In this document: in pieces, positions 1 to 64,000 of the stretch
Layout: the number at the start of each line of letters is the position of its first letter
How positions within the stretch are numbered: position 1 is the first letter of the stretch
Assembly (NCBI RefSeq): GCF_000426845.1
Contig: NZ_AUGD01000006.1
Coordinates: 248,001-312,000 of the forward strand
DNA: 64,000 nt
Source: Bradyrhizobium sp. in8p8
GTDB lineage: Bacteria; Pseudomonadota; Alphaproteobacteria; Rhizobiales; Xanthobacteraceae
Direction: 5' to 3'
Translations under genes and position numbers: made by a program
Notes under the pieces: model-generated
Seen by the model: the letters and a program-made list of their open reading frames with translations, nothing else
Told to the model about the DNA's origin: nothing
The model's database searches: none

Positions 1-869
1 CCTGGGGCGCCGGCGGAGGCACCGACGCCACCGCGCGCATTGTCGCAGCGCTGCTCGAAAAGGATCTCGGTCAGCCCTTCAATGTGGTCAACCGCACCGG
101 CGGTTCCGGCGTGGTCGGCCATAGCGCGATCGCGACCGCCCAGCCCGACGGCTACACCATCGGCATGCTCACCGTCGAAATCTCGATGATGCACTGGCAG
201 GGCCTCACGGACTTGACGCCCAAGAGCTACACCCCGCTGGCCCTCATGAACGAGGACCCGCCGGGCATCCAGGTCTCCTCCTCCTCGCCGTACAAGACGG
301 TCAAGGAACTTGCCGACGCCATCAAGGCGGCGCCTCCCGGCAAGTTCAAGGCGTCGGGCACCGGCCAGGGCGGCATCTGGCATCTGGCCCTGGTCGGCTG
401 GATGCAGGCGATGGGTCTGCCCGCCAATCAAGTGGCTTGGGTGCCCTCGAACGGCGCGGCACCCGCGATGCAGGACCTCGCCGCCGGCGGCCTCGACCTC
501 ACCACATGTTCGGTGCCCGAGGCGCGCGCCATCATCGAGGCCGGCAAAGCCAGGAGCCTCGCCATCATGGCACCGGCCCGCAACCCGATCTTCAAGGACG
601 TGCCGACACTGAAGGAGGCGATGGGCATCGACTACGCGACGGGCGCCTGGCGCGGCATTGCCGGGCCAAAGAACCTGCCGCCGGAGATTGCAACCAAGCT
701 CACAGCGGCGCTGAAGAAGGTCTACGATTCCGCCGAGTACAAAGACTTCATGAGCAATCGCGGCTTTGGCACCGTATGGGGCGATGCCGCTCATTTCGCC
801 GGCTTCATGGACAAGGGCGATGCCCAGATGGGCGAGGCGATGAAGGCGGCGGGCCTGAGCAAGGCGTGA
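1..869 (+). CDS. Tripartite tricarboxylate transporter substrate-binding protein, Bug/TctC family (5' truncated)
   Basis: Periplasmic solute-binding receptor of a TTT transporter; this family binds organic acids and hands them to the TctB/TctA membrane subunits. The open frame runs in from the left edge (first full codon at base 3), so the signal peptide and first part of lobe 1 are missing. The visible part starts with a WGAGGGTDATAR segment and continues with NRTGGSGVVGH, both typical of Bug proteins near the ligand cleft, and ends with the usual C-terminal helix region. About 289 codons are present of roughly 320 expected. It is followed by tctB and tctA in the same direction, which supports the assignment. 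The substrate cannot be read from sequence. Confidence 0.9.
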   Translation, partial: WGAGGGTDATARIVAALLEKDLGQPFNVVNRTGGSGVVGHSAIATAQPDGYTIGMLTVEISMMHWQGLTDLTPKSYTPLALMNEDPPGIQVSSSSPYKTVKELADAIKAAPPGKFKASGTGQGGIWHLALVGWMQAMGLPANQVAWVPSNGAAPAMQDLAAGGLDLTTCSVPEARAIIEAGKARSLAIMAPARNPIFKDVPTLKEAMGIDYATGAWRGIAGPKNLPPEIATKLTAALKKVYDSAEYKDFMSNRGFGTVWGDAAHFAGFMDKGDAQMGEAMKAAGLSKA

Positions 870-953
870 TCTGGCATCGCGACGCTCTGATCGCCCCTCC
901 CCGCCGGCGGGAAGAGCGAGTGCGCTTGCCAGAATTCTGACAGGACTTTTCTC

Positions 954-1445
954 ATGCGTCTTCCCGACTCCGTCACGGGATCGTTTCTCGTCGTGCTCGG
1001 CGTGGCCGCCGCCTATGGCGGCTACATCTTGCCGCCGGTGCCGGGCCAGCCGGTCGGCCCGAACGTATTTCCACTGGTGATCGGCTGCGGTCTTGCACTG
1101 TGTGGGCTCGCGATCGCGTTCGGCATTGGCCATTCCTTCGAAGAGGAGGAAGAGTTGGTCCCGTTCGAGGACGGCCAGGCGGCCGCACCGCCGCCGCAAG
1201 GCAAGCTCTACGGCCTGCGCGCGTTGTTGCCGCCAGCGTTGCTGCTGTTCTACGTCTTTGCCGCGGACCGGCTCGGTTTCATCATCACCGCGGCAATCAT
1301 TGTCTACATCACGTCGACCGCGCTCGGGGCGAAATGGAAGCTGGCGCTGCCGCTCGCGGCGCTCTCGCCCTTCGCCATCCACCTCATCTTCGGCAAGCTG
1401 CTGCGCGTGCCGCTGCCGGCCGGCCTGCTGCCGACGCCCTGGTGA
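954..1445 (+). CDS. Tripartite tricarboxylate transporter small membrane subunit, TctB family
   Basis: Small inner-membrane subunit of the TTT transporter, 163 aa, the usual size for TctB. Hydrophobic segments lie at about residues 8-27, 38-60, 90-110, and a C-terminal pair from about 112 to 150, with an acidic loop (EEEEELVPFEDG) between the second and third. An AGGAC sequence sits about 8 bases before the ATG. It follows the solute-binding protein by 84 bases and abuts the large subunit, so the three are very probably one transcription unit. TctB sequences diverge strongly; identity rests on size, topology and position. Confidence 0.9.
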   Translation: MRLPDSVTGSFLVVLGVAAAYGGYILPPVPGQPVGPNVFPLVIGCGLALCGLAIAFGIGHSFEEEEELVPFEDGQAAAPPPQGKLYGLRALLPPALLLFYVFAADRLGFIITAAIIVYITSTALGAKWKLALPLAALSPFAIHLIFGKLLRVPLPAGLLPTPW

Positions 1446-1448
1446 TTG

Positions 1449-2960
1449 ATGTTGAAGACCCTGATTGATGCGTTCGCGCTGATCTCCACCTGGGAGGTCA
1501 TCATCTCCATATTCGCGGCCTCGGTGTACGGGCTGGTGATCGGCTCGCTGCCGGGCCTGTCGGCGACGATGGCGACCGCCCTGCTCGTCCCCGTCACCTT
1601 CTACCTGTCCCCGATTGCGGCGATCGCAACCATCGTGGCAGCCTCGTCGATGGCGATCTTCTCCGGCGACATTCCCGGCGCGCTGCTCCGCATCCCCGGC
1701 ACGCCCGCTTCTGCCGCCTATGCAGACGAGGCCTATGCCATGACGCGCAAGGGCCAGGCCGAGCTCGCGCTAGGCGCCGGTGTCTGGTTCTCCGCGGTCG
1801 GCGGCATCGCCGGCGTGCTGTCGCTGATGATCCTGGCGCCGCCGCTCGCCGAGATCGCGCTGTCGTTCTCGACCTTCGAATATTTCTGGCTGGCGCTGCT
1901 CGGCCTGATGTGCGCCACCCTGGTGGCGCGCTCCTCGCCGGTGAAGGCGATTGCCGGCATGTTCATCGGCTTGCTCGTGGCCTGCATCGGCATCGAGAAT
2001 CCCGGCGGCATTCCGCGCTTCACCTTCGGCCTGACCGATCTGTTCGGCGGCATCGAGCCGATCCCGGCGCTGGTCGGGGTGTTTGCAGTCGCGCAGGTGA
2101 TGCGCGCAATGCTGGCGCCCGAGCCGCCACCGCTGCCGCGACGAAAATTCGGAAGCATCCTGGCCGGCCAATGGAGGCTCACGAAGCTGTATCACTGGCA
2201 GATGACGCGCGGGAACATCGTCGGCATCATCATCGGCGTGCTGCCGGGCGCCGGCGCCGACATGGCCGCCTGGGTCTCCTACGCGATGTCGAAGCGGTTC
2301 TCAAAGGAGCCGGAGAAGTTCGGCACCGGCCATGTCGAGGGCCTGGTCGAGGCCGGCGCCAGCAACAACGCCAGCATCGCCTCGGGCTGGGTGCCTTCGC
2401 TGCTGTTCGGCATCCCCGGGGACACCATCGCGGCGATCGCGATCGGCGTGCTCTACATGAAGGGTCTCAATCCGGGCCCGACGCTGTTCACCGAGAAAGC
2501 GTCGAGCATGTACGCGATCTATCTGATGTTCATCATCGCCAACATCATGATGATCCCGCTCGGCATCGCCATGATCCGCGTCGCAGCCTACATCCTGCTG
2601 GCGCCGCGCGCGGCCATCATGCCGGTCATCATGCTGTGCTGCGCGGTCGGCTCGTTCGCGATCGGCAACAACATGTTCGGCGTCGTCACCGTCGCCGCCT
2701 TCGGCGTGATCGGCTACGTCATGGAGACGAACGGCTATCCCGTCGCGGCCATGGTGCTCGGCATCGTCATGGGAACGATGGTCGAGCAGTCTTTCGTGAC
2801 CTCGCTGATCAAGTCCGATGGCAGCATCCTGCCGTTCTTCGAGCGCCCGGTCGCCGCGATCCTCGCCGCCATGGCGATCGGCGCGCTGCTCTGGCCGGTG
2901 ATGGTGTGGGTATGGCGCAAGGTGAAGCGGCCACAGGCCGCGGCGGCAACATCCCGGTGA
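1449..2960 (+). CDS. Tripartite tricarboxylate transporter large permease, TctA family
   Basis: Large membrane subunit that forms the translocation path of the TTT system, 503 aa, typical for TctA. Many transmembrane segments are visible, together with family motifs: GSLPGLSATMATALLVP near the N terminus, a GDIPGALLRIPGTP stretch around residue 80, and the second-half repeat GVLPGAGADMAAW around residue 270. The internal repeat of the PG-containing motif reflects the two-fold TctA fold. The ATG at 1449 is preferred to the in-frame TTG three bases earlier, which directly abuts the tctB stop; spacing implies translational coupling. Ligand unknown. Confidence 0.93.
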   Translation: MLKTLIDAFALISTWEVIISIFAASVYGLVIGSLPGLSATMATALLVPVTFYLSPIAAIATIVAASSMAIFSGDIPGALLRIPGTPASAAYADEAYAMTRKGQAELALGAGVWFSAVGGIAGVLSLMILAPPLAEIALSFSTFEYFWLALLGLMCATLVARSSPVKAIAGMFIGLLVACIGIENPGGIPRFTFGLTDLFGGIEPIPALVGVFAVAQVMRAMLAPEPPPLPRRKFGSILAGQWRLTKLYHWQMTRGNIVGIIIGVLPGAGADMAAWVSYAMSKRFSKEPEKFGTGHVEGLVEAGASNNASIASGWVPSLLFGIPGDTIAAIAIGVLYMKGLNPGPTLFTEKASSMYAIYLMFIIANIMMIPLGIAMIRVAAYILLAPRAAIMPVIMLCCAVGSFAIGNNMFGVVTVAAFGVIGYVMETNGYPVAAMVLGIVMGTMVEQSFVTSLIKSDGSILPFFERPVAAILAAMAIGALLWPVMVWVWRKVKRPQAAAATSR

Positions 2961-3011
2961 TTCCAGGCCAGCAGCCCTCGCCTGCCCCGCCGGGGCGTTG
3001 TAAAGCAGGGC

Positions 3012-4001
3012 ATGATCGAGAAGAAGGCTTCGCTGGACATCAAGACCCTTGCCCGCGACTTGCGCGCCGGCAGCCGTGCTGCCCTTGCCCGCGCCATCAC
3101 GCTTGTTGAGAGCCGGCGCGGCGATCATCAGGCACTCGCACGTGAGCTGGTGCAGATGCTGTTGCCCGACACCGGCAAGGCATTCCGCGTCGGTATCACC
3201 GGCTCGCCCGGCGTCGGCAAATCCACCACGATCGATGCACTCGGGATGTATCTGATCGCACAGGGCCACAAGGTCGCGGTGCTCGCGGTCGATCCGTCCT
3301 CGGCGCGCAGCGGCGGCTCGATCCTCGGCGACAAAACGCGGATGGCACGGCTGTCGGCGTCCGCGGATGCCTTCATTCGCCCCTCGCCGTCGTCTGGCAC
3401 GCTCGGCGGTGTCGCCGCCAAGACGCGCGAGGCCATGCTGCTCTGCGAGGCCGCCGGCTTTGACGTCGTGCTGGTCGAAACCGTCGGCATCGGCCAGTCC
3501 GAGACGGCGGTCTGCGACATGACGGACTTTTTCCTCGCACTCATGCTGCCGGGTGGCGGCGACGAACTTCAGGGTATCAAGAAGGGCCTCGTCGAACTCG
3601 CCGACATGATCGCGATCAACAAGGCCGACGGCGACAACCTCAAGCGCGCCAAGATCACCGCGGCCGACTATCGCAGCGCGCTGCATATTCTCGCCCCGAG
3701 GTCCGAGCATTGGCATCCCCCGGTCGAGACCTATTCGGCACTCACCGGCGATGGCATCGCAACGATATGGCAAAAGGTCCTCGATCACCGGAAAGCGATG
3801 AACGCGTCCGGTGATTTCGCCGCGCGGCGGCGCGATCAGCAGGTGAAGTGGATGTGGTCAATGCTGGAGCAGCGCATGCTGGCGCGGCTGCGCAGCGAGG
3901 CATCGGTGCGAACGAAAGTCCGGAAGATCGAAGCCGAGGTTGCCGACGGCCACCTCACCCCCGCCCTCGCAGCCGAGCGGATTCTGGAGTTGCTGCAATG
4001 A
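3012..4001 (+). CDS. meaB: MeaB/ArgK-type G3E GTPase, methylmalonyl-CoA mutase chaperone
   Basis: G3E-family P-loop GTPase of the MeaB/ArgK type, which in known systems protects and reloads adenosylcobalamin-dependent acyl-CoA mutases. The Walker A motif GITGSPGVGKST lies at residues 61-72, the Mg/switch region contains DPSSARSGGSILGDKTRM, ETVGIGQSE marks the switch II area, and NKADGDN is the base-recognition motif. At 329 aa it is normal for the family. No mutase gene is visible nearby, so the client is encoded elsewhere. The stop overlaps the start of the peptidase gene by four bases (ATGA), implying co-translation. Specific client (methylmalonyl-CoA versus another mutase) is inferred from family only. 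Confidence 0.93.
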   Translation: MIEKKASLDIKTLARDLRAGSRAALARAITLVESRRGDHQALARELVQMLLPDTGKAFRVGITGSPGVGKSTTIDALGMYLIAQGHKVAVLAVDPSSARSGGSILGDKTRMARLSASADAFIRPSPSSGTLGGVAAKTREAMLLCEAAGFDVVLVETVGIGQSETAVCDMTDFFLALMLPGGGDELQGIKKGLVELADMIAINKADGDNLKRAKITAADYRSALHILAPRSEHWHPPVETYSALTGDGIATIWQKVLDHRKAMNASGDFAARRRDQQVKWMWSMLEQRMLARLRSEASVRTKVRKIEAEVADGHLTPALAAERILELLQ

Positions 4002-4648
4002 CCGGCCTGCGCATTCTCCTCACCGGCTTCGGCCCCTTCCCCGGCGCGCCCTATAATCCGACCGAGCCGCTCGTGGCGCGGCTGACCCGGCTGCGCCGGC
4101 CGGCGCTCGACGATGTCGCGATCTCGAGCCACATCTTCCCGGTGACTTACGCCGCAGTCGACCGGCAATTGCCTGAGGTGCTCGCGGAGGTGAAGCCGGA
4201 TGCGCTGCTGATGTTCGGCCTCGCCGCACGGACGCCTTACCTGCGCATCGAGACTCGTGCGCGCAACGCCGTTACCATGCTCTGGCCCGACGCCGCCAAC
4301 ACCCGCTCGAGCAAGCGCGGGATCGCCGGCCACGCCGACGCGATGACGTTCGGGCCGCATACGGCGAGGCTGCTGCGCGCGGCGTGCCTCACCGGCATCG
4401 ACGCGCGCGCCTCGCGCGATGCCGGCGCCTATCTCTGCAATTACCTGAGCTGGCGCGCAATCGAACGCGTCAGGGCTGGCGGGCCACAGCTTGCGGCGTT
4501 CATCCATATTCCCCTGCTTGCGCGCGGCGGCGCGGTACGGCGCAAAGGAGCGCCACGCATCACGCTGGAGGAACTGGTGGACGCAGGGGAAGCCATGCTG
4601 ATGGAGACGGTTCGGCTGGCAAGGAAGACACGCAGCCCGCTTGCGTAA
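3998..4648 (+). CDS. pcp: Pyroglutamyl-peptidase I (pyrrolidone-carboxylate peptidase, C15)
   Basis: Cytoplasmic cysteine peptidase that removes N-terminal pyroglutamate from peptides. The N terminus has the family motif LLTGFGPFPG followed by NPTE. The three catalytic residues can be placed: Glu in LRIETRARN, Cys in AYLCNYLSW and His in AFIHIPLL, in family order and spacing. The 216 aa length is right for the C15 family. The ATG at 3998 overlaps the meaB stop (ATGA) and is preceded by GGAG inside meaB. The pairing with meaB has no obvious metabolic logic. Confidence 0.9.
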   Translation: MTGLRILLTGFGPFPGAPYNPTEPLVARLTRLRRPALDDVAISSHIFPVTYAAVDRQLPEVLAEVKPDALLMFGLAARTPYLRIETRARNAVTMLWPDAANTRSSKRGIAGHADAMTFGPHTARLLRAACLTGIDARASRDAGAYLCNYLSWRAIERVRAGGPQLAAFIHIPLLARGGAVRRKGAPRITLEELVDAGEAMLMETVRLARKTRSPLA

Positions 4649-4744
4649 ACATTTAACCCTACCGCGAACAATTCTCACGATCCCCGCCGCCCTGCGCTAC
4701 CTAGTCGGCGCGGACACCCTCCCGCGTCCGCCGGAGGACGCGTC

Positions 4745-6115
4745 ATGGACCTCAATCGCCGTCATCTCATCGGAGCCTCGACTGTCGGCGTCGCCGGCGC
4801 TCTGACCATGCCTGCCGACGCTGCGCGCGCCGCGCCGCTGACGTCGCTGCTCGGCCGCGACGCCACGCAATACGGCGTGCGGCCCGGCAGCAACGAGGAC
4901 CAGACGCGCGCGTTGCAGCGCGCCATTGACGAGGCCGCGCGGACGCAAATGCCGCTCGCCTTGCCTCCGGGCATCTACCGCAGCGGATCTCTGCGCCTGC
5001 CGAACGGCGCACAACTGATCGGCGTGCGCGGCGCGACCAGGCTGGTCTTCACCGGCGGGGCCTCGATGATCCAGAGCGACGGCTCCGATGCGATCGGCCT
5101 CACCGGTATCACCTTCGACGGCGGCAACATCCCGCTGGCGACGCGGCGCGGGTTGATCCATGTACTCGGCGGGCGCGACGTTCGCATCGCCGATTGCGAG
5201 ATCACCGGTTCGGGCGGCAACGGCATCTGGCTCGAGCAGGTCGCGGGCGACATCTCCGGTAACATCTTCACCAGTATCGCGGTGACGGCGGTGGTCTCAT
5301 TCGACGCCAGGGGCCTCAGCGTTTCCCGCAACACTATTCTCGGCACAAACGACAACGGCATCGAGATCCTGCGCACGGCGATCGGCGATGACGGCACGCT
5401 GGTTGCCGATAACCGCATCGAGAACATCAAGGCCGGTCCGGGCGGCTCCGGCCAGTACGGCAATGCCATCAACGCCTTCCGCGCCGGCAACGTGATCGTG
5501 CGTGGCAACCGCATCAGGAACTGCGATTACTCGGCTGTGCGCGGCAATTCGGCCTCGAACATTCACATCACAGGCAACAGTGTCAGCGACGTGCGCGAGG
5601 TGGCCCTCTACTCCGAGTTCGCGTTCGAAGCCGCGGTGATCGCCAACAACATTGTAGACGGCGCAGCCGTCGGCGTATCCGTCTGCAATTTCAACGAAGG
5701 CGGCCGCATCGCGGTGGTCCAGGGCAACATCATCCGCAACCTGATCCCGAAGCGGCCGATCGGCACTGCGCCGGACGACGACGCCGGTGTCGGCATCTAC
5801 ATCGAAGCGGATTCATCTGTGACCGGCAATGTGATCGAGAATGCGCCGTCCTACGGCATCGTCGCCGGCTGGGGAAAGTATCTGCGCGACGTTGCGATCA
5901 CGGGCAACGTGATCCGCAAGGCGCTGGCGGGTGTCGGCGTCTCCATCGTGCCGGGCGCCGGCACCGCGCTCGTGAACAACAACATGATCTCGGAGACCCC
6001 GCGGGGCGCCGTCGTCGGTCTCGATCACGCGCGTGCCGTGACACCGGATCTGTCGGCCGACGGCGCACAGCGATTCGCCCAGGTGGTGCTCGGCGGCAAT
6101 GCGGTGCGAAGGTAG
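4745..6115 (+). CDS. Tat-exported parallel beta-helix repeat protein, TIGR03808 type
   Basis: Secreted or periplasmic repeat protein of 456 aa. The N terminus carries a twin-arginine signal (NRRHLIGAS, then a hydrophobic stretch ending near ADAARAA at about residue 30). The body is a right-handed beta-helix of repeated short strands with motifs such as ITGNSVSD, VIVRGNRIRN and DVAITGNVIRK, similar to pectate-lyase or Pbl1-type repeats. A strong GGAGG ribosome site precedes the ATG. The combination of Tat signal and these repeats matches the uncharacterised family I recall as TIGR03808. A polysaccharide- or surface-related role is only inferred from fold. Confidence 0.82.
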   Translation: MDLNRRHLIGASTVGVAGALTMPADAARAAPLTSLLGRDATQYGVRPGSNEDQTRALQRAIDEAARTQMPLALPPGIYRSGSLRLPNGAQLIGVRGATRLVFTGGASMIQSDGSDAIGLTGITFDGGNIPLATRRGLIHVLGGRDVRIADCEITGSGGNGIWLEQVAGDISGNIFTSIAVTAVVSFDARGLSVSRNTILGTNDNGIEILRTAIGDDGTLVADNRIENIKAGPGGSGQYGNAINAFRAGNVIVRGNRIRNCDYSAVRGNSASNIHITGNSVSDVREVALYSEFAFEAAVIANNIVDGAAVGVSVCNFNEGGRIAVVQGNIIRNLIPKRPIGTAPDDDAGVGIYIEADSSVTGNVIENAPSYGIVAGWGKYLRDVAITGNVIRKALAGVGVSIVPGAGTALVNNNMISETPRGAVVGLDHARAVTPDLSADGAQRFAQVVLGGNAVRR

Positions 6116-6224
6116 GCATGGCTGACGGACGGGCCGTTCATCCTTCGAGGCTCACTCCGCGGTGCTCTGCAGCCGCGAAGTTCGAGCCTCAGTGATGACA
6201 GGGGAGAGCCCCTCTCCCGCCGCC

Positions 6225-6980
6225 CTAGAACGCGTTCCTGAGCAGCGGGTACTTCGCTTCCAGGCCGTCGAGGCTGAAGGTGAATTCGACCACGCGCTCG
6301 GGGGCCGCGACGATCTCCTCGGCCGGCGGGGCGAATTGCGGCAGCAGCGCTGCCATAGCCGCAGGGGCGGCCTTCGGCAGCTGCGCGGCGGGCGCTGCTG
6401 CCGGCGGCCTCACTTCCGGCGCGGTGAACGGCGCCATGGCGGCAGGCGCGAGCGGCGACCGTATGGCAGGTGCGGTGAGCGCAGGCTTCGCAGCGGGAGC
6501 CTTGAGCGGTGGCATCTCGGGGGGCGCGGTGAACGAGGCCGCTGCGGCAGGCGCAGATGCGACACGCGGCGCGATCGGAGCTTCGGCCATCTCGGCCAGA
6601 ATGTCCGGCTTCGGATCGAGCCTGACCGGCACGGCGGTTTCGAGAGCAATGTGGACGGCCTTGGGCTGCATGATCTGCCCCTGTTGCGCCCGAGGAAACA
6701 CGCGCGGCATCGTCGCGGGCGACCAGCCGAATGCAGGCGTTACGCTCGCAGCCGCCTCGGCGACATCCCCGCCAGTCGCAAGCGCGCGCCAAGTCTGGAC
6801 GGCACGCTTGGCTTCCTGGATGTTTTCGAGAAACGCGATCTCAGAATGATAACGGCGCCAGCGCCCGGTCTCGAACATCTCGGAGAGATGTTGCAGGCGC
6901 TGCTCGGCAAGAGCGCACCAGCGCGCCGCGATGTCGCGGCCTGCGACCGCGTCGCGAATAAACTCTTGGCGATGTGTCAT
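6225..6980 (-). CDS. TIGR03809-type uncharacterised protein, Pro/Ala-rich
   Basis: 251 aa protein of unknown function, convergent with the Tat-exported beta-helix gene; the two families are, from memory, usually neighbours in this bacterial family. Residues 1-75 form a compact, probably helical domain (ARWCALAEQRLQHLSEMFET, RRYHSEIAFLEN, AVQTWRALA). The rest is an Ala/Pro-rich tail with repeated APPEMPPLKAPAAKP-like segments, ending in a short conserved-looking piece (EYKYPLLRNAF-like). No signal peptide is seen, so it is probably cytoplasmic. Start chosen at the first ATG; the ribosome site is weak. Confidence 0.7.
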   Translation of the reverse strand: MTHRQEFIRDAVAGRDIAARWCALAEQRLQHLSEMFETGRWRRYHSEIAFLENIQEAKRAVQTWRALATGGDVAEAAASVTPAFGWSPATMPRVFPRAQQGQIMQPKAVHIALETAVPVRLDPKPDILAEMAEAPIAPRVASAPAAAASFTAPPEMPPLKAPAAKPALTAPAIRSPLAPAAMAPFTAPEVRPPAAAPAAQLPKAAPAAMAALLPQFAPPAEEIVAAPERVVEFTFSLDGLEAKYPLLRNAF

Positions 6981-7458
6981 GAACCAGCCCGTCGTGAGAA
7001 ATTACGGACGCGGGGACGCAACGCACACGAATCAATTTAGACGCGACATGAATATTTTGTGGAAAAGTTTTGACTTGTCCAGCAACGACACGAGCTCCGT
7101 CATCAAACACCGTAGTCGTGCGGATTTTTCCTAGGGTGTCGGAGTCAAGCTTCGCACAAGCATACCGGAGTTGCGGCGCGTCGGGCGAACCTCAGCGACC
7201 GACGCCCTACCGCTCCTCAGCCGACAGAACGAATGCGAGGCCTGTCAAAATGGGATGCCAAAAGAAAAGACCCGTCCGGGGGGACAACCGGACGGGTCGA
7301 GCCATATGGGCGCTTGGGGTGGATGGGCGCTCGCGCCTGATATGACTGATGGGGAGGGATGACCGCTCCCACATAATTTGGTCGTGGCAGCTGGCTGAAC
7401 GTTCAATGCAGGGTTCGCTTTTTTGAGCTCGGCCGGGCGCGCATCTTTGTCGCAGCCG
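6981..7458. other. Intergenic region, 478 bp, no gene seen
   Basis: Lies between two minus-strand genes. It contains the terminator-like hairpin at 7269-7298, which serves the upstream protease gene, and a more AT-rich stretch (about 7020-7130) that probably holds the promoter of the TIGR03809-type gene. Open frames here have no domain, ribosome site or plausible composition. Confidence 0.5.
7269..7298 (-). terminator. Rho-independent terminator-like hairpin after the subtilase gene
   Basis: An 11-bp perfect inverted repeat (GACCCGTCCGG / CCGGACGGGTC) with an 8-base loop. Read on the minus strand it is followed by a T-rich run (TCTTTTCTTTTGG). It lies about 160 bases past the stop of the minus-strand protease gene, so it probably ends the sigma/anti-sigma/protease transcript. 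Confidence 0.7.
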
Positions 7459-9174
7459 CTATCGAGTGGCCGGCCTATCCATCTGAGAAATCGCGGATTT
7501 ATCGTCCGAGCTCGACAGCGAGGGCTGCTCGATCGCACGGCTGCCGGGCGCATCGCGACGCTTGTCGGCGTCTTCACGTTTTGTTGTACCGGACGCGGCC
7601 GCGACCGGCGTCGCGCTGTTGGCGGGAACGGCCATGACCGCGGCAAATGCGTCGGTCTGACCGTCGCCGAAAAGCTCGTCGCGCCCGGGTGAGCCGCGGT
7701 CACGCGCGGTCTTCGCCAGCGTCATGCGCAGCGCTTCCGGCTTCAAGGCATGGTTGCGCTCGAGCAGCAGCGCGGCGACGCCGGAGACATAGGCGGCTGA
7801 GAATGAGGTCCCCGACGTCATCTGGTATTTGCCGTCCGGTGCCGGCAGGAAGATGTCGACGCCAGGGGCTGCGACCGCGATGTAGTTACCGCGATTGGAG
7901 GCGGAGAACAGCTTGTCCTGCTGATCCGTCGCGCTGACCGCGATCACATTGGGATTCGCGGCCGGATACAGCGGCGGAGATTTCGCACCGGCATTGCCGG
8001 CGGCCGCGACCAGCACGAGACCTCGCGCGGCCGTCGCGGCGATTGCGCGCTCGATCACAGCGTCCTTCGGACCGGCGAAGCTCATATTGACGATCTGCGC
8101 ACCGTGCTCGGCGGCGTAGTTCAGCGAGCGCAGGATGATGTAGGACGAACTCTCGGTGCCGCCGTTGGCGCCGCCGAAGGCCCGGATGGCGATGATGCGC
8201 GCCTCGGGCGCGCTGCCCATCAGACGGGCGTGCGCCGCGATCGCCCCGGCGATGCCGGTGCCGTGGACGTGCGGCCCCTCGGCACTGCCGAGCGCGTCGA
8301 AATTGTCGGCGATGGAATTGGCGAGTTCGGGATGCCTGGTGTCGATCCCGGAATCGATCACGGCAATTGTGACATTGGCGCCTTGCGCCAGCGTATGCGC
8401 CTGCGGCAGCCGAAGCTTTGTCAGCGCATATTGCGCAGGATCTCCCTCGGTCGTCCGCGACGATTTCTGGTCCTGGAGCGCATATCGGAAGTTCGGCTGG
8501 AGCGAGCGCACGCTGGCGTCCGCGGCGAATTCGCGCCGCACCGTCTCGTACGGCCGGCCGTCAGTGATACGGAACAGGCCGAACGTCGCCCCGATCAGCG
8601 GGAAATTTTCGGAAGCGACGCGGGTCAGGCCGTGGCGACGCGCCAGCTCGTCGGCCTCGGTCGTCGACAGCGCACCGTCGATCTCGGCGACGAATTCGCC
8701 GGCAATGCTGCGAGAGGTGACCACGGCCGGCGTGTTGTTGCCACGCCCCTTGCCGGCGCTCTTCTTGGCTGATTTGCCCGCGCCCTCGCCGCCTGCATTC
8801 GACTGGCCAGAGCATTCGCCGTCGGCCGCGCGATGGGGAGCGGTACAGGCCGGATAGAGGTTCGGCGAGTAGCGCGCATGGGGCAGCACCGGCGTCGTCG
8901 GCCGTACGCGCGACGTCGTGGCATTGGGAATGGTCGCCATCGTTCGCGGGCCGCGATCGACGCTGACGGCACGCGCAGCCACATTCGGGCTGACCCGCGG
9001 GGCAATGCTCGGAGAAATGGTCGGCGTGCGCGAGGGAACGCTGATCGTTGGCGTTCGCATGATCGCCTGCGCCTGCGCCACGTCGAAGCCGAGGCAGGCG
9101 GCGACCAGAAGCGCGGCTCCGACCGACGAACCGTAGGCCACGGCGCGTACCTTCGTCTTGGACTGGCCCGTCAT
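7459..9174 (-). CDS. Exported S8 (subtilisin-like) serine protease
   Basis: Secreted serine endopeptidase, 571 aa. A signal peptide (about 1-37, ending AQAQA) is followed by a Pro/Thr/Ser-rich linker (RTPTISVPSRTPTISP), a probable propeptide domain near 155-235, and the S8 catalytic domain from about 250. The triad is complete: Asp274 in AVIDSGIDTRHPE, His304 in HVHGTGIAG, Ser457 in TSGTSFSAAYVSG, with the oxyanion Asn393 in AAGNAG. The gene starts 17 bases after the anti-sigma stop, so it is the third gene of a sigma/anti-sigma/protease operon. It may be the effector of the regulon or act on the anti-sigma factor; neither is shown by sequence. Confidence 0.88.
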   Translation of the reverse strand: MTGQSKTKVRAVAYGSSVGAALLVAACLGFDVAQAQAIMRTPTISVPSRTPTISPSIAPRVSPNVAARAVSVDRGPRTMATIPNATTSRVRPTTPVLPHARYSPNLYPACTAPHRAADGECSGQSNAGGEGAGKSAKKSAGKGRGNNTPAVVTSRSIAGEFVAEIDGALSTTEADELARRHGLTRVASENFPLIGATFGLFRITDGRPYETVRREFAADASVRSLQPNFRYALQDQKSSRTTEGDPAQYALTKLRLPQAHTLAQGANVTIAVIDSGIDTRHPELANSIADNFDALGSAEGPHVHGTGIAGAIAAHARLMGSAPEARIIAIRAFGGANGGTESSSYIILRSLNYAAEHGAQIVNMSFAGPKDAVIERAIAATAARGLVLVAAAGNAGAKSPPLYPAANPNVIAVSATDQQDKLFSASNRGNYIAVAAPGVDIFLPAPDGKYQMTSGTSFSAAYVSGVAALLLERNHALKPEALRMTLAKTARDRGSPGRDELFGDGQTDAFAAVMAVPANSATPVAAASGTTKREDADKRRDAPGSRAIEQPSLSSSDDKSAISQMDRPATR

Positions 9175-9191
9175 CGGCTTGAGCGGCGCGC

Positions 9192-9887
9192 CTAGGGTGC
9201 CGCGACGGCGAGGTTGACGAACTTCTCTCGCTGCATCCTGCCGAGCAGCGAAGCGAGCTCGTCCTGGTTCATCGCCTTGTCGAACTGGAGGCGGAACATG
9301 CCGCCCTTCGCGTCGCCGATGATCGAAGCCTGGTAGCTGTCGAGCAGTGCGGTGATGTCGGCGACGCGCGCCTCCGGCGTGAAGCGTACCAGCGCGCGCG
9401 CCGGCGCGGCCGCGCTGCCGAGCTCGCGCGTGACCGGCGCGCTGGTCGAGAGCGAGGCCGTCTGGAAGGTCGCCGGCTGGTTCTTCATCAGCACCGCGCC
9501 GATGATCCCGGCCTGCAGCACGAGCGCGACTGCGCCGAGGCTCGCCGACCAGGCCAGCGTGCGCGGCGACAGGCTCGCGAAGAAGACGGCGATGCGCGCC
9601 GAGAGCGGCAGCGAGCCGGCCGCCCGTGCCGGCTCGGCATCGATCGCGGCGAACAGCTTCTGCATTGCGCGCGCCGACGGCGCACCCAGGCTCTCGTTCA
9701 GATGGATGGTTTCTTCATACTCGCCGCGGATCGCGGCATATTGTTTGGCAAGTTCGGGATCGCGCGCCAGCGCTTCCTCGACACGGCGGGAATCGCGCGG
9801 ATTCAGCGTGCCAGCCGCGTGCCACGGCAGCATCAGTTCAATCTCACTGGGCTCTTGCTCCAGCATCTTCTTGCTCAATGCCATCAT
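9192..9887 (-). CDS. Membrane-anchored anti-sigma factor
   Basis: Predicted anti-sigma factor, 231 aa. The N-terminal about 85 residues look like a cytoplasmic anti-sigma domain (IELMLPWHAAGTLNPRDSR, then ARDPELAKQYAAIRGEYEE). It has the family's conserved His-Ala-Ala-Gly-type pattern but no HxxxCxxC zinc cysteines. One transmembrane helix lies at about 112-135 (TLAWSASLGAVALVLQAGII), followed by a periplasmic domain of about 95 residues. Its start overlaps the sigma factor stop by four bases (ATGA), the classic arrangement for a co-translated sigma/anti-sigma pair. The signal it senses is unknown. Confidence 0.85.
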   Translation of the reverse strand: MMALSKKMLEQEPSEIELMLPWHAAGTLNPRDSRRVEEALARDPELAKQYAAIRGEYEETIHLNESLGAPSARAMQKLFAAIDAEPARAAGSLPLSARIAVFFASLSPRTLAWSASLGAVALVLQAGIIGAVLMKNQPATFQTASLSTSAPVTRELGSAAAPARALVRFTPEARVADITALLDSYQASIIGDAKGGMFRLQFDKAMNQDELASLLGRMQREKFVNLAVAAP

Positions 9888-10453
9888 GGCCAGCCTCGCT
9901 CAACGCCGGCTGCCTTCAGCAGTTCGGCCAGTTTCTTGCGCGCATAGAACAAGCGCGTCTTCACAGTGTTCTCCGGTATTCCGACGATTTCGGCCACCTC
10001 TTCCACGGACTTCTCGTGGTAGTAGACGAGATCGACGATTTCCCGGTGCTCCGGCGAGAGGCCCGTCAGACACTCCCGCAACGCCTCACTGGTATCCTTC
10101 TTCTGCACCACCGTTTCCGGATCGTCGGACGTATCCTCGATCGCGTTGGCGGCTTCTTCGTCCAACTCGAAATCCTTCCTGCGCCGGAGCGCAGACAGGG
10201 CCTTGAATCGGGTGATTGCCAGCAGCCAGGTTGAAACGGCGGATCGGCCCTCGAACTTGCCGGCCTGACGCCAGACGTCGAGAAACACCTCGCTGATGAG
10301 GTCTTCCGCCGCCTGCTCGTCACGCACGAGCCTCAGTCCGAACCTGTAAACCCTGACATGGTGCCGCCCGTACAGCACCTGCATGGCGAGCCGGTCACCT
10401 TGAGCGATCCTGGCGATGAGGATCTCGTCCGAAGCCGCCTGTGTCACACTCAA
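9884..10453 (-). CDS. ECF-family RNA polymerase sigma factor
   Basis: Extracytoplasmic-function sigma factor, 189 aa. Region 2 spans about residues 22-90, with LISEVFLDVWRQAGKFEG and STWLLAITRFKALSALRRRK for -10 recognition. Region 4 is at about 125-180, with LSPEHREIVDLVYYHEKSVE and the helix-turn-helix IVGIPENTVKTRLFYARKKL. No C-terminal extension is present. The open frame begins with a TTG at 10453 preceded by GAGACGG at suitable spacing; a GTG two codons later is an alternative. It heads the operon with the anti-sigma factor and exported protease, so autoregulation is likely by family precedent, though I could not define its promoter. Confidence 0.9.
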   Translation of the reverse strand: MSVTQAASDEILIARIAQGDRLAMQVLYGRHHVRVYRFGLRLVRDEQAAEDLISEVFLDVWRQAGKFEGRSAVSTWLLAITRFKALSALRRRKDFELDEEAANAIEDTSDDPETVVQKKDTSEALRECLTGLSPEHREIVDLVYYHEKSVEEVAEIVGIPENTVKTRLFYARKKLAELLKAAGVERGWP

Positions 10454-10876
10454 TGGCCGTCTCGCAAAGTTGGTCGGGTCGATGCGGCGGACGGTTCGAC
10501 CGGGGGTGCAAAATTGTTCAGACTACCGCAGTCATACGGAGAACAGTGTGAGCTAGGCCACATACGCGCTCTTCTTGTGCCACCCGCGTCGATCAACGCC
10601 GCCGGTCAGAATAGGTAATATGATACCGAGTTATTTCCCTGCAGAATGCCTGGGCACAGGCCACCCGGCTCGTCCGGTTCCATAGCACTCTGCACCACGT
10701 TTGTCGCACCAACCCGTGATTTGGCTCGACCGCATCGCACACTTTGATCGCCCGTGGATTCTCGCGCTGGCTGATCAGCTTGTTCGGTGCTGCGTTTCGG
10801 ATTCGGTTTCAAAGGATACCAAACCTAAAGGCTTGGCACGTAGATTCTTGCGCTGACATCCACCACTGGCGGGACC
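10454..10876. other. Divergent intergenic region, 423 bp
   Basis: Separates the minus-strand ECF operon from the plus-strand diguanylate cyclase gene, so it should hold both promoters. A short AT-richer stretch lies near 10610-10635. I see no convincing -35/-10 pair, operator or small gene. Confidence 0.4.
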
Positions 10877-12034
10877 ATGAGCACGGCCGCGACGTCCTTT
10901 CCCGAGAGGAATGCCGCAGAGGTCGCGGATCTCGTCCTCGCGCCCGAGTCCGCGGCCCCTGAAGTCAGGGCCCGCCGGGCCCGGCAGCGCCGCCAGATGT
11001 ATATCGGGCAGGTCGCGAGCTATTCGCTGGGCGCCTCGGTCCTGCTGCTCTACGCCTATGACGGCACGATCTCCATGGGCGTCCCGTCGCTGTTCTGGCT
11101 CGGCGGTCTGCTGATCATTGGAACGTTCACGGTGTTATCGGAAGCCGGTTTCGGTGACCGTTTCGAGGATCATTACCTCACCGTCTACCAGATCTCGGCG
11201 CATATGGCGCTGCAACTGGTGTTCCTGCTCGCGGTGCCGACCGTGGGGGTCGCCTTCCTCGCGGTGTTGTTCCTGATTTTCGCGTTTGGCACGCTGCGCA
11301 TGACGTCGAGCCAGGCGGTGCTCACCTGGGGGCTTGCCACCTGCGGGCTTGCCTTGGTTTTCTTGGGATCTGACCTGCCGATCGGACTGCCAGTCACGAC
11401 CCGGCTGCAGAGAGCCGCCTCGATGCTCTGCTTCGCGCTGGTGATCGGCCAGTGCGCTTTCCTCGGCCTGTTCGGCGCCACCCTGCGCAAGATACTGTAC
11501 CGGCGCAGCATTGAACTGAAGGCCGCCTATCAGCGCATCGAGGAATTGGCCGAACTCGATGAGCTTACCGGCTGCTATAACCGGCGCTGCATCATGCGGC
11601 TTCTCGAACTCGAGATCGAGAAGTCGCGGCAGGCATCCACGCCCTTCGCGATCGCGCTGATCGATCTCGACTGGTTCAAGCGCATCAACGACGCCCTTGG
11701 CCATCCGGTCGGCGACGAGGTGCTGCGCACTTTCGCGATCACCATTTTTGCCAACATCCGCCCGACTGACAGCTTCGGCCGCTACGGCGGAGAGGAATTT
11801 CTGCTGCTGCTGCCGGGTACCGACGGTGAGGTCGCCTCGCGCATGCTCGAGCGGTTGCGCGGCATCGTCGCCGACCTCGACTGGAGCGCATTTTCCCCGG
11901 GTATGCACGTCACGATTTCCGCCGGCGTCGCGACGCTGCGCGACGTTGATACTGCCGACACGTTTCTCGCGCGCGCCGACCGCGCGCTCTATTCCGCCAA
12001 GGCGCAAGGCCGCAACCACATTGCAACGAGCTGA
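10877..12034 (+). CDS. Membrane GGDEF-domain diguanylate cyclase
   Basis: Enzyme predicted to make cyclic di-GMP from two GTP, 385 aa. Residues about 40-215 carry five or six transmembrane helices of a membrane sensor region (YSLGASVLLLYAYDG, GGLLIIGTFTVLSEAGF, MALQLVFLLAVPTVGV). A short coiled linker leads into a GGDEF domain at about 225-385. DELTGCYNRR and the active-site signature GGEEF are intact. An RxxD inhibitory site (RPTD) lies exactly five residues before GGEEF, so product inhibition is expected. The DUF2336 gene follows by 63 bases on the same strand and may be co-transcribed. The signal sensed is unknown. Confidence 0.92.
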   Translation: MSTAATSFPERNAAEVADLVLAPESAAPEVRARRARQRRQMYIGQVASYSLGASVLLLYAYDGTISMGVPSLFWLGGLLIIGTFTVLSEAGFGDRFEDHYLTVYQISAHMALQLVFLLAVPTVGVAFLAVLFLIFAFGTLRMTSSQAVLTWGLATCGLALVFLGSDLPIGLPVTTRLQRAASMLCFALVIGQCAFLGLFGATLRKILYRRSIELKAAYQRIEELAELDELTGCYNRRCIMRLLELEIEKSRQASTPFAIALIDLDWFKRINDALGHPVGDEVLRTFAITIFANIRPTDSFGRYGGEEFLLLLPGTDGEVASRMLERLRGIVADLDWSAFSPGMHVTISAGVATLRDVDTADTFLARADRALYSAKAQGRNHIATS

Positions 12035-12097
12035 CCAATCCATTTTCTCCCGGTGCGACAGAATGCGCCGCGGAGCCGAACGCTCCAGGACAGGGCA

Positions 12098-13201
12098 ATG
12101 AAATCCAAGATCGCGAAACAATCCGAAAACCTGCTCGAGGAATTGCAGACTGCGCTCGCGCACGGCACTGTCGCGCGCCGGGTCGAGACGCTGCGCCGCG
12201 TCACCGATCTCTTCGTGGGTAACGCGGTGGACTATTCCGACGACCACATCCGCGTCTTCGACGATGTGTTCCAATGCTTGATCGAGCAGATCGAGACCTC
12301 GGCGAGGGCGCGGCTCGCCGACCGGCTCGCACCGATCGCGGCGGCCCCGCCGAATATCATCCGCACACTCGCCCTCGACGAGGTCATCGAGGTCTCCGGA
12401 CCGGTGCTGACGAAGTCGGAGCGCCTGGATGAAGCAACGCTGATCGAGATCGCGCGGAGCAGGGGCCAGCCGCATCTCAAGGCGATCTCGCTGCGGCGGG
12501 TGCTGTCGGAAGCGCTGACCGACGTGCTGGTGACACGCGGCAACCAGGACGTGGTGCAGTCGACCGTCGGAAATCCGGGCGCCCGGCTCTCCGAAGGAAG
12601 TCTCACCGACCTCGTCACGCGGGCCGAACGCGATGACGACCTCGCCGCCTGCATCGGCCTCCGGCCGGACCTGCCGCGCCACCACTATCTGAGGCTGGTC
12701 GCCAAAGCATCATCGAGCGTGCGCAGGAAGCTTGCGTCCGCGCATCCCGAGCTCACCAACGAAGTATCGCGCGTGGTCCAGGAAGCGGCGCAGAGGGTCC
12801 GAATCGCCGCCATGACGAAGCAGACCGAGATGGCGCGCGCGCTGGTGAAATCGCTGCACGAGGACGGTCGCCTCGACGAACTTGAGGTCACCGCCTTCGC
12901 CGAGCAGGGCAAGTTCGACGAGGCCAATGCAGGATTGGCGGCACTCGCCGGCGTCGCGGTCGAGACCGCCGAGACTATGATGATCGAGAGCCGCACCGAA
13001 GGCGTGATGATCCTCGCCAAGGTCGCGGGCATGTCCTGGCCGTGCGTGCGCGCCATCATCGCCATGCGCGAGAAGCTCTCCGGCGGCGCGCAGGCGGACA
13101 TGCTGACACTGCGCGACACCTACGAGGCACTGCGCTCGTCGACCGCGCAACAAGTGCTGCGATTCCATCGCATGCAGCTGGGCACGACGCCGGCGGCGTG
13201 A
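12098..13201 (+). CDS. DUF2336 domain-containing protein
   Basis: 367 aa soluble protein of the alphaproteobacterial DUF2336 family, probably all helical. The N-terminal half contains the recognisable RRVETLRRVTDLFV and DDHIRVFDDVFQCLIEQIE segments, followed by HEAT-like helices. No signal peptide, membrane helix or catalytic motif is visible. The ATG at 12098 has a good AGGACAGGG site upstream and is preferred to an upstream non-ATG extension. The family often sits near signalling genes; here it follows a diguanylate cyclase, suggesting but not proving a role in that pathway. Confidence 0.82.
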   Translation: MKSKIAKQSENLLEELQTALAHGTVARRVETLRRVTDLFVGNAVDYSDDHIRVFDDVFQCLIEQIETSARARLADRLAPIAAAPPNIIRTLALDEVIEVSGPVLTKSERLDEATLIEIARSRGQPHLKAISLRRVLSEALTDVLVTRGNQDVVQSTVGNPGARLSEGSLTDLVTRAERDDDLAACIGLRPDLPRHHYLRLVAKASSSVRRKLASAHPELTNEVSRVVQEAAQRVRIAAMTKQTEMARALVKSLHEDGRLDELEVTAFAEQGKFDEANAGLAALAGVAVETAETMMIESRTEGVMILAKVAGMSWPCVRAIIAMREKLSGGAQADMLTLRDTYEALRSSTAQQVLRFHRMQLGTTPAA

Positions 13202-13212
13202 AGCCGGCGGCG

Positions 13213-13851
13213 CTAGTAGCGAAGAACTTTGGATCCCGCCAGCGCCCCGATCGCCGTTACGATCGCGGTCGCCAACGTGTACCAGGTCACGACGAACAGC
13301 GGCGAGTCGTCGGTGCAGTGCGAGGCATAAAGGGTCGCAGCCAAGCCGGCCGACACCAGGCCGGCGAGCGCACCGGCCAGCGCAGGACGCGAGGGCGCGC
13401 CGTGGCGCAGGCCGAACAGCGCGCCTGCCAGCAGCGGCAGCGACATGGCGGGGATCGCGACCAGGCACACCCTGGAGTTCTTGCCCATCAGGCGCATCGT
13501 CATCGGCATGGCCGGCGCCATCATCGCCTCGCCGCCGATCGCTACGGCAAGGAGCCCGACGGGAAGCAGCAGCAGCCAGCCCCAGCCGCGCAGCAGGGCT
13601 TCGGGACGCGACAAATGCAGGCTGATGATGATTGCGGGGATTGCGAGCGACAGGGTCACCGCGAACTTCATGTCGAAGAACGGATTGCGCATGGCGCTCA
13701 TCAGGTCGGCGCGCACGCCGAAGAACGTTGCGAAGATCAGGATCGACAGCGGCGCGGCCACCAGCAGCGCCATCGTCAGCACGGCGCCGACGCGCGGCGC
13801 GCGATGGGCGTTGTCGGCCGCGAGCGAGCGGATGAGTTGATCGGTGTCCAT
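13213..13851 (-). CDS. nrsF: NrsF-type anti-sigma factor (DUF1109)
   Basis: Six-helix inner-membrane protein of 212 aa, homologous by pattern to NrsF/DUF1109, the membrane anti-sigma factor of SigF-like ECF sigma factors. Helices are at about 22-45, 62-80, 88-108, 128-147, 157-176 and 186-206. It has exactly two cysteines, Cys129 and Cys179, each on the edge of a helix. In Caulobacter NrsF two cysteines at nearly the same positions are needed to respond to heavy metal and oxidative stress (established knowledge). It starts two bases after the sigma factor stop, on the same strand, so the two are co-expressed. Confidence 0.88.
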   Translation of the reverse strand: MDTDQLIRSLAADNAHRAPRVGAVLTMALLVAAPLSILIFATFFGVRADLMSAMRNPFFDMKFAVTLSLAIPAIIISLHLSRPEALLRGWGWLLLLPVGLLAVAIGGEAMMAPAMPMTMRLMGKNSRVCLVAIPAMSLPLLAGALFGLRHGAPSRPALAGALAGLVSAGLAATLYASHCTDDSPLFVVTWYTLATAIVTAIGALAGSKVLRY

Positions 13852-13853
13852 GA

Positions 13854-14399
13854 CTAGGCGTCCCGCAGTTTGGCCGTCAGCGCCGCAAGTCCGCGATGCA
13901 GCGCGACCCGCACCGCACCCTCACTCATCGAGAGCTTTGCCGCCGTGTCCTTGATCGAGGCGGCCTCGACTGCGATCGATTGCAGCACGTCGCGCTGTCG
14001 TTGCGGCAGGGTGCCCAATTGGGCGGCGACCTCGCCGGCCGAAGCGGTCTCCTGCGGCGCCTCGCCCGGCAGCGTCTCGGCGAAGTCGTCGATGTTCACG
14101 AACACGCGCCTGCCGCGCCGGCGAAGCGCGTCGATCAGCTTGTTGCGGCCGATCGCAAACAGCCAGGGCGCGAAGGGGGCTTCGCTGTCCCAGGTGTGCC
14201 GCTTCAGATGCACCGCCAACAAAATCTCCTGCACGATATCCTCGGCCTGGTCTGGAGGCTGACCCGCCCGCGCCAAGCCGCGCCTCGCGGCAGCGCGCAG
14301 CACAGGCGTGACTGCCTTCAACAAGCGCTGATACGCCGCGTCATCGCCAGCCATGGCCGACCGCATCAGGCCGGTCCATTCGTCTTCACGTCCGCGCAC
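13854..14399 (-). CDS. sigF: ECF sigma factor, SigF type
   Basis: ECF sigma factor, 181 aa. Region 2 is at about 15-95 (DQAEDIVQEILLAVHLKR, then APWLFAIGRNKLIDALRRR) and region 4 at about 125-180 (LPQRQRDVLQSIAVEAASIK, helix-turn-helix AAKLSMSEGAVRVALHRG). It is paired with the NrsF-type gene, which identifies the SigF branch. The start is a GTG at 14399 with GAGGGG about seven bases upstream; ATG triplets at 14412 and 14415 are out of frame. The region to 14689 separates it from a divergent exported protein that could be a regulon member, an inference from position only. Confidence 0.88.
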   Translation of the reverse strand: MRGREDEWTGLMRSAMAGDDAAYQRLLKAVTPVLRAAARRGLARAGQPPDQAEDIVQEILLAVHLKRHTWDSEAPFAPWLFAIGRNKLIDALRRRGRRVFVNIDDFAETLPGEAPQETASAGEVAAQLGTLPQRQRDVLQSIAVEAASIKDTAAKLSMSEGAVRVALHRGLAALTAKLRDA

Positions 14400-14689
14400 C
14401 CGCGCCCCTCATCATGCAATTCGGCTGCTCATTCAATTTGTTACGCAGGCGGCCGGAATTATCACGAATTCGTGATGAAGTCCCGAACCTCGCGGCCGAT
14501 GTAGTCGTAACATTGCTAAGGCTCATAACACCGATCGGCCCATGCCGCATCGGCCAGCCAGCCGCAAGGGGCGGTCTGCCCCGTTTTTGGCGGGTCTAAC
14601 CCGAAGATTCCCATTTTCTGCCCCGCTGTCGTCACGCCCAAGGGTCTCTGTTCACTCCTGGGACGGGCGGAATTGGGGAGATCGTCGAC

Positions 14690-15367
14690 ATGATGAAAGC
14701 CAGCGCGCGCGCGGCCCTGATCGTTGTGGCCGGGCTTTTCTTGCTGTTCGGGGGCGTTGCACAGGCGGCGCCGAGTTCGGCGGCCGGCAACAAACCGGAT
14801 AGCGCGGAGAAGCAGGCCGACACGGCCAAGCACCGGCGCCACGATTCGCGCCGCACCGGCAGCAACAAGGCGGTGAAGAACTCCGTCAGCAAGGCCGGCA
14901 AGAAGGACACTGCCGCAAGGACCGACGAGGCCAAGGCTGACGGCAAGACCGAGGGTGTCAAGACCGACGGTGAGGGGCCGGCATCGAACCAAATGCCGCC
15001 GGAGGTCGCCAATGCCAATGCGCAGCTCGCTGACGACACGCCGACCGCAGCTGCCGCCTCGGCGATGACGAACCGGGCCAACGACAATGTCCAGGCGGCA
15101 GCGGATAATACCAATGCCGCGGCCCCGGAAAGCCAGGTCGTCGCACCCGATCAGCTCAACGACATCGATCGCGCCGTGCAGCAGGAAAACCCGCCGGCGC
15201 AGAAGGCGGTGCTTGCCGCAACCGAGGCGCAGCCTCGGCCCGCCCCGGTGATGGCAAGCAGCCAGCAGAGCTCGGCCTGGGACCAGAGCTCCCTGATCGG
15301 CAAGATCTTCATCGGCGTCGGCACGCTGCTGACGCTGGCCTCTGCCGCGCGGATGTTCATAGCCTGA
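14690..15367 (+). CDS. Exported Ala/Lys-rich low-complexity protein with C-terminal membrane anchor
   Basis: 225 aa protein of unknown function. A signal peptide covers about residues 1-26 (hydrophobic core LIVVAGLFLLFGGV, cleavage near AQAA). The middle is low-complexity, rich in Ala, Lys, Asp and Asn and probably disordered, basic in the first half (HRRHDSRRTGSNKAVKN) and more acidic later. A hydrophobic segment at about 202-222 (GKIFIGVGTLLTLASAARMF) would anchor the C terminus. A GGGGAG ribosome site precedes the ATG. It is divergent from the sigF-nrsF operon. No family recognised. Confidence 0.72.
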   Translation: MMKASARAALIVVAGLFLLFGGVAQAAPSSAAGNKPDSAEKQADTAKHRRHDSRRTGSNKAVKNSVSKAGKKDTAARTDEAKADGKTEGVKTDGEGPASNQMPPEVANANAQLADDTPTAAAASAMTNRANDNVQAAADNTNAAAPESQVVAPDQLNDIDRAVQQENPPAQKAVLAATEAQPRPAPVMASSQQSSAWDQSSLIGKIFIGVGTLLTLASAARMFIA

Positions 15368-15391
15368 TTGCCAGTTCCGCCAGGACGCAAA

Positions 15392-15418
15392 CAGGACGCG
15401 CACAGCCCGCGCGTCCTG
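15392..15418 (+). terminator. GC-rich hairpin after the exported low-complexity gene
   Basis: A perfect 10-bp inverted repeat (CAGGACGCGC / GCGCGTCCTG) with a 7-base loop, 25 bases after the stop codon. There is no T-run after it, so intrinsic termination is uncertain; it may instead stabilise the 3' end. Confidence 0.45.
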
Positions 15419-15489
15419 CCTCCGGCCCCCCTTGAAGCCCACCGCGCCAGCGGGCACATTGCCCGCTCAATCAAAAGCGTGGGTGGAGC

Positions 15490-16269
15490 ATGAGCACGTT
15501 TGAACACATTATCGTCGAGAGCAAAGGCGCGGTCGGCATCATCAAGCTGAACCGGCCGAAGATGCTCAACGCGCTCTCATTCGGCGTCTTCCGCGAGATC
15601 GCTGCCGCGGTCGACGATCTCGAGGCCGACGATGCCATCGGCTGCATCCTCGTGACCGGCAACGAGAAGGCCTTTGCCGCCGGCGCCGACATCAAGGAGA
15701 TGCAGCCCAAGAGCTTCATCGACATGTTCTCCGAGGACTTCGCCGCGATCGGCGGCGACCGCATCGCTCGTTGCCGGAAGCCAACCATCGCCGCGGTCGC
15801 CGGTTATGCGCTGGGCGGCGGCTGCGAGCTCGCCATGATGTGCGACTTCATCATCGCCGCCGACACGGCAAAATTCGGCCAGCCCGAGATCACGCTCGGC
15901 ACCATTCCCGGCATCGGCGGTACCCAGCGCCTGACGCGCGCGATCGGCAAGTCCAAGGCAATGGACCTCTGCCTCACCGGCCGGATGATGGATGCGGCCG
16001 AAGCTGAGCGCTCGGGCCTCGTCAGCCGCATCGTCTCGGCTGACAAGCTGATGGACGAAGCGATGGCGGCAGCCGAGAAGATTGCCGCGATGTCGCGCCC
16101 TGCGGCCGCAATGGCCAAGGAGGCGGTGAACCGCGCATTCGAGACCACGCTTGCCGAGGGCATGAGCGTCGAGCGCAACCTGTTCCATTCGACTTTCGCG
16201 CTCGAGGACCGCTCCGAAGGCATGGCTGCCTTCATCGAAAAGCGCAAGCCGGTGAACAGGAATCGGTAA
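15490..16269 (+). CDS. Enoyl-CoA hydratase/isomerase family protein
   Basis: Crotonase-fold enzyme, 259 aa, predicted to hydrate 2-enoyl-CoA in beta-oxidation. The oxyanion-hole motif [11 protein letters not shown] is at about residues 59-69. [15 protein letters not shown] carries the first catalytic Glu (near 112), and [20 protein letters not shown] carries the second (near 132), so both catalytic acids of true hydratases are present. The C-terminal [12 protein letters not shown] tail is typical. It is most like short-chain FadB1/PaaF hydratases. It stands alone, with no other beta-oxidation gene adjacent. Confidence 0.93.
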
Positions 16270-16456
16270 GGCGCGCAACCGGCCATGCTCGTGTAAGGCT
16301 CTGCCGCGTTCCCGTAGAACCCTGTGACGGAGCTGCAACAAGCACGGATTTCATGGGGGTTTTCCCCGCGGCAGTTTGCCTGCGGGACCTCGGCTGGTTA
16401 AACAGTTAAGAGGACCGCCATCGGCGGGGGCGAATAGCCAGGGTTTGTGGAATTAC

Positions 16457-17887
16457 ATGATTGGGCGTACCGCCAGAGCTGGTCGCGTGCTGACGCGGCA
16501 TCGATCGGGCGTGGCTCCCGTGCTTGCGACATGGACCACGCTGGCGCTCTCCTGCGCCCTCGCCTCTCCCGCCTGGGCGGAGGCCCTGCCCGAGGCGCTC
16601 GCCAAGGCCTATCAGACCAATCCGCAGCTCAATGCCGAGCGTGCGCGCCAGCGTGCGACTGACGAGAACGTACCGCAGGCGCTTGCCGGCTACCGGCCGC
16701 AGATCTTGGCCAGCCTCAGCGCCGGCCTGCAATCGGTGCGCAATCTGCTGCCCGACAACACCATCCAGACCGCCAACCTGAAACCCTGGATCATCGGCGT
16801 CACCGTGACGCAGACCCTGTTTAACGGCTTCCGCACCGCCAACAGCGTGCGGGCCGCGGAACTCCAGGTGCAGTCGGGCCGCGAAGCGCTGCGCAATGTC
16901 GGCCAAGGCGTACTGCTCGACGCCGTCACCGCTTACACCAACGTGCTCGCCAACCAATCGCTCGTCGAGGCACAGCGCTCCAATGTCGCCTTCCTGCGCG
17001 AAACACTTTCGGTGACCCAGCGCCGCCTCAATGCCGGCGATGTCACGCCGACCGACACCGCCCAGGCCGAGGCCCGTCTCAACCGCGGCCTTGCCGATCT
17101 CAACGCGGCCGAGGTCGCGCTCGCCGTCAGTCAGGCGATGTATGCACAGGTGATCGGCAATGCGCCCTCGCAGCTTCGCCCCGCCGAGGCCGTCGACCGC
17201 TATCTGCCGAAGAGTCGCGAGGACGCGATGACGAAGGCGATCCGACAGCATCCGGCGGTGATGGCCGCCAGCTTCGACGTCGATGTCGCCTCCACCAACA
17301 TCCGCATCGCCGAAGGCACATTGCTGCCGAGCGCGACCATCCAGGGCAGCGCGAGCAAGAGCCGCAACAACGACCCGACACTCGGCACCTTCGCCGAAGA
17401 CCAGGCTTCGATCGTCGCCAACGTCACTGCGCCGATTTACGATGGCGGCCAGGCCGCGGCGCAGACCCGGCAAGCCAAGGAGATCACGGCGCAGAGCCGG
17501 CTCGTGCTCGACCAGGTGCGCAACCAGGCTCGCGCTGCGGCGGTGAGCGCCTGGGTCGCCAATGAAGGCGCCAAGGTCGCGGTCTCCGCCTCGGAGTCCG
17601 AAGTGAAGGCCGCGACGGTCGCGCTCCAAGGCGTGCAGCGCGAGGCCGCCGGAGGACAGCGCACGACCGTCGACGTGCTGAACTCGCAGGCCGATCTGAT
17701 CCTGGCCAAGGCCCGCCTGATCGGCGCACAACGCGACCGCGTGATCGCCTCCTACACGCTCCTCAGCGCCATCGGCCATCTCGACGTCAAGACGCTGAAC
17801 CTGAACACGCCGGACTATCTGCCCGAGGTGCACTACCATCAGGTCCGCGACGCCTGGCACGGCCTACGCACGCCATCAGGGCAGTAG
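16457..17887 (+). CDS. tolC: TolC-family outer-membrane efflux protein
   Basis: Outer-membrane channel of 476 aa for type I secretion or RND efflux. A signal peptide is at about 1-40 (ALSCALASPAWA). The mature part shows the family's two structural repeats: ALAKAYQTNPQLNAERARQR at the start of the first, VTVTQTLFNGFRTANSV at a strand/helix transition, and VTAPIYDGGQAAAQTRQA in the second. The ATG at 16457 is chosen because it begins the signal peptide; upstream in-frame codons lack a good site. The RND pump and adaptor at 18979-23369, on the opposite strand, lack their own outer-membrane gene, so this could be the partner. Confidence 0.9.
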   Translation: MIGRTARAGRVLTRHRSGVAPVLATWTTLALSCALASPAWAEALPEALAKAYQTNPQLNAERARQRATDENVPQALAGYRPQILASLSAGLQSVRNLLPDNTIQTANLKPWIIGVTVTQTLFNGFRTANSVRAAELQVQSGREALRNVGQGVLLDAVTAYTNVLANQSLVEAQRSNVAFLRETLSVTQRRLNAGDVTPTDTAQAEARLNRGLADLNAAEVALAVSQAMYAQVIGNAPSQLRPAEAVDRYLPKSREDAMTKAIRQHPAVMAASFDVDVASTNIRIAEGTLLPSATIQGSASKSRNNDPTLGTFAEDQASIVANVTAPIYDGGQAAAQTRQAKEITAQSRLVLDQVRNQARAAAVSAWVANEGAKVAVSASESEVKAATVALQGVQREAAGGQRTTVDVLNSQADLILAKARLIGAQRDRVIASYTLLSAIGHLDVKTLNLNTPDYLPEVHYHQVRDAWHGLRTPSGQ

Positions 17888-18063
17888 GAGCCGAAACTTC
17901 CCTCTCGCTCCTGCGAAGGAACCATCACAGCTTCGACTCCTGGCGTGTAGAAGCCGCATAGAGCCTTGCTGGCGTGCTATCATTGCTCGGCAACGAAGCA
18001 GGAGAGAGACACCATGCTCTGCCAACGCGGTTTCCTGTTCGCCTTCTCGCGGCCGGAGTAACC

Positions 18064-18975
18064 ATGATCGACCAAGTCCACGCCCGTGCGGCACAGCCCG
18101 CGACGCGGGTCAACTTCGACGTGCCGGCGCATGCCTGCGACTGCCACACCCACATCCACGGCGACGTCGGGAGATTTCCTTTCTTTGCCGGGCGCGTCTA
18201 TACGCCGGAGCCGGCGAGCCCCGAGGAAATGACTGCGCTGCACAAGGCGCTGCATATGGAGCGCGTGGTGATCGTGACGCCGAGCGTGTACGGCACCGAC
18301 AATTCTTCGACGCTGTTCGGCATGAAGGCGCGCGGCGCGACCGCGCGCGGGGTCGCTGTGATCGACGAGAAGACGACGGAGGCCGAGCTCGACACGATGC
18401 AGGCAGACGGCTTCCGTGGCATCCGCATCAATCTGGCGACCGACGGCATCAGCGATCCCAACGTCGGACGAAGCCGCTTCACGGCGTCCGTTGAGCGCAT
18501 GAAGACACGCGGCTGGCATGTGCAGCTCTACACGACATTGCCGGTGATCTCGGCGATCAAGGATCTGGTGCTGGCTGCACCGGTGCCCGTCGTGTTCGAC
18601 CATTTCGGCGGCCTCGAGGCCCCGCTCGGACTGGAGCAACCCGGGTTTGACGACCTGATAGCGCTCGTGAAGTCCGGCAAGGCTTATGTGAAAGTCTCGG
18701 GCGCCTATCGTTCGTCCAAGCTGGCGCCGGACTACCAGGACATGGTTCCCTATGCCCGCGCGTTGATAGCGGCGAACGCGGACCGCATCGTCTGGGGCAC
18801 CGACTGGCCGCATCCGGATTCAAGCCACGTCGAGGGACGCAAGCCCACCGACATTGCGCCGTTCTATCAAATCGACGACGGTCGGTTGCTCAACCAGCTT
18901 CCGGTGTGGGCGCCGGATGCGGACGTGCGTAAGAAGATCCTGGTCGATAATCCGGCGCGGCTCTACGGCTTCTGA
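18064..18975 (+). CDS. Amidohydrolase-family metal-dependent hydrolase (COG3618 type)
   Basis: TIM-barrel hydrolase, 303 aa, of the amidohydrolase_2 group that includes lactonases and decarboxylases acting on dicarboxylic or aromatic acids. The metal motif CHTHIHGD lies near residue 28, FDHFGG near 180 gives the next His, and IVWGTDWPHPD near 245 gives the catalytic Asp. The ATG is preceded by GGAG. A 15-codon open frame with its own GGAGAG site (18014-18061) ends two bases before this start. Substrate unknown. It converges with the RND pump gene, three bases apart. Confidence 0.87.
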   Translation: MIDQVHARAAQPATRVNFDVPAHACDCHTHIHGDVGRFPFFAGRVYTPEPASPEEMTALHKALHMERVVIVTPSVYGTDNSSTLFGMKARGATARGVAVIDEKTTEAELDTMQADGFRGIRINLATDGISDPNVGRSRFTASVERMKTRGWHVQLYTTLPVISAIKDLVLAAPVPVVFDHFGGLEAPLGLEQPGFDDLIALVKSGKAYVKVSGAYRSSKLAPDYQDMVPYARALIAANADRIVWGTDWPHPDSSHVEGRKPTDIAPFYQIDDGRLLNQLPVWAPDADVRKKILVDNPARLYGF

Positions 18976-18978
18976 CGA

Positions 18979-22095
<3,117 letters not shown>

Positions 22096-22124
22096 TCAGG
22101 TCTTCAATTCTCTTGAATCGTCGA

Positions 22125-23369
22125 TCAGCTGCCGGACGCCGCGCGGTCGATGAAAAGGCTGCCTTTGGTCACGATCTGCTCGCCGGGCTTCAGGTTGCTG
22201 GTGACCTCGACCAGGTTGCCGTTGATGAGACCGATCTTGATCTGGCGCAGCTCGACCGACTTGTCCTCGCGCGCGACCCAGAGGCGAACCTTGTCCGCCT
22301 CAAAGATCAACGCCTGCTTCGGCACCGCCGGCGCGGCGCGGCCGCCGGCCGAATAGATCGTGACGTTCGCGAACATCTCCGGCTTGAGCAGTCCGTCCTT
22401 GTTGTCGATGGTGGCGCGGACGAGCAGGCGGCGGGTGGTCGCATCGATCGCGGCGGCGACGTAGTTGATCTTGGCGGTGAGCGGCCGGCCCGGCAGCGCC
22501 ATCACGTTGACGATAATGTCCTGGCCGATGCAGATCGCCGCCGCATCGCTCTCGCGCACAAAGGCGGTGAGCCAGACCGTGGAGAGATCGCCGATCACGA
22601 ACACCGGATCGCTGGCACCGGCGCTGACATATTGTCCGGGGCCGATCTTGCGCTGCACGACCGTGCCGGAGATCGGCGAATGGATCGTGATCTCCGGGTT
22701 GATGACGCCCTTGTCCCGGAAGGCCTTGATGGTCTCGTCGGTGAAGCCGAGGATGCGCAGCTTGTTGCGCGCAGCTTCCAGCGCCGTCGCCGAGGAGCGC
22801 ATGTCGTTCCGCGCCTGGACCTGCGCCGCCTCCGCCAGCTGATAGTCCTTCAGCGGAATGGCATGGCCTTCATAAAGGTCCTTGGCGCGCTTGAACTGGA
22901 TGTCGGAAAGCTCGAGCGCCGAGTTCGCCTTGTTCTGCGAGGTCATCGCCGCGATGAAATCGTTCTGGGCCTGCACGGTGTCGGCGGCTTCGATCGTGAG
23001 CAGCGGTTGACCTTGCTTCAGCATCTCGCCCGGCTTGGCTAGCAGCCTGGTGACCCGGCCTGCATAGGGCGAGAACACCGGCGTCGAGCGATCCTCGTCG
23101 ATCGCGACCTTGCCCTCCGTGACATACTCGGCGCGGAAGCTCCTGGCCTTCACCGGCTCGATCGTCAACGTCGCCCATTCAGATGGCGTCGGCGTAAAGG
23201 TCTGCGCATTCTTGCGCGACTGACTGGAGATCTCTGAATGTTTCTTCTGCTTGGCAGACGAATACAGCAAGCCATAGGCGCCAGCACCGGCGAGAGCCAG
23301 CAGAACTACGGATGCAATCATCCGTCGCTTTGTAAGCAGCTGCAATCTCTTGGTCTTTTCGACTACCAT
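22125..23369 (-). CDS. czcB: Efflux RND transporter periplasmic adaptor (CzcB/CusB type)
   Basis: Membrane-fusion protein of 414 aa linking the RND pump to an outer-membrane channel. An N-terminal membrane anchor lies at about 17-34 (MIASVVLLALAGAGAYGLLY). The lipoyl half motifs are ISPYAGRVTRLLAKPGEMLKQ-like near residue 100 and IHSPISGTVVQRKIGPGQYV near 235, with a helical hairpin between and a beta-barrel domain after. No N-terminal Cys/His metal-binding extension is seen. The ATG at 23369 is chosen over an upstream frame lacking a plausible start. It is the first gene of the two-gene operon with the pump. Confidence 0.9.
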   Translation of the reverse strand: MVVEKTKRLQLLTKRRMIASVVLLALAGAGAYGLLYSSAKQKKHSEISSQSRKNAQTFTPTPSEWATLTIEPVKARSFRAEYVTEGKVAIDEDRSTPVFSPYAGRVTRLLAKPGEMLKQGQPLLTIEAADTVQAQNDFIAAMTSQNKANSALELSDIQFKRAKDLYEGHAIPLKDYQLAEAAQVQARNDMRSSATALEAARNKLRILGFTDETIKAFRDKGVINPEITIHSPISGTVVQRKIGPGQYVSAGASDPVFVIGDLSTVWLTAFVRESDAAAICIGQDIIVNVMALPGRPLTAKINYVAAAIDATTRRLLVRATIDNKDGLLKPEMFANVTIYSAGGRAAPAVPKQALIFEADKVRLWVAREDKSVELRQIKIGLINGNLVEVTSNLKPGEQIVTKGSLFIDRAASGS

Positions 23370-23787
23370 GAAGCCCGGTCGCGTCTGCAGCGATCTCGGC
23401 AAATGATTGCCGGATCGGTCGCGGCTAATAGTGCCGAATTCTGATTGCAAACAACCCAAAAAGCGCAGGACGCCTCGCGATTGGCGTTAAAATTTTGCGA
23501 CATGTCAGCTTCATGTAAGCTTCGCAACTGCCGTTTGGGCGAATAACTCCAAGCGGCATCGCCAGACGGCTCCGGTGCGCCGGTGTCTTCGACAGCAGCG
23601 CCGAATGCTGCATTGCGTTCAACGTGCCGAGCCTGATGATATGCTCTCGATGAATGCAGCATGCACGGCCTCGCCCCCCCAAAGAGACTTCGGATCGTGT
23701 CGCTACGCTCGCAATGTCGAAGTGGAAAGTTCAGCACGTCGTCCGAAACAGCTACACTCCCGGTTACCAACAACAAGGAAACCAACA
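23370..23787. other. Divergent intergenic region with a degenerate repeat half-copy
   Basis: 418 bp between the minus-strand adaptor gene and the plus-strand SDR gene; it should contain both promoters. At 23691-23716 is a sequence (ending GCTACGCTCGCAATG) resembling one arm of the palindromic repeat at 24697-24774. An AT-rich patch lies at about 23415-23520. No gene is supported. Confidence 0.45.
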
Positions 23788-24558
23788 ATGGACCTCGGTC
23801 TCAAAGGCAAGAACGCCATCGTCCTCGGCGGCACGCGCGGCATCGGGCGGGCAATCGCGGCGACGCTGGCCGGTGAAGGCGCCAATGTCGCGGTGTGCGC
23901 GCGCAACGCGGATCAGGTTGCGGCAACGGTCTCGGAGCTGAAGGCGCGCGGCATCAACGCCACCGGAAGCCCTGTCGACGTCACCGACGGCGCGGCGCTG
24001 AAATCCTGGATCGAGGCTGCAGCAAAGGAGCTCGGCGGCGTCGACTTGCTGTTCTCCAACGCCGGTGCAATGGCGCAGGGTGGCGATCCCGCATCCTGGG
24101 AGCAGAATTTCCGGCTCGACGTGCTCGGCGCGGTGCATGCGTTCGATGCCGCGCGGCCGTTTCTCGAAGCCAGCGGCGCAGGCAAGGGCGATGCCGCCTT
24201 CGTGATCATCTCGTCGATCTCCGCGGCGCAAGCCGATACCGCAAGCTCCTACGGTCCGATCAAGGCGGCCCTGATCCACATGGCCAAAGGACTGGCGCGG
24301 CAATATGCAAAGAAGAAGATTCGCGTGAATGTCGTTTCGCCCGGCACCGTTTATTTCAAGGGCGGCGTTTGGGAGATGATCGAGAAGAACATGCCGGAGC
24401 GCTACAAGGATGCGATGAACCGCAATCCGACAGGCCGGATGGCGACCCCGCAGGAAATCGCAAGCGCGGCGGTGTTTCTGGCAAGCCCCGTGTCGGGGTT
24501 CACGACCGGATCCAATCTCGTCGTGGATGGCGCGATCTCGAACCGGGTGAACTTTTGA
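23788..24558 (+). CDS. Short-chain dehydrogenase/reductase (FabG-like)
   Basis: NAD(P)-dependent oxidoreductase, 256 aa. The Rossmann motif GGTRGIGRAIA is at about residues 14-24 and NAG follows at about 90 (LLFSNAGAM). The catalytic Ser (SSISAAQ) and the YxxxK pair (SYGPIKAAL) are intact. RVNVVSPGTVYFKGG and FTTGSNLVVDGAI are the usual C-terminal elements. The ATG has AAGGAA upstream. The unusual Gly in GGT (instead of TGG) at the cofactor motif is common among some SDR branches. Substrate unknown; it stands alone. Confidence 0.9.
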   Translation: MDLGLKGKNAIVLGGTRGIGRAIAATLAGEGANVAVCARNADQVAATVSELKARGINATGSPVDVTDGAALKSWIEAAAKELGGVDLLFSNAGAMAQGGDPASWEQNFRLDVLGAVHAFDAARPFLEASGAGKGDAAFVIISSISAAQADTASSYGPIKAALIHMAKGLARQYAKKKIRVNVVSPGTVYFKGGVWEMIEKNMPERYKDAMNRNPTGRMATPQEIASAAVFLASPVSGFTTGSNLVVDGAISNRVNF

Positions 24559-24633
24559 GGAGTTGGTTCGCGAGGCAGGCTCTGCCGTCATGGTCGACTT
24601 GACCCGGCGATCCACGCGATGCCGAGCAATGGG

Positions 24634-24656
24634 ATGCCCGGGGCAAGCCCGGGCAT
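24634..24656. repeat. Short palindromic repeat (CCCGGGCAT family)
   Basis: Perfect 9-bp inverted repeat, ATGCCCGGG and CCCGGGCAT, with a 5-base loop, followed by GACGACC. It lies in the convergent gap between the SDR gene and dnaE2. The arm is related to the larger element inserted in dnaE2 at 25635-25740. It could also act as a terminator for the SDR gene. Confidence 0.65.
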
Positions 24657-24696
24657 GACGACCGAGGGCGTCGCACGCGATCCCTCAACAAAGCTG

Positions 24697-24774
24697 TCAT
24701 TGCGACCGTAGCGAAGCAAATCCAGGCTGTTTCCGCGGAGGGATTATGGATTGCTTCGCTGCGCTCGCAATGAC
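24697..24774. repeat. Palindromic repeat (TCATTGCGA family)
   Basis: 78-bp imperfect palindrome. The left arm begins TCATTGCGACCGTAGCGAAG and the right arm ends CTTCGCTGCGCTCGCAATGA, separated by about 38 bases. It lies between convergent gene ends, the usual place for such elements. A degenerate half-copy is near 23691-23716. Sequences like this are, from memory, highly repeated in Bradyrhizobium and Rhodopseudomonas genomes. Confidence 0.75.
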
Positions 24775-24812
24775 GAGTGTGGCGACAGTCGTGCATAAAT
24801 TCGTGCATAATC

Positions 24813-27800
24813 TCAATGAAAATCCCGCGACGGCGGCAGGATGCGGACGTTGCGGGGATGGCGGATTTTCTGCGCAGGCATGTCTGCGAGCGCGCGAGGG
24901 TCTTCGTTGAGTGGTTCGACCACGGTGGCGCCTGCCGGCAGCGGATGCTTGCGGCTTAGCGCATCGTTTGCAAGACCGACCAGATCATGCGAGCGGTCGA
25001 CCATGCGCTGGGCAATGAGATGCGTCACCTTCTCGGGACTGCTCTGGATGTAGCCTTCGACCAGGATGAGGCGTGCGCCCATCACCTCCTTGCGGTACTG
25101 CTCCATGATCTTGGGCCACACCACGACGTTGGCGATGCCAGTCTCGTCCTCCAGCGTCATGAACACCACGCCGCTGGCGCTTCCCGGCCGCTGGCGGACC
25201 AGGACCACGCCGGCGCAGCGGACGCGGCGCCGCTCGTTCTCATGACTGATCTCCTTGCAGGCGACGATGCGCTCGCGCGTAAACAGCTCGCGCAAGAACT
25301 CCATCGGGTGGCCCTTCAGCGACAGGCGGATGGTCTGGTAGTCCGCGACGACCTGCTCGGCGCGCGGCATCGCCGGCAACGGCCTTGCGCCTTCGTCCGG
25401 CTGCTCGCGCGCGGCCGCCGCCTCGAACAGCGGCAGCGGCACGTCGTCGGGCAGCCGCCGCACCTGCCACAGCGCCTCGCGACGGTCGAGCCCCAGCGAA
25501 CGGAAGGCGTCGGCATCCGCCAAGAGGATCAGTGCGCGCTTGGGCAGGCCGGTGTCGCGGGCGAAATCTTCGAGCGAGGTGAAGGGACGGCGGTTGCGGG
25601 CGGCGACGATGCGATCGGCCCAGTCCCCTCTCTTGTCATTCCGGGCCGATGCGTCAGCATCGAGCCCGGAGCCCAGTCCTCCAGGCAAATGCGGTTCGAT
25701 GGATTCCGGGCTCGCGCCAAGTGGCGCGCCCGGGAATGACGACTGGGAGCGCTTCAACCGCTCCTCATCTTCATCCAGCCAGTGAAAGCCGTCGATCTGA
25801 CGGAAACCCAGGCGAACGGCGCAGTATCTACCACTCCCCTGCTCCAGCGTGTTCTGCACAAAGCTATAGGACACGTCTATGTCGCGCACCTCGACGCCGT
25901 TCTTGCGGGCGTCGCTGACGATCTGCGCCGGGGCGTAAAAGCCCATCGGTTGCGAGTTCAACAGACCGCAGCAGAAGGCGTCGGGGTGATGGTACTTCAG
26001 CCACGAGGAGATGTAGACGAGTTGCGCAAAGCTCGCGGCGTGGCTCTCCGGAAAGCCGTAGGAACCAAACCCCTTGATCTGCTCGAAGCAGCTTCGGGCG
26101 AAGTTGGGATCGTAGCCGCGCGCCACCATGTTGCCGACCAGCTTTTCTTCGTATTGACCGATGGTGCCGACATTGCGGAAGGTCGCCATCGAGCGGCGCA
26201 GGCCATTGGCTTCCTCGGAGGTAAATTTTGCCGCCTCGATGGCAATGCGCATCGCCTGCTCTTGAAATAGGGGAACCCCCTTCGTCTTGTGCAGGACCTT
26301 GTAGAGTTCGTCCGCGGGGCCATGCTCAGGCGACGGCGAGGGATAGCTCACCTTCTCAAGTCCGTTCCGCCGTCGCAGATAAGGATGCACCATGTCGCCC
26401 TGAATCGGTCCCGGACGCACGATCGCGACTTCGATGACGAGATCGTAGAAAGTCCTTGGCTTCAGGCGCGGCAGCATGTTCATCTGGGCGCGGCTCTCGA
26501 CCTGGAAAACGCCGAGCGACTCTCCTCGCTGCAGCATTTGATAGACTTCGTCGTCATCCTCCCCCTTGATATCCGCAAGCGCGTAACGCTTACCCTTGTG
26601 CTGATCGATCAAGTCAAAACATTTCCTGATGCAGGTCAGCATGCCCAGCGCGAGCACGTCGACCTTCATCATGCTGAGCGCATCGACGTCGTCCTTGTCC
26701 CATTCGATGAAGGTGCGGTCGTCCATCGCGGCGTTGCCGATCGGAACATAGGTATCGAGCCGGTCCTGCGTGAGCACGTAGCCGCCGACATGCTGGGAGA
26801 GATGGCGTGGAAATTCGATCAGCTCGGTCGCAAGCTCGACCGCGAGGTTGATCATGGGATTGTTGGGGTCGAGTCCGGCCTGCCTGACCTGCATGTCGTT
26901 GAGGCCCTTGCCCCAGCTGCCCCACACCGTATCGGCGAGTGCGGCGGTGACGTCCTCGGTCAGGCCGAGCGCCTTGCCGACGTCGCGGATGGCACTGCGC
27001 GGACGATAATGGATGACGGTGGCGATGATCGCGGCGCGATGGCGGCCATAGCGGCGATAGACATATTGCATCACCTCCTCGCGTCGCGAATGCTCGAAAT
27101 CGACGTCGATGTCGGGCGGCTCCAGCCGCTCCTTGGAGATGAAGCGCTCGAACAGCAGATCGACCTTGGTCGGATCGACCGAGGTGACGCCGAGCACGTA
27201 GCACACGGCCGAGTTCGCCGCCGATCCTCGTCCCTGGCACAAAATGTTCTGGCTGCGCGCGTATTGGACGATGTCGTGCACGGTGAGGAAGTAATGCGCG
27301 TATTTCAGCTCGGCGATCAGCGCGAGTTCCTTGTTGAGCGTTGCGCGCAGCTTGTCGCCGATCTTACCGTCGAAATATTTGTCGACGCCCGCCCAGGTCA
27401 GATCCTCCAGATGCCCTTGCGCGGTCTTGCCCGGCGGCACCGGCTCATCCGGATACTGGTATTTGAGCTGGTCGAGCGAGAAATCGACCTTGCCCGCAAA
27501 ACGCATGGTCTCCGCGATCGCATCAGGGAAATCGCGAAACAGCCGCGCCATTTCTCGCGGTGTCTTCAGAAAACGCTCGGCATTGGCTTCCAGCTTCTTC
27601 CCAACCGCCGCGATCGTGGTCTTTTCCCGGATGCAGGTGAGCACATCCTGGAGAGGCCGGCGGCGGGGATCGTGATAGAGCACCTCGTTGGTCGCGAGCA
27701 GCGGCACTTTGGCTCTTGCTGCGAGATCGTCGAGCCGCGCCAGGCGACGCCGGTCGTCGCCGCGATAGATCAGGCTCGCCGCCAGCCACACACCCGCGGC

Positions 27801-28271
27801 ACGGCTATCCCTAAGCTTTGCGAGAACATCCAGCGCCTGCGGGTTGTCGAAGCGATGCGGCAGGGTCAGGACCAGAAGCTGACCTTCCGAAAACTCAAGG
27901 AGGTCGGCGAAGGTGAGACGGCATTCGCCTTTCTCGATCCGCGTGAGGTCGTCGCCGCGCTTGCCCCGGGTGAGAAGCTGGCAGAGCCGGCCATAGGCCG
28001 CGCGGTCACGCGGATAGACCAGAATGTCGGGCGTGCCGTCGACGAAGACGATGCGCGCGCCGATCAAAAGCTTCGGCTTGTGCAGCACCTCATCATTGTC
28101 GAGTTCCTTGTAGGCCCGCACCACGCCGGCGAGCGTGTTGTGGTCGGCAATGCCGATCGCGGAGATGCCGAGAATGCTCGCCTGATGAACATAGGCGCGC
28201 GGGTCCGAGCCGCCACGCAGGAACGAGAAGTTCGTGGTGATGCCGATCTCGGCATAAGCGGGCGAGATCAT
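24813..28271 (-). CDS. dnaE2: Error-prone DNA polymerase DnaE2 (ImuC)
   Basis: C-family DNA polymerase of the SOS mutasome, 1152 aa, which with ImuA and ImuB carries out error-prone translesion synthesis. The PHP domain is at about 1-210 (AEIGITTNFSFLRGGSDP, IADHNTLAG). The polymerase palm contains PDIDVDFEHSRREEV near residue 388 with the catalytic acids. The C terminus has an OB-fold (VRCAGVVLVRQRPGSASGVV). The ATG at 28271 overlaps the imuB stop by four bases (ATGA); upstream sequence in this frame is imuB antisense-phase coding and is not part of the protein. Residues about 844-879 are encoded by an inserted palindromic repeat. Confidence 0.95.
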   Translation of the reverse strand: MISPAYAEIGITTNFSFLRGGSDPRAYVHQASILGISAIGIADHNTLAGVVRAYKELDNDEVLHKPKLLIGARIVFVDGTPDILVYPRDRAAYGRLCQLLTRGKRGDDLTRIEKGECRLTFADLLEFSEGQLLVLTLPHRFDNPQALDVLAKLRDSRAAGVWLAASLIYRGDDRRRLARLDDLAARAKVPLLATNEVLYHDPRRRPLQDVLTCIREKTTIAAVGKKLEANAERFLKTPREMARLFRDFPDAIAETMRFAGKVDFSLDQLKYQYPDEPVPPGKTAQGHLEDLTWAGVDKYFDGKIGDKLRATLNKELALIAELKYAHYFLTVHDIVQYARSQNILCQGRGSAANSAVCYVLGVTSVDPTKVDLLFERFISKERLEPPDIDVDFEHSRREEVMQYVYRRYGRHRAAIIATVIHYRPRSAIRDVGKALGLTEDVTAALADTVWGSWGKGLNDMQVRQAGLDPNNPMINLAVELATELIEFPRHLSQHVGGYVLTQDRLDTYVPIGNAAMDDRTFIEWDKDDVDALSMMKVDVLALGMLTCIRKCFDLIDQHKGKRYALADIKGEDDDEVYQMLQRGESLGVFQVESRAQMNMLPRLKPRTFYDLVIEVAIVRPGPIQGDMVHPYLRRRNGLEKVSYPSPSPEHGPADELYKVLHKTKGVPLFQEQAMRIAIEAAKFTSEEANGLRRSMATFRNVGTIGQYEEKLVGNMVARGYDPNFARSCFEQIKGFGSYGFPESHAASFAQLVYISSWLKYHHPDAFCCGLLNSQPMGFYAPAQIVSDARKNGVEVRDIDVSYSFVQNTLEQGSGRYCAVRLGFRQIDGFHWLDEDEERLKRSQSSFPGAPLGASPESIEPHLPGGLGSGLDADASARNDKRGDWADRIVAARNRRPFTSLEDFARDTGLPKRALILLADADAFRSLGLDRREALWQVRRLPDDVPLPLFEAAAAREQPDEGARPLPAMPRAEQVVADYQTIRLSLKGHPMEFLRELFTRERIVACKEISHENERRRVRCAGVVLVRQRPGSASGVVFMTLEDETGIANVVVWPKIMEQYRKEVMGARLILVEGYIQSSPEKVTHLIAQRMVDRSHDLVGLANDALSRKHPLPAGATVVEPLNEDPRALADMPAQKIRHPRNVRILPPSRDFH
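25635..25740. repeat. Palindromic repeat inserted in frame in dnaE2
   Basis: 106-bp element made of nested inverted repeats. The outer arms are GTCATTCCGGG and CCCGGGAATGAC; internally there are two smaller hairpins, TTCCGGGC...GCCCGGA and a CTCGCGCC/GGCGCG stem. It shares the CCGGG-ATGAC core of the 24634 element. The dnaE2 frame stays open through it, adding a Pro/Gly/Ser-rich stretch (SSFPGAPLGASPESIEPH and onward) between conserved polymerase segments. Confidence 0.8.
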
Positions 28272-29860
28272 GCGAAAAGACCGTGCACATACCAGCCGGG
28301 AGAAGCGGGCTTGCCGTCGCCGTCGAACACTTCCCCCTCGTAGAGACCGTCGCGAAAGATCCAGAAGCGCAGGCCTTCGGCATCCTCGATGCGGAAATAG
28401 TCCCGCGTCAGCTGCTTGCCGTCCTGCCGCCACCACTCCATCGCGATGCGCTCGGGCCCTTCCACCCGCACCACTGCATGCAGCGCGCGCCGCCAGGTGA
28501 ATTGATGCGGCGGACCATCCGGCACGGTCGCGAAAGGCACCTTGATCGGCTCCGGCTTGTCGAACAGCCGCAAGGGACGCAGCGGCGGCTCGCTCTCGGT
28601 GCGCGCCGGCCATGTGGCCTGCATGGCGGCGGCGAGATGATGCTGCGCCTGTGCGGCGAGCACCGCACACTCGGGGATATGAGTGTCCTGCGGCAGATGT
28701 ACGACGACACGCTTTCCGCCGATGCGCGCGGCGATGCGGTCGATCAGCGCAGCAAGCTCGTCATTGTCATGGACATGGGCATCGAGATCGCGCTGCTCCT
28801 GTACCACGATCTCGGTGCGGCTCGCCGACAGCCGTATCATGTCGAAGCCAAAGCCGGGGTCCAGCGGATCGGCGAGCGCATCGAGACGCTCGCGGAACAG
28901 CCGGTCGATCACGGCGCTTCGCGTCACCGGACGTCCGGTCTCGACCGTGATCGCGCGCACCGCGCCATCGGTGCGGAAGAACGCGGCCTCCAGACGCCGC
29001 GCGCCCTTGCCCTGCTTCTCCATGGATGCGATCAGCGTGTCCGCCAGCCGCGACAGCGTCATCGCGATCATAGTGTCGGTCGCGATCGGTTCGGCAAAGC
29101 GCTTCTCGACGATGTAGTCGGGCAACGGCTTGCGCGGGCTGATCGGCGCATCGCCCTGCCCCAGCGCATGCGCGAGCAGCGTGGAGAAGCGCGCGCCGAA
29201 CCGCGCCGTGATCTCGCTCGGCGCGCGCGAGGCGACATCGCCGATGATTTTCAGACCGGCGCGGCGCAGACCGGTGGTGATCGCCTCGCCCGCCCCTAGC
29301 GCGGACACCGGAAATGAACTGATCGCGACCGCCTCCTCGCCATCGGCCACGATGGTGCCCGTGGCCTGCCGCGTCAGCGTGCGTGCACAGACCGAGGTGC
29401 CGGCAATCGCGGCACTGACGGCAAAGCCCTGCCGGCCGAGCGCCCGGACCAGCGTCCGCAACAGTGCGGCTTCGCCGCCGAACAGATGTGCGCAGCCGGT
29501 GATGTCGAGGAACAGCCCGTGCGGCGGATCGAGCGCCACCAGAGGTGTGAAGCGGTCGCACCAGTCGGCGATATCGCTGAGCGTCTTCGCATCGGCCACG
29601 GTATCGGCGTCGAACACCTTCAGGTCAGGACACATCGCACGCGCATTGGCCAGAGGCTGGCCAATGTACAGGCCGAGGCGCTCGGCGGCCTCGTCCAGCG
29701 CATGAATCAACAGCGCATTGTTGTCCTTGATGACGACGATGCTCGGCTCGTTACTCTTATGCAGACCGACTTTCCCAAAGAACCGTTGGATCCGATCGAT
29801 GGGCAGGCGCGGCAGCCACAGGCTGAGAATACGTCGACGGCTCATTGAACTGGCACTCAT
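28268..29860 (-). CDS. imuB: ImuB, Y-family polymerase-like mutasome subunit
   Basis: Catalytically degenerate Y-family DNA polymerase homologue, about 530 aa, that bridges DnaE2 and the beta clamp in the SOS mutasome. The N-terminal palm region (RILSLWLPRLPIDRIQRF), fingers, and HLFGGEAALLRTLVRALG segment match ImuB. GLKIIGDVASRAPSEITARFG is the helix-hairpin-helix, and a little-finger domain follows. The C-terminal part contains RPLRLFDKP, resembling a clamp-binding peptide. Start taken as ATG 29860, with a GGAATGGAA site; ATG 29845 (MSRRRIL) is an alternative. Either start overlaps imuA by about 90-105 bases. The stop overlaps dnaE2 (ATGA). Confidence 0.93.
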   Translation of the reverse strand: MSASSMSRRRILSLWLPRLPIDRIQRFFGKVGLHKSNEPSIVVIKDNNALLIHALDEAAERLGLYIGQPLANARAMCPDLKVFDADTVADAKTLSDIADWCDRFTPLVALDPPHGLFLDITGCAHLFGGEAALLRTLVRALGRQGFAVSAAIAGTSVCARTLTRQATGTIVADGEEAVAISSFPVSALGAGEAITTGLRRAGLKIIGDVASRAPSEITARFGARFSTLLAHALGQGDAPISPRKPLPDYIVEKRFAEPIATDTMIAMTLSRLADTLIASMEKQGKGARRLEAAFFRTDGAVRAITVETGRPVTRSAVIDRLFRERLDALADPLDPGFGFDMIRLSASRTEIVVQEQRDLDAHVHDNDELAALIDRIAARIGGKRVVVHLPQDTHIPECAVLAAQAQHHLAAAMQATWPARTESEPPLRPLRLFDKPEPIKVPFATVPDGPPHQFTWRRALHAVVRVEGPERIAMEWWRQDGKQLTRDYFRIEDAEGLRFWIFRDGLYEGEVFDGDGKPASPGWYVHGLFA

Positions 29861-30581
29861 CACAATTCCATTCCATGATCCACCGGCCGCACGGGCCATG
29901 ACGATTGCGGAGGAGTTCAGCATCGAAGCGTGGCGCACCCCAGGCACTCCATGCTGCCCCCGGCGGCGAATGCGCCGCGCGCAGCATCCATCGTGTCTCC
30001 GCGGTCGAGGGCAGCGGCTGCGCGGCCATGCGCAACATCAGGCCGACGACGCCGGAGCCTTGCGCGGCCAGCGTCAGCTTGCGGCTCGCCACCGGATCGA
30101 ACTGCTTGATATCGCCCCAGAGCTCGAGCACGACAGCGCCCAGTGCGTCGCAGGCAAGCGCATCGGCCGAGGTGCGCAGCGCGCTCTCGACATCGGCGGC
30201 ACGCACCATCACCACGCGACGCGGATCGAGGCCGAGTTCGGCGAGTCCGCTCATCGACAGCGCGCCGGTTTCGATATCCGAAAAATCCTGCCGCACCCAC
30301 AGCAGCGGCCGACGCGCTGAGACGCGCCCCGCAAGTCCCATGACAAACCCTGTCGCGGCAGCACCCTGACGTCCTTCGCAAAACACCTCGTGGATCGCCG
30401 CGCGCGCAAGCCCGCCCTTCAGCGCGCTGTCCGCCTCGCTATGGCCGAGCGCGACGCGCTCGTGCTGATGCACGACCGCGGTCTCGATGCGCTCGATCTG
30501 GCCGCGCAAGATTGCAAGCGCGCTTCCACGTGCGGAGGCGCATGATCCGCCAAAGTGTGAGCGGTTTGGCGACAAGATCAT
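29757..30581 (-). CDS. imuA: ImuA, RecA-like mutasome accessory protein
   Basis: First gene of the imuA-imuB-dnaE2 operon, 274 aa. ImuA is a RecA/SulA-like protein needed for induced mutagenesis. LRGQIERIE near residue 28, IHEVFCEGRQGAAATGFVMG in place of the RecA ATP-binding region, PLLWVRQDFSD, and the C-terminal GPCGRWIMEWNCDECQF are characteristic. The ATG at 30581 lies in a palindromic repeat (30541-30582), so the first about 13 residues come from that element. A downstream non-ATG start is possible and would remove them. A LexA box lies 137 bases upstream. Confidence 0.88.
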   Translation of the reverse strand: MILSPNRSHFGGSCASARGSALAILRGQIERIETAVVHQHERVALGHSEADSALKGGLARAAIHEVFCEGRQGAAATGFVMGLAGRVSARRPLLWVRQDFSDIETGALSMSGLAELGLDPRRVVMVRAADVESALRTSADALACDALGAVVLELWGDIKQFDPVASRKLTLAAQGSGVVGLMLRMAAQPLPSTAETRWMLRAAHSPPGAAWSAWGAPRFDAELLRNRHGPCGRWIMEWNCDECQFNEPSTYSQPVAAAPAHRSDPTVLWESRSA

Positions 30582-30582
30582 G
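30541..30582. repeat. Palindromic repeat overlapping the imuA start
   Basis: 42-bp imperfect palindrome: outer arms CATGATC and GATCATG, inner arms CGCCAAA and TTTGGCG, around AGTGTGAGCGG. It resembles the abundant Bradyrhizobium-type repeat with the core GATCC-AAAAGTGTGAAGCGGTTTT-GATCATG (from memory). It provides the ATG assigned to imuA. Confidence 0.75.
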
Positions 30583-30598
30583 TGCCCTCTTAAAAAGA

Positions 30599-30648
30599 AG
30601 AGCGCGATCGGACGCAAAACCGGCGACCACTTTTGCTGATCGCGCTCT
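30599..30648. repeat. Palindromic repeat between imuA and the LexA box
   Basis: 50-bp element with perfect 11-bp outer arms (AGAGCGCGATC / GATCGCGCTCT) and inner GCAAAA / TTTTGC around CCGGCGACCAC. It matches in form another abundant family whose core is GCAAAACCGG-CCACTTTTGC. It sits in the imuA leader, 17 bases upstream of the previous repeat, and could form a stable hairpin in the imuA 5' untranslated region. Confidence 0.75.
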
Positions 30649-30717
30649 GCATGCCCGCCGCTCCTCAGAAATTTGATGCCGTGGTCTTCAAAAGAAGAAC
30701 CAGCAGCTGGCCCATTT

Positions 30718-30732
30718 GTTCATGATATGTTC
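30718..30732. promoter_or_regulatory. LexA box (SOS operator) in the imuA / radical SAM divergent region
   Basis: GTTCATGATATGTTC is a perfect match to the alphaproteobacterial LexA operator GTTC-N7-GTTC. It lies 82 bases before the radical SAM gene start and 136 bases before the imuA ATG, between divergent genes, and overlaps an AT-rich stretch suitable for promoters. It is well placed to repress both imuA-imuB-dnaE2 and the rSAM-udgX pair until DNA damage. Confidence 0.85.
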
Positions 30733-30814
30733 TAATATAAAGCTAACGGTCGCCACAGAGTCAATCGAATTGGCGCACTTTCAGATTCACGAGCTGAATC
30801 AAGAGGATTCCTCC

Positions 30815-32050
30815 ATGGACGTACAACGCAAGCTGGAGATTCTGGCGGATGCCGCCAAATACGACGCGTCCTGCGCCTCCAGCGGCACCGAAAAGCGGGA
30901 TTCCAGTGATCGCAAGGGCATGGGCTCGACCGCGCCCGGCATGGGGATCTGCCATTCCTACGCGCCGGACGGCCGCTGCATCTCGCTGCTCAAGGTGCTG
31001 CTGACCAACGCCTGCAATTACGATTGCCTCTATTGCGTCAACCGCGCCTCCTCCAATGTACCGCGCGCCCGCTTCACCATCGACGAGATCGTCAAGCTCA
31101 CGCTCGACTTCTACCGGCGCAATTACATCGAAGGCCTGTTCCTCTCCTCCGGCATCATCCGTAGCCCTGATTACACGATGGAGCAGGTCGTCAGCGTCGC
31201 GCGCAAGCTGCGCGAAGAGCATCATTTCCGCGGTTACATTCACCTGAAAACCATTCCCGAAGCCGACGATGCGTTGATCGCGGAGGCCGGCAAGTATGCC
31301 GACCGCCTCTCCATCAACATCGAGATGCCTGAGGAAACCAGCCTGCAGCAATTCGCGCCGCAGAAGAATGTTCGCGCGATCCGCCGCACCATGGGCCGGT
31401 TGCGGCTGAAGCTAGACGAGGCCGAGGACAGCCATAGCGCAAAGACGAGAGCCAAGCCGCAGCGTTTCGCACCCGCTGGCCAGAGCACGCAGATGATCGT
31501 CGGCGCAGACGCGGCCTCCGATCAGACCATTCTCCACACCAGCGCCAATCTCTACGGCGCCTACCGGCTGCGGCGCGTTTATTACTCCGCCTTCAGTCCG
31601 ATCCCCGACGCCAGCCGCGCTTTGCCTCTGGTACAGCCGCCCTTGCTCCGCGAGCATCGGCTCTACCAGGCCGACTGGCTGATGCGGTTCTACGGCTTCG
31701 ACGTCGGAGAGATCGTCGATGGCAGCGCGATGCTGCCGCTCGACATCGACCCCAAGCTCGCCTGGGCGCTGCGCCATCGCGACCGCTTCCCGCTCGACGT
31801 CAACCGCGCCAACCGCGAAGAGCTGCTGCGCGTGCCCGGCTTCGGCACCAAGGCGGTCGAACGCATCATTGCGACGCGGCGCACCACCACGATCCGCGTG
31901 GCCGATCTCGCGCGGCTGCACGTGCCCCGCAACAAGGCACTGCCGTTCATCATCCTCAGCGACCACCGCCCCTCTCCGCATCGTCTCGATGCCGCCGGAC
32001 TGATCGAACGGTTCAAGCCAAAAGCGACACAGCTGGGATTTGGCTTCTGA
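30815..32050 (+). CDS. Putative DNA modification/repair radical SAM protein (UDG-linked family)
   Basis: Radical SAM enzyme, 411 aa, of the family I know as rSAM_link_UDG (TIGR03916), which is nearly always next to UdgX-type genes; its reaction is unknown. The cluster motif TNACNYDCLYC places Cys67, Cys71 and Cys74. Additional cysteines at 20, 46 and 55 precede it (GMGICHSYAPDGRC). A basic segment lies near 220-245. The C terminus ends in a helix-hairpin-helix DNA-binding motif (VNRANREELLRVPGFGTKAV), so it probably acts on DNA. AGAGGA precedes the ATG at 30815. The stop overlaps the udgX start by one base. Confidence 0.9.
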   Translation: MDVQRKLEILADAAKYDASCASSGTEKRDSSDRKGMGSTAPGMGICHSYAPDGRCISLLKVLLTNACNYDCLYCVNRASSNVPRARFTIDEIVKLTLDFYRRNYIEGLFLSSGIIRSPDYTMEQVVSVARKLREEHHFRGYIHLKTIPEADDALIAEAGKYADRLSINIEMPEETSLQQFAPQKNVRAIRRTMGRLRLKLDEAEDSHSAKTRAKPQRFAPAGQSTQMIVGADAASDQTILHTSANLYGAYRLRRVYYSAFSPIPDASRALPLVQPPLLREHRLYQADWLMRFYGFDVGEIVDGSAMLPLDIDPKLAWALRHRDRFPLDVNRANREELLRVPGFGTKAVERIIATRRTTTIRVADLARLHVPRNKALPFIILSDHRPSPHRLDAAGLIERFKPKATQLGFGF

Positions 32051-33492
32051 TGCAATACATCATCCTCGACACCGAAACCGATTTCGACGGCTGGCGCAAA
32101 GCCGCGCGTAGCCTCGTGCTTCACCACGTGCGGCCCAGCGACGTCACCTGGAGCGTGCAAGGCCGTGAAGCGGAGTTGTTCGCACCGCCCTCGCCATCTC
32201 CGATCCTCGAGGTGAACGACGCCACCTTCACCGTCTCGACAAAGTTCATCGAGCTTGCGAAGGCCGCAATCCTGCATCGCGATGCCGAGCGCTTTGCGGT
32301 CCTCTATCGGCTGCTCTGGCGATTGAAGGACAATCACGACCTCATCGAGGTCGCGACCGACCCTGATGTCGCACAGGTCACTGCCATGGCGAAGGCGGTC
32401 TATCGCGACGAGCACAAGATGCATGCCTTCGTGCGCTTCCGCGAGATCGGCCGGGAACGCCAGGCGCATTACGTCGCATGGTTCGAACCGGATCATCACA
32501 TCGTCGAGCTCGCCGCTCCCTTCTTCGCCAAGCGCTTTGCCGACATGCCCTGGTCGATCCTGACGCCGGACCTCTGCGCGCATTGGGATGGCCATGCACT
32601 TTCATTCACATCCGGTGTCAGCAAGAGTGAGGCTCCGAGCGAAGACCGGCTCGAGGAAACCTGGCGGCGCTATTATGCCAGCATCTTCAATCCGGCCCGC
32701 CTCAAGCCGAAGGCGATGCAGGCCGAGATGCCGAAGAAATATTGGAGGAACCTGCCGGAGGCTTCGATCATTAAGCCTTTGATCGAGGACGCCGAGCGCA
32801 TGACCGGTGCTATGATCGCCAATGCCGCAACCGATCCGCACAAGCCTCAAAAGCGACCGGAGGCTCCGATGAAACGCAAGACTGTCGGCGACGATCTCGA
32901 AGCGCTTCGCGAGGAGGCTGCGCATTGCCGCGCGTGCCATCTCTACAAGGATGCGACCCAGACCGTGTTTGGCGAGGGTCCGAAATCCGCCAATATCATG
33001 CTGGTAGGCGAGCAGCCCGGTGACAAGGAAGACCTCGCCGGCCATCCCTTTGTCGGTCCGGCCGGCCAGATGCTCGATCGCGCGCTGGAGGAAGCCGGCG
33101 TCGACCGCAAGAAGGTCTATGTCACCAACGCGGTCAAGCACTTCAAATTCGTGCCGCGCGGAAAAATCCGCCTGCATCAGAAACCGAACACACCTGAGAT
33201 CCGGGCGTGCCGACAATGGTATGAGCGGGAAGTTGCGGCACTCCAGCCCGATCTCATCGTTGCAATGGGCGCCACTGCCGCGCAAAGCGTGTTCGGCAAG
33301 ATCACTCCGATCGGCAAGAACCGCGGCCGGCTCATCGACCTTCCCGACGGTCGCAAAGCGCTCGTGACGGTGCATCCCTCATATCTGCTGCGACTGCCGG
33401 ATCCGGAAGCCAAGGTGCTGGAGTATCGACGCTTTGTCGAGGATTTGAAGATCGCCGCCGGCTTACAGAGGAAGTCCGCACGAGCTGCGTAA
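32050..33492 (+). CDS. udgX: DUF4130-UdgX fusion: uracil-DNA-binding glycosylase-like protein
   Basis: 480 aa fusion. Residues 1 to about 255 are the DUF4130 domain (IILDTETDFDGWRKAAR) that partners the radical SAM family; about 280-475 is a family-4-like uracil-DNA glycosylase domain. Motif 1 is GEQPGDKEDLAGHPFVGP, and HPSYLLRLPD holds the second catalytic loop. The UdgX-specific loop reads RGKIRLHQKP (371-378), with Arg374 and His376 where Mycobacterium UdgX has KRRIH; that His forms a covalent bond to the abasic sugar after uracil removal. Cys293, Cys296 and Cys387 are candidate Fe-S ligands. Co-transcribed with the radical SAM gene. Confidence 0.92.
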   Translation: MQYIILDTETDFDGWRKAARSLVLHHVRPSDVTWSVQGREAELFAPPSPSPILEVNDATFTVSTKFIELAKAAILHRDAERFAVLYRLLWRLKDNHDLIEVATDPDVAQVTAMAKAVYRDEHKMHAFVRFREIGRERQAHYVAWFEPDHHIVELAAPFFAKRFADMPWSILTPDLCAHWDGHALSFTSGVSKSEAPSEDRLEETWRRYYASIFNPARLKPKAMQAEMPKKYWRNLPEASIIKPLIEDAERMTGAMIANAATDPHKPQKRPEAPMKRKTVGDDLEALREEAAHCRACHLYKDATQTVFGEGPKSANIMLVGEQPGDKEDLAGHPFVGPAGQMLDRALEEAGVDRKKVYVTNAVKHFKFVPRGKIRLHQKPNTPEIRACRQWYEREVAALQPDLIVAMGATAAQSVFGKITPIGKNRGRLIDLPDGRKALVTVHPSYLLRLPDPEAKVLEYRRFVEDLKIAAGLQRKSARAA

Positions 33493-33545
33493 ATACGCGC
33501 AGAAACGGCTTCACGCATCGTCGGCGATGCGATCTCTCAAACAAC

Positions 33546-33574
33546 AAAGGGCTCGTGGAATGCACGGGCCCTTT
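33546..33574. terminator. Bidirectional terminator-like hairpin
   Basis: AAAGGGCTCGTG and CACGGGCCCTTT form a 12-bp stem with one wobble pair and a 5-base loop, flanked by A-rich and T-rich ends. It lies between the convergent udgX and M20 amidohydrolase genes and could end both transcripts. Confidence 0.72.
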
Positions 33575-33596
33575 CATTGATGCTTCCAGCTCGACC

Positions 33597-34769
33597 TTAG
33601 GACGCCGCCAGCTGCTCCTCGACCAGCTTGACCCAGTAGGACGTGCCGTAGACGATCGCCTCGTCATTGAAATTGTAGGCGGGGTGATGCAGGCCGGCGC
33701 TGTCGCCGTTGCCGCAGAAGATGAAGGCGCCGGGCCGCGCTTCCAGCATGTAGGCGAAATCCTCGCCGCCCATCAGCGGCGCCATCTCGTGAACATTGGC
33801 TTCGCCCGCGACTTGCCCGGCAATGCGCCGCGCCACCTCGGTCTCCGCCGCGTGATTGTTCACGATGGGATAGTTGCGCTTGTAGCGCAGGTCGATCTTG
33901 GCGCCAGTGATCTGCGCCACGCCTGCGACCACTTCATGCACGCGCTTCTCGACCAGCTTGCGCACCTCCGGCGACAGCGTGCGGATGGTGCCTCTCAGCG
34001 TCGCCGTCTGCGGAATGACGTTCCGAGCGTTTCCGGCGTGAAATTCGCAGATCGAGATCACCGCCGATTCGAGGGGATCGACGCTTCGCGCGACGATCGT
34101 CTGCAGGGCCGTGATCACCTGCGCACCGACCAGCACGGAATCGACGCATTTGTGCGGGCGCGCGGCGTGGCCTCCGAGGCCCTCGATCATGATATCGACC
34201 TCGTCGGTCGCCGCCATGATCGGACCCGGCCGGATCGCGAATGAGCCGATCGGGATGCCGGGCCCATTGTGCATGCCATAGACCTGCTCGATGCCGAAGC
34301 GCTCCATCAGGCCGTCCTTGACCATTGCCGCGCCGCCGGCGCCGCCCTCTTCGGCCGGCTGGAAGATCACGACGGCATCGCCGGCAAAGTTGCGGGTTTC
34401 GGCGAGGTAGCGGGCGGCTCCCAGCAGCATTGCAGTGTGGCCGTCATGGCCGCAGGCGTGCATCTTGCCAGGGATCTTGGAGGCGTAAGGCAGGTTGGTC
34501 TGCTCTTCGACCGGCAGCGCGTCCATATCGGCACGCATCCCGATTACTTTGAGACCCTCGCCGGGCGGCTTATTGCCCTTGATGACACCGACCACGCCGG
34601 TCTGGCCGAGCCCGGTCACGACCTCATCGCAGCCGAACTCGCGAAGCCGGTCCGCGACGAATGCTGCGGTGCGGTCGACGTCATATAGCAGTTCGGGGTG
34701 CTGGTGGATGTCCCGTCGCCAGGCCTGGATGTCGGGCTGAAGGTCGGCGACGCGGTTCACGATGGGCAT
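33597..34769 (-). CDS. M20-family amidohydrolase (hippurate hydrolase/aminoacylase-like)
   Basis: Zinc-dependent amidohydrolase, 390 aa, of the M20D subfamily that cleaves N-acyl amino acids or related amides. Metal-binding and catalytic segments are intact: MRADMDALPVEE, HACGHDGHTAMLLGAA, FQPAEEGGAGGAAMVKDG with the catalytic Glu, and near the C terminus APLMGGEDFAYML. A lid domain around 180-290 is typical. No signal peptide, so cytoplasmic. The ATG has only a weak ribosome site. It stands alone, facing away from the GMC oxidoreductase gene; natural substrate unknown. Confidence 0.92.
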   Translation of the reverse strand: MPIVNRVADLQPDIQAWRRDIHQHPELLYDVDRTAAFVADRLREFGCDEVVTGLGQTGVVGVIKGNKPPGEGLKVIGMRADMDALPVEEQTNLPYASKIPGKMHACGHDGHTAMLLGAARYLAETRNFAGDAVVIFQPAEEGGAGGAAMVKDGLMERFGIEQVYGMHNGPGIPIGSFAIRPGPIMAATDEVDIMIEGLGGHAARPHKCVDSVLVGAQVITALQTIVARSVDPLESAVISICEFHAGNARNVIPQTATLRGTIRTLSPEVRKLVEKRVHEVVAGVAQITGAKIDLRYKRNYPIVNNHAAETEVARRIAGQVAGEANVHEMAPLMGGEDFAYMLEARPGAFIFCGNGDSAGLHHPAYNFNDEAIVYGTSYWVKLVEEQLAAS

Positions 34770-34937
34770 GGAGATCTCGACATTATGGGAATGCAGGATT
34801 GTCTATCATGCAAGCGCCGGTCCACCCAACTGCCGGGGATCGGGGGAGCCCCGCCTGCTTCGCATGGCCGGACTTGTCCCGATCCGCTGCGTCTGCGTAT
34901 TAAGCGGAACGCAAAATGACCATCCGGGTGGAGCAGA

Positions 34938-36557
34938 ATGCCAAGACGGCTCGAAGGTGAGTTTGACTACATTGTCGTCGGAGCCGGTACGGCGGGCTGC
35001 ATCGTCGCGAACCGGCTGTCGGCCATGCCAAGCAATCGCGTTCTCGTCCTCGAAGCCGGTGGCGACGACAATTGGATCTGGTTCCACATCCCGGTCGGTT
35101 ATCTCTTCGCGATCGGCAATCCCCGTTCGGACTGGATGTTCAAGACCGAGGCCGAGCCAGGCCTGAACGGCCGATCGCTCGCCTACCCCCGCGGCAAAGT
35201 GATTGGCGGCTGCTCGGCAATCAACGCCATGATCTCGATGCGCGGACAGGCTGCCGACTACGATCACTGGCGCCAGCTTGGGCTGACCGGCTGGGGCTAT
35301 GAGGACGTGCTGCCGCTGTTCAAGCGGCTGGAGGACCACTTCCTCGGCGCGAGCGAGCATCACGGCGCCGGCGGCGGCTGGCGTATCGAGGCACCGCGGC
35401 TGTCATGGGCCATTCTCGACGCAGTCGGCGACGCCGCCGAGGAGATGGGCATCAAGCGCATCCCGGACTTCAACACCGGCGACAACGAAGGCACCAGCTA
35501 TTTCCACGTCAACCAGAAGCGCGGCCGCCGCTGGTCGTCGGCCCGCGGCTTCCTCAAGCCCGCGTTGAACCGCCCCAATCTGCGGCTCGAGAAGCACGTC
35601 CTGGTCGATCGTCTCATCATCGAGCAGGGCCGCGCCGTCGGTGTCCGCTTCATCCAGAACGGCCAGATCATCGAGGCGCGTGCGAAGCACGGGGTGATCC
35701 TCTCGGCAGGGTCGATCGGCTCGGTGCAGGTGCTGCATCGTTCTGGCATCGGACCCGCCGACTGGCTGTCGCCGCTCGGCATCGACATCGTCATGGACAA
35801 GCCCGGTGTCGGGCGCAACCTGCAAGATCATCTGCAGCAGCGCGCGATCTACAAGGTCGAAGGCGTGCGCACGCTGAACGAGACCTATTACAATCTGCTC
35901 CGCCGCGGCCTGATGGGACTCGACTATGCCTTCCGTCGCCGCGGCCCGCTGACCATGGCGCCGTCGCAGCTCGGCATCTTCACGCGCTCCGATGCAACGC
36001 GCGCCCGCGCCAACATCCAGTTCCATGTGCAGCCGCTGTCGCTCGACAAATTCGGCGATCCGCTGCACCGCTTCCCCGCGATCACTGTCAGCGCCTGCAA
36101 TCTCCAGCCCACCTCGCGCGGCACCGTGCGACTGCGCGCGGCAACGCCGGAGGAGAAGCCGATCATCGCGCCAAACTACCTGTCGACCGACGATGACCGC
36201 CAGGTCGCCGCCGACGCCATCCGCACCACGCGACGCCTGATGCAGCAGAAGGCGCTGGCCAGGTACCGCCCCAGCGAATACCTGCCCGGCCCCTCCGTCG
36301 GCGACGATGACGCCTCGCTCGCAAAAGCCGCCGGCGACATCGGCACCACGATCTTCCATCCCGTGGGCACGGCGAAAATGGGCGCGGCGAACGATCCGAT
36401 GGCGGTGGTGGACGAACGGCTGCGCTTCTACGGCCTCGACGGTCTGCGCATCGTCGATGCCTCGATCATGCCGACCATCACGTCGGGCAACACCAATACG
36501 CCGACCGCGATGATCGCGGAGAAGGGGGCGACGATGATCCTGGAGGATGCGAAGTAG
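34938..36557 (+). CDS. GMC-family FAD oxidoreductase (choline/alcohol dehydrogenase-like)
   Basis: FAD-dependent alcohol oxidase/dehydrogenase, 539 aa. The dinucleotide-binding motif is YIVVGAGTAGCIVANRLS at about 11-28. GMC signature 1 appears as PRGKVIGGCSAINAMISMRG and signature 2 as HGVILSAGSIGSVQVLHRSG. The active-site pair is His in IFHPVGTAKMG and Asn in TITSGNTNTPTAM. A GGAG site precedes the ATG. An alpha/beta hydrolase follows by 12 bases and is probably co-transcribed. Overall it resembles choline dehydrogenase-like enzymes, but no betaine genes are near, so the substrate is open. Confidence 0.92.
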   Translation: MPRRLEGEFDYIVVGAGTAGCIVANRLSAMPSNRVLVLEAGGDDNWIWFHIPVGYLFAIGNPRSDWMFKTEAEPGLNGRSLAYPRGKVIGGCSAINAMISMRGQAADYDHWRQLGLTGWGYEDVLPLFKRLEDHFLGASEHHGAGGGWRIEAPRLSWAILDAVGDAAEEMGIKRIPDFNTGDNEGTSYFHVNQKRGRRWSSARGFLKPALNRPNLRLEKHVLVDRLIIEQGRAVGVRFIQNGQIIEARAKHGVILSAGSIGSVQVLHRSGIGPADWLSPLGIDIVMDKPGVGRNLQDHLQQRAIYKVEGVRTLNETYYNLLRRGLMGLDYAFRRRGPLTMAPSQLGIFTRSDATRARANIQFHVQPLSLDKFGDPLHRFPAITVSACNLQPTSRGTVRLRAATPEEKPIIAPNYLSTDDDRQVAADAIRTTRRLMQQKALARYRPSEYLPGPSVGDDDASLAKAAGDIGTTIFHPVGTAKMGAANDPMAVVDERLRFYGLDGLRIVDASIMPTITSGNTNTPTAMIAEKGATMILEDAK

Positions 36558-36569
36558 CATCTTGCCACC

Positions 36570-37457
36570 ATGATCCATCGGCGCTTTTCGATCGGTACTG
36601 CCGGCGCAGAGCTCGCCATGCTGCAATGGGGCGAGCGCGGAAAGCCCCCTGCGCTGCTCTTACATGGCACCGGCTTCGTCGCCGACGTCTGGGACGAGGT
36701 CGCACGCGCACTTGCCTCAACCCACACCGTGTACGCGCTCGATCGCCGCGGCCATGGCGCCAGCCATAAGCCCGGCGCCTATCAATTTCTGGACTATGCA
36801 GAGGATGTCTGCCGGGTGGTCGACGCGCTCGATCTCCACGACATCTACGCAATCGGCCACAGCGCGGGTGCGACGGATCTCCTTCTCGCGGCGAGACTCT
36901 TGCCCGGTCGCTTCACACGCCTGTTCGCGATGGAGCCGACCATCATGGATCCGCGCGCGGCGCGCGCCGGCGGATTGAGCGAGGAATCCCAATCCCTCGT
37001 GGCGGGCACGTTGCGCCGACGCGCCGAGTTCGACAGTGCCGACGCCGTGCTCGAACGCTACCGCACAGCGCCGGCCTTTGCTGATTGGACCGAGACCTCG
37101 CTACGCGCGTATGTACGCCACGGCTTCGTACCGCTCGGCGATGGCCGCATCCGGCTCTGCTGCACCCCCGAGATCGAATCCGCGATCCTGCGTCCGATCT
37201 TTGAGGCGATGGAGCAGGTGTATATTGGGGACGCTCGCGGCAACCCGTTCGCCTGGCTGACGGAGATCGAATGTCCTGTGCGCGTCACGACCGCCGCAAA
37301 GTCGGATGCGATCTACAAGGAGATGGCGCAACGCGCCGTGTCGCTGATTCCCCGCGTCAGCACGCAGGTCTTTGATGGCGCGGGACATTGCGTCGCGCAG
37401 GAAATGCCAGAACGTGTGGTGGAAGCCGTGCGGGACTACGCGAAAGCCGGCACCTGA
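36570..37457 (+). CDS. Alpha/beta hydrolase
   Basis: Soluble alpha/beta-fold hydrolase, 295 aa. LLLHGTGFVADVWDEVAR supplies the oxyanion region, the nucleophile elbow is GHSAGATD (Ser near 97), and the catalytic His is in GAGHCVAQEMPE near the C terminus; the acid is probably in the segment around 230-250. It starts 12 bases after the GMC oxidoreductase stop and converges with hpnO. Esterase, lactonase or haloalkane-type activities are all possible; sequence does not decide. Confidence 0.88.
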   Translation: MIHRRFSIGTAGAELAMLQWGERGKPPALLLHGTGFVADVWDEVARALASTHTVYALDRRGHGASHKPGAYQFLDYAEDVCRVVDALDLHDIYAIGHSAGATDLLLAARLLPGRFTRLFAMEPTIMDPRAARAGGLSEESQSLVAGTLRRRAEFDSADAVLERYRTAPAFADWTETSLRAYVRHGFVPLGDGRIRLCCTPEIESAILRPIFEAMEQVYIGDARGNPFAWLTEIECPVRVTTAAKSDAIYKEMAQRAVSLIPRVSTQVFDGAGHCVAQEMPERVVEAVRDYAKAGT

Positions 37458-37509
37458 TTTTGCTGGCGGCCCGCAATCCAAGCCTGCTGAGTTCAGCCTC
37501 GGCTCGACC

Positions 37510-38901
37510 TTACGCCGACCTTCGCACGGCGTTGTCCACCAGCGTCTTGCCGAGCGACCAGATCGCACCCGGGACCTTGTGGCTGCCGGCGATCACGTCA
37601 TCGAAGGCGCGCTCGATCCAGCTGCAGTCTTCCTCGGTGATGGTGAGCGGGGGCAGTAGCTTGATGGTGTGGCTGCCGTGACCGGCCACCTGCGTCAGGA
37701 TCTTGTGGTCCTTGAACAGCGGCACGGTGATGAGCTGGCAGAACAGGCCCTTATTGGCGGTCTCAAGCACGTTCCAGGAGGCGCGCAGGCGCAACGATTT
37801 CGGCGGGCCGAACTCAACGCCGATCATGAGGCCCTTGCCGCGCACTTCCTTCATCAGCTCGTAGCCGGGCACCATGCGCGTCAGCGCGAGGCGCAACTCG
37901 GCACCGCGCTTTGCCGCTGATTCGATCAGCTTCTCGGACTCCATGACGTCCAGCGTGGCGATGCCCGCGGCCATGGCGAGGTCGTTCTTGGAGAAGGTGG
38001 AGCCGTGCACCACCGCGCGGTCCATCTGGTTGAAGATCTTGTCGAAGATGGCCTTGCGCGTCAGCACGGCGCCGACCGGCACGTGGCCACCCGACAGCGA
38101 CTTCGACAGCAGCACCATGTCGGGCTCGACGTTCCAGTGCTCGACCGCGAGAAAGCGGCCGGTGCGACCCATGCCGGTCTGGATCTCGTCTGCAACGAAC
38201 AGCGTGCCATATTTCTTGCAGAGCGCGGCGGCGCCGGGCAGGAACTCGTCCGTCGGCATGTTCACGCCCTTGCCCTGGATCGGCTCGACCACGAAAGCCG
38301 CGACCTCACGGGAGGCCAAAGCCTTTTCCAGCGCGGCCAGATCGTTGAAGGGGATCGGGGTGCAGCCCGGCAGCAGCGGCTCGAAGCCGGTCCGAAAATT
38401 CGAATCGCCGGTCAGCGACAGCGCGCCATAAGTCAGGCCGTGATAACCGTGGGCACAATAGACGATGCCGGGGCGGCCAGTGGCACCGCGCGCAAATTTG
38501 ATCGCGGCCTCGACGCATTCGGCGCCGGAATTGGCGAAGAACGCCTTGTCGAGATAGGGCACGTATTTCAGCAGCCGTTCGGCCAGCACGCCGGCCAGCG
38601 TCGAGACGTCGAACTGGACCAGATTGGGCAGATCGGCATCGAGCACGCTCTTGAGCGCCTCTCGCATGACGGGATGATTGCGCCCGATGGCGAACACGCC
38701 AAAGCCGGACAACAGGTCGAGATAGCGAGCGCCCTCGCGATCGTAGAGGTACTGCCCCTGCCCCTTCTGGAAGCCGACATCGTAGCCGATGGTCTTGAGC
38801 ACCCGAACGAACTGTTCGTTCAGATACCGGTTATGCAGGGTGCTGCGCTGGGCCTGACGGTCCGCGAAAAGCTGAGACATGTCTGGATTTGGGCTGTGCA
38901 T
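37510..38901 (-). CDS. hpnO: HpnO, hopanoid-associated class III aminotransferase
   Basis: PLP-dependent class III aminotransferase, 463 aa. In Rhodopseudomonas HpnO is needed to form aminobacteriohopanetriol, consistent with this place at the edge of a hopanoid cluster. GARYLDLLSGFGVFAIGRNHP, ANSGAECVEAAIKFARGATG for phosphate binding, FVADEIQTGMGRTG with the PLP-pairing Asp, and LLSKSLSGGHVPVGAVL with the Schiff-base Lys are all present. Start is ATG 38901; ATG 38880 (MSQLFADRQ) is equally plausible. It faces away from the DUF2147 gene. Assignment over generic acetylornithine-type aminotransferase rests on context and overall pattern. Confidence 0.88.
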   Translation of the reverse strand: MHSPNPDMSQLFADRQAQRSTLHNRYLNEQFVRVLKTIGYDVGFQKGQGQYLYDREGARYLDLLSGFGVFAIGRNHPVMREALKSVLDADLPNLVQFDVSTLAGVLAERLLKYVPYLDKAFFANSGAECVEAAIKFARGATGRPGIVYCAHGYHGLTYGALSLTGDSNFRTGFEPLLPGCTPIPFNDLAALEKALASREVAAFVVEPIQGKGVNMPTDEFLPGAAALCKKYGTLFVADEIQTGMGRTGRFLAVEHWNVEPDMVLLSKSLSGGHVPVGAVLTRKAIFDKIFNQMDRAVVHGSTFSKNDLAMAAGIATLDVMESEKLIESAAKRGAELRLALTRMVPGYELMKEVRGKGLMIGVEFGPPKSLRLRASWNVLETANKGLFCQLITVPLFKDHKILTQVAGHGSHTIKLLPPLTITEEDCSWIERAFDDVIAGSHKVPGAIWSLGKTLVDNAVRRSA

Positions 38902-39042
38902 CCGCTACATACTTCGATTGAGGGCCGTTTCGTCAACTGAAAACGGACCGCTACAGAAACGGTCTGTGCGGCCTTTTGCCCTTTTTCGGACCATCTTCGC
39001 AAGCACAGCTTTTAAATCATGTTGCACTGCCAAGGAACCATC

Positions 39043-39699
39043 ATGCGTTTAGCCCTTTGCACCGGACTAATACTGGCTGGCGGTTACACCTGCCTGACAC
39101 CCGCGCTCGCTGCTGACCCGACCGGGGACTGGCGGGTCGCCGATGGCGTTGCCAACATTCGGGTCGCCCAATGCTATGGCAGCATGTGGGGCGCGGTTTC
39201 CTGGGAAAAGCAGCCCGGTGGGCGCGACGAGAACAATCCGGATGCCTCGAAAAAGAACAGGCCGACGCTGGGCATGGCAACCCTGATCGACATGAAGAAG
39301 AAGCCCGGCATCGATCAGTGGGAAGGCCAAGTCTACAACGCCAAGGACGGCCAGCTCTACAGCGCGACCATCACGCCGGCTGGTCCCGATCAACTCGAAA
39401 TCAAGGGCTGCGTGATGGGCTTCTTGTGCGGCGGCGAGACCTGGACCCGAGTGAGCCCGCCAATCCCCGCCAGTCCGGCTAACGCCATGGCCAAGGGCGC
39501 GCCGAAATCCAGCGGCGCTGCACCGAGGGCCCAAGGGGCCCAACAAGGAGCGCAAGCAGCCCAAGCCACGACAGGCGCCACCGCGCCTGCGCCTGCAACT
39601 CCGAAGGCCGCCGGTACAGCCAAGTCCGGTCAGAAGAACGCCGCCGACCCGGTCGGCGACATCTGCCTACTCCCGGAGATCGCGCGGTTTGCCCATTAG
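39043..39699 (+). CDS. DUF2147 exported protein with Ala-rich tail
   Basis: Periplasmic protein of 218 aa. A signal peptide covers about 1-22 (LILAGGYTCLTPALA). The DUF2147 domain spans about 25-135: DPTGDWRVADGVANIRVAQC, KPGIDQWEGQVYNAKDGQLY, LEIKGCVMGFLCGGETWTRV. Three cysteines in this part could form disulfides. A long Ala/Gln/Thr/Pro-rich tail follows. AAGGA precedes the ATG at 39043. Its last 33 bases overlap the 3' end of hpnN on the other strand. Its presence inside the hopanoid locus suggests, but does not show, an envelope role. Confidence 0.85.
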   Translation: MRLALCTGLILAGGYTCLTPALAADPTGDWRVADGVANIRVAQCYGSMWGAVSWEKQPGGRDENNPDASKKNRPTLGMATLIDMKKKPGIDQWEGQVYNAKDGQLYSATITPAGPDQLEIKGCVMGFLCGGETWTRVSPPIPASPANAMAKGAPKSSGAAPRAQGAQQGAQAAQATTGATAPAPATPKAAGTAKSGQKNAADPVGDICLLPEIARFAH

Positions 39700-42255
39700 G
39701 GCCGGCTGGAACAGCAGGACAGCGGCGAGCGTCGTAACCAGCGAGAGTGCCAGTAGCTTGCCCATGCTGGACGTGCCGGGATGGCTCGACAGCCACAGGC
39801 TGCCAAACGCAGTCGCCGTCGTCAGCGCGCTGAAAAAGATCGCGCGCGTCAGGCTGGTCTGGAGCAGGTTTGTCCTGCCAGAGCGCCAAGCCACGACATA
39901 ATAGATCTTGAAGGCGACGCCGACGCCGAGCAGCAGCGGAAGCGCGACGATGTTGGCGAAGTTGAGCGGCAGCCCAATCAACACGCAAATCTCGAGTGTC
40001 ACCGCACCGGCGACCAGCAGCGGCACCAGCGTCATCAGCACGTCGACGAAGCGTCCCAGCGTGATCCACAGCAGGAGCCCGATCACCAGCAGCGCGTAGA
40101 TGCCGGCGTGGATGAACGCCTTCACCACGGTGTCGCCTGATTTCAGGATCGACACAGGTCCGCCGATCGCGGTCGGCTCGGCCGCGAGCACCGCCGCCGC
40201 GAATTTGCGCAGCGTTTCGTTGTCGTTGGGATCTCCCTTGGGCAACGCTTCGACGCGGATGATGCCATCCTTGCTCTTCCACCCGCTGACGAGACCGGGC
40301 GGCAAGGATTGCAGGGTGACCGGCTCGGCCTGCATCGCGTTCCTGAGTTGGTTGAACACGATCTTCATCGGCGTGACGAATACATCCTGCGCCCTGTTGC
40401 GCGTAGTCTCGTCGCTATTGGCGAGCTTCTCGAGCGCGTCCGCCAATCGGCGCGAGGCAACTGCCCCCGGTCCCTTCGCGTCGCCTGCTGTTCGGCGCAG
40501 AGTGTCGACCGAAGATTTCAACGACTCGACGTTTTCCTGGTCCGTCGGTGGCGCGTCGATCTGCTCGGGGTTGAGCGCGGGGTTCAGCACCTTGGCGCCC
40601 TGCGCGAGCAGCTTCAGCTTCGGGCCCTGGTCCTGCGGCACGAAGCTGTTGAGCGACATCACCCTGAGCACCTCGGGCACCTTCTCCAGCCTCGCCTCGA
40701 CTTGCTTTGCCTGCTCCTCAGACGTGACCATCACATTGATGGCATTCGCGCCGGTGTTGGGATCCTTGCGCAGGTCGAGGAAGGTCGCAATCGACTCGGC
40801 GTGCGGGTTACGCAGATTCATCGGATTGAAGTCGAACTTCATGAAATAGAGCAGCGGCATGCCGCCAAGCGCCAGCAGCAGCGTGCCCCCGACGATCAGC
40901 ACGCGGTGCTTCTCCAGGAAGTGATCGAGCGGCGCCAGGAAGGCGTAGCCGACGGGCTCCGGCTCGCCGGGCGGGTTCAACAGCTTCAAGAGCGCCGGCA
41001 GCACGGTGATCGAGGAGATGAACGCGACCAGCATGCCGACACCGGCGATCTGGCCGAGTTCCGAAATGCCCTTGTAGTCGGTAGGCATGAAGCAGAGGAA
41101 GCCCGCTGCGGTAGCCATCGCCGCCAGCGACAGCGGCACCGCCGAACGCTTGGCCGCCAGCACCAGCGCCCCCGTGAGATCATCGTGCTTGTAGCGCTCG
41201 GAGCGATAGCGCACGCTGTACTGAATGCCGAAATCGACGCCGAGGCCTACGAACAGCACCGCGAACGCGATCGACAGCAGATTGAGGGAGCCGACCATCA
41301 TCAGGCCCGCAGCGGTCGTGATCGCAAGTCCGACGAAGAGGTTGACGAAGACGGCGAAGATGATCTTCGCCGAGTGCAGCGCCAGCCAGAGGATGAGCAG
41401 CACGACGAGGATCGTGCCAATGCCGTTGACGACGGCGCCTTCCTGTACGGTGGCGTATTCCTCGTTGGCGATCGGGACCGGGCCGGTCAGCCGCACTCGC
41501 GCCTGATACTTGTTTGGAAAATCGAGGTCGGCCGCCGCTTTCCGGATCGCCTCGGTCGCATCCTTGCCGGGCTCCAGTGCGTTGTAGTCGAGGATCGGCT
41601 TGAACTCGATGAAGGTGCGCTTGTCCGAATCCTTCAACGGCTCGTCGCTGACGAGTTCGCGCCAGGAGAAGCTGGCATTGCCCTTGTTGAGCACGGTCTC
41701 GACCGTCTGCGCGATCAGATTGAAGGGCCGCGCGGTGTTGTCGAGCTTGACCTGGCCGCGCTTGACGCCAGCAAGTCCTGTTTCCAGCGCGCCGGTCAGG
41801 CCGCGGATGGAGGGATCGCCGGCCATGATCTCGATCAGCGGCGCGGCGGCTTCGAATTGGCCGGTGATCTTGGCGACTTCTTCCGTCGGCAGGAACAACA
41901 ACCCATTTTTCTCGAAGAACTCGCCGCCGCCGAGTTGCTGCATCGACTGGAAGTTGGTCTTGTCGTCCTTCAGCCTGGCATAGAGCGCGTCTGTTGCCGC
42001 GCTCGCCATTTCCGGCGTCCGGGCCTCGACCACAGCGAGGATCGTTTCGTTCTGATCGAACGCTTTGTCGAATTGCTGGTCGCGCTTGCGCCAGTCGAGA
42101 TTCTGAGAAATCAGCGAATTGATGTCGGTGTTGATGGCGAAGTGGCGCGCGGCGTAATAGCCCGCTCCGACCGACAGCAGGAGCCCGAGAACGACGACGA
42201 GGGAGGCAAACCGGGTGCAAGCCCTGACGATGGCGACGACGACGCTTTGCAGCAC
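39667..42255 (-). CDS. hpnN: HpnN, hopanoid transporter of the MMPL/RND superfamily
   Basis: RND-superfamily transporter, 862 aa, that moves hopanoids from the inner to the outer membrane in Rhodopseudomonas. It has the two-fold RND layout: helix 1 at about 13-32, a periplasmic domain at about 35-275, helices 2-6 at about 280-430, then a second helix, periplasmic domain and five C-terminal helices. VGLGVDFGIQYSVRYRSER is the conserved helix-4 motif, and LLGVGVAFKIYYVVAWRSG its second-half counterpart. The start is a GTG preceded by a purine run (AGAAAGAAAAGAA). It sits between hpnO and ispH-hpnH. Confidence 0.93.
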   Translation of the reverse strand: MLQSVVVAIVRACTRFASLVVVLGLLLSVGAGYYAARHFAINTDINSLISQNLDWRKRDQQFDKAFDQNETILAVVEARTPEMASAATDALYARLKDDKTNFQSMQQLGGGEFFEKNGLLFLPTEEVAKITGQFEAAAPLIEIMAGDPSIRGLTGALETGLAGVKRGQVKLDNTARPFNLIAQTVETVLNKGNASFSWRELVSDEPLKDSDKRTFIEFKPILDYNALEPGKDATEAIRKAAADLDFPNKYQARVRLTGPVPIANEEYATVQEGAVVNGIGTILVVLLILWLALHSAKIIFAVFVNLFVGLAITTAAGLMMVGSLNLLSIAFAVLFVGLGVDFGIQYSVRYRSERYKHDDLTGALVLAAKRSAVPLSLAAMATAAGFLCFMPTDYKGISELGQIAGVGMLVAFISSITVLPALLKLLNPPGEPEPVGYAFLAPLDHFLEKHRVLIVGGTLLLALGGMPLLYFMKFDFNPMNLRNPHAESIATFLDLRKDPNTGANAINVMVTSEEQAKQVEARLEKVPEVLRVMSLNSFVPQDQGPKLKLLAQGAKVLNPALNPEQIDAPPTDQENVESLKSSVDTLRRTAGDAKGPGAVASRRLADALEKLANSDETTRNRAQDVFVTPMKIVFNQLRNAMQAEPVTLQSLPPGLVSGWKSKDGIIRVEALPKGDPNDNETLRKFAAAVLAAEPTAIGGPVSILKSGDTVVKAFIHAGIYALLVIGLLLWITLGRFVDVLMTLVPLLVAGAVTLEICVLIGLPLNFANIVALPLLLGVGVAFKIYYVVAWRSGRTNLLQTSLTRAIFFSALTTATAFGSLWLSSHPGTSSMGKLLALSLVTTLAAVLLFQPALMGKPRDLRE

Positions 42256-42723
42256 TTCTTTTCTTTCTGCGGTTAATAGCTTGCCGGAAACGCCCGCTGT
42301 TTATCGGAGTTCCCGGGCGAAACCTATTGCTGTTTTGAGTGGGTCTCGCCGTCGGGAGGTTCGAGGTAAACGGCGGGAGACCGTGGCAAAAAATCATGCG
42401 GGGGCGGTCGGTATAGCCCGGCACTTGAGGCGGGAAAGTGACGAAACATTCCGCACGAAACGCCACGCGCTCAAGCGAGCCCCTCTCCTTACTATAATAC
42501 CGCAAATGCAATCCAGCCACGGTTCTCGGGGTTATCCGACCTTTCCTCATTGCCGATTTTTTGACACAAAGTATTGCGCCTCCATGCGCCGGCGCCCCAA
42601 ATGAGGTGAAACGCTACCGCCTGCGCGAACCGATGGTGCGGATATTGCTGGTCATTGGTTAGTATTGGGGTGCCGCCGGGACTTTAGGAAAGCAATTGGT
42701 GCAACTTGCGTAATGGGCGTCCA
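42256..42723. other. Divergent intergenic region between hpnN and ispH
   Basis: 468 bp that should hold the promoters for hpnN (minus) and ispH-hpnH (plus). TATAAT occurs at 42493-42498 and TTGACA at 42561-42566, but neither is paired with a good partner at normal spacing. Open frames here have no coding character. Confidence 0.45.
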
Positions 42724-43650
42724 ATGGAGGTTTATCTGGCGCAACCGCGCGGCTTCTGCGCGGGCGTCGTGCGTGCGATCGAAATCGTGGAGCGGGCGCT
42801 GGAGAAGTATGGCCCGCCCGTCTACGTGCGCCATGAGATCGTGCACAACAAATACGTCGTCGAGAACCTGAAGAACAAAGGCGCGATCTTCGTCGAGGAA
42901 CTCTCTGAGGTTCCACCGAAGGCCGTGACGGTCTTCAGCGCCCATGGTGTGGCCCGCAGCGTCGAGGAAGAGGCGACCGCGCGGGATCTTCCGGTGCTCA
43001 ATGCCACCTGCCCCCTGGTCACGAAAGTTCACAATCAAGGGAAGCGCTACGTCGCCAAGGGCCGTACCCTGATCCTGATCGGCCATACCGGTCATCCCGA
43101 GGTCGAGGGCACGATGGGCCAAGTCCCGGGGCCAGTGCAGCTTGTCCAGAGCGTTGAAGAGGTTGAGGCGCTGACGCTGCCAGCGGATACGCCAGTGGCC
43201 TACATCACTCAGACCACCCTGTCGGTCGACGATACCAAAGACATCATCGCGGCCCTTCACGTCCGCTTTACAGACATTCAAGGTCCGGATATCCGGGATA
43301 TCTGCTATGCGACACAGAACCGCCAATCTGCGGTAAGGGACTTGAGCAAGCTGGTCGACGTGATCTTGGTGGTAGGCGCTGCCAACAGCTCGAATTCGAA
43401 CCGGCTTCGCGAAATCGGCACCGAGGCCGGCGTCGCGAGTTATTTGATTGCCGATGGCAGTGAGCTCAATCCGGAGTGGTTGAAAAATGCCAGGACCGTC
43501 GGCGTCACCGCCGGCGCTTCGGCGCCCGAGGTACTCGTGGATGACGTGATCGAAGCGATGCGGCGGATTGGACCAGTGAAGGTCTCGGTACTGCCGGGCC
43601 GCGAGGAAAACATCGAATTCCGGCTTCCGGCCCAGCTGGCCGCGAGCTGA
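42724..43650 (+). CDS. ispH: 4-hydroxy-3-methylbut-2-enyl diphosphate reductase IspH
   Basis: Last enzyme of the MEP pathway: reduces HMBPP to isopentenyl and dimethylallyl diphosphate using a [4Fe-4S] cluster. The three cluster cysteines are Cys12 in [11 protein letters not shown], the one in [12 protein letters not shown], and the one in [11 protein letters not shown]. Other family motifs are VFSAHGV and [15 protein letters not shown]. The 308 aa length is normal. The ATG at 42724 gives the canonical [10 protein letters not shown] start; an in-frame TTG 18 bases upstream is less likely. It lies 35 bases before hpnH, linking precursor supply to hopanoid synthesis. Confidence 0.95.
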
Positions 43651-43685
43651 CCCACCCGAATTCAAAGCCCAGAAAGAAACCTGTA

Positions 43686-44846
<1,161 letters not shown>

Positions 44847-44886
44847 GCGCGGGATGGCATCTAGCCACCCCGGGCTGCGGACACCA

Positions 44887-44929
44887 AAAGAGAAGGCCCG
44901 ATCGCCAACGGCGACCGGGCCTCTTCTTT
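44887..44929. terminator. Bidirectional terminator between hpnH and hpnG
   Basis: A 20-bp stem with three mismatches, loop AAC, core AGGCCCG/CGGGCCT and TCGCC/GGCGA. It is flanked by an A-run on the left and TCTTCTTT on the right, so it can work on both strands, for the convergent hpnH and hpnG transcripts. Confidence 0.82.
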
Positions 44930-44948
44930 GTGAGCTTGAAAGCGCCGT

Positions 44949-45698
44949 TCAGGCGGCCTTGGAGACCAGTACTTCGCTCTCGACCAGCTCAGTGCCGATC
45001 AGATGGTCGCGGCAGCCGCGCAAAGACCGCAGCGCGCGATTGAAGTCGATGCCGGTCGAGACCAGCGCATGCAGCGTTGCCGGATTGCGGACGACGCCGC
45101 GCAGCACGGCCGCGAGGTCGATCTTGCCGTTCGGCTTGATGGCGGCGCGGGCGAGCGCGGGCAGCGCGCGATGGGCGGGGTCGCTGATGACGCGGACCGC
45201 GGCGAAAGGCAGCCCGGCCTCGGCGGCGTAGGCGGCCGCGATGTGGCTTTCCATGTCGACGGCGAAGGCACCCGTCTCCGAATGGAGCGCCGCCTTGCAG
45301 GACCGGCCCGTGACCACCTCCTCGGCGCCGGCGAGGCTGCCGCGCACGACGCGGCGGCGTCCCGACGTCAGGCGCTCGATGAGGTCGTCGCCGAGCGAGA
45401 GCCCGGCCGCCCAGCGGGTGTCGCCGGAGAGCACTTCGGTCGCCAGCACGACGTCGCCGGAGCGCAAGCTCGGGTCGAGGCCGCCGGCCACGCCGAACGA
45501 GATCACGCCGCGAATCGTTTCAGGGTCCACCACCGTCAGCAGCGCCCGCAATTGGGCCGGGCTGCTGGATGAGCAGATGACGGCCATTCCAGGCCCCGCC
45601 GCGATGCGGGCCTCCTGAACCAGTCCAGTCACAATCAATATTGGCCGCGGATCGATGGAATTACCCGCGGTAAAATAGTCCCCCGTCCCCAAAGTCAC
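44949..45698 (-). CDS. hpnG: HpnG, hopanoid-associated nucleoside phosphorylase
   Basis: Purine-nucleoside-phosphorylase-like enzyme, 249 aa, that removes adenine from adenosylhopane to give ribosylhopane. The N terminus (TLGTGDYFTAGNSIDPRPIL) leads to GVISFGVAGGLDPSLRSGDVV, the ribose/phosphate-binding core, and AVDMESHIAAAYA carries the Met-Glu pair typical of the fold. The start is a GTG at 45698 inside the shc stop (overlap GTGA), with GGGG upstream. A longer frame extending into shc is antiparallel-phase noise. It is the last gene of the hpnC-D-E-shc-hpnG operon. Confidence 0.93.
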   Translation of the reverse strand: MTLGTGDYFTAGNSIDPRPILIVTGLVQEARIAAGPGMAVICSSSSPAQLRALLTVVDPETIRGVISFGVAGGLDPSLRSGDVVLATEVLSGDTRWAAGLSLGDDLIERLTSGRRRVVRGSLAGAEEVVTGRSCKAALHSETGAFAVDMESHIAAAYAAEAGLPFAAVRVISDPAHRALPALARAAIKPNGKIDLAAVLRGVVRNPATLHALVSTGIDFNRALRSLRGCRDHLIGTELVESEVLVSKAA

Positions 45699-47725
45699 AT
45701 TCCGACCCCTACCACCCTGCTGTTGGTGTTCCGCAAGTTCCGATACCGCGCCAACGCCCACAGCGGAAAGAACTTTGGGTAACCATGATACCGTAGATAG
45801 AACACGCGGGGGAAGCCTGTGGCGGTGTACCGCTGCTCGTCCCACAGTCCTTTTTTGTTTTGTGTTGCAATCAGGTACTCCACCCCGCGGGCGACGGCCG
45901 GGTGATCAACCTCGCCGGCCGCCATCAAGGCAAGCAAGGCCCATGCCGTTTGCGAGGCGGTTGAGGGGGCGGGCTCCCAGCCGTTGTAGTCCAGCCGGTA
46001 GCTGACCGCATCCTCGCCCCAGCCGCCGTCCTCGTTCTGGATCGAGGCCAGCCAATTGGCGGCTTTGCGGATCATGGGGTCCTTGTGATCGACCCCGGCC
46101 ATGTTGAGCGCGCACAGCACCGACCAGGTTCCGTAAATGAAGTTCATGCCCCAGCGGCCGTACCAGGATCCCTCCGGGTGCTGGGTCTTCCGCAGGTAGG
46201 CGATCCCGTCAGCCACGTGCTTGCTGGTCTTCTCGGTCTCGCCGAGCTGGGCCAGCATCGAGATGCAGCGCGCGGTGACGTCCTCGGTCGGCGGGTCGAG
46301 CAGCGCGCCGTGGTCCGAGAACGGGATGTTGTTGAGGTAATATTCGAGGTTGTTGACGTCGAAGGCGGCCCAGCCGCCGTCGTCGCTCTGCATGCCCTCG
46401 ATCCACTCCCGGCCGCGGGCGATCGCGGCGTCATAGCCGGTCGCGCCGTGCTCCCGGCGCATGCGGTCCATCGACATCACCACGACGGCGGTGTCGTCGA
46501 GATCGGGATAATGCGCGTTGTTGTACTGGAAGGCCCAGCCGCCAGGGCGGACGTTGGGCCGCTTCACCGCCCAGTCGCCCTTCACCTCGAGTTCCTGTTT
46601 CGGGAGCAGCCAGTCGAGGCCCTGCTTGGCCGCCGGCACCGCCTTGTCGCCACCGGCTTCCAGCAGCGCATGAGCGGTCAGCGTGGTGTCCCACACCGGC
46701 GAGACGCAGGGCTGGCAATAGGCCTCCTCGCCGTTGATGACGAGCAGCTTGTCGATGCCCCGGCGCGTGATTGCGCGCGGTGGATAGTTCTCGTCCTTGC
46801 CGAGCGCGTCGTACATCATCACGATGTTGGCCATCGGCGGATAGATCGCGCCCATGCCGTCCTCGCCGTTGAGGCGCTCTTCGGTGAATGCGAGCGCTGC
46901 GTCGATGGCGCGCTTGCGCAGGCTCTTCGGAAACATCGGCTCGACAACACGCAGGATCGCGTCGAGCGAGCGGAACAACAGGAACCAGGCCATGCTCTGG
47001 TGCGGTGCCTTCGCGGTCATGCCGATCGAGCGCGGGTCCTGGAGAAACAGCTCGTCGATGCCGACACCCTTCGGATTCCTCGCGCGCGGCTTGAGCGCCG
47101 CGATCACCATCAGCGGCACCATGGTGGTGCGCGCCCAATAAGAGATCTTGTTCAGATGGAACGGCGACCAGAACGGCAGCAGCACGATCTCTACCGGCAG
47201 CACCGGCACCGCGCGCCAGCTCACGACGCCGTACATCGCCAGCGTGAAGCGGGTGAAGACGTTGCTGTGGATCGCGCCGCCGCGCGCGCGGATCGCCTCG
47301 CGCGCGCGCACCATGTGCGGGCTGTCAATGGAATCGCCGATCATCTTCAGCGCGAAATACGCCTTCACGCTGGCGCTCATGTCGAACTCGCCGTCATGCA
47401 CCAGCGGCCAGCCGCCATGGGCGCCCTGGATGCGGCGGAGATAATTGCCGATCCTGGCCTCGAGCACGGGATCGACCGGCTCGGCGAGATGATGCCGCAA
47501 CAGAACGTATTCTGCGGGAATCGTGGCATCGGCCTCGAGCTCGAACACCCAATGGCCGTCGGGCTGCTGGAAGCCGAGGACGCCTTCGGCCGCCGATGCA
47601 ATGCTCGATTCCAATACCTTCGAATCCAAACCCTTCGAGTTCAATGCCTCGCGGCTGGTCGCGTTCACGGAATCCATGTCGCTCGATTGCTCCGATAGTC
47701 CATTGAAATTGACCGGGACATTCAC
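45695..47725 (-). CDS. shc: Squalene-hopene cyclase
   Basis: Class II triterpene cyclase that turns squalene into hopene/hopanol, 676 aa, attached to the inner membrane. The acid motif is DLDD at residues 408-411 (YPDLDDTAVVV). QW repeats are clear: QQPDGHW, IQGAHGGW, QSDDGGWAAF, HPEGSWYGRWG and QNEDGGWGED. The C-terminal ATGFPRVFYLRYHGYPKFFPLWAL is also typical. Start is a GTG at 47725, 17 bases after the hpnE stop; the in-frame ATG at 47677 with an upstream GGAG is an alternative that would remove 16 weakly conserved residues. Fourth gene of the hpn operon. Confidence 0.96.
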   Translation of the reverse strand: MNVPVNFNGLSEQSSDMDSVNATSREALNSKGLDSKVLESSIASAAEGVLGFQQPDGHWVFELEADATIPAEYVLLRHHLAEPVDPVLEARIGNYLRRIQGAHGGWPLVHDGEFDMSASVKAYFALKMIGDSIDSPHMVRAREAIRARGGAIHSNVFTRFTLAMYGVVSWRAVPVLPVEIVLLPFWSPFHLNKISYWARTTMVPLMVIAALKPRARNPKGVGIDELFLQDPRSIGMTAKAPHQSMAWFLLFRSLDAILRVVEPMFPKSLRKRAIDAALAFTEERLNGEDGMGAIYPPMANIVMMYDALGKDENYPPRAITRRGIDKLLVINGEEAYCQPCVSPVWDTTLTAHALLEAGGDKAVPAAKQGLDWLLPKQELEVKGDWAVKRPNVRPGGWAFQYNNAHYPDLDDTAVVVMSMDRMRREHGATGYDAAIARGREWIEGMQSDDGGWAAFDVNNLEYYLNNIPFSDHGALLDPPTEDVTARCISMLAQLGETEKTSKHVADGIAYLRKTQHPEGSWYGRWGMNFIYGTWSVLCALNMAGVDHKDPMIRKAANWLASIQNEDGGWGEDAVSYRLDYNGWEPAPSTASQTAWALLALMAAGEVDHPAVARGVEYLIATQNKKGLWDEQRYTATGFPRVFYLRYHGYPKFFPLWALARYRNLRNTNSRVVGVGM

Positions 47726-47741
47726 CCGTCAGGGCCGCTAC

Positions 47742-48998
47742 TCAGGATCCTTTGGCGGCCAGAACCAGATCGGCGGCGCGATCGCCCGACCGCACCGATC
47801 CCTCGATGGTTGCAGGCAATCCCGTAGCAGTCCAGTCGCCGGCAAGAAACAGGTTTTTCAGCGCGGTGACCGGTCCCGGACGCAGGGCGTTCTGCGCCGG
47901 CGTCGCCGCAAATGTGGCACGGCGCTCGCGGACGATCTGCCAGGGAGGCAGTTCGCCGGATACACCGCCCGCCTTGCAGACATCATCCCAGATCGCCTGC
48001 GCGAGTTCCTCGCGGGGTCTGTCGACCAGACGGTCGCCGTTGCTGATGGTGACGGAGAGCCGGTTCGGGAACGCGAACAGCCATTCCACGACGCCGCCGA
48101 TCACGCCGAGGATGGGCGGCGCGCCCGGCGGCGGCTCAAAACGGAAGTGCGCGTTGACGATGGCGCGGAATTCGGTCGGCGTCTTCACGCCGGGCAGCAG
48201 GCTGGAGGCGGCGCGCGGCGGCACCGCCATCACGACGACATCGCCGTCATCGAGCTGGATCACATCGTCGCCACCGAAATTCAGCGCACTGGCCTTGCCG
48301 TCGCCGGTGGCAAACGAGCGCAGCTCATGGCCGAGTTGAACAGTGTGGCCGCGCTCAGCCAGGAACTTCACCGCGGGCTCGATCAGCACCGCGCTGAGGC
48401 CATCGCGCGCAATCAGCGGACGGCAGGCCTGCCCACCCGCAAGCAGCGTCTCGCGCACGATCGCGCCAGCGAGCCCGGCCGAGCCCTCGGGTGGGTCGAC
48501 GTTGAGCGCCGCCAGCAGCAGCGGCTGCACCAGGCGCTGATAGAGCACGCCTTCTGTCGGAATGCATTTGCCGACCAGCGTCTCCTCCGATGCCCAGACC
48601 AGCGGCGCCAGCTTGAGGTAGTCGGTGAGGCCGGTATCGGGAACGCGGCGACTCTCGTCGAGCACCCAGGTCGGCAGCCGGCCATCGCCGAGATCGATCT
48701 GCCAGCGCTGTCCGGTCTTGATGTCAACGAAGGGAAACTGCGCACGCTCAGGACCGACAAGGCCCGCCTCGGTGCCGATCGCACGCGCATAGGCGCGGGC
48801 ATGGTTGTTGCCCGACAGCAGCAGATGATTGCCGTTGTCGATGGTGAGGTTGGTGGCGCCGTCGAAATAGGAACGGCAACGGCCGCCGGCCTGGTGCGTC
48901 GCCTCGTGCACGGCGACCTTGAAGCCGGCATTGGCGAGCCGCACGGCGGCGGAGAGGCCGGAAATTCCGGCACCGATGATGTGCGCTGTGTTTTGCAT
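47742..48998 (-). CDS. hpnE: HpnE, hydroxysqualene dehydroxylase
   Basis: FAD-dependent amine-oxidase-fold enzyme, 418 aa, that reduces hydroxysqualene to squalene. The N-terminal dinucleotide motif is HIIGAGISGLSAAVRLANAG, followed by HEATHQAGGRCRS. The C-terminal FAD motif is LFLAGDWTATGLPATIEG with SGDRAA. No transmembrane segment. Start overlaps the hpnD stop by one base (TGATG), so translation is coupled. Length and order (C-D-E) match characterised squalene pathways of hopanoid producers. Confidence 0.94.
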   Translation of the reverse strand: MQNTAHIIGAGISGLSAAVRLANAGFKVAVHEATHQAGGRCRSYFDGATNLTIDNGNHLLLSGNNHARAYARAIGTEAGLVGPERAQFPFVDIKTGQRWQIDLGDGRLPTWVLDESRRVPDTGLTDYLKLAPLVWASEETLVGKCIPTEGVLYQRLVQPLLLAALNVDPPEGSAGLAGAIVRETLLAGGQACRPLIARDGLSAVLIEPAVKFLAERGHTVQLGHELRSFATGDGKASALNFGGDDVIQLDDGDVVVMAVPPRAASSLLPGVKTPTEFRAIVNAHFRFEPPPGAPPILGVIGGVVEWLFAFPNRLSVTISNGDRLVDRPREELAQAIWDDVCKAGGVSGELPPWQIVRERRATFAATPAQNALRPGPVTALKNLFLAGDWTATGLPATIEGSVRSGDRAADLVLAAKGS

Positions 48999-49837
48999 CA
49001 GATGAAAGCGTAACGAAGCAGGATCAGGACCCGTGTGACCTTCGACACACGCACCGGCTCGCGCGGCGCGGTGAAACCGCGCGCGATCAGCAGGTCCAGG
49101 ATGGAATGATAATATTTCGACATAATCCGCGGGGCGCGCACGACGCGGCGCTTGTTGCGGTTCATGATCTCGTCCGCCTTCTCGAAATGCGCCTTGGCCC
49201 GCTGCGTCAGCGGCATGCAGACCTTCGGCAGCGCGCGCTCGGCGATGACGCGGTTCGGATCGCTCGAGGTGATGCCGGCATGCAGCAGCGCCTCGCGCGG
49301 CAGATAGAGCCGGCCAAGGCCGGCATCCTCGTCGATGTCGCGCAAGATGTTGGTGAGCTGAAGCGCACGGCCCAGATGGTAGGCGAGCTGGATGCCCTCC
49401 TCCTCCGGCAGGCCAAAAACCCGCACAGACAGCCGCCCCACGGCGCTGGCGACGCGGTCGCAGTACAGATCCAGCGTCGCCATGTCGGGCGCGCGGATGT
49501 CCTGCGGCACGTCCATCTCCATGCCGTCGACGATCGCGAGGAAATCATCGCGCTTGAGGCCGAAGGTCTTCACCGAGGCGACGTAATCCTTCAGCCGCGG
49601 CGGCGGATTGCCCCGATAGAGAGCATCGATGTCGTTGCGCCACTCCTGAAGCGCGGCAAGCCGCTCCTCACGCGGGCCGTCGGAATCGGCGATGTCGTCG
49701 ACCTGCCGGCAGAAGCTGTAGATCTGGAACATCGCTTCGCGCTGATCACGCGGCAGGATTCGCATCGCGGCATAAAACGAGCTGCCGGATGCAGTCGAGC
49801 CGTAATTGGCGCCGGGCGTGGTCGCCTCAAGCGTCAT
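48998..49837 (-). CDS. hpnD: HpnD, presqualene diphosphate synthase
   Basis: All-helical prenyl synthase, 279 aa, that condenses two farnesyl diphosphates to presqualene diphosphate. The first Asp-rich motif is QVDDIADSDGPREER, the second DNILRDIDEDAGLGRLYLP-like (LTNILRDIDEDAGLGRLYLP), both expected for Mg-diphosphate binding. The N-terminal SSFYAAMRILPRDQREAMF is typical of HpnD and phytoene-synthase relatives. A short hydrophobic C terminus (RVLILLRYAFI) may touch the membrane. It overlaps hpnC by 11 bases. Confidence 0.94.
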   Translation of the reverse strand: MTLEATTPGANYGSTASGSSFYAAMRILPRDQREAMFQIYSFCRQVDDIADSDGPREERLAALQEWRNDIDALYRGNPPPRLKDYVASVKTFGLKRDDFLAIVDGMEMDVPQDIRAPDMATLDLYCDRVASAVGRLSVRVFGLPEEEGIQLAYHLGRALQLTNILRDIDEDAGLGRLYLPREALLHAGITSSDPNRVIAERALPKVCMPLTQRAKAHFEKADEIMNRNKRRVVRAPRIMSKYYHSILDLLIARGFTAPREPVRVSKVTRVLILLRYAFI

Positions 49838-50711
49838 GTGCAGTCCCCGGTCTGGAAATGGCCTTGCGTCCGATCGCGCGGCGGCCGACTTCGCCGATCA
49901 TGCCGGCGAGGCTGAAGGTGAGAAGCTCGAACTTGTTCAAATGCACGCGCTCGCGCAGGGGATCGCGCACTTTCAAGAGGCGCACGATACGATCGGCATA
50001 GGCCTGGATCACCGCGACGTCGATGCCGAGGCGAAAATCTCGGATCTCCGTGCTCAGCGACTTGCTCTGCTTGAGCAACGCCTCGTTGCGCGCGGCAAGC
50101 CCCTGAAGGCACGCCAGCATCGCCGGCGGCGACTGCGCAAGCCCGAGCTGCTCGACCGAGGCTCCGCTCGCGGCCAGCGCATCGCGCGGCAGGTAGACGC
50201 GGTTGAGCTCGCGGAAATCCTTGCCGCAATCCTGGAGGTGGTTGTTGATCTGCAAGCCTGCACAGAGCGCGTCCGATGCCGCCCAGGTCGAGGTGCTCTC
50301 GCCATGGACGTCGAGCATGAAGCGGCCGACCGGCATCGCCGAATAGCGGCAATAATGGATGACCTCGTCCCACGTCTCGTAACGCAGCTTGGTCACGTCC
50401 ATGCGGAAGGCGATGAGCACGTCGAGCGCATGGCGCGGCGCCATGCCGCGCTCGGCCAGCGCGCGGCGCAGGATGACGGCCTCGGCCTGGGTGTCACCCT
50501 TGCCGAGCAGTTCCGCCTCAAGCAGATCGAGATAAGCGAGCTTCTGGTCAGGGGGCAGCGTCGCGTGATCGGCGATGTCGTCGGCAGTGCGAACGAAATT
50601 GTAATACGCGAGGATCAGAGCACGATGACGCGGATGAATGATCCAGGACGCGACGGGAAAATTCTCGTCGCGGTCACCCTTACCGGATCGCAATTCGCTC
50701 GCAGAGGTCAT
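49827..50711 (-). CDS. hpnC: HpnC, hydroxysqualene synthase
   Basis: All-helical prenyl-synthase-fold enzyme, about 294 aa, that converts presqualene diphosphate to hydroxysqualene. NFPVASWIIHPRHRALILA leads to the first Asp motif FVRTADDIADH; the second is NNHLQDCGKDFRELNRVYLP. The start is uncertain: ATG 50711 (MTSASELRSGKG) is chosen because conservation in relatives begins about there, but ATG 50765 in the same frame is possible and neither has a clear ribosome site. It heads the minus-strand hpnC-D-E-shc-hpnG operon. A promoter is expected in 50712-50898. Confidence 0.93.
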   Translation of the reverse strand: MTSASELRSGKGDRDENFPVASWIIHPRHRALILAYYNFVRTADDIADHATLPPDQKLAYLDLLEAELLGKGDTQAEAVILRRALAERGMAPRHALDVLIAFRMDVTKLRYETWDEVIHYCRYSAMPVGRFMLDVHGESTSTWAASDALCAGLQINNHLQDCGKDFRELNRVYLPRDALAASGASVEQLGLAQSPPAMLACLQGLAARNEALLKQSKSLSTEIRDFRLGIDVAVIQAYADRIVRLLKVRDPLRERVHLNKFELLTFSLAGMIGEVGRRAIGRKAISRPGTAHDA

Positions 50712-50898
50712 CGAGGGCTGGTTTACAATCGTGGACAGGAAGGCTTTTCGCTCGCGCGGGCTCATGCCGGCGATGCCGCCGCGGCCCCCATATAGGGGAA
50801 TACGGCCGCAAAACCAATCCTGTCGCTCGATGGCCGCCCTTGCGGATCGTGCCCGGAAAGGCGGCCCCGGGGACCGCCCTTGTGGGCCAGTGGCCGAC

Positions 50899-51132
50899 TT
50901 ACTGGTTGTGGTTCTTCAGGACTTGGTCGCAGGCCTGCGAGATCTTGCTCCGGTTCTCCTTGAGGCAGGCCAGGACGGTGAAATCGCCCTGATCAATGAC
51001 CGGGCGGCAGAACTTCTGCACGTCGCGCGTGCAGGCCTTCTGCTCGGCGTCCGTGCCGCGTCCTGCCTGGGCGAATGCCGCCGTCGGAAGGGAGGCCGAC
51101 AGCAGGGTGAGAGCGACGAGAAGCTTACGCAT
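50899..51132 (-). CDS. Small exported cysteine-rich-repeat protein
   Basis: 77 aa periplasmic protein. The signal peptide is about 1-22 (LLVALTLLSASLPTAAFA). The mature part holds one cysteine-rich repeat of the GLG1/FGFR type (PF00839): ACTRDVQKFCRPVI followed by VLACLKENRSKISQACDQVL, with four cysteines likely to form two disulfides. It lies just upstream of hpnC on the same strand, separated by about 130-190 bases, and is probably a separate transcript. Function unknown. Confidence 0.82.
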   Translation of the reverse strand: MRKLLVALTLLSASLPTAAFAQAGRGTDAEQKACTRDVQKFCRPVIDQGDFTVLACLKENRSKISQACDQVLKNHNQ

Positions 51133-51590
51133 AGTATTCCTTCATTCTGACGGCAGAATCGCACCAATCCCGGGCTGCACAGGGCGGAGGGCCGGAACGG
51201 ATTGTTCTGATGGCGAGTCGCCGCGGGAGGTGCGGCCCAGAGAAGTCACAAGCACTGGCAAATGCGGCCAAATTGGTGCCGCGCCCACCGAATCAAGTCT
51301 TCCCCGCGCCCTCCTTGGCAGATGTAAGCGATTGATACTACGTCGTAATTCAGAGACATCGCATTTTACTGCACGGCTGTTGCAGAGCTGCATCTCTCGG
51401 CGCCCCCGTCCCGGCGGAAACACGTCGAAACACGGTATATCGCCAGGCCCAGGCATGGCGCGAGGCGCCGTGAACCACCATCTCTGGCAGTCCGGCTTTG
51501 AACCTGACAATGGCTCGGAGCACTAAACTTTCGATGTGGCGAGACGTTCTCACTGGTAGGCGAACGTCGTTCCAAAATGGGATATTTGCG
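51133..51590. other. Divergent intergenic region, 458 bp
   Basis: Between the minus-strand cysteine-rich gene and a plus-strand exported-protein gene. No gene or repeat is supported. I checked for a general-stress promoter (GGAAC-N16/17-CGTT); GGAAC occurs near 51195 but without the -10 element. Confidence 0.4.
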
Positions 51591-52088
51591 ATGACATTCT
51601 TTGGGCGATCTGGACTGGCACTCAGGACGGCCGGCATCGGGGCGGCGCTGCTCTTCTCAGTTTCGGCGAGCCATGCTCAGTCGTCCGGACCGTTTGCCGG
51701 TTTCGACGGCGCGTGGACCGGCACCGGCACGGTTTCATTGTCCGACGGCTCCACCGAGCGCATCCGCTGCAAGGCGGACTACAAGGTCGCCGGCAGCGGC
51801 CTCAACCTGAAGCAGGCGCTGAATTGCGCATCGGACAGCTACAAGTTCAATCTAACCAGTGACGTGACCAGCCAGGGCGAACGCATTTCCGGCAATTGGA
51901 GCGAGTCGAGCCGCAACATCTTCGGCAATCTCCAGGGCACCGCCGGTGGTGGCCAGATCGACGTGTTCGTCGAAGCCAACGGTTTTGCCGCCAACCTGTC
52001 GCTGCGCACCAACGGCACCAAGCAGACGGTGCAGATCTCCTCCAAGGGCGAGATCCGCGGCGTCAACATCACGATGACGAAGGGCTGA
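51591..52088 (+). CDS. Exported protein of unknown function
   Basis: 165 aa protein. A signal peptide covers about 1-30 (TAGIGAALLFSVSASHAQ). The mature part is small and probably all-beta: DGAWTGTGTVSLSDGSTERI, ISGNWSESSRNIFGNLQG, and GFAANLSLRTNGTKQTV. Two cysteines (in IRCKADY and ALNCASD) could pair. The pattern resembles alphaproteobacterial periplasmic beta-barrel-like hypotheticals, but I do not recognise a named family. The ATG at 51591 begins the signal peptide. A clear terminator follows. Confidence 0.8.
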   Translation: MTFFGRSGLALRTAGIGAALLFSVSASHAQSSGPFAGFDGAWTGTGTVSLSDGSTERIRCKADYKVAGSGLNLKQALNCASDSYKFNLTSDVTSQGERISGNWSESSRNIFGNLQGTAGGGQIDVFVEANGFAANLSLRTNGTKQTVQISSKGEIRGVNITMTKG

Positions 52089-52112
52089 CCTCCTTCTGAC
52101 GTCGAGGGAATG

Positions 52113-52144
52113 AGCCTCCGGTTCTCACGAGCCGGGGGCTTTTT
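52113..52144 (+). terminator. Rho-independent terminator after the exported protein gene
   Basis: A 9-bp stem, AGCCTCCGG with CCGGGGGCT (one wobble pair), 10-base loop, directly followed by TTTTT. It starts 25 bases past the stop codon on the plus strand. Confidence 0.85.
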
Positions 52145-52305
52145 GCTGGCGAACAGGCAGCCTTCGTCCGTGAAGCCGTGTCTCGTGCTTTGCCTCTCAT
52201 GCAAGGACGAAAGCCTGCTGCATCTGCCGGAGGCAGTGACCCAGACTATAGCGACTTCAACTTCGAGATCGACGCACCTACCCGCAAGCCAAACCCGATC
52301 CGCAC

Positions 52306-52485
52306 ATGGGACGCTCGTTCGGTGTGTGCTGGGACGGCGTGTTTCAGAAAGCCCAGTCCGAAGCGGACAAAATGGCCCTGTTCAACCACACGGGCGTGCT
52401 CTACCTGCTGAGCCTGCGGGAGCAGGACTACGCCCCGGGCGACTTCAAGTTCGATCGTTGCGGCATCATTCGGATCGAGGCGTGA
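52306..52485 (+). CDS. Possible small protein, 59 aa, unknown
   Basis: A short open frame not explained by its neighbours, starting MGRSFGVCWDGVFQKA and ending FDRCGIIRIEA. The composition looks like a folded soluble protein (mixed hydrophobic, two Cys, few Arg), unlike the Arg/Pro-rich noise in other frames here. No clear ribosome site precedes the ATG. The previous about 60 bases encode a natural-looking acidic stretch in another frame (DPDYSDFNFEIDAPTRKP), so this may be the 3' part of a frameshifted gene. Converges with the MMPL transporter gene. Low confidence. Confidence 0.35.
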   Translation: MGRSFGVCWDGVFQKAQSEADKMALFNHTGVLYLLSLREQDYAPGDFKFDRCGIIRIEA

Positions 52486-52516
52486 GCGCGCTGGGCAGCG
52501 TCGGCCGACCCGCCGC

Positions 52517-54883
52517 TCAAATCGCCGGCTTGTTGGGGCCTTGAAGCTTGTCGTGCAGATTGATCAACCACATTGCCGTCGGCCTGAGGATGAAGAGGTC
52601 GGCAACGAGCGCCATGACCATCGAGAAAGCGCTCAGCCAGCCGAACAGCCGCAGCGACGGCAGGTCGGAGAACACGGTGACGACGAGGCCGCAGGCCAGC
52701 ACCACCGTGGTCAGGATCAGCGCCGGGCCAACCAGCACGGTGGCGCGCTCGACCGCCAGCGCCGAGCCGACGCCCGGCTTGTTCTCCAGCCTCAGCCGGT
52801 TGAGGAAGTGGATGGTGGCACTCAATCCGAGGCCGAACGAGACGGTGAGCGCGACGACGCTGGCGAATTGCAGCCCCTCGCCCATAGCCCACAGCACCGC
52901 TCCCGACATCACCACCGGGAAGATGCCCGGCAGGATGCAGGCGAGCGTCACCACCCAGGAGCGGAACGCGAGACCAATGAAGATCGCGACCAGTGCGAAC
53001 TCGATCGTGAGGCCGTGATTCAGCTTCTCGATCATGTTCGCCGAGTTACGCGCAGCGATGGCGGCAAGACCCGTCACCGCGATCTCGTAGCCCGGATGCT
53101 TCTTGCGCACGGCGTCGAGCTCGGAATCGAGCTTGTCGACAATCGGCAGCAATTGGCTGGAGTCCTTGTCCGGCACTCGGCCGGCCACAACGACGGCGTC
53201 CTGCTCGGCGTCGATGAAGCGTCGAACCAGATGCTCTGGAATGACGTTGACATATTCCTTCAGTGTCGCGACATCGGCGCTCCCCGCCTTCTCCGCCAGC
53301 CAGCGACGCAGCGTCTCAAGTGACCAGACGTTGCCGACACCAGCCGTCTTCTCCACGGTCGAATGCACGTCGGCGATGGTCTGAAGGGTCTCCGGGGAGT
53401 AGAGCGACTCGCCCTTGGGAAATGCGATCAGCACGTTGACGGGATTGGCGCCGGTGAGCTTGGCGTCGAGCCGGTCGCTTGCGGCAACCGCCTGGCGCTT
53501 GTCCGGCACCTGGTCGGCGAGCCGGTAGCGCGGCTCCAGATTGGCGTAGATGACGCCGAGGCCGCCGACGAAGAGCACCGCGATCAGGCTGAACAGGCCG
53601 GGCCGGCCGACCATGCGCACCGCGATCCAGTAGCAGAAATTTCGCAGGGCCTGGACGCCGGCATCGGCGCCCTGGAACTTGACCGCGAAGACCTTCTCGT
53701 TGCGCACGAGCAGCACGCCGAACACCGGTACGAGCGAGAGCACCGCGAACAGCGCGATGATGGTGGCGGCAAGGCCCGCCTCGCCGAATTTGCGGATCAG
53801 GTCGGAGTCTGAGAATTGCAGCGCGATGAAGGAAATGCCGGCGGTGCCGTGCGTCAACACGCAGGCCGGGCCCACCACCAGCACCGCATTCTTGAACGCG
53901 GTGAACTTGTCCTGGCCTGCGATCAGCCGGTCGCGCGCGGCGAAGGTGAGCTGCATCGAGTCCGAGAAGCTGATGACCATGATGAGCGGCGTCATCACGT
54001 TCAGGAACATGTTGAGATTGAAGTTGGCCCAGCCGAGCGCACCGAGAGCCAGCAGGATCGCAATCATCGGCGGGAATGCCGCCGCGATCATGAACGATAT
54101 CTTGCGGAAGAAGATGATGGCGATGATACAGCCGGCGAGGATGCCAAGAACATTGTAGGTGAGCCCATCCCGCTCGACCGCGTTGCGGATCTCAAGCTGC
54201 ATCACCGGCACGCCGGAGAGCTGCACGTTGAGCCCGGTGTCGCCGAGGTCCTCCTTCACCAGGTCGCGGATGTCGGCAACGGTCTTGGTCAGCTTGTTGG
54301 AAGCGACCACCTTCGGATCGAGCGAGAGCACGACCAGCGCCAGGGTGCCGTCTTCCGACAGCAGCTTGCCGCGGATGATCTCGTTGTTCTTTACGGTCTC
54401 GATGAACTTGTTGTACGCGTCGCCCTCTGGCAACTCAGCCGGGAACAGCGCCGCCGGCAGCTTACCCGGGGCCGGCGCCTGACGCGCCGAGAACAGCGAG
54501 ACCAGTCCACGCGTGCCTTCGACCAGTTGCAGGTCAGTGACGAAATCGCGCAGCTTCTCCAGGTTGCTCCGTTCCAGAAGGGTCTTGCCCTCGACCACGA
54601 CGAGAACGTCGAACTCCTCCGCAGGGAACTTCTTCGTGACCTCTTCGTACTGGCGGAATTCGCGGGTGTCGGAGCGGAAGAGCTGCGACAGCGAATCGTC
54701 GATCTTGATGCGGTAGATGCCGAAAACGGCGCCGACCATCAGGGCAAGCAGGACGATGCAGGACACAATCGGGGCGCGGACGGCGATCAGCCCGAGCCGC
54801 TCCAGCCCGAAGGCGATCGAGGACGTAGGTCCCTGCTCGACCTTGTCGACATGAACCTCATTCTCGCTGTGCTTTTCGAGCAT
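52517..54883 (-). CDS. MMPL/RND-superfamily transporter (HpnN-like paralogue)
   Basis: Inner-membrane RND-superfamily transporter, 788 aa. Helix 1 is at about 38-57, a periplasmic domain at about 60-225, helices 2-6 at about 230-400, a second periplasmic domain at about 450-615, and five C-terminal helices. MVISFSDSMQLTFAARDRLI occupies the helix-4 position, and VSFGLGLSATIHFLNRLRLE its second-half counterpart. It differs clearly in sequence from HpnN in this window. The position between the hpn operon and eutB-hpnP-eutC suggests lipid or hopanoid cargo, an inference. TAGGAAC and AAGG precede the ATG. Confidence 0.88.
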   Translation of the reverse strand: MLEKHSENEVHVDKVEQGPTSSIAFGLERLGLIAVRAPIVSCIVLLALMVGAVFGIYRIKIDDSLSQLFRSDTREFRQYEEVTKKFPAEEFDVLVVVEGKTLLERSNLEKLRDFVTDLQLVEGTRGLVSLFSARQAPAPGKLPAALFPAELPEGDAYNKFIETVKNNEIIRGKLLSEDGTLALVVLSLDPKVVASNKLTKTVADIRDLVKEDLGDTGLNVQLSGVPVMQLEIRNAVERDGLTYNVLGILAGCIIAIIFFRKISFMIAAAFPPMIAILLALGALGWANFNLNMFLNVMTPLIMVISFSDSMQLTFAARDRLIAGQDKFTAFKNAVLVVGPACVLTHGTAGISFIALQFSDSDLIRKFGEAGLAATIIALFAVLSLVPVFGVLLVRNEKVFAVKFQGADAGVQALRNFCYWIAVRMVGRPGLFSLIAVLFVGGLGVIYANLEPRYRLADQVPDKRQAVAASDRLDAKLTGANPVNVLIAFPKGESLYSPETLQTIADVHSTVEKTAGVGNVWSLETLRRWLAEKAGSADVATLKEYVNVIPEHLVRRFIDAEQDAVVVAGRVPDKDSSQLLPIVDKLDSELDAVRKKHPGYEIAVTGLAAIAARNSANMIEKLNHGLTIEFALVAIFIGLAFRSWVVTLACILPGIFPVVMSGAVLWAMGEGLQFASVVALTVSFGLGLSATIHFLNRLRLENKPGVGSALAVERATVLVGPALILTTVVLACGLVVTVFSDLPSLRLFGWLSAFSMVMALVADLFILRPTAMWLINLHDKLQGPNKPAI

Positions 54884-55089
54884 GCCTTGTCCAGTTCCTA
54901 AATCATCGGTCTTGAGAGCTTATCGCGCTCCGCGAACGGCTTGAAAACGCCATACCAATGGGAGGCTTGCCCTTTGAAAATGCGCGGAAAATCGCCGCGA
55001 GGGGTTTAGCAGGTCAACAGGTCTTCTCGCAAGCAGGCCGAGCGTGTCCGAATCGATCAAGAAGCGGCGATCCGGGCCGCAGATGCCGG

Positions 55090-55875
55090 TCAGCCGGACG
55101 AGAATGTGCCGATTCGACGCGGCGCGCGCTCCGCGCTCTCATCCTTCAGTGCCACCCCGGTCACCTCCCGGGCGAGTCCCTCGCGGATCAGCCAGGCGAT
55201 CTTGAAGGCGGCCTCGTCATGGCTCAACCCGGCATGATGGATGTTCGACACGCAATTGCGCTCGGCATCGGTGCGACCGGGCTGGGGCGCGAAGGTCAGA
55301 TAGGCGCCGAGGCTGTCGGGCGCGGAGAGACCAGGCCGTTCGCCGATCAGCATGACGACCATGCGCGCGCCGAGAATGGCACCGATCTCGTCGCCGAGCG
55401 CGACGCGCGCGCCCGACGCGACGACGACATGGTCGATTGCGACAGCCTCGTCCTCGGCAAGCGAAGGCAACAGGCGCCTCACGACGTCGGCCGCATGACT
55501 GTGGACCGCCGCCGCGGACAGGCCGTCTGCGACCACGACCGCCAGCTGGCATGGCGCCGAGGCGCTTCGTGCCAGAAGCTGCGCCGAGCCGGGTTCGAGC
55601 CGGCGTCCCAGATCCGGCCGCCGCAGATAGTCGCTGCGGTCGAGCGCCTGGCTCCTGACTTCGGTCACGGCAAGTCCAAGCGGGCCGAGGTCGGCGATCA
55701 AGCGCGCCGCATCGAAGTCGGCATGCACGGCATCCCGGGCGCGGGCATGGTCCAGCGTGAAATCGAGCAGCGCCTTGGTCGGCAGGCTCGCACCGCTGCG
55801 CCCGAGCGCCACCCGCGCGGGCGTGAAGGTCCGCAAGTCAAGCGTCGAACGGCGCGGGACAGCCGGATCAGACAT
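55090..55875 (-). CDS. eutC: Ethanolamine ammonia-lyase small subunit
   Basis: Small subunit of adenosylcobalamin-dependent ethanolamine ammonia-lyase, 261 aa, which with EutB splits ethanolamine to acetaldehyde and ammonia. [20 protein letters not shown] is the N-terminal family motif. [20 protein letters not shown] and [18 protein letters not shown] are the conserved C-terminal cobalamin-side segments. The start lies six bases after the hpnP stop, so it is co-transcribed with hpnP rather than directly with eutB. No microcompartment, reactivase (EutA) or aldehyde dehydrogenase gene is visible in the window. Confidence 0.94.
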
Positions 55876-55881
55876 GTCGCA

Positions 55882-57468
55882 TCATTCGGCGGGAACGGCC
55901 GCCTCGCGCAGGCGGATCGAATAGTTCGAGGCGTTCTGCTCGCCACTGGAGGCGGCACGCGCAAAGGTGATGAGATGGTGCGCGATCAGCGTGCAGCCGA
56001 TAAGGCCTTCGATATCGCCGCGCTTGATGCGTCCCAGTGCGAATTTCCAGAACACGCGCCTGTAGTCGCCGAGCACACCGACCTTCCAGAAGATATTGCG
56101 CAGCATGACGAGACCGCGCCTGATGTTGCGCCAGGTCTTCATCTCGTCCGGCACCGGCATCTTGAGGCGGCGGGCGTAGACATTGTCGCACTGATATTGG
56201 TAGCGCGCGTAGACCTTTTCGGGCGCATAAGCGGCCGCCATCGCGTGCTTCCAGGACGCGACGACCTCATCATAGGGCAACAGGAAATCGACATTGGAGT
56301 CCCGGCCGTCGTCGTGGACCAGGCGTCCCTCGCGCTCCAGGCGATCCCACAGCGGAGTCTTCGGCAAGGCCTGGAGCAGGTTGATGGTGAGCAGCGGAAT
56401 CCGGGACTCCTCGACGAAAGCGAGCAGCGCTTCCGAGGTGTTCGGCTTGTCGGTGTCGAGCCCCATGATAATGCCGGAGACGACCTCCATGCCGTAGGAG
56501 TTGATGGTACGCACCCCCTCCAGGATCGGGACCATCATGTTGTGGTCCTTCTGCATCGCTTTCAGCGCATCAGGATCGGGCGTCTCGATGCCGCAGAAGA
56601 TGGTGACGAAGTAGGCCTCGCGCATCTTCTCGAGGATCTCGGGCCGCTTGGCGATGTTGAGCGTCGCCTCGCAGGCGAGCCGCACCACATAGCCCGTCCT
56701 CTTCTGCCATTCGATCAAATGCGGCAACAGGTCGAGCGCCGCTTTGCGATTGCCGATGAAATTGTCGTCGACGAAATAGACCGTGTCGGTCATGCCGCAT
56801 TCGCGCAGGCGGTCGAGCTCGGCGATGATCTGCTGCGGCGCCTTGATGCGCGGATTGCGGCCATAGAGACCGGGGATGTCGCAGAACTCGCACTGATACG
56901 GACAGCCGCTGGAATACTGGATGCTGCCGAGGAAATATTTCTTCACGTCGGCCAGCTCATAGGCCGGAATCGGAAATTCCGTCATGGGCACGCGGTCTTT
57001 GGTCGTGAGCACGACCTGCTGCTCCGGGCGCGAGGTGTCGCGCGACAGGATCTCGATCAGCTGGTTGGTGGCATCACCGAGCTCGCCGACATGCAGATAG
57101 TCGAAGGACGGATAATAGTCCGGGCAGGCGCTGACCGAGGGCCCGCCGAGCGCGACCGGCAGGTCGAAATCATGGGCGCGGCGGCAGATGTCGTTCATCT
57201 GCTGGCGTTGGATATGCATGCCGCTGACGAAGACCGCTTCGGCCCATTCGAACTCCTCCTTCGTCGTGCGGCGCAGATTCTCGTCGACGAATTTGACCTG
57301 CCACTCCTGCGGAAGGTAGGCGGAAATCAGCAGCAGCCCCTGCGGCGGCATGAAGGCGCGGACGCCATCGGTCAGCGGATAGGAATGCTCGAACGTGCCG
57401 AATGATGAAGTGTAGCGCGGAAACACACAGAGGATCCGCCGGGACGTTCCGTTACTTTCAGCTCGCAT
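55882..57468 (-). CDS. hpnP: HpnP, hopanoid C-2 methylase (B12-binding radical SAM)
   Basis: Cobalamin-dependent radical SAM methylase, 528 aa, that adds the C-2 methyl group of 2-methylhopanoids. RRILCVFPRYTSSFGTFEH and FMPPQGLLLISAYLP begin the B12-binding domain (about 10-150), the radical SAM motif is CPYQCEFC (Cys189, Cys193, Cys196), and the DUF4070-like C-terminal domain follows from about 310. The ATG at 57468 has a strong GGGGGAG site and is preferred to an upstream start at 57516. It lies between eutB (143-base gap) and eutC (6-base gap), all on one strand. Confidence 0.93.
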   Translation of the reverse strand: MRAESNGTSRRILCVFPRYTSSFGTFEHSYPLTDGVRAFMPPQGLLLISAYLPQEWQVKFVDENLRRTTKEEFEWAEAVFVSGMHIQRQQMNDICRRAHDFDLPVALGGPSVSACPDYYPSFDYLHVGELGDATNQLIEILSRDTSRPEQQVVLTTKDRVPMTEFPIPAYELADVKKYFLGSIQYSSGCPYQCEFCDIPGLYGRNPRIKAPQQIIAELDRLRECGMTDTVYFVDDNFIGNRKAALDLLPHLIEWQKRTGYVVRLACEATLNIAKRPEILEKMREAYFVTIFCGIETPDPDALKAMQKDHNMMVPILEGVRTINSYGMEVVSGIIMGLDTDKPNTSEALLAFVEESRIPLLTINLLQALPKTPLWDRLEREGRLVHDDGRDSNVDFLLPYDEVVASWKHAMAAAYAPEKVYARYQYQCDNVYARRLKMPVPDEMKTWRNIRRGLVMLRNIFWKVGVLGDYRRVFWKFALGRIKRGDIEGLIGCTLIAHHLITFARAASSGEQNASNYSIRLREAAVPAE

Positions 57469-57611
57469 CAAAGCTCCCCCGCCACGACCTGGTTGCGGAA
57501 ATTGCCAGCCAGACACATAGCGTAATGCTGCGGCCGGAATTTCTCAATATTGTGGCGGAAGCATAATCCCCAGAGGGACCAATGGTTTCCTGAGCGAGCT
57601 CGCGCTCCGCC

Positions 57612-58994
57612 TCAGGCGATCAGCCGCGCGGCAAAATCCGGCAGCAGGCCTGCATCGCTTGCAAGTCGGGAATCGGCTCCCGCGATGCCCGAGCGTGCCA
57701 GCCAAGCGTCGAATTCCGGTGCGCGGCGCAAGCCGAAGACGTCGCGGACATAGAGCGCGTCGTGAAAAGACGTCGACTGGTAGTTCAGCATGACGTCGTC
57801 GGCACCCGGGACGCCCATGATGAAGGTGACGCCGGCGGCGGCGAGCAGCGTCAGCAGATTGTCCATGTCGTCCTGGTCCGCTTCGGCGTGGTTGGTGTAG
57901 CAGATGTCGACCCCGAGCGGCAGGCCAAGCAACTTGCCGCAGAAATGATCTTCCAGCCCGGCCCGGATGATCTCCTTGCCGTCATAGAGATATTCCGGGC
58001 CGATGAAGCCAACCACGCTATTGACCAGCAGCGGCGCAAAGGCGCGGGCGACCGCATAGGCCCGCGCCTCGCAGGTCTGCTGGTCGACGCCGTGATGGGC
58101 GCCGGCCGACAGCGCCGAGCCCTGGCCGGTCTCGAAATACATCACGTTCTGTCCGACCGTGCCGCGCCTGAGCGACAGCCCGGCCTGCTGCACCTCCTTC
58201 AGAAGCGCGAGATCGATGCCGAAACTACGGTTGGCGGCCTCCGTGCCGGCGACCGACTGGAAAACCAGATCGACCGGCACGCCCTTCCCGATCAGCGACA
58301 GCGTCGTCGTGACATGGGTGAGGACGCAGCCTTGCGTCGGGATCTGCAGCCGCGCGATGATCTCGTCGAGCAGCCGTAGCAATTGCCCGATGACGGCGGG
58401 ATCGTCGCTCGCGGGATTGATGCCGATGCAGGCATCGCCGGCACCCAACAAGATGCCGTCCAGGATTGAGGCAGTGATGCCTTTGGCATCGTCGAACGGA
58501 TGGTTCGGCTGCAGCCGCGTGCTCATCCGCCCCTTCAATCCGATGGTGTTGCGGAAGGCGGTTGTGACCTCGCATTTCCGCGCCGCCAGGATCAGATCCT
58601 GGTTCCGCATCAGTTTCGAGACCGCCGCCGCCATCTCCGGGGTGATGCCGGGCGCGAGCGTCTTCAACACCTCCGGCGTTGCGGAGTCCGACAGCAGCCA
58701 GTCGCGAAAAGCTCCGACCGTCAAGGAGGCGACCGGCGCGAAGGCCTTGGCATCATGGCTGTCGATGACGAGGCGGGTGACCTCATCGGCCTCGTAGGGG
58801 ATGACCGCTTCCTGAAGGAACTGCCCGAGCGGGACGTCTGCAAGCGCCATCCGCGCCGCGATCATCTGCGCCGCAGTCTCGGCGGCGACCGCGGCCAGCC
58901 GGTCGCCGGAGCGCGGCGGCGTCGCCTTGGCCAGGAGATCGCGCAGGTCCGGGAACGTGTAGCTCGTGGCGTCGATGGTGTGGCGGTAGACCAA
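57612..58994 (-). CDS. eutB: Ethanolamine ammonia-lyase large subunit
   Basis: Catalytic large subunit of ethanolamine ammonia-lyase, about 460 aa. TIM-barrel motifs include RLQPNHPFDDAKGITAS, GDACIGINPASDDPAVI, SVAGTEAANRSFGIDL, YFETGQGSALSAGAHHGVD and FIMGVPGADDVMLNYQSTSF. The proposed start is a TTG at 58994, with GGAGAGG immediately upstream at good spacing, giving the usual EutB start (VYRHTIDATSYTFPDL). A longer frame to 59108 adds 38 unconserved residues. It is the first gene of eutB-hpnP-eutC; the 309 bases to the chemoreceptor gene should hold the promoter, but no clear site is seen. Confidence 0.92.
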   Translation of the reverse strand: MVYRHTIDATSYTFPDLRDLLAKATPPRSGDRLAAVAAETAAQMIAARMALADVPLGQFLQEAVIPYEADEVTRLVIDSHDAKAFAPVASLTVGAFRDWLLSDSATPEVLKTLAPGITPEMAAAVSKLMRNQDLILAARKCEVTTAFRNTIGLKGRMSTRLQPNHPFDDAKGITASILDGILLGAGDACIGINPASDDPAVIGQLLRLLDEIIARLQIPTQGCVLTHVTTTLSLIGKGVPVDLVFQSVAGTEAANRSFGIDLALLKEVQQAGLSLRRGTVGQNVMYFETGQGSALSAGAHHGVDQQTCEARAYAVARAFAPLLVNSVVGFIGPEYLYDGKEIIRAGLEDHFCGKLLGLPLGVDICYTNHAEADQDDMDNLLTLLAAAGVTFIMGVPGADDVMLNYQSTSFHDALYVRDVFGLRRAPEFDAWLARSGIAGADSRLASDAGLLPDFAARLIA

Positions 58995-59303
58995 GGGCCT
59001 CTCCGGAGTTCGTCGGCCAATGGCCGAGGGCAGATCGATCTTGAAGGCGATCCCGGCCGCAGGGAATACGCCCTTGGCGGCCGGTGTGCACGCCGATGTT
59101 CGCGGCATCCCGCTGCTGCAGCCGGCCGAAACCGACGATGCTCCGTCAACGCACTGAAATACCTCGACTTCCTAGCGCGGGGCGCTCGCCTGCCGGACCA
59201 ACGGCGTTAACGTCACGTCCACCTTCCTCCTGCAAAGTTCTGCATCAGTTCCAACCAACCCCGCTCACCGGCCATTTCAGGCCATTCCGGGCCGCTGAAC
59301 ACC
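58995..59303. other. Divergent intergenic region, eutB / chemoreceptor
   Basis: 309 bp between eutB (minus, from the TTG start) and the chemoreceptor gene (plus). It should carry both promoters. No repeat, operator, cobalamin riboswitch fold or general-stress promoter was recognised. Confidence 0.4.
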
Positions 59304-61043
59304 ATGACATCCGACCGATCTGGGAATGCCACGAAGCTGGCAGGCCGATTCACGCTTGCCACCAAGCTGTACGCGATCTTTGGGCTGTTCGCGCTGCTCA
59401 CGGCGGCGATCGCACTGCTGTCCGACTACAACAGCCGCCGCAGCGCCGACCTCGCCAACGCGATCGAGACGGCGAACGCCGCCGCGCTGAACGTCGAACG
59501 CGTCAACTCGCTCGTTTATGCCGTCGTGATGGAATCGCGCGGCGTCTACATGTCGACCGAGCCGGCGGTGGTGAAGAAATACGGAGACGGGCTGCTCAAG
59601 TTCAACGCCCAGATCCTCGACGTCGTGAAGCGCTGGGAGACCATCGTCAAAGCCGACGATGCCGAACAGTTCGCCACCTTCAGGAAGCGCATCGAGCAGT
59701 TCGTCGAGTTCCGCAAGGAACTGGTGCGCCGCGGCGTCGAGATCAATGCAGCCGCAGGCCGCGAATGGGGCGACAACGACGCCAACCGCGCCGTGCGTTC
59801 CGCGCTGAACAAGGATCTCGAGGCGCTGTCCAAGGTCTATGCCGAGCGGGCCAAACAGATCGCGCAGCAGACCGAGACCAGTCGCGAGCTGTCTTTCGTG
59901 CTGACCTGTCTCGGCGGCGTGGCGCTGGCCCTGGTCGTGCTCGGCATCGTCATCATCGCCCGCTCGATCGCCCGGCCGCTCGCCGCGATCACCGGCACCA
60001 TCAAGCAGGTCGCCGACGGCGCCGAAAACGTCGCGGTGCCGTACTCCGAACGCGCCGACGAGATCGGCGCACTGGCCCGCGCGATCCAGGTCTTTCAGGA
60101 GGCGATGGGCCGCAATCGCGACCTCGCCTCGCAGGTCTCGCAGGACTCGGCTGCGCGCGAGGAGCGTGCCCGCCATATCGAACGATCCGTCGAAACGTTC
60201 CGCGAGGCGATCGGCGCGGTCATGCGCGGCCTCAGCGACAACGCCTCCACCATGCGCGAGACCGCACAGACCATCACGCGTGTCACCGCGGACGCGAGCA
60301 GCCGTGCCGGCACCGCGGCGAACGCCACCGAACAGGCCTCGCACAACGTCACGGCGGTCGCGGGCGCGGCAGAGGAACTGTCTGCCTCGGTGGTGGAGAT
60401 CGGCCGCCAGGTGCGGCAGAGTGCCGGGGCGGTCGAGCAGACCGGCCAGCGCACAGAGAAATCGATCTCCGAGATCGAGAGCCTCGCCGCGGCCACCCAG
60501 CGCATCGACGGCGTGCTCAACCTGATCCAGGCGATCGCCGAGCAGACCAACCTGCTTGCGCTGAACGCAACAATCGAGGCCGCGCGCGCCGGCGATGCCG
60601 GCCGCGGCTTTGCCGTGGTCGCTCACGAGGTGAAGGCGCTGGCAGGACAGACCGCCAAGGCCACCGCCGAGATCAGCGAGAACGTCTCGATGATCCAGGC
60701 CTCGACGCGCAACGCGGTCGACGCTGTCCGCGAGATCGGCGGGGCGGTGCGCGAGATCAACGAGGTCACCTCGGCGATCGCGGGCGCCGTCAGTCAACAG
60801 GACGCCGCCACCCGCGAGATCTCCTCGAACGCGCAAAGCGCAGCCCAAGGCAACGAGACGCTTGTGGCAAACATCACCTCGCTGCGCGATGCCATCGGCG
60901 AGACGGACACGGCGGCTGCCTCGGTGCTGACGGCGGCGAGCAGCGTGACGGAGACGGCGCAGACGCTGTCGCGGGAGGTGGAGAAGTTCTTCCAGAACTT
61001 GCGCGGAGGATCGGCGGACAGCCGGATCGCCAAGGCGGGATGA
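59304..61043 (+). CDS. Methyl-accepting chemotaxis protein
   Basis: Membrane chemoreceptor, 579 aa. Helix 1 is at about 20-42 ([19 protein letters not shown]). A periplasmic four-helix ligand domain spans about 43-195, rich in charged helices. Helix 2 is at about 197-220 ([20 protein letters not shown]). A HAMP domain follows ([20 protein letters not shown]), then the signalling domain, whose hairpin tip is [20 protein letters not shown] with [15 protein letters not shown]. No CheR-binding pentapeptide is seen at the C terminus. Ligand unknown; the neighbouring eut genes make amine sensing a thought only. Confidence 0.93.
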
Positions 61044-61496
61044 TTGTGGGTTTCGCCCGCCCCGCACTCGGCGATCGAGTCGCTCAACAAAAACCAGAAA
61101 ACAACCCCATGCACAGTAGCAATCGCCAGCATCTTCAATGCCTGGCGGGCAATTTCTGATTTGGCGAAATCTATTTGACACGTCGGGCAAAACATCGACA
61201 TGATGCAACGATGGCGACCGGCGGCCCGAGCCGGGACGAGGTCTGGCCAAGGCCTGGAGCCTTTGCTGGAATCGAGAGATGCCGACCTCTGGCGGTGAGC
61301 TTTGCAGACCTTCGTCCTCAATGGCGACGAAGCAGAAGCTTCCGAGCGCACAGCGGCTCCGGATCCGGCCATCCGCAATGGGATCACAGCAGTCACCTGA
61401 GCAATTCATTGGCATGAACTCGGCATTCACCGGGGGACGGTTTGTGTTGACCCAGGTCAATGCTGCAATTTCGCGTTCCGGTCTGATGGCATCACC
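61044..61496. other. Intergenic region, 453 bp, no gene seen
   Basis: Between the chemoreceptor and the permease, both plus strand. A stretch around 61080-61215 (ending GACACGTCGGGCAAAACATCGA and onward) resembles, from memory, intergenic sequence found repeatedly in Bradyrhizobium genomes, but no palindrome is clear. Open frames on either strand lack coding character. The region marks a change from typical chromosomal genes to a probable accessory segment. Confidence 0.4.
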
Positions 61497-62942
61497 ATGG
61501 AACTCGCGATCAAATTGCTCATCGGCGGCACGGGCAGCCTCGCCTCCTATCTGGCGGCGCATGTCCTGCTGTGCTTGCTGCCGGCCTTCTTCATTGCCGG
61601 GGCAATGGTGGCACTGATCCCCAAGGCCAGCATTACACGCTGGCTTGGACGCAACACCCCGGCCTATGTGTCTTACCCCGCGGCAGCCGCAGCCGGCTCC
61701 GTGCTCGCCGTGTGCTCATGCACCGTCGTGCCATTGTTTGCAGGCATCTACCGGAAAGGGGCAGGCATCGGACCGGCTATCGCCTTCCTGTTCTTCGCGC
61801 CTGCCGGCAACATTATGGCACTCACCTACACCGGCAGCATCCTGGGACTGGAATTTGCCGTCGCCAGGGTGGTGATGTGCTTGCTGTTTGGCATTGGCAT
61901 TGGCCTTCTGATGGCGCTGCTGTTCTGGCGCGATGACATCGGCCATGACACCCAAACTGACGCCCTCTTCAGCGAGCAGGCCGACATTTCACCCGCAGCC
62001 TTGGGCGTTCTGCTGTCGCTGATAGCGGTGCTGATTGCTGGCACCATAAAGTTGTGGCCGTTCACGGCTATCATGGCCACCGTCCACCTGCCCTTGCCAT
62101 GGGCCGCTGCGTGGCAGGCCGCGCTGTTCGAGTGGATGCCATTCGATGTCGCCAAAGGCGAGGAGGGCATCGGCTTTCACGGATCGGTTCTGATTGCCCT
62201 GCTGTTGCTCATTGCTGCAACCGCCTGGAGGGGGCTGGAGAACATCATCGAAGGCGCAAACGTCTGGACCTGGCTCGCACTCGGCCTCTCGGCCACCACC
62301 TTGTTGGTGGCCGCCGCGCGTCTGACCCCGCAGCCCGGCGGATTGGAAGTGGCCCTGACTGGCCGAGTCCTGGCCGTAGCGCTCGCCATGTGGGCGGTAT
62401 GGTACTTCGCGAGCATGCTCGCTCAAGATGACTGGCGGTCATGGCTATGGGAGTCCTGGCGCTTCGTGACGCAAATCTTCGTACTGCTTCTAGTGGGCGT
62501 ATTCGTGGTGGGCATGGTCCGTCAGGTCATTCGGCCCGAATGGATTGAGAGCCTCGCCGGCAGCAACACTCTGCTCGCCAATGCACTGGGGGTCGGCTTT
62601 GGCATCTTCATGTACTTTCCTACTCTTGTGGAAGTACCGGTGGCACGCATGTTCCTCGATCTCGGCATGCATCGCGGTCCGCTGCTGGCCTACCTCATGG
62701 CGGACCCGGAGCTGAGTCTTCAAAGCGTGTTGATGGTGGCCGTCGTGATCGGCCGTGCGAAGACCGCAGCCTATGTGGGAGCGGTGGCCTTGTTCAGCAT
62801 CAGCGCCGGCCTGATTTACGGCGCCTGGGTGGATGGCATGAGCTGGGCATCGCTGGCTCTCACGCTGGTCTCCATCATGGCTGCAATATCCGGCTCCCTG
62901 GCCTGGCTGCGGCAGCGCCAGCGCGCGGCCGCTACCGCCTAG
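61497..62942 (+). CDS. ArsP/DUF318-type permease (SO_0444-like metal efflux family)
   Basis: Polytopic permease of the PF03773 family, 481 aa with about ten or more helices. The first half has the signature LAVCSCTVVPLFAGIYRKGAG with a Cys-Ser-Cys motif in a helix, and FLFFAPAGNIMALTYTGSILG. The second half repeats the fold (FGIFMYFPTLVEVPVARMFL, VVIGRAKTAAYVGAV). Members export arsenicals or metals (Cu/Zn in the SO_0444 type); the substrate here is not decided. A thioredoxin-like gene follows by 31 bases. Codon use appears less GC3-biased than in neighbours, hinting at transfer. Confidence 0.85.
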   Translation: MELAIKLLIGGTGSLASYLAAHVLLCLLPAFFIAGAMVALIPKASITRWLGRNTPAYVSYPAAAAAGSVLAVCSCTVVPLFAGIYRKGAGIGPAIAFLFFAPAGNIMALTYTGSILGLEFAVARVVMCLLFGIGIGLLMALLFWRDDIGHDTQTDALFSEQADISPAALGVLLSLIAVLIAGTIKLWPFTAIMATVHLPLPWAAAWQAALFEWMPFDVAKGEEGIGFHGSVLIALLLLIAATAWRGLENIIEGANVWTWLALGLSATTLLVAAARLTPQPGGLEVALTGRVLAVALAMWAVWYFASMLAQDDWRSWLWESWRFVTQIFVLLLVGVFVVGMVRQVIRPEWIESLAGSNTLLANALGVGFGIFMYFPTLVEVPVARMFLDLGMHRGPLLAYLMADPELSLQSVLMVAVVIGRAKTAAYVGAVALFSISAGLIYGAWVDGMSWASLALTLVSIMAAISGSLAWLRQRQRAAATA

Positions 62943-62973
62943 TCCGTTCACACAATTGAAGGAGACGACGACC

Positions 62974-63213
62974 ATGGTGACCATCAAGATCCTCGGCTCC
63001 GGCTGCGCCAACTGCAAGAAGCTGGAAACTGTTGCGCGCGAAGCTGCCGGCCGCGCCAACGTTCCAGCCGAATTCGTCAAGATCACCGATTTCAAGGACA
63101 TCATGGCCTATGACCTGTTGTCCACGCCGGGTCTCGTGATCAACGAGAAGCTGGTCAGCAGCGGACGCATTCCGACAGTCGCCGAAGTGCAGAAGCTGCT
63201 GGCGACGGCTTGA
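62974..63213 (+). CDS. Small thioredoxin-like protein (TM0996/MTH895 type)
   Basis: 79 aa minimal thioredoxin-fold protein with a redox CxxC (GSGCANCKKLE) at about residues 11-14 and the cis-Pro loop STPGLVINEKLV near residue 50. The ATG at 62974 follows AAGGAG at good spacing. Proteins of this type often pair with ArsP-type permeases, as here, and may handle thiol-bound metal or metalloid for the pump; this is inferred from association. Confidence 0.9.
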   Translation: MVTIKILGSGCANCKKLETVAREAAGRANVPAEFVKITDFKDIMAYDLLSTPGLVINEKLVSSGRIPTVAEVQKLLATA

Positions 63214-63293
63214 GAGCGAGAGTCCGCTTGCGCGAGAGAGGCCCCCGGATCCGATCGGAAGGTCCGAGTGCCAGCAGCTGGAGCCCGCCTCGC

Positions 63294-64000
63294 CTAGTCT
63301 GCCTCCGCGCGACCTTCCGGGCGTGAAGGGCGCTTCGGCGGAGTATCCTGCGTCTGGACGTTCGCGGAGGCCGGACGGAAGAGGCGCGTTGCGCGCTCGG
63401 CCCAGTAGCTTTTCCATCCACCACCCACGCTGTATGGCCCTATCGGAGTGAAGAGGTTTCCCATCGTGGGCGGCTGCGGATCTGGCTTGAACTGGAGCAC
63501 CGGCGCCACGCGCGCAACAATGCGCTCCACCAGCATGGGTGCAAGCTTCAGCGCGATGCCCAGCATGTAACCTGAGATCCCGACGATGACCTCGCGACGA
63601 GGCCGCTCCGAGAGACCTACTATGGCCCGTGCCACGCGCCCGGCCGCAATCACCGGGAAGATCGAGCGCGCCTGCCGCCCGAATACGTTGCCCATTTTGC
63701 TGTAGACGGGTGTGTCCACTGCCCATGGCATGACCAGGCAGACATGGATGTCGGCCGCCCGCTCAAATTCCTGCCGCAGGCAGGCCGTGAAGCCTCGAAC
63801 GGCGAACTTGGTCGCAACATAAGGGCTGAGCAGAGGCTCTCCCGTCATACCCAGAAGAGAGCTGGTGTTTATGAGAACACCGCGATCACCTTACGTCCGA
63901 AACTGTGACAGTGCCACCCGGGAGCCGTTGACACATCCCATGAGATTGACGTCGATCACGCGCCGGAAGGCCTCGATCGGCATGTCTTCGAATCGACCAA
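63294..64000 (-). pseudogene. SDR-family oxidoreductase gene with an in-frame stop (5' end beyond window)
   Basis: The downstream part (63294-63848) encodes the C-terminal half of an SDR: SPYVATKFAVRGFTACLRQE carries the YxxxK active site, and VMPWAVDTPVYSKMG follows. Upstream in the same frame the coding sequence continues to the window edge (GRFEDMPIEAFRRVIDVNL, then GSRVALSQFRT), then meets a TAA at 63893-63891, then resumes with GDRGVLINTSSLLG, the usual catalytic-Ser strand. No frameshift is needed; one C-to-T change (CAA to TAA) explains it. Either a broken gene or a sequencing error. Confidence 0.8.

What the first reader, a model, noticed from the sequence alone, without database searches (positions are those of the whole stretch)
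30718..30732. One LexA box shared by the mutasome operon and a radical SAM-UdgX operon
A perfect GTTC-N7-GTTC lies between imuA-imuB-dnaE2 (minus) and the rSAM-udgX pair (plus). This suggests that uracil/abasic-site handling by UdgX and an uncharacterised radical SAM enzyme is induced together with error-prone translesion synthesis, as a single damage-response module. The motif match and gene order are seen directly; joint regulation is inferred.
Basis: partly seen in the sequence, partly recalled or inferred. Interest (0 to 1): 0.78.

Follow-up and report, generated by a model that had tools for sequence, protein, structure and literature searches.

The report
One LexA switch, two repair operons
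In Bradyrhizobium and its relatives a single LexA repressor site sits between the error-prone DNA synthesis genes and a uracil-capturing repair pair, so DNA damage very likely switches both on together; that each set answers to LexA was already known, but the shared site appears to be a lineage-specific fusion.

Summary
The box is real: GTTCATGATATGTTC at 30718-30732. The bare motif is no evidence (1.55 expected per window; 176 in the genome); comparison decides. A matrix trained on boxes of rSAM-udgX operons not next to imuA, from other alphaproteobacteria, scores the site 33.0 bits; the next best in the window scores 11.7. Of 104 alphaproteobacterial rSAM loci, 98 carry a perfect box within 130 bp (0.0015 expected per locus), mostly a private one. 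In 25 loci (24 besides the window) rSAM diverges from imuA with one box and no second one between it and rSAM; they cluster in the rSAM tree. The box is imuA's: 26 of 30 imuA loci not next to rSAM have the same TTGAC promoter and box. So rSAM-udgX probably came to lie beside imuA, lost its own operator and uses imuA's. Joint induction is inferred; rSAM's promoter is weak and not located. LexA control of this kind of UDG operon and of imuA-imuB-dnaE2 is in print (PMC8565304, passages). New here: the shared operator, its ancestry and lineage, natural deletions, and an insertion at imuA's start codon in this strain.

The parts
30718..30732 (+). LexA operator GTTCATGATATGTTC, shared by the two divergent operons
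30736..30741 (-). -10 element of the imuA promoter (TTTATA on the minus strand, 17-bp spacer), next to the operator
   Evidence: my reading of the alignment; the scan prefers the overlapping TATATT with a 19-bp spacer in the window. Inferred from conservation
30759..30764 (-). -35 element of the imuA promoter (TTGACT on the minus strand); GAGTCAA invariant in the 19 aligned divergent loci
29757..30581 (-). imuA; likely start ATG 30581-30579 inside the insertion (open frame reaches TTG 30617)
   Evidence: (NF033429 E 2.3e-10, 40.7 bits, below its cut-off of 150)
28268..29947 (-). imuB (ORF limits; true start not determined)
   Evidence: IMS, IMS_C
24813..28274 (-). dnaE2 (imuC), error-prone DNA polymerase
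   Evidence: NF004225, 1560.5 bits, cut-off 939
30815..32050 (+). radical SAM protein TIGR03916 (rSAM_link_UDG); weak C-terminal helix-hairpin-helix match (HHH_5 21.8 bits, below its cut-off of 27)
32050..33492 (+). DUF4130 (TIGR03915) fused to a UdgX-type uracil-DNA binding domain (TIGR03914)
30535..30649 (.). insertion of two back-to-back hairpins (net about 110 bp) between imuA's native ATG (30652-30650) and its coding body

Best explanation
GTTCATGATATGTTC is a LexA operator that was imuA's own and now represses two divergent operons: imuA-imuB-dnaE2 (translesion mutasome) and rSAM-(DUF4130-UdgX). LexA bound there would cover imuA's predicted start site and the -10 of the best-scoring rSAM promoter candidate in 19 of 25 shared loci. 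After damage, RecA filaments provoke LexA self-cleavage (established pathway) and both operons are derepressed from one site. In an ancestor of the Bradyrhizobium group the rSAM-udgX operon, elsewhere under its own LexA box, came to lie head to head with imuA and lost its private box. Shown: the site, the gene order, the lineage distribution, the boxes of each operon in unlinked genomes, and the absence of a second box. Inferred: LexA binding, joint induction, rSAM's promoter, the order of events, and the role (UdgX capturing uracil or AP sites while DnaE2 synthesises with low fidelity).
For: Site score 33.0 bits with a matrix trained without the shared clade. 98 of 104 alphaproteobacterial rSAM loci have a perfect box within 130 bp, against 0.0015 expected per locus (loci related by descent, at least two pairs with the same protein). 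The motif changes with lineage, as LexA specificity does (foreign motifs recalled): CTGTN8ACAG in 7 of 12 betaproteobacterial loci, TGTTCN4GAACA in 2 of 4 Verrucomicrobia. In the family survey 18 of 29 full-length rSAM genes are divergent from imuA with one box; the other 11 are unlinked, each with a private box in the opposite sense, 24 to 43 bp upstream of the aligned start. One group of the rSAM tree holds all 24 full-length shared loci. The same type of imuA promoter and box in 26 of 30 imuA loci that are not next to rSAM. No second site on the rSAM side in 25 of 25 shared loci: best score 2.6 bits, training boxes 12.5 to 33.9. One LexA gene, with a box upstream.
Against: No binding or expression data. 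rSAM's promoter scores weakly: 6.6 bits in the window against 13.4 for imuA, and in 6 of 25 loci the best candidate's -10 does not overlap the box. L085, inside the shared tree group, keeps the imuA -35/-10 block but has neither the box nor a visible imuA (MAG, 488 bp upstream). Relatives without rSAM keep the operator and the sequence on its imuA side (L161, L162, L164), so conservation there does not prove that rSAM uses it. In 4 of 30 imuA loci no perfect box was found within 450 bp. In 7 of 7 gammaproteobacterial rSAM loci, 5 of 12 betaproteobacterial and 2 of 4 verrucomicrobial ones none of the motifs tried is perfect.
Confidence: 0.85

Rival explanations
1. The operator controls only imuA-imuB-dnaE2. 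rSAM-udgX lost its private box in this lineage and escaped SOS control, being expressed from a weak unregulated promoter that happens to lie beside it.
For: Box and strong promoter are imuA's; relatives without rSAM keep the same block; rSAM's promoter is weak and not located; L085 keeps rSAM without a box.
Against: The operator ends 82 bp before rSAM's ATG, and the 50 bp past GAGTCAA show no conserved promoter; in 19 of 25 loci the -10 of the best rSAM candidate overlaps the box; nearly all other alphaproteobacterial rSAM loci are boxed (98 of 104 in all), so escape of a whole clade would be exceptional.
Confidence: 0.12
2. Chance: a motif that occurs 176 times in the genome lies here by accident.
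For: 1.55 expected per window; 176 in the genome.
Against: 33.0-bit score against 11.7 for the next best in the window; a near-identical 15-mer at the same place in the divergent relatives.
Confidence: 0.005
3. The box is bound by LexA but the two operons are induced to very different degrees or times; overlapping promoters exclude each other, so the mutasome is favoured and rSAM-udgX gets a low or late pulse.
For: Predicted promoter strengths differ; in Caulobacter two genes with identical LexA boxes have different kinetics, and the paper's title puts this down to intrinsic promoter strength (PMC12700426, passages).
Against: No measurement; a refinement of the best explanation rather than an alternative to it.
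Confidence: 0.35

Closest known systems
SOS-regulated UDG operon COG1573-COG4277 (Bacteroidetes; reported for Verrucomicrobia and Alphaproteobacteria), PMC8565304 and its references 7 and 65
   Same: A uracil-DNA glycosylase gene paired with a partner and predicted to be under LexA; that paper also predicts imuA-imuB-dnaE2 under a LexA motif (passages read). That COG4277 is the rSAM family seen here is recalled, not tested.
   Different: In the passages read the two are listed as separate targets and no shared divergent operator is mentioned. The alphaproteobacterial report it cites (da Rocha 2008) is not held and was not read.
imuA-imuB-dnaE2 mutasome cassette under LexA (Caulobacter and others)
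   Same: Gene order, SOS control, damage-induced mutagenesis cassette (PMC1839093 and PMC6120978, passages).
   Different: Here the operator also faces rSAM-udgX.
UdgX (Mycobacterium smegmatis; activity also shown for Bradyrhizobium diazoefficiens according to PMC10359453)
   Same: GEQPG motif, histidine of the R-loop (GKIRLH here, KRRIH there), HPS..LR motif (HPSYLLR here); 6ajo matched at E 2e-57.
   Different: Fused to DUF4130 and paired with a radical SAM gene. Which B. diazoefficiens protein was assayed was not checked (paper not held).
SOS gene neighbourhoods with SplB-like radical SAM, DUF4130 and UDG (PMC3765255)
   Different: No operator analysis in the passages read; the best structural matches of the rSAM model are lipoyl synthase and HydE, and SplB is not among the 50 rows shown.
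uvrA-ssb of E. coli, two divergent SOS genes sharing one LexA box (recalled, no call)
   Same: One operator between two divergent repair genes.
   Different: Unrelated genes and a different LexA motif.

Membership tests
Alphaproteobacterial LexA operator | direct repeat GTTC-N7-GTTC | tested here: met
Alphaproteobacterial LexA operator | conserved position in promoters of orthologous genes | tested here: met
Alphaproteobacterial LexA operator | a LexA in the genome, itself boxed | tested here: met
   (box read by eye)
Alphaproteobacterial LexA operator | bound by LexA, derepressed by damage | not testable with these tools
   needs ChIP or EMSA and RT-qPCR
imuA-imuB-dnaE2 mutasome | three genes in order on one strand | tested here: met
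   DnaE2 over its cut-off; ImuB identified by Pfam IMS domains; ImuA only at E 2.3e-10, below its NCBIfam cut-off (40.7 of 150 bits)
imuA-imuB-dnaE2 mutasome | intact imuA translation start | tested here: inconclusive
   insertion at the start codon, replacement ATG with a plausible ribosome site
UdgX | score over the curated cut-off of TIGR03914 | tested here: met
   339.9 bits, cut-off 189.95
UdgX | motif A GEQPG | tested here: met
   87 of the 89 related ORFs found (127 loci searched, 38 without such an ORF) have GEQPG
UdgX | R-loop with the cross-linking His (H109) | tested here: met
   His aligned with the His of the R-loop of 6ajo
UdgX | R-loop reading KRRIH letter for letter | tested here: inconclusive
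   reads KIRLH: K, R and H kept, two positions changed; the GKIRLH form occurs in 16 of 89 ORFs
UdgX | covalent capture of AP-DNA after uracil excision | not testable with these tools
   reported for UdgX in PMC10359453 (abstract, passages)
TIGR03916 radical SAM | score over the curated cut-off and the CxxxCxxC motif | tested here: met
   562.7 bits, cut-off 343.5; C67, C71, C74 invariant in the 93 rows of A2
Spore photoproduct lyase (SplB) | closest structural relative in the PDB | tested here: inconclusive
   not among the 50 rows shown; top rows are lipoyl synthase and HydE

The most novel reading that the evidence does not exclude
The rSAM/DUF4130-UdgX pair is a working accessory of the mutasome: UdgX caps uracils or AP sites that arise while DnaE2 synthesises, and the radical SAM enzyme, which has three further invariant cysteines and a lipoyl-synthase-like fold, repairs, modifies or releases the capped site. 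Sharing one operator fixes their dose together.
Probability: 0.2. Interest if true: 0.8.

Novelty: new variant of a known kind. Interest (0 to 1): 0.5.

Why it matters
UdgX's physiological role is called largely unknown by its discoverers (PMC10359453, passages), and I found no tested function for the paired radical SAM enzyme or DUF4130 in the papers seen. A shared operator with the mutasome says when the pair is needed: during damage-induced, error-prone synthesis. It also gives an easy genetic system: one operator, two operons, in Bradyrhizobium and relatives, plus natural mutants that have lost rSAM or both genes.

Tried and rejected
Bare motif count as evidence: rejected, not above chance. 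A retained private rSAM box in the shared clade: looked for with a matrix, best score 2.6 bits in 25 loci. Locating rSAM's promoter by conservation: failed, because the block next to the operator is also kept where rSAM is missing and the promoter scores are weak and not consistent in place. Anti-phage defence role: no PADLOC match at E 0.01 for either protein. Relatives of rSAM in the PDB by sequence: none at E 0.01. A first model from 12 sequences was poor (pLDDT 67.6), a second from 93 was good (85.6). SplB did not appear among the 50 rows, which excludes nothing. The insertion at imuA as a repeat family: only two partial relatives in the genome, of 46 and 30 bp; the second-hairpin pattern occurs once, in itself; the first-hairpin pattern occurs once in the window; a shorter pattern is not above chance (3 found, two of them in the insertion, 4.32 expected). 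Literature: searches gave no paper, in their listings or the passages read, that describes one LexA box shared by imuA and this rSAM-udgX operon. Several listings were capped (for example 20 of 147, 15 of 1,400, 8 of 21). Only openly licensed papers are held, and da Rocha 2008, Erill 2006 and 2016 and Chembazhi 2017 are not, so this is no proof of absence. The terms looked for in PMC13384398 and PMC10776899 do not occur there.

Full report
Observation. GTTCATGATATGTTC stands at 30718-30732. To its left, on the minus strand, lie imuA, imuB and dnaE2; to its right a radical SAM gene of family TIGR03916 and a gene that fuses DUF4130 (TIGR03915) to a UdgX-type domain (TIGR03914). The bare pattern means nothing by itself: 2 matches in the window with 1.55 expected and 176 in the genome.

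Is it a LexA operator? I trained a matrix on 62 distinct boxes upstream of rSAM genes that are not next to imuA, from other alphaproteobacteria. It gives the site 33.0 bits; the next best place in the 64-kb window has 11.7, and the other perfect motif, at 59237, has 6.9. By its 15 bases the site ranks first of the 100 motif places that one search listed out of 176. The genome has one LexA match over the cut-off, with a perfect box about 100 bp upstream, read by eye.

Is the rSAM-udgX operon under LexA in general? In the family survey (119 genomes, the window's own among them) 29 genomes have an rSAM gene over the cut-off. All 29, and one fragment (L060), have a perfect box within about 125 bp upstream: 18 of the 29 are divergent from imuA with a single box, and 11 have no imuA in the 1.5 kb upstream and a private box in the opposite sense, 24 to 43 bp before the aligned start. 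In a class-wide survey (289 genomes; 18 with rSAM, one of them the window's own) 16 of the other 17 loci have such a box, and none shows imuA in the 1.5 kb seen, though L065 has an imuB-like stretch on rSAM's strand at its far end. Taking all 127 loci together, 98 of the 104 that I class as alphaproteobacterial have a perfect box in the window -130 to +8, against 8 matches in 747 kb of flank, or 0.0015 expected per locus. The loci are related by descent, and at least two pairs carry the same protein. Of the six without, three (L090, L142, L144) have a box with one mismatch near the usual place; L064, L085 and L099 have none there (L099 has only a one-mismatch match that overlaps its start codon). 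The motif changes with the lineage: CTGTN8ACAG in 7 of 12 betaproteobacterial loci, with four more at one mismatch; TGTTCN4GAACA in 2 of 4 Verrucomicrobia; no perfect match in 7 of 7 gammaproteobacterial loci. Both foreign motifs are recalled.

Whose operator is it? From the 119 family genomes I chose 30 in which imuA is not next to a full rSAM gene: 11 with an unlinked rSAM and 19 without one. ImuA was found in 29 of them, giving 30 loci. In 26 of 30 a perfect box lies within 450 bp upstream of imuA, always in the same sense and preceded by TTGAC (TTGACTC in 21 of 26); 4 of 30 have none there. The same block lies in the divergent loci: GAGTCAA is invariant in the 19 aligned. In the window I read it as TTGACT (30764-30759), 17 bp, TTTATA (30741-30736), then the box (30732-30718); the scan prefers the overlapping TATATT at 19 bp (13.4 bits). 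So the operator and the strong promoter are imuA's. rSAM's own promoter could not be located: the best candidate scores 6.6 bits in the window, and in 19 of 25 shared loci the -10 of the best one overlaps the box.

History. In a quick tree of 126 rSAM proteins (drawn with a midpoint root) the 24 full-length loci with the shared box fall in one group of 27 (SH-aLRT 92, under the tool's mark of 95). The other three are two contig ends (L086, L087), both with a box, and L085, a MAG contig that keeps the promoter block but no box and no visible imuA. Two more genomes have rSAM divergent from imuA but with separate boxes: Methylopila capsulata (L089) and Henriciella pelagia (L130). The likely course, an inference, is that rSAM-udgX, once under its own box, came to lie beside imuA in an ancestor of the Bradyrhizobium group and lost that box; between the shared box and rSAM no second site scores above 2.6 bits in any of 25 loci. 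Later losses are visible. In a genome of the same genus, G105, no rSAM was found, and its DUF4130-UdgX gene (400 residues seen before the locus ends) now stands directly divergent from imuA. G019 keeps only pieces of udgX there. G108 keeps only the first 30 or so residues of rSAM.

What the proteins do. The UdgX domain matches Mycobacterium smegmatis UdgX (6ajo, E 2e-57) with GEQPG, the histidine of the R-loop (GKIRLH for KRRIH) and HPSYLLR. PMC10359453 (start of abstract and passages) says that UdgX excises uracil and binds the abasic site covalently, that activity was shown in Bradyrhizobium diazoefficiens, and that the physiological role is largely unknown. The radical SAM protein has the CxxxCxxC cysteines and three more invariant ones (C20, C46, C55) in the 93 sequences aligned. 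Only residues 1-293 were really compared; a helix-hairpin-helix further on is a weak match. An auxiliary Fe-S cluster is a guess from this. The pair plausibly caps uracil or abasic sites while DnaE2 synthesises; PMC8565304 likewise suggests that SOS-regulated UDGs address misincorporation by error-prone polymerases (passage).

What is known. PMC8565304 (passages) predicts LexA control of a COG1573-COG4277 UDG operon and of imuA-imuB-dnaE2 in Bacteroidetes and says SOS control of the UDG system was reported in Verrucomicrobia and Alphaproteobacteria. PMC3765255 (passages) links DUF4130, radical SAM proteins and UDGs with SOS neighbourhoods. I found no description of the shared operator in the searches named under Tried and rejected, but the key primary papers are not held.

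Complication in this strain. In eight relatives aligned, imuA's native ATG is followed by a few bases and then by its conserved body. In the window the corresponding ATG (30652-30650) is followed by about 110 extra bases that fold, as single-stranded DNA, into two back-to-back hairpins (z -6.05). The native frame stops after 20 codons, and imuA's frame gets a new ATG (30581) with GAGG before it, inside the insertion. Whether imuA is still well translated is unknown.

Verdict. The site is a LexA operator (near certain), imuA's by origin, and very probably serves both operons; joint induction remains to be measured.

Noticed in passing
window 30535-30652: About 110 bp with two hairpins inserted right after imuA's native start codon; the native frame stops after 20 codons and a new ATG with a ribosome-binding sequence lies inside the insertion.
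   Followed up: partly
L161 (genome G105, same genus): No rSAM was found in the genome and the DUF4130-UdgX gene stands directly divergent from imuA, so UdgX can be kept without its radical SAM partner.
   Followed up: partly
L163 (G019), L060 (G108): Remnants beside imuA: pieces of udgX in one, the first 30 or so residues of rSAM in the other.
   Followed up: partly
L085: MAG contig inside the shared tree group that keeps imuA's promoter block but has no LexA box and no imuA in its 488 bp.
   Followed up: no
L089 Methylopila capsulata, L130 Henriciella pelagia: rSAM-udgX divergent from imuA-imuB-dnaE2 but with separate boxes for each side; possible intermediates or independent meetings.
   Followed up: partly
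L065 (G263): An imuB-like stretch (52% identity, E 1.6e-17) lies about 1.3 kb upstream of rSAM on the same strand, so another kind of linkage may exist there.
   Followed up: no
window 30815-32050 (residues C20, C46, C55): Three invariant cysteines besides the radical SAM motif in 93 sequences; the model resembles lipoyl synthase, which has an auxiliary cluster (recalled).
   Followed up: partly
L102, L104, L110, L118, L121, L127, L128 (gammaproteobacteria): None of the LexA motifs tried is perfect upstream of rSAM; L118 has CTGTN8CCAG, one mismatch.
   Followed up: no
L062 (G000:C11:210349-210885): A second UDG-family stretch in the genome, 127.7 bits to TIGR03914, below its cut-off.
   Followed up: no
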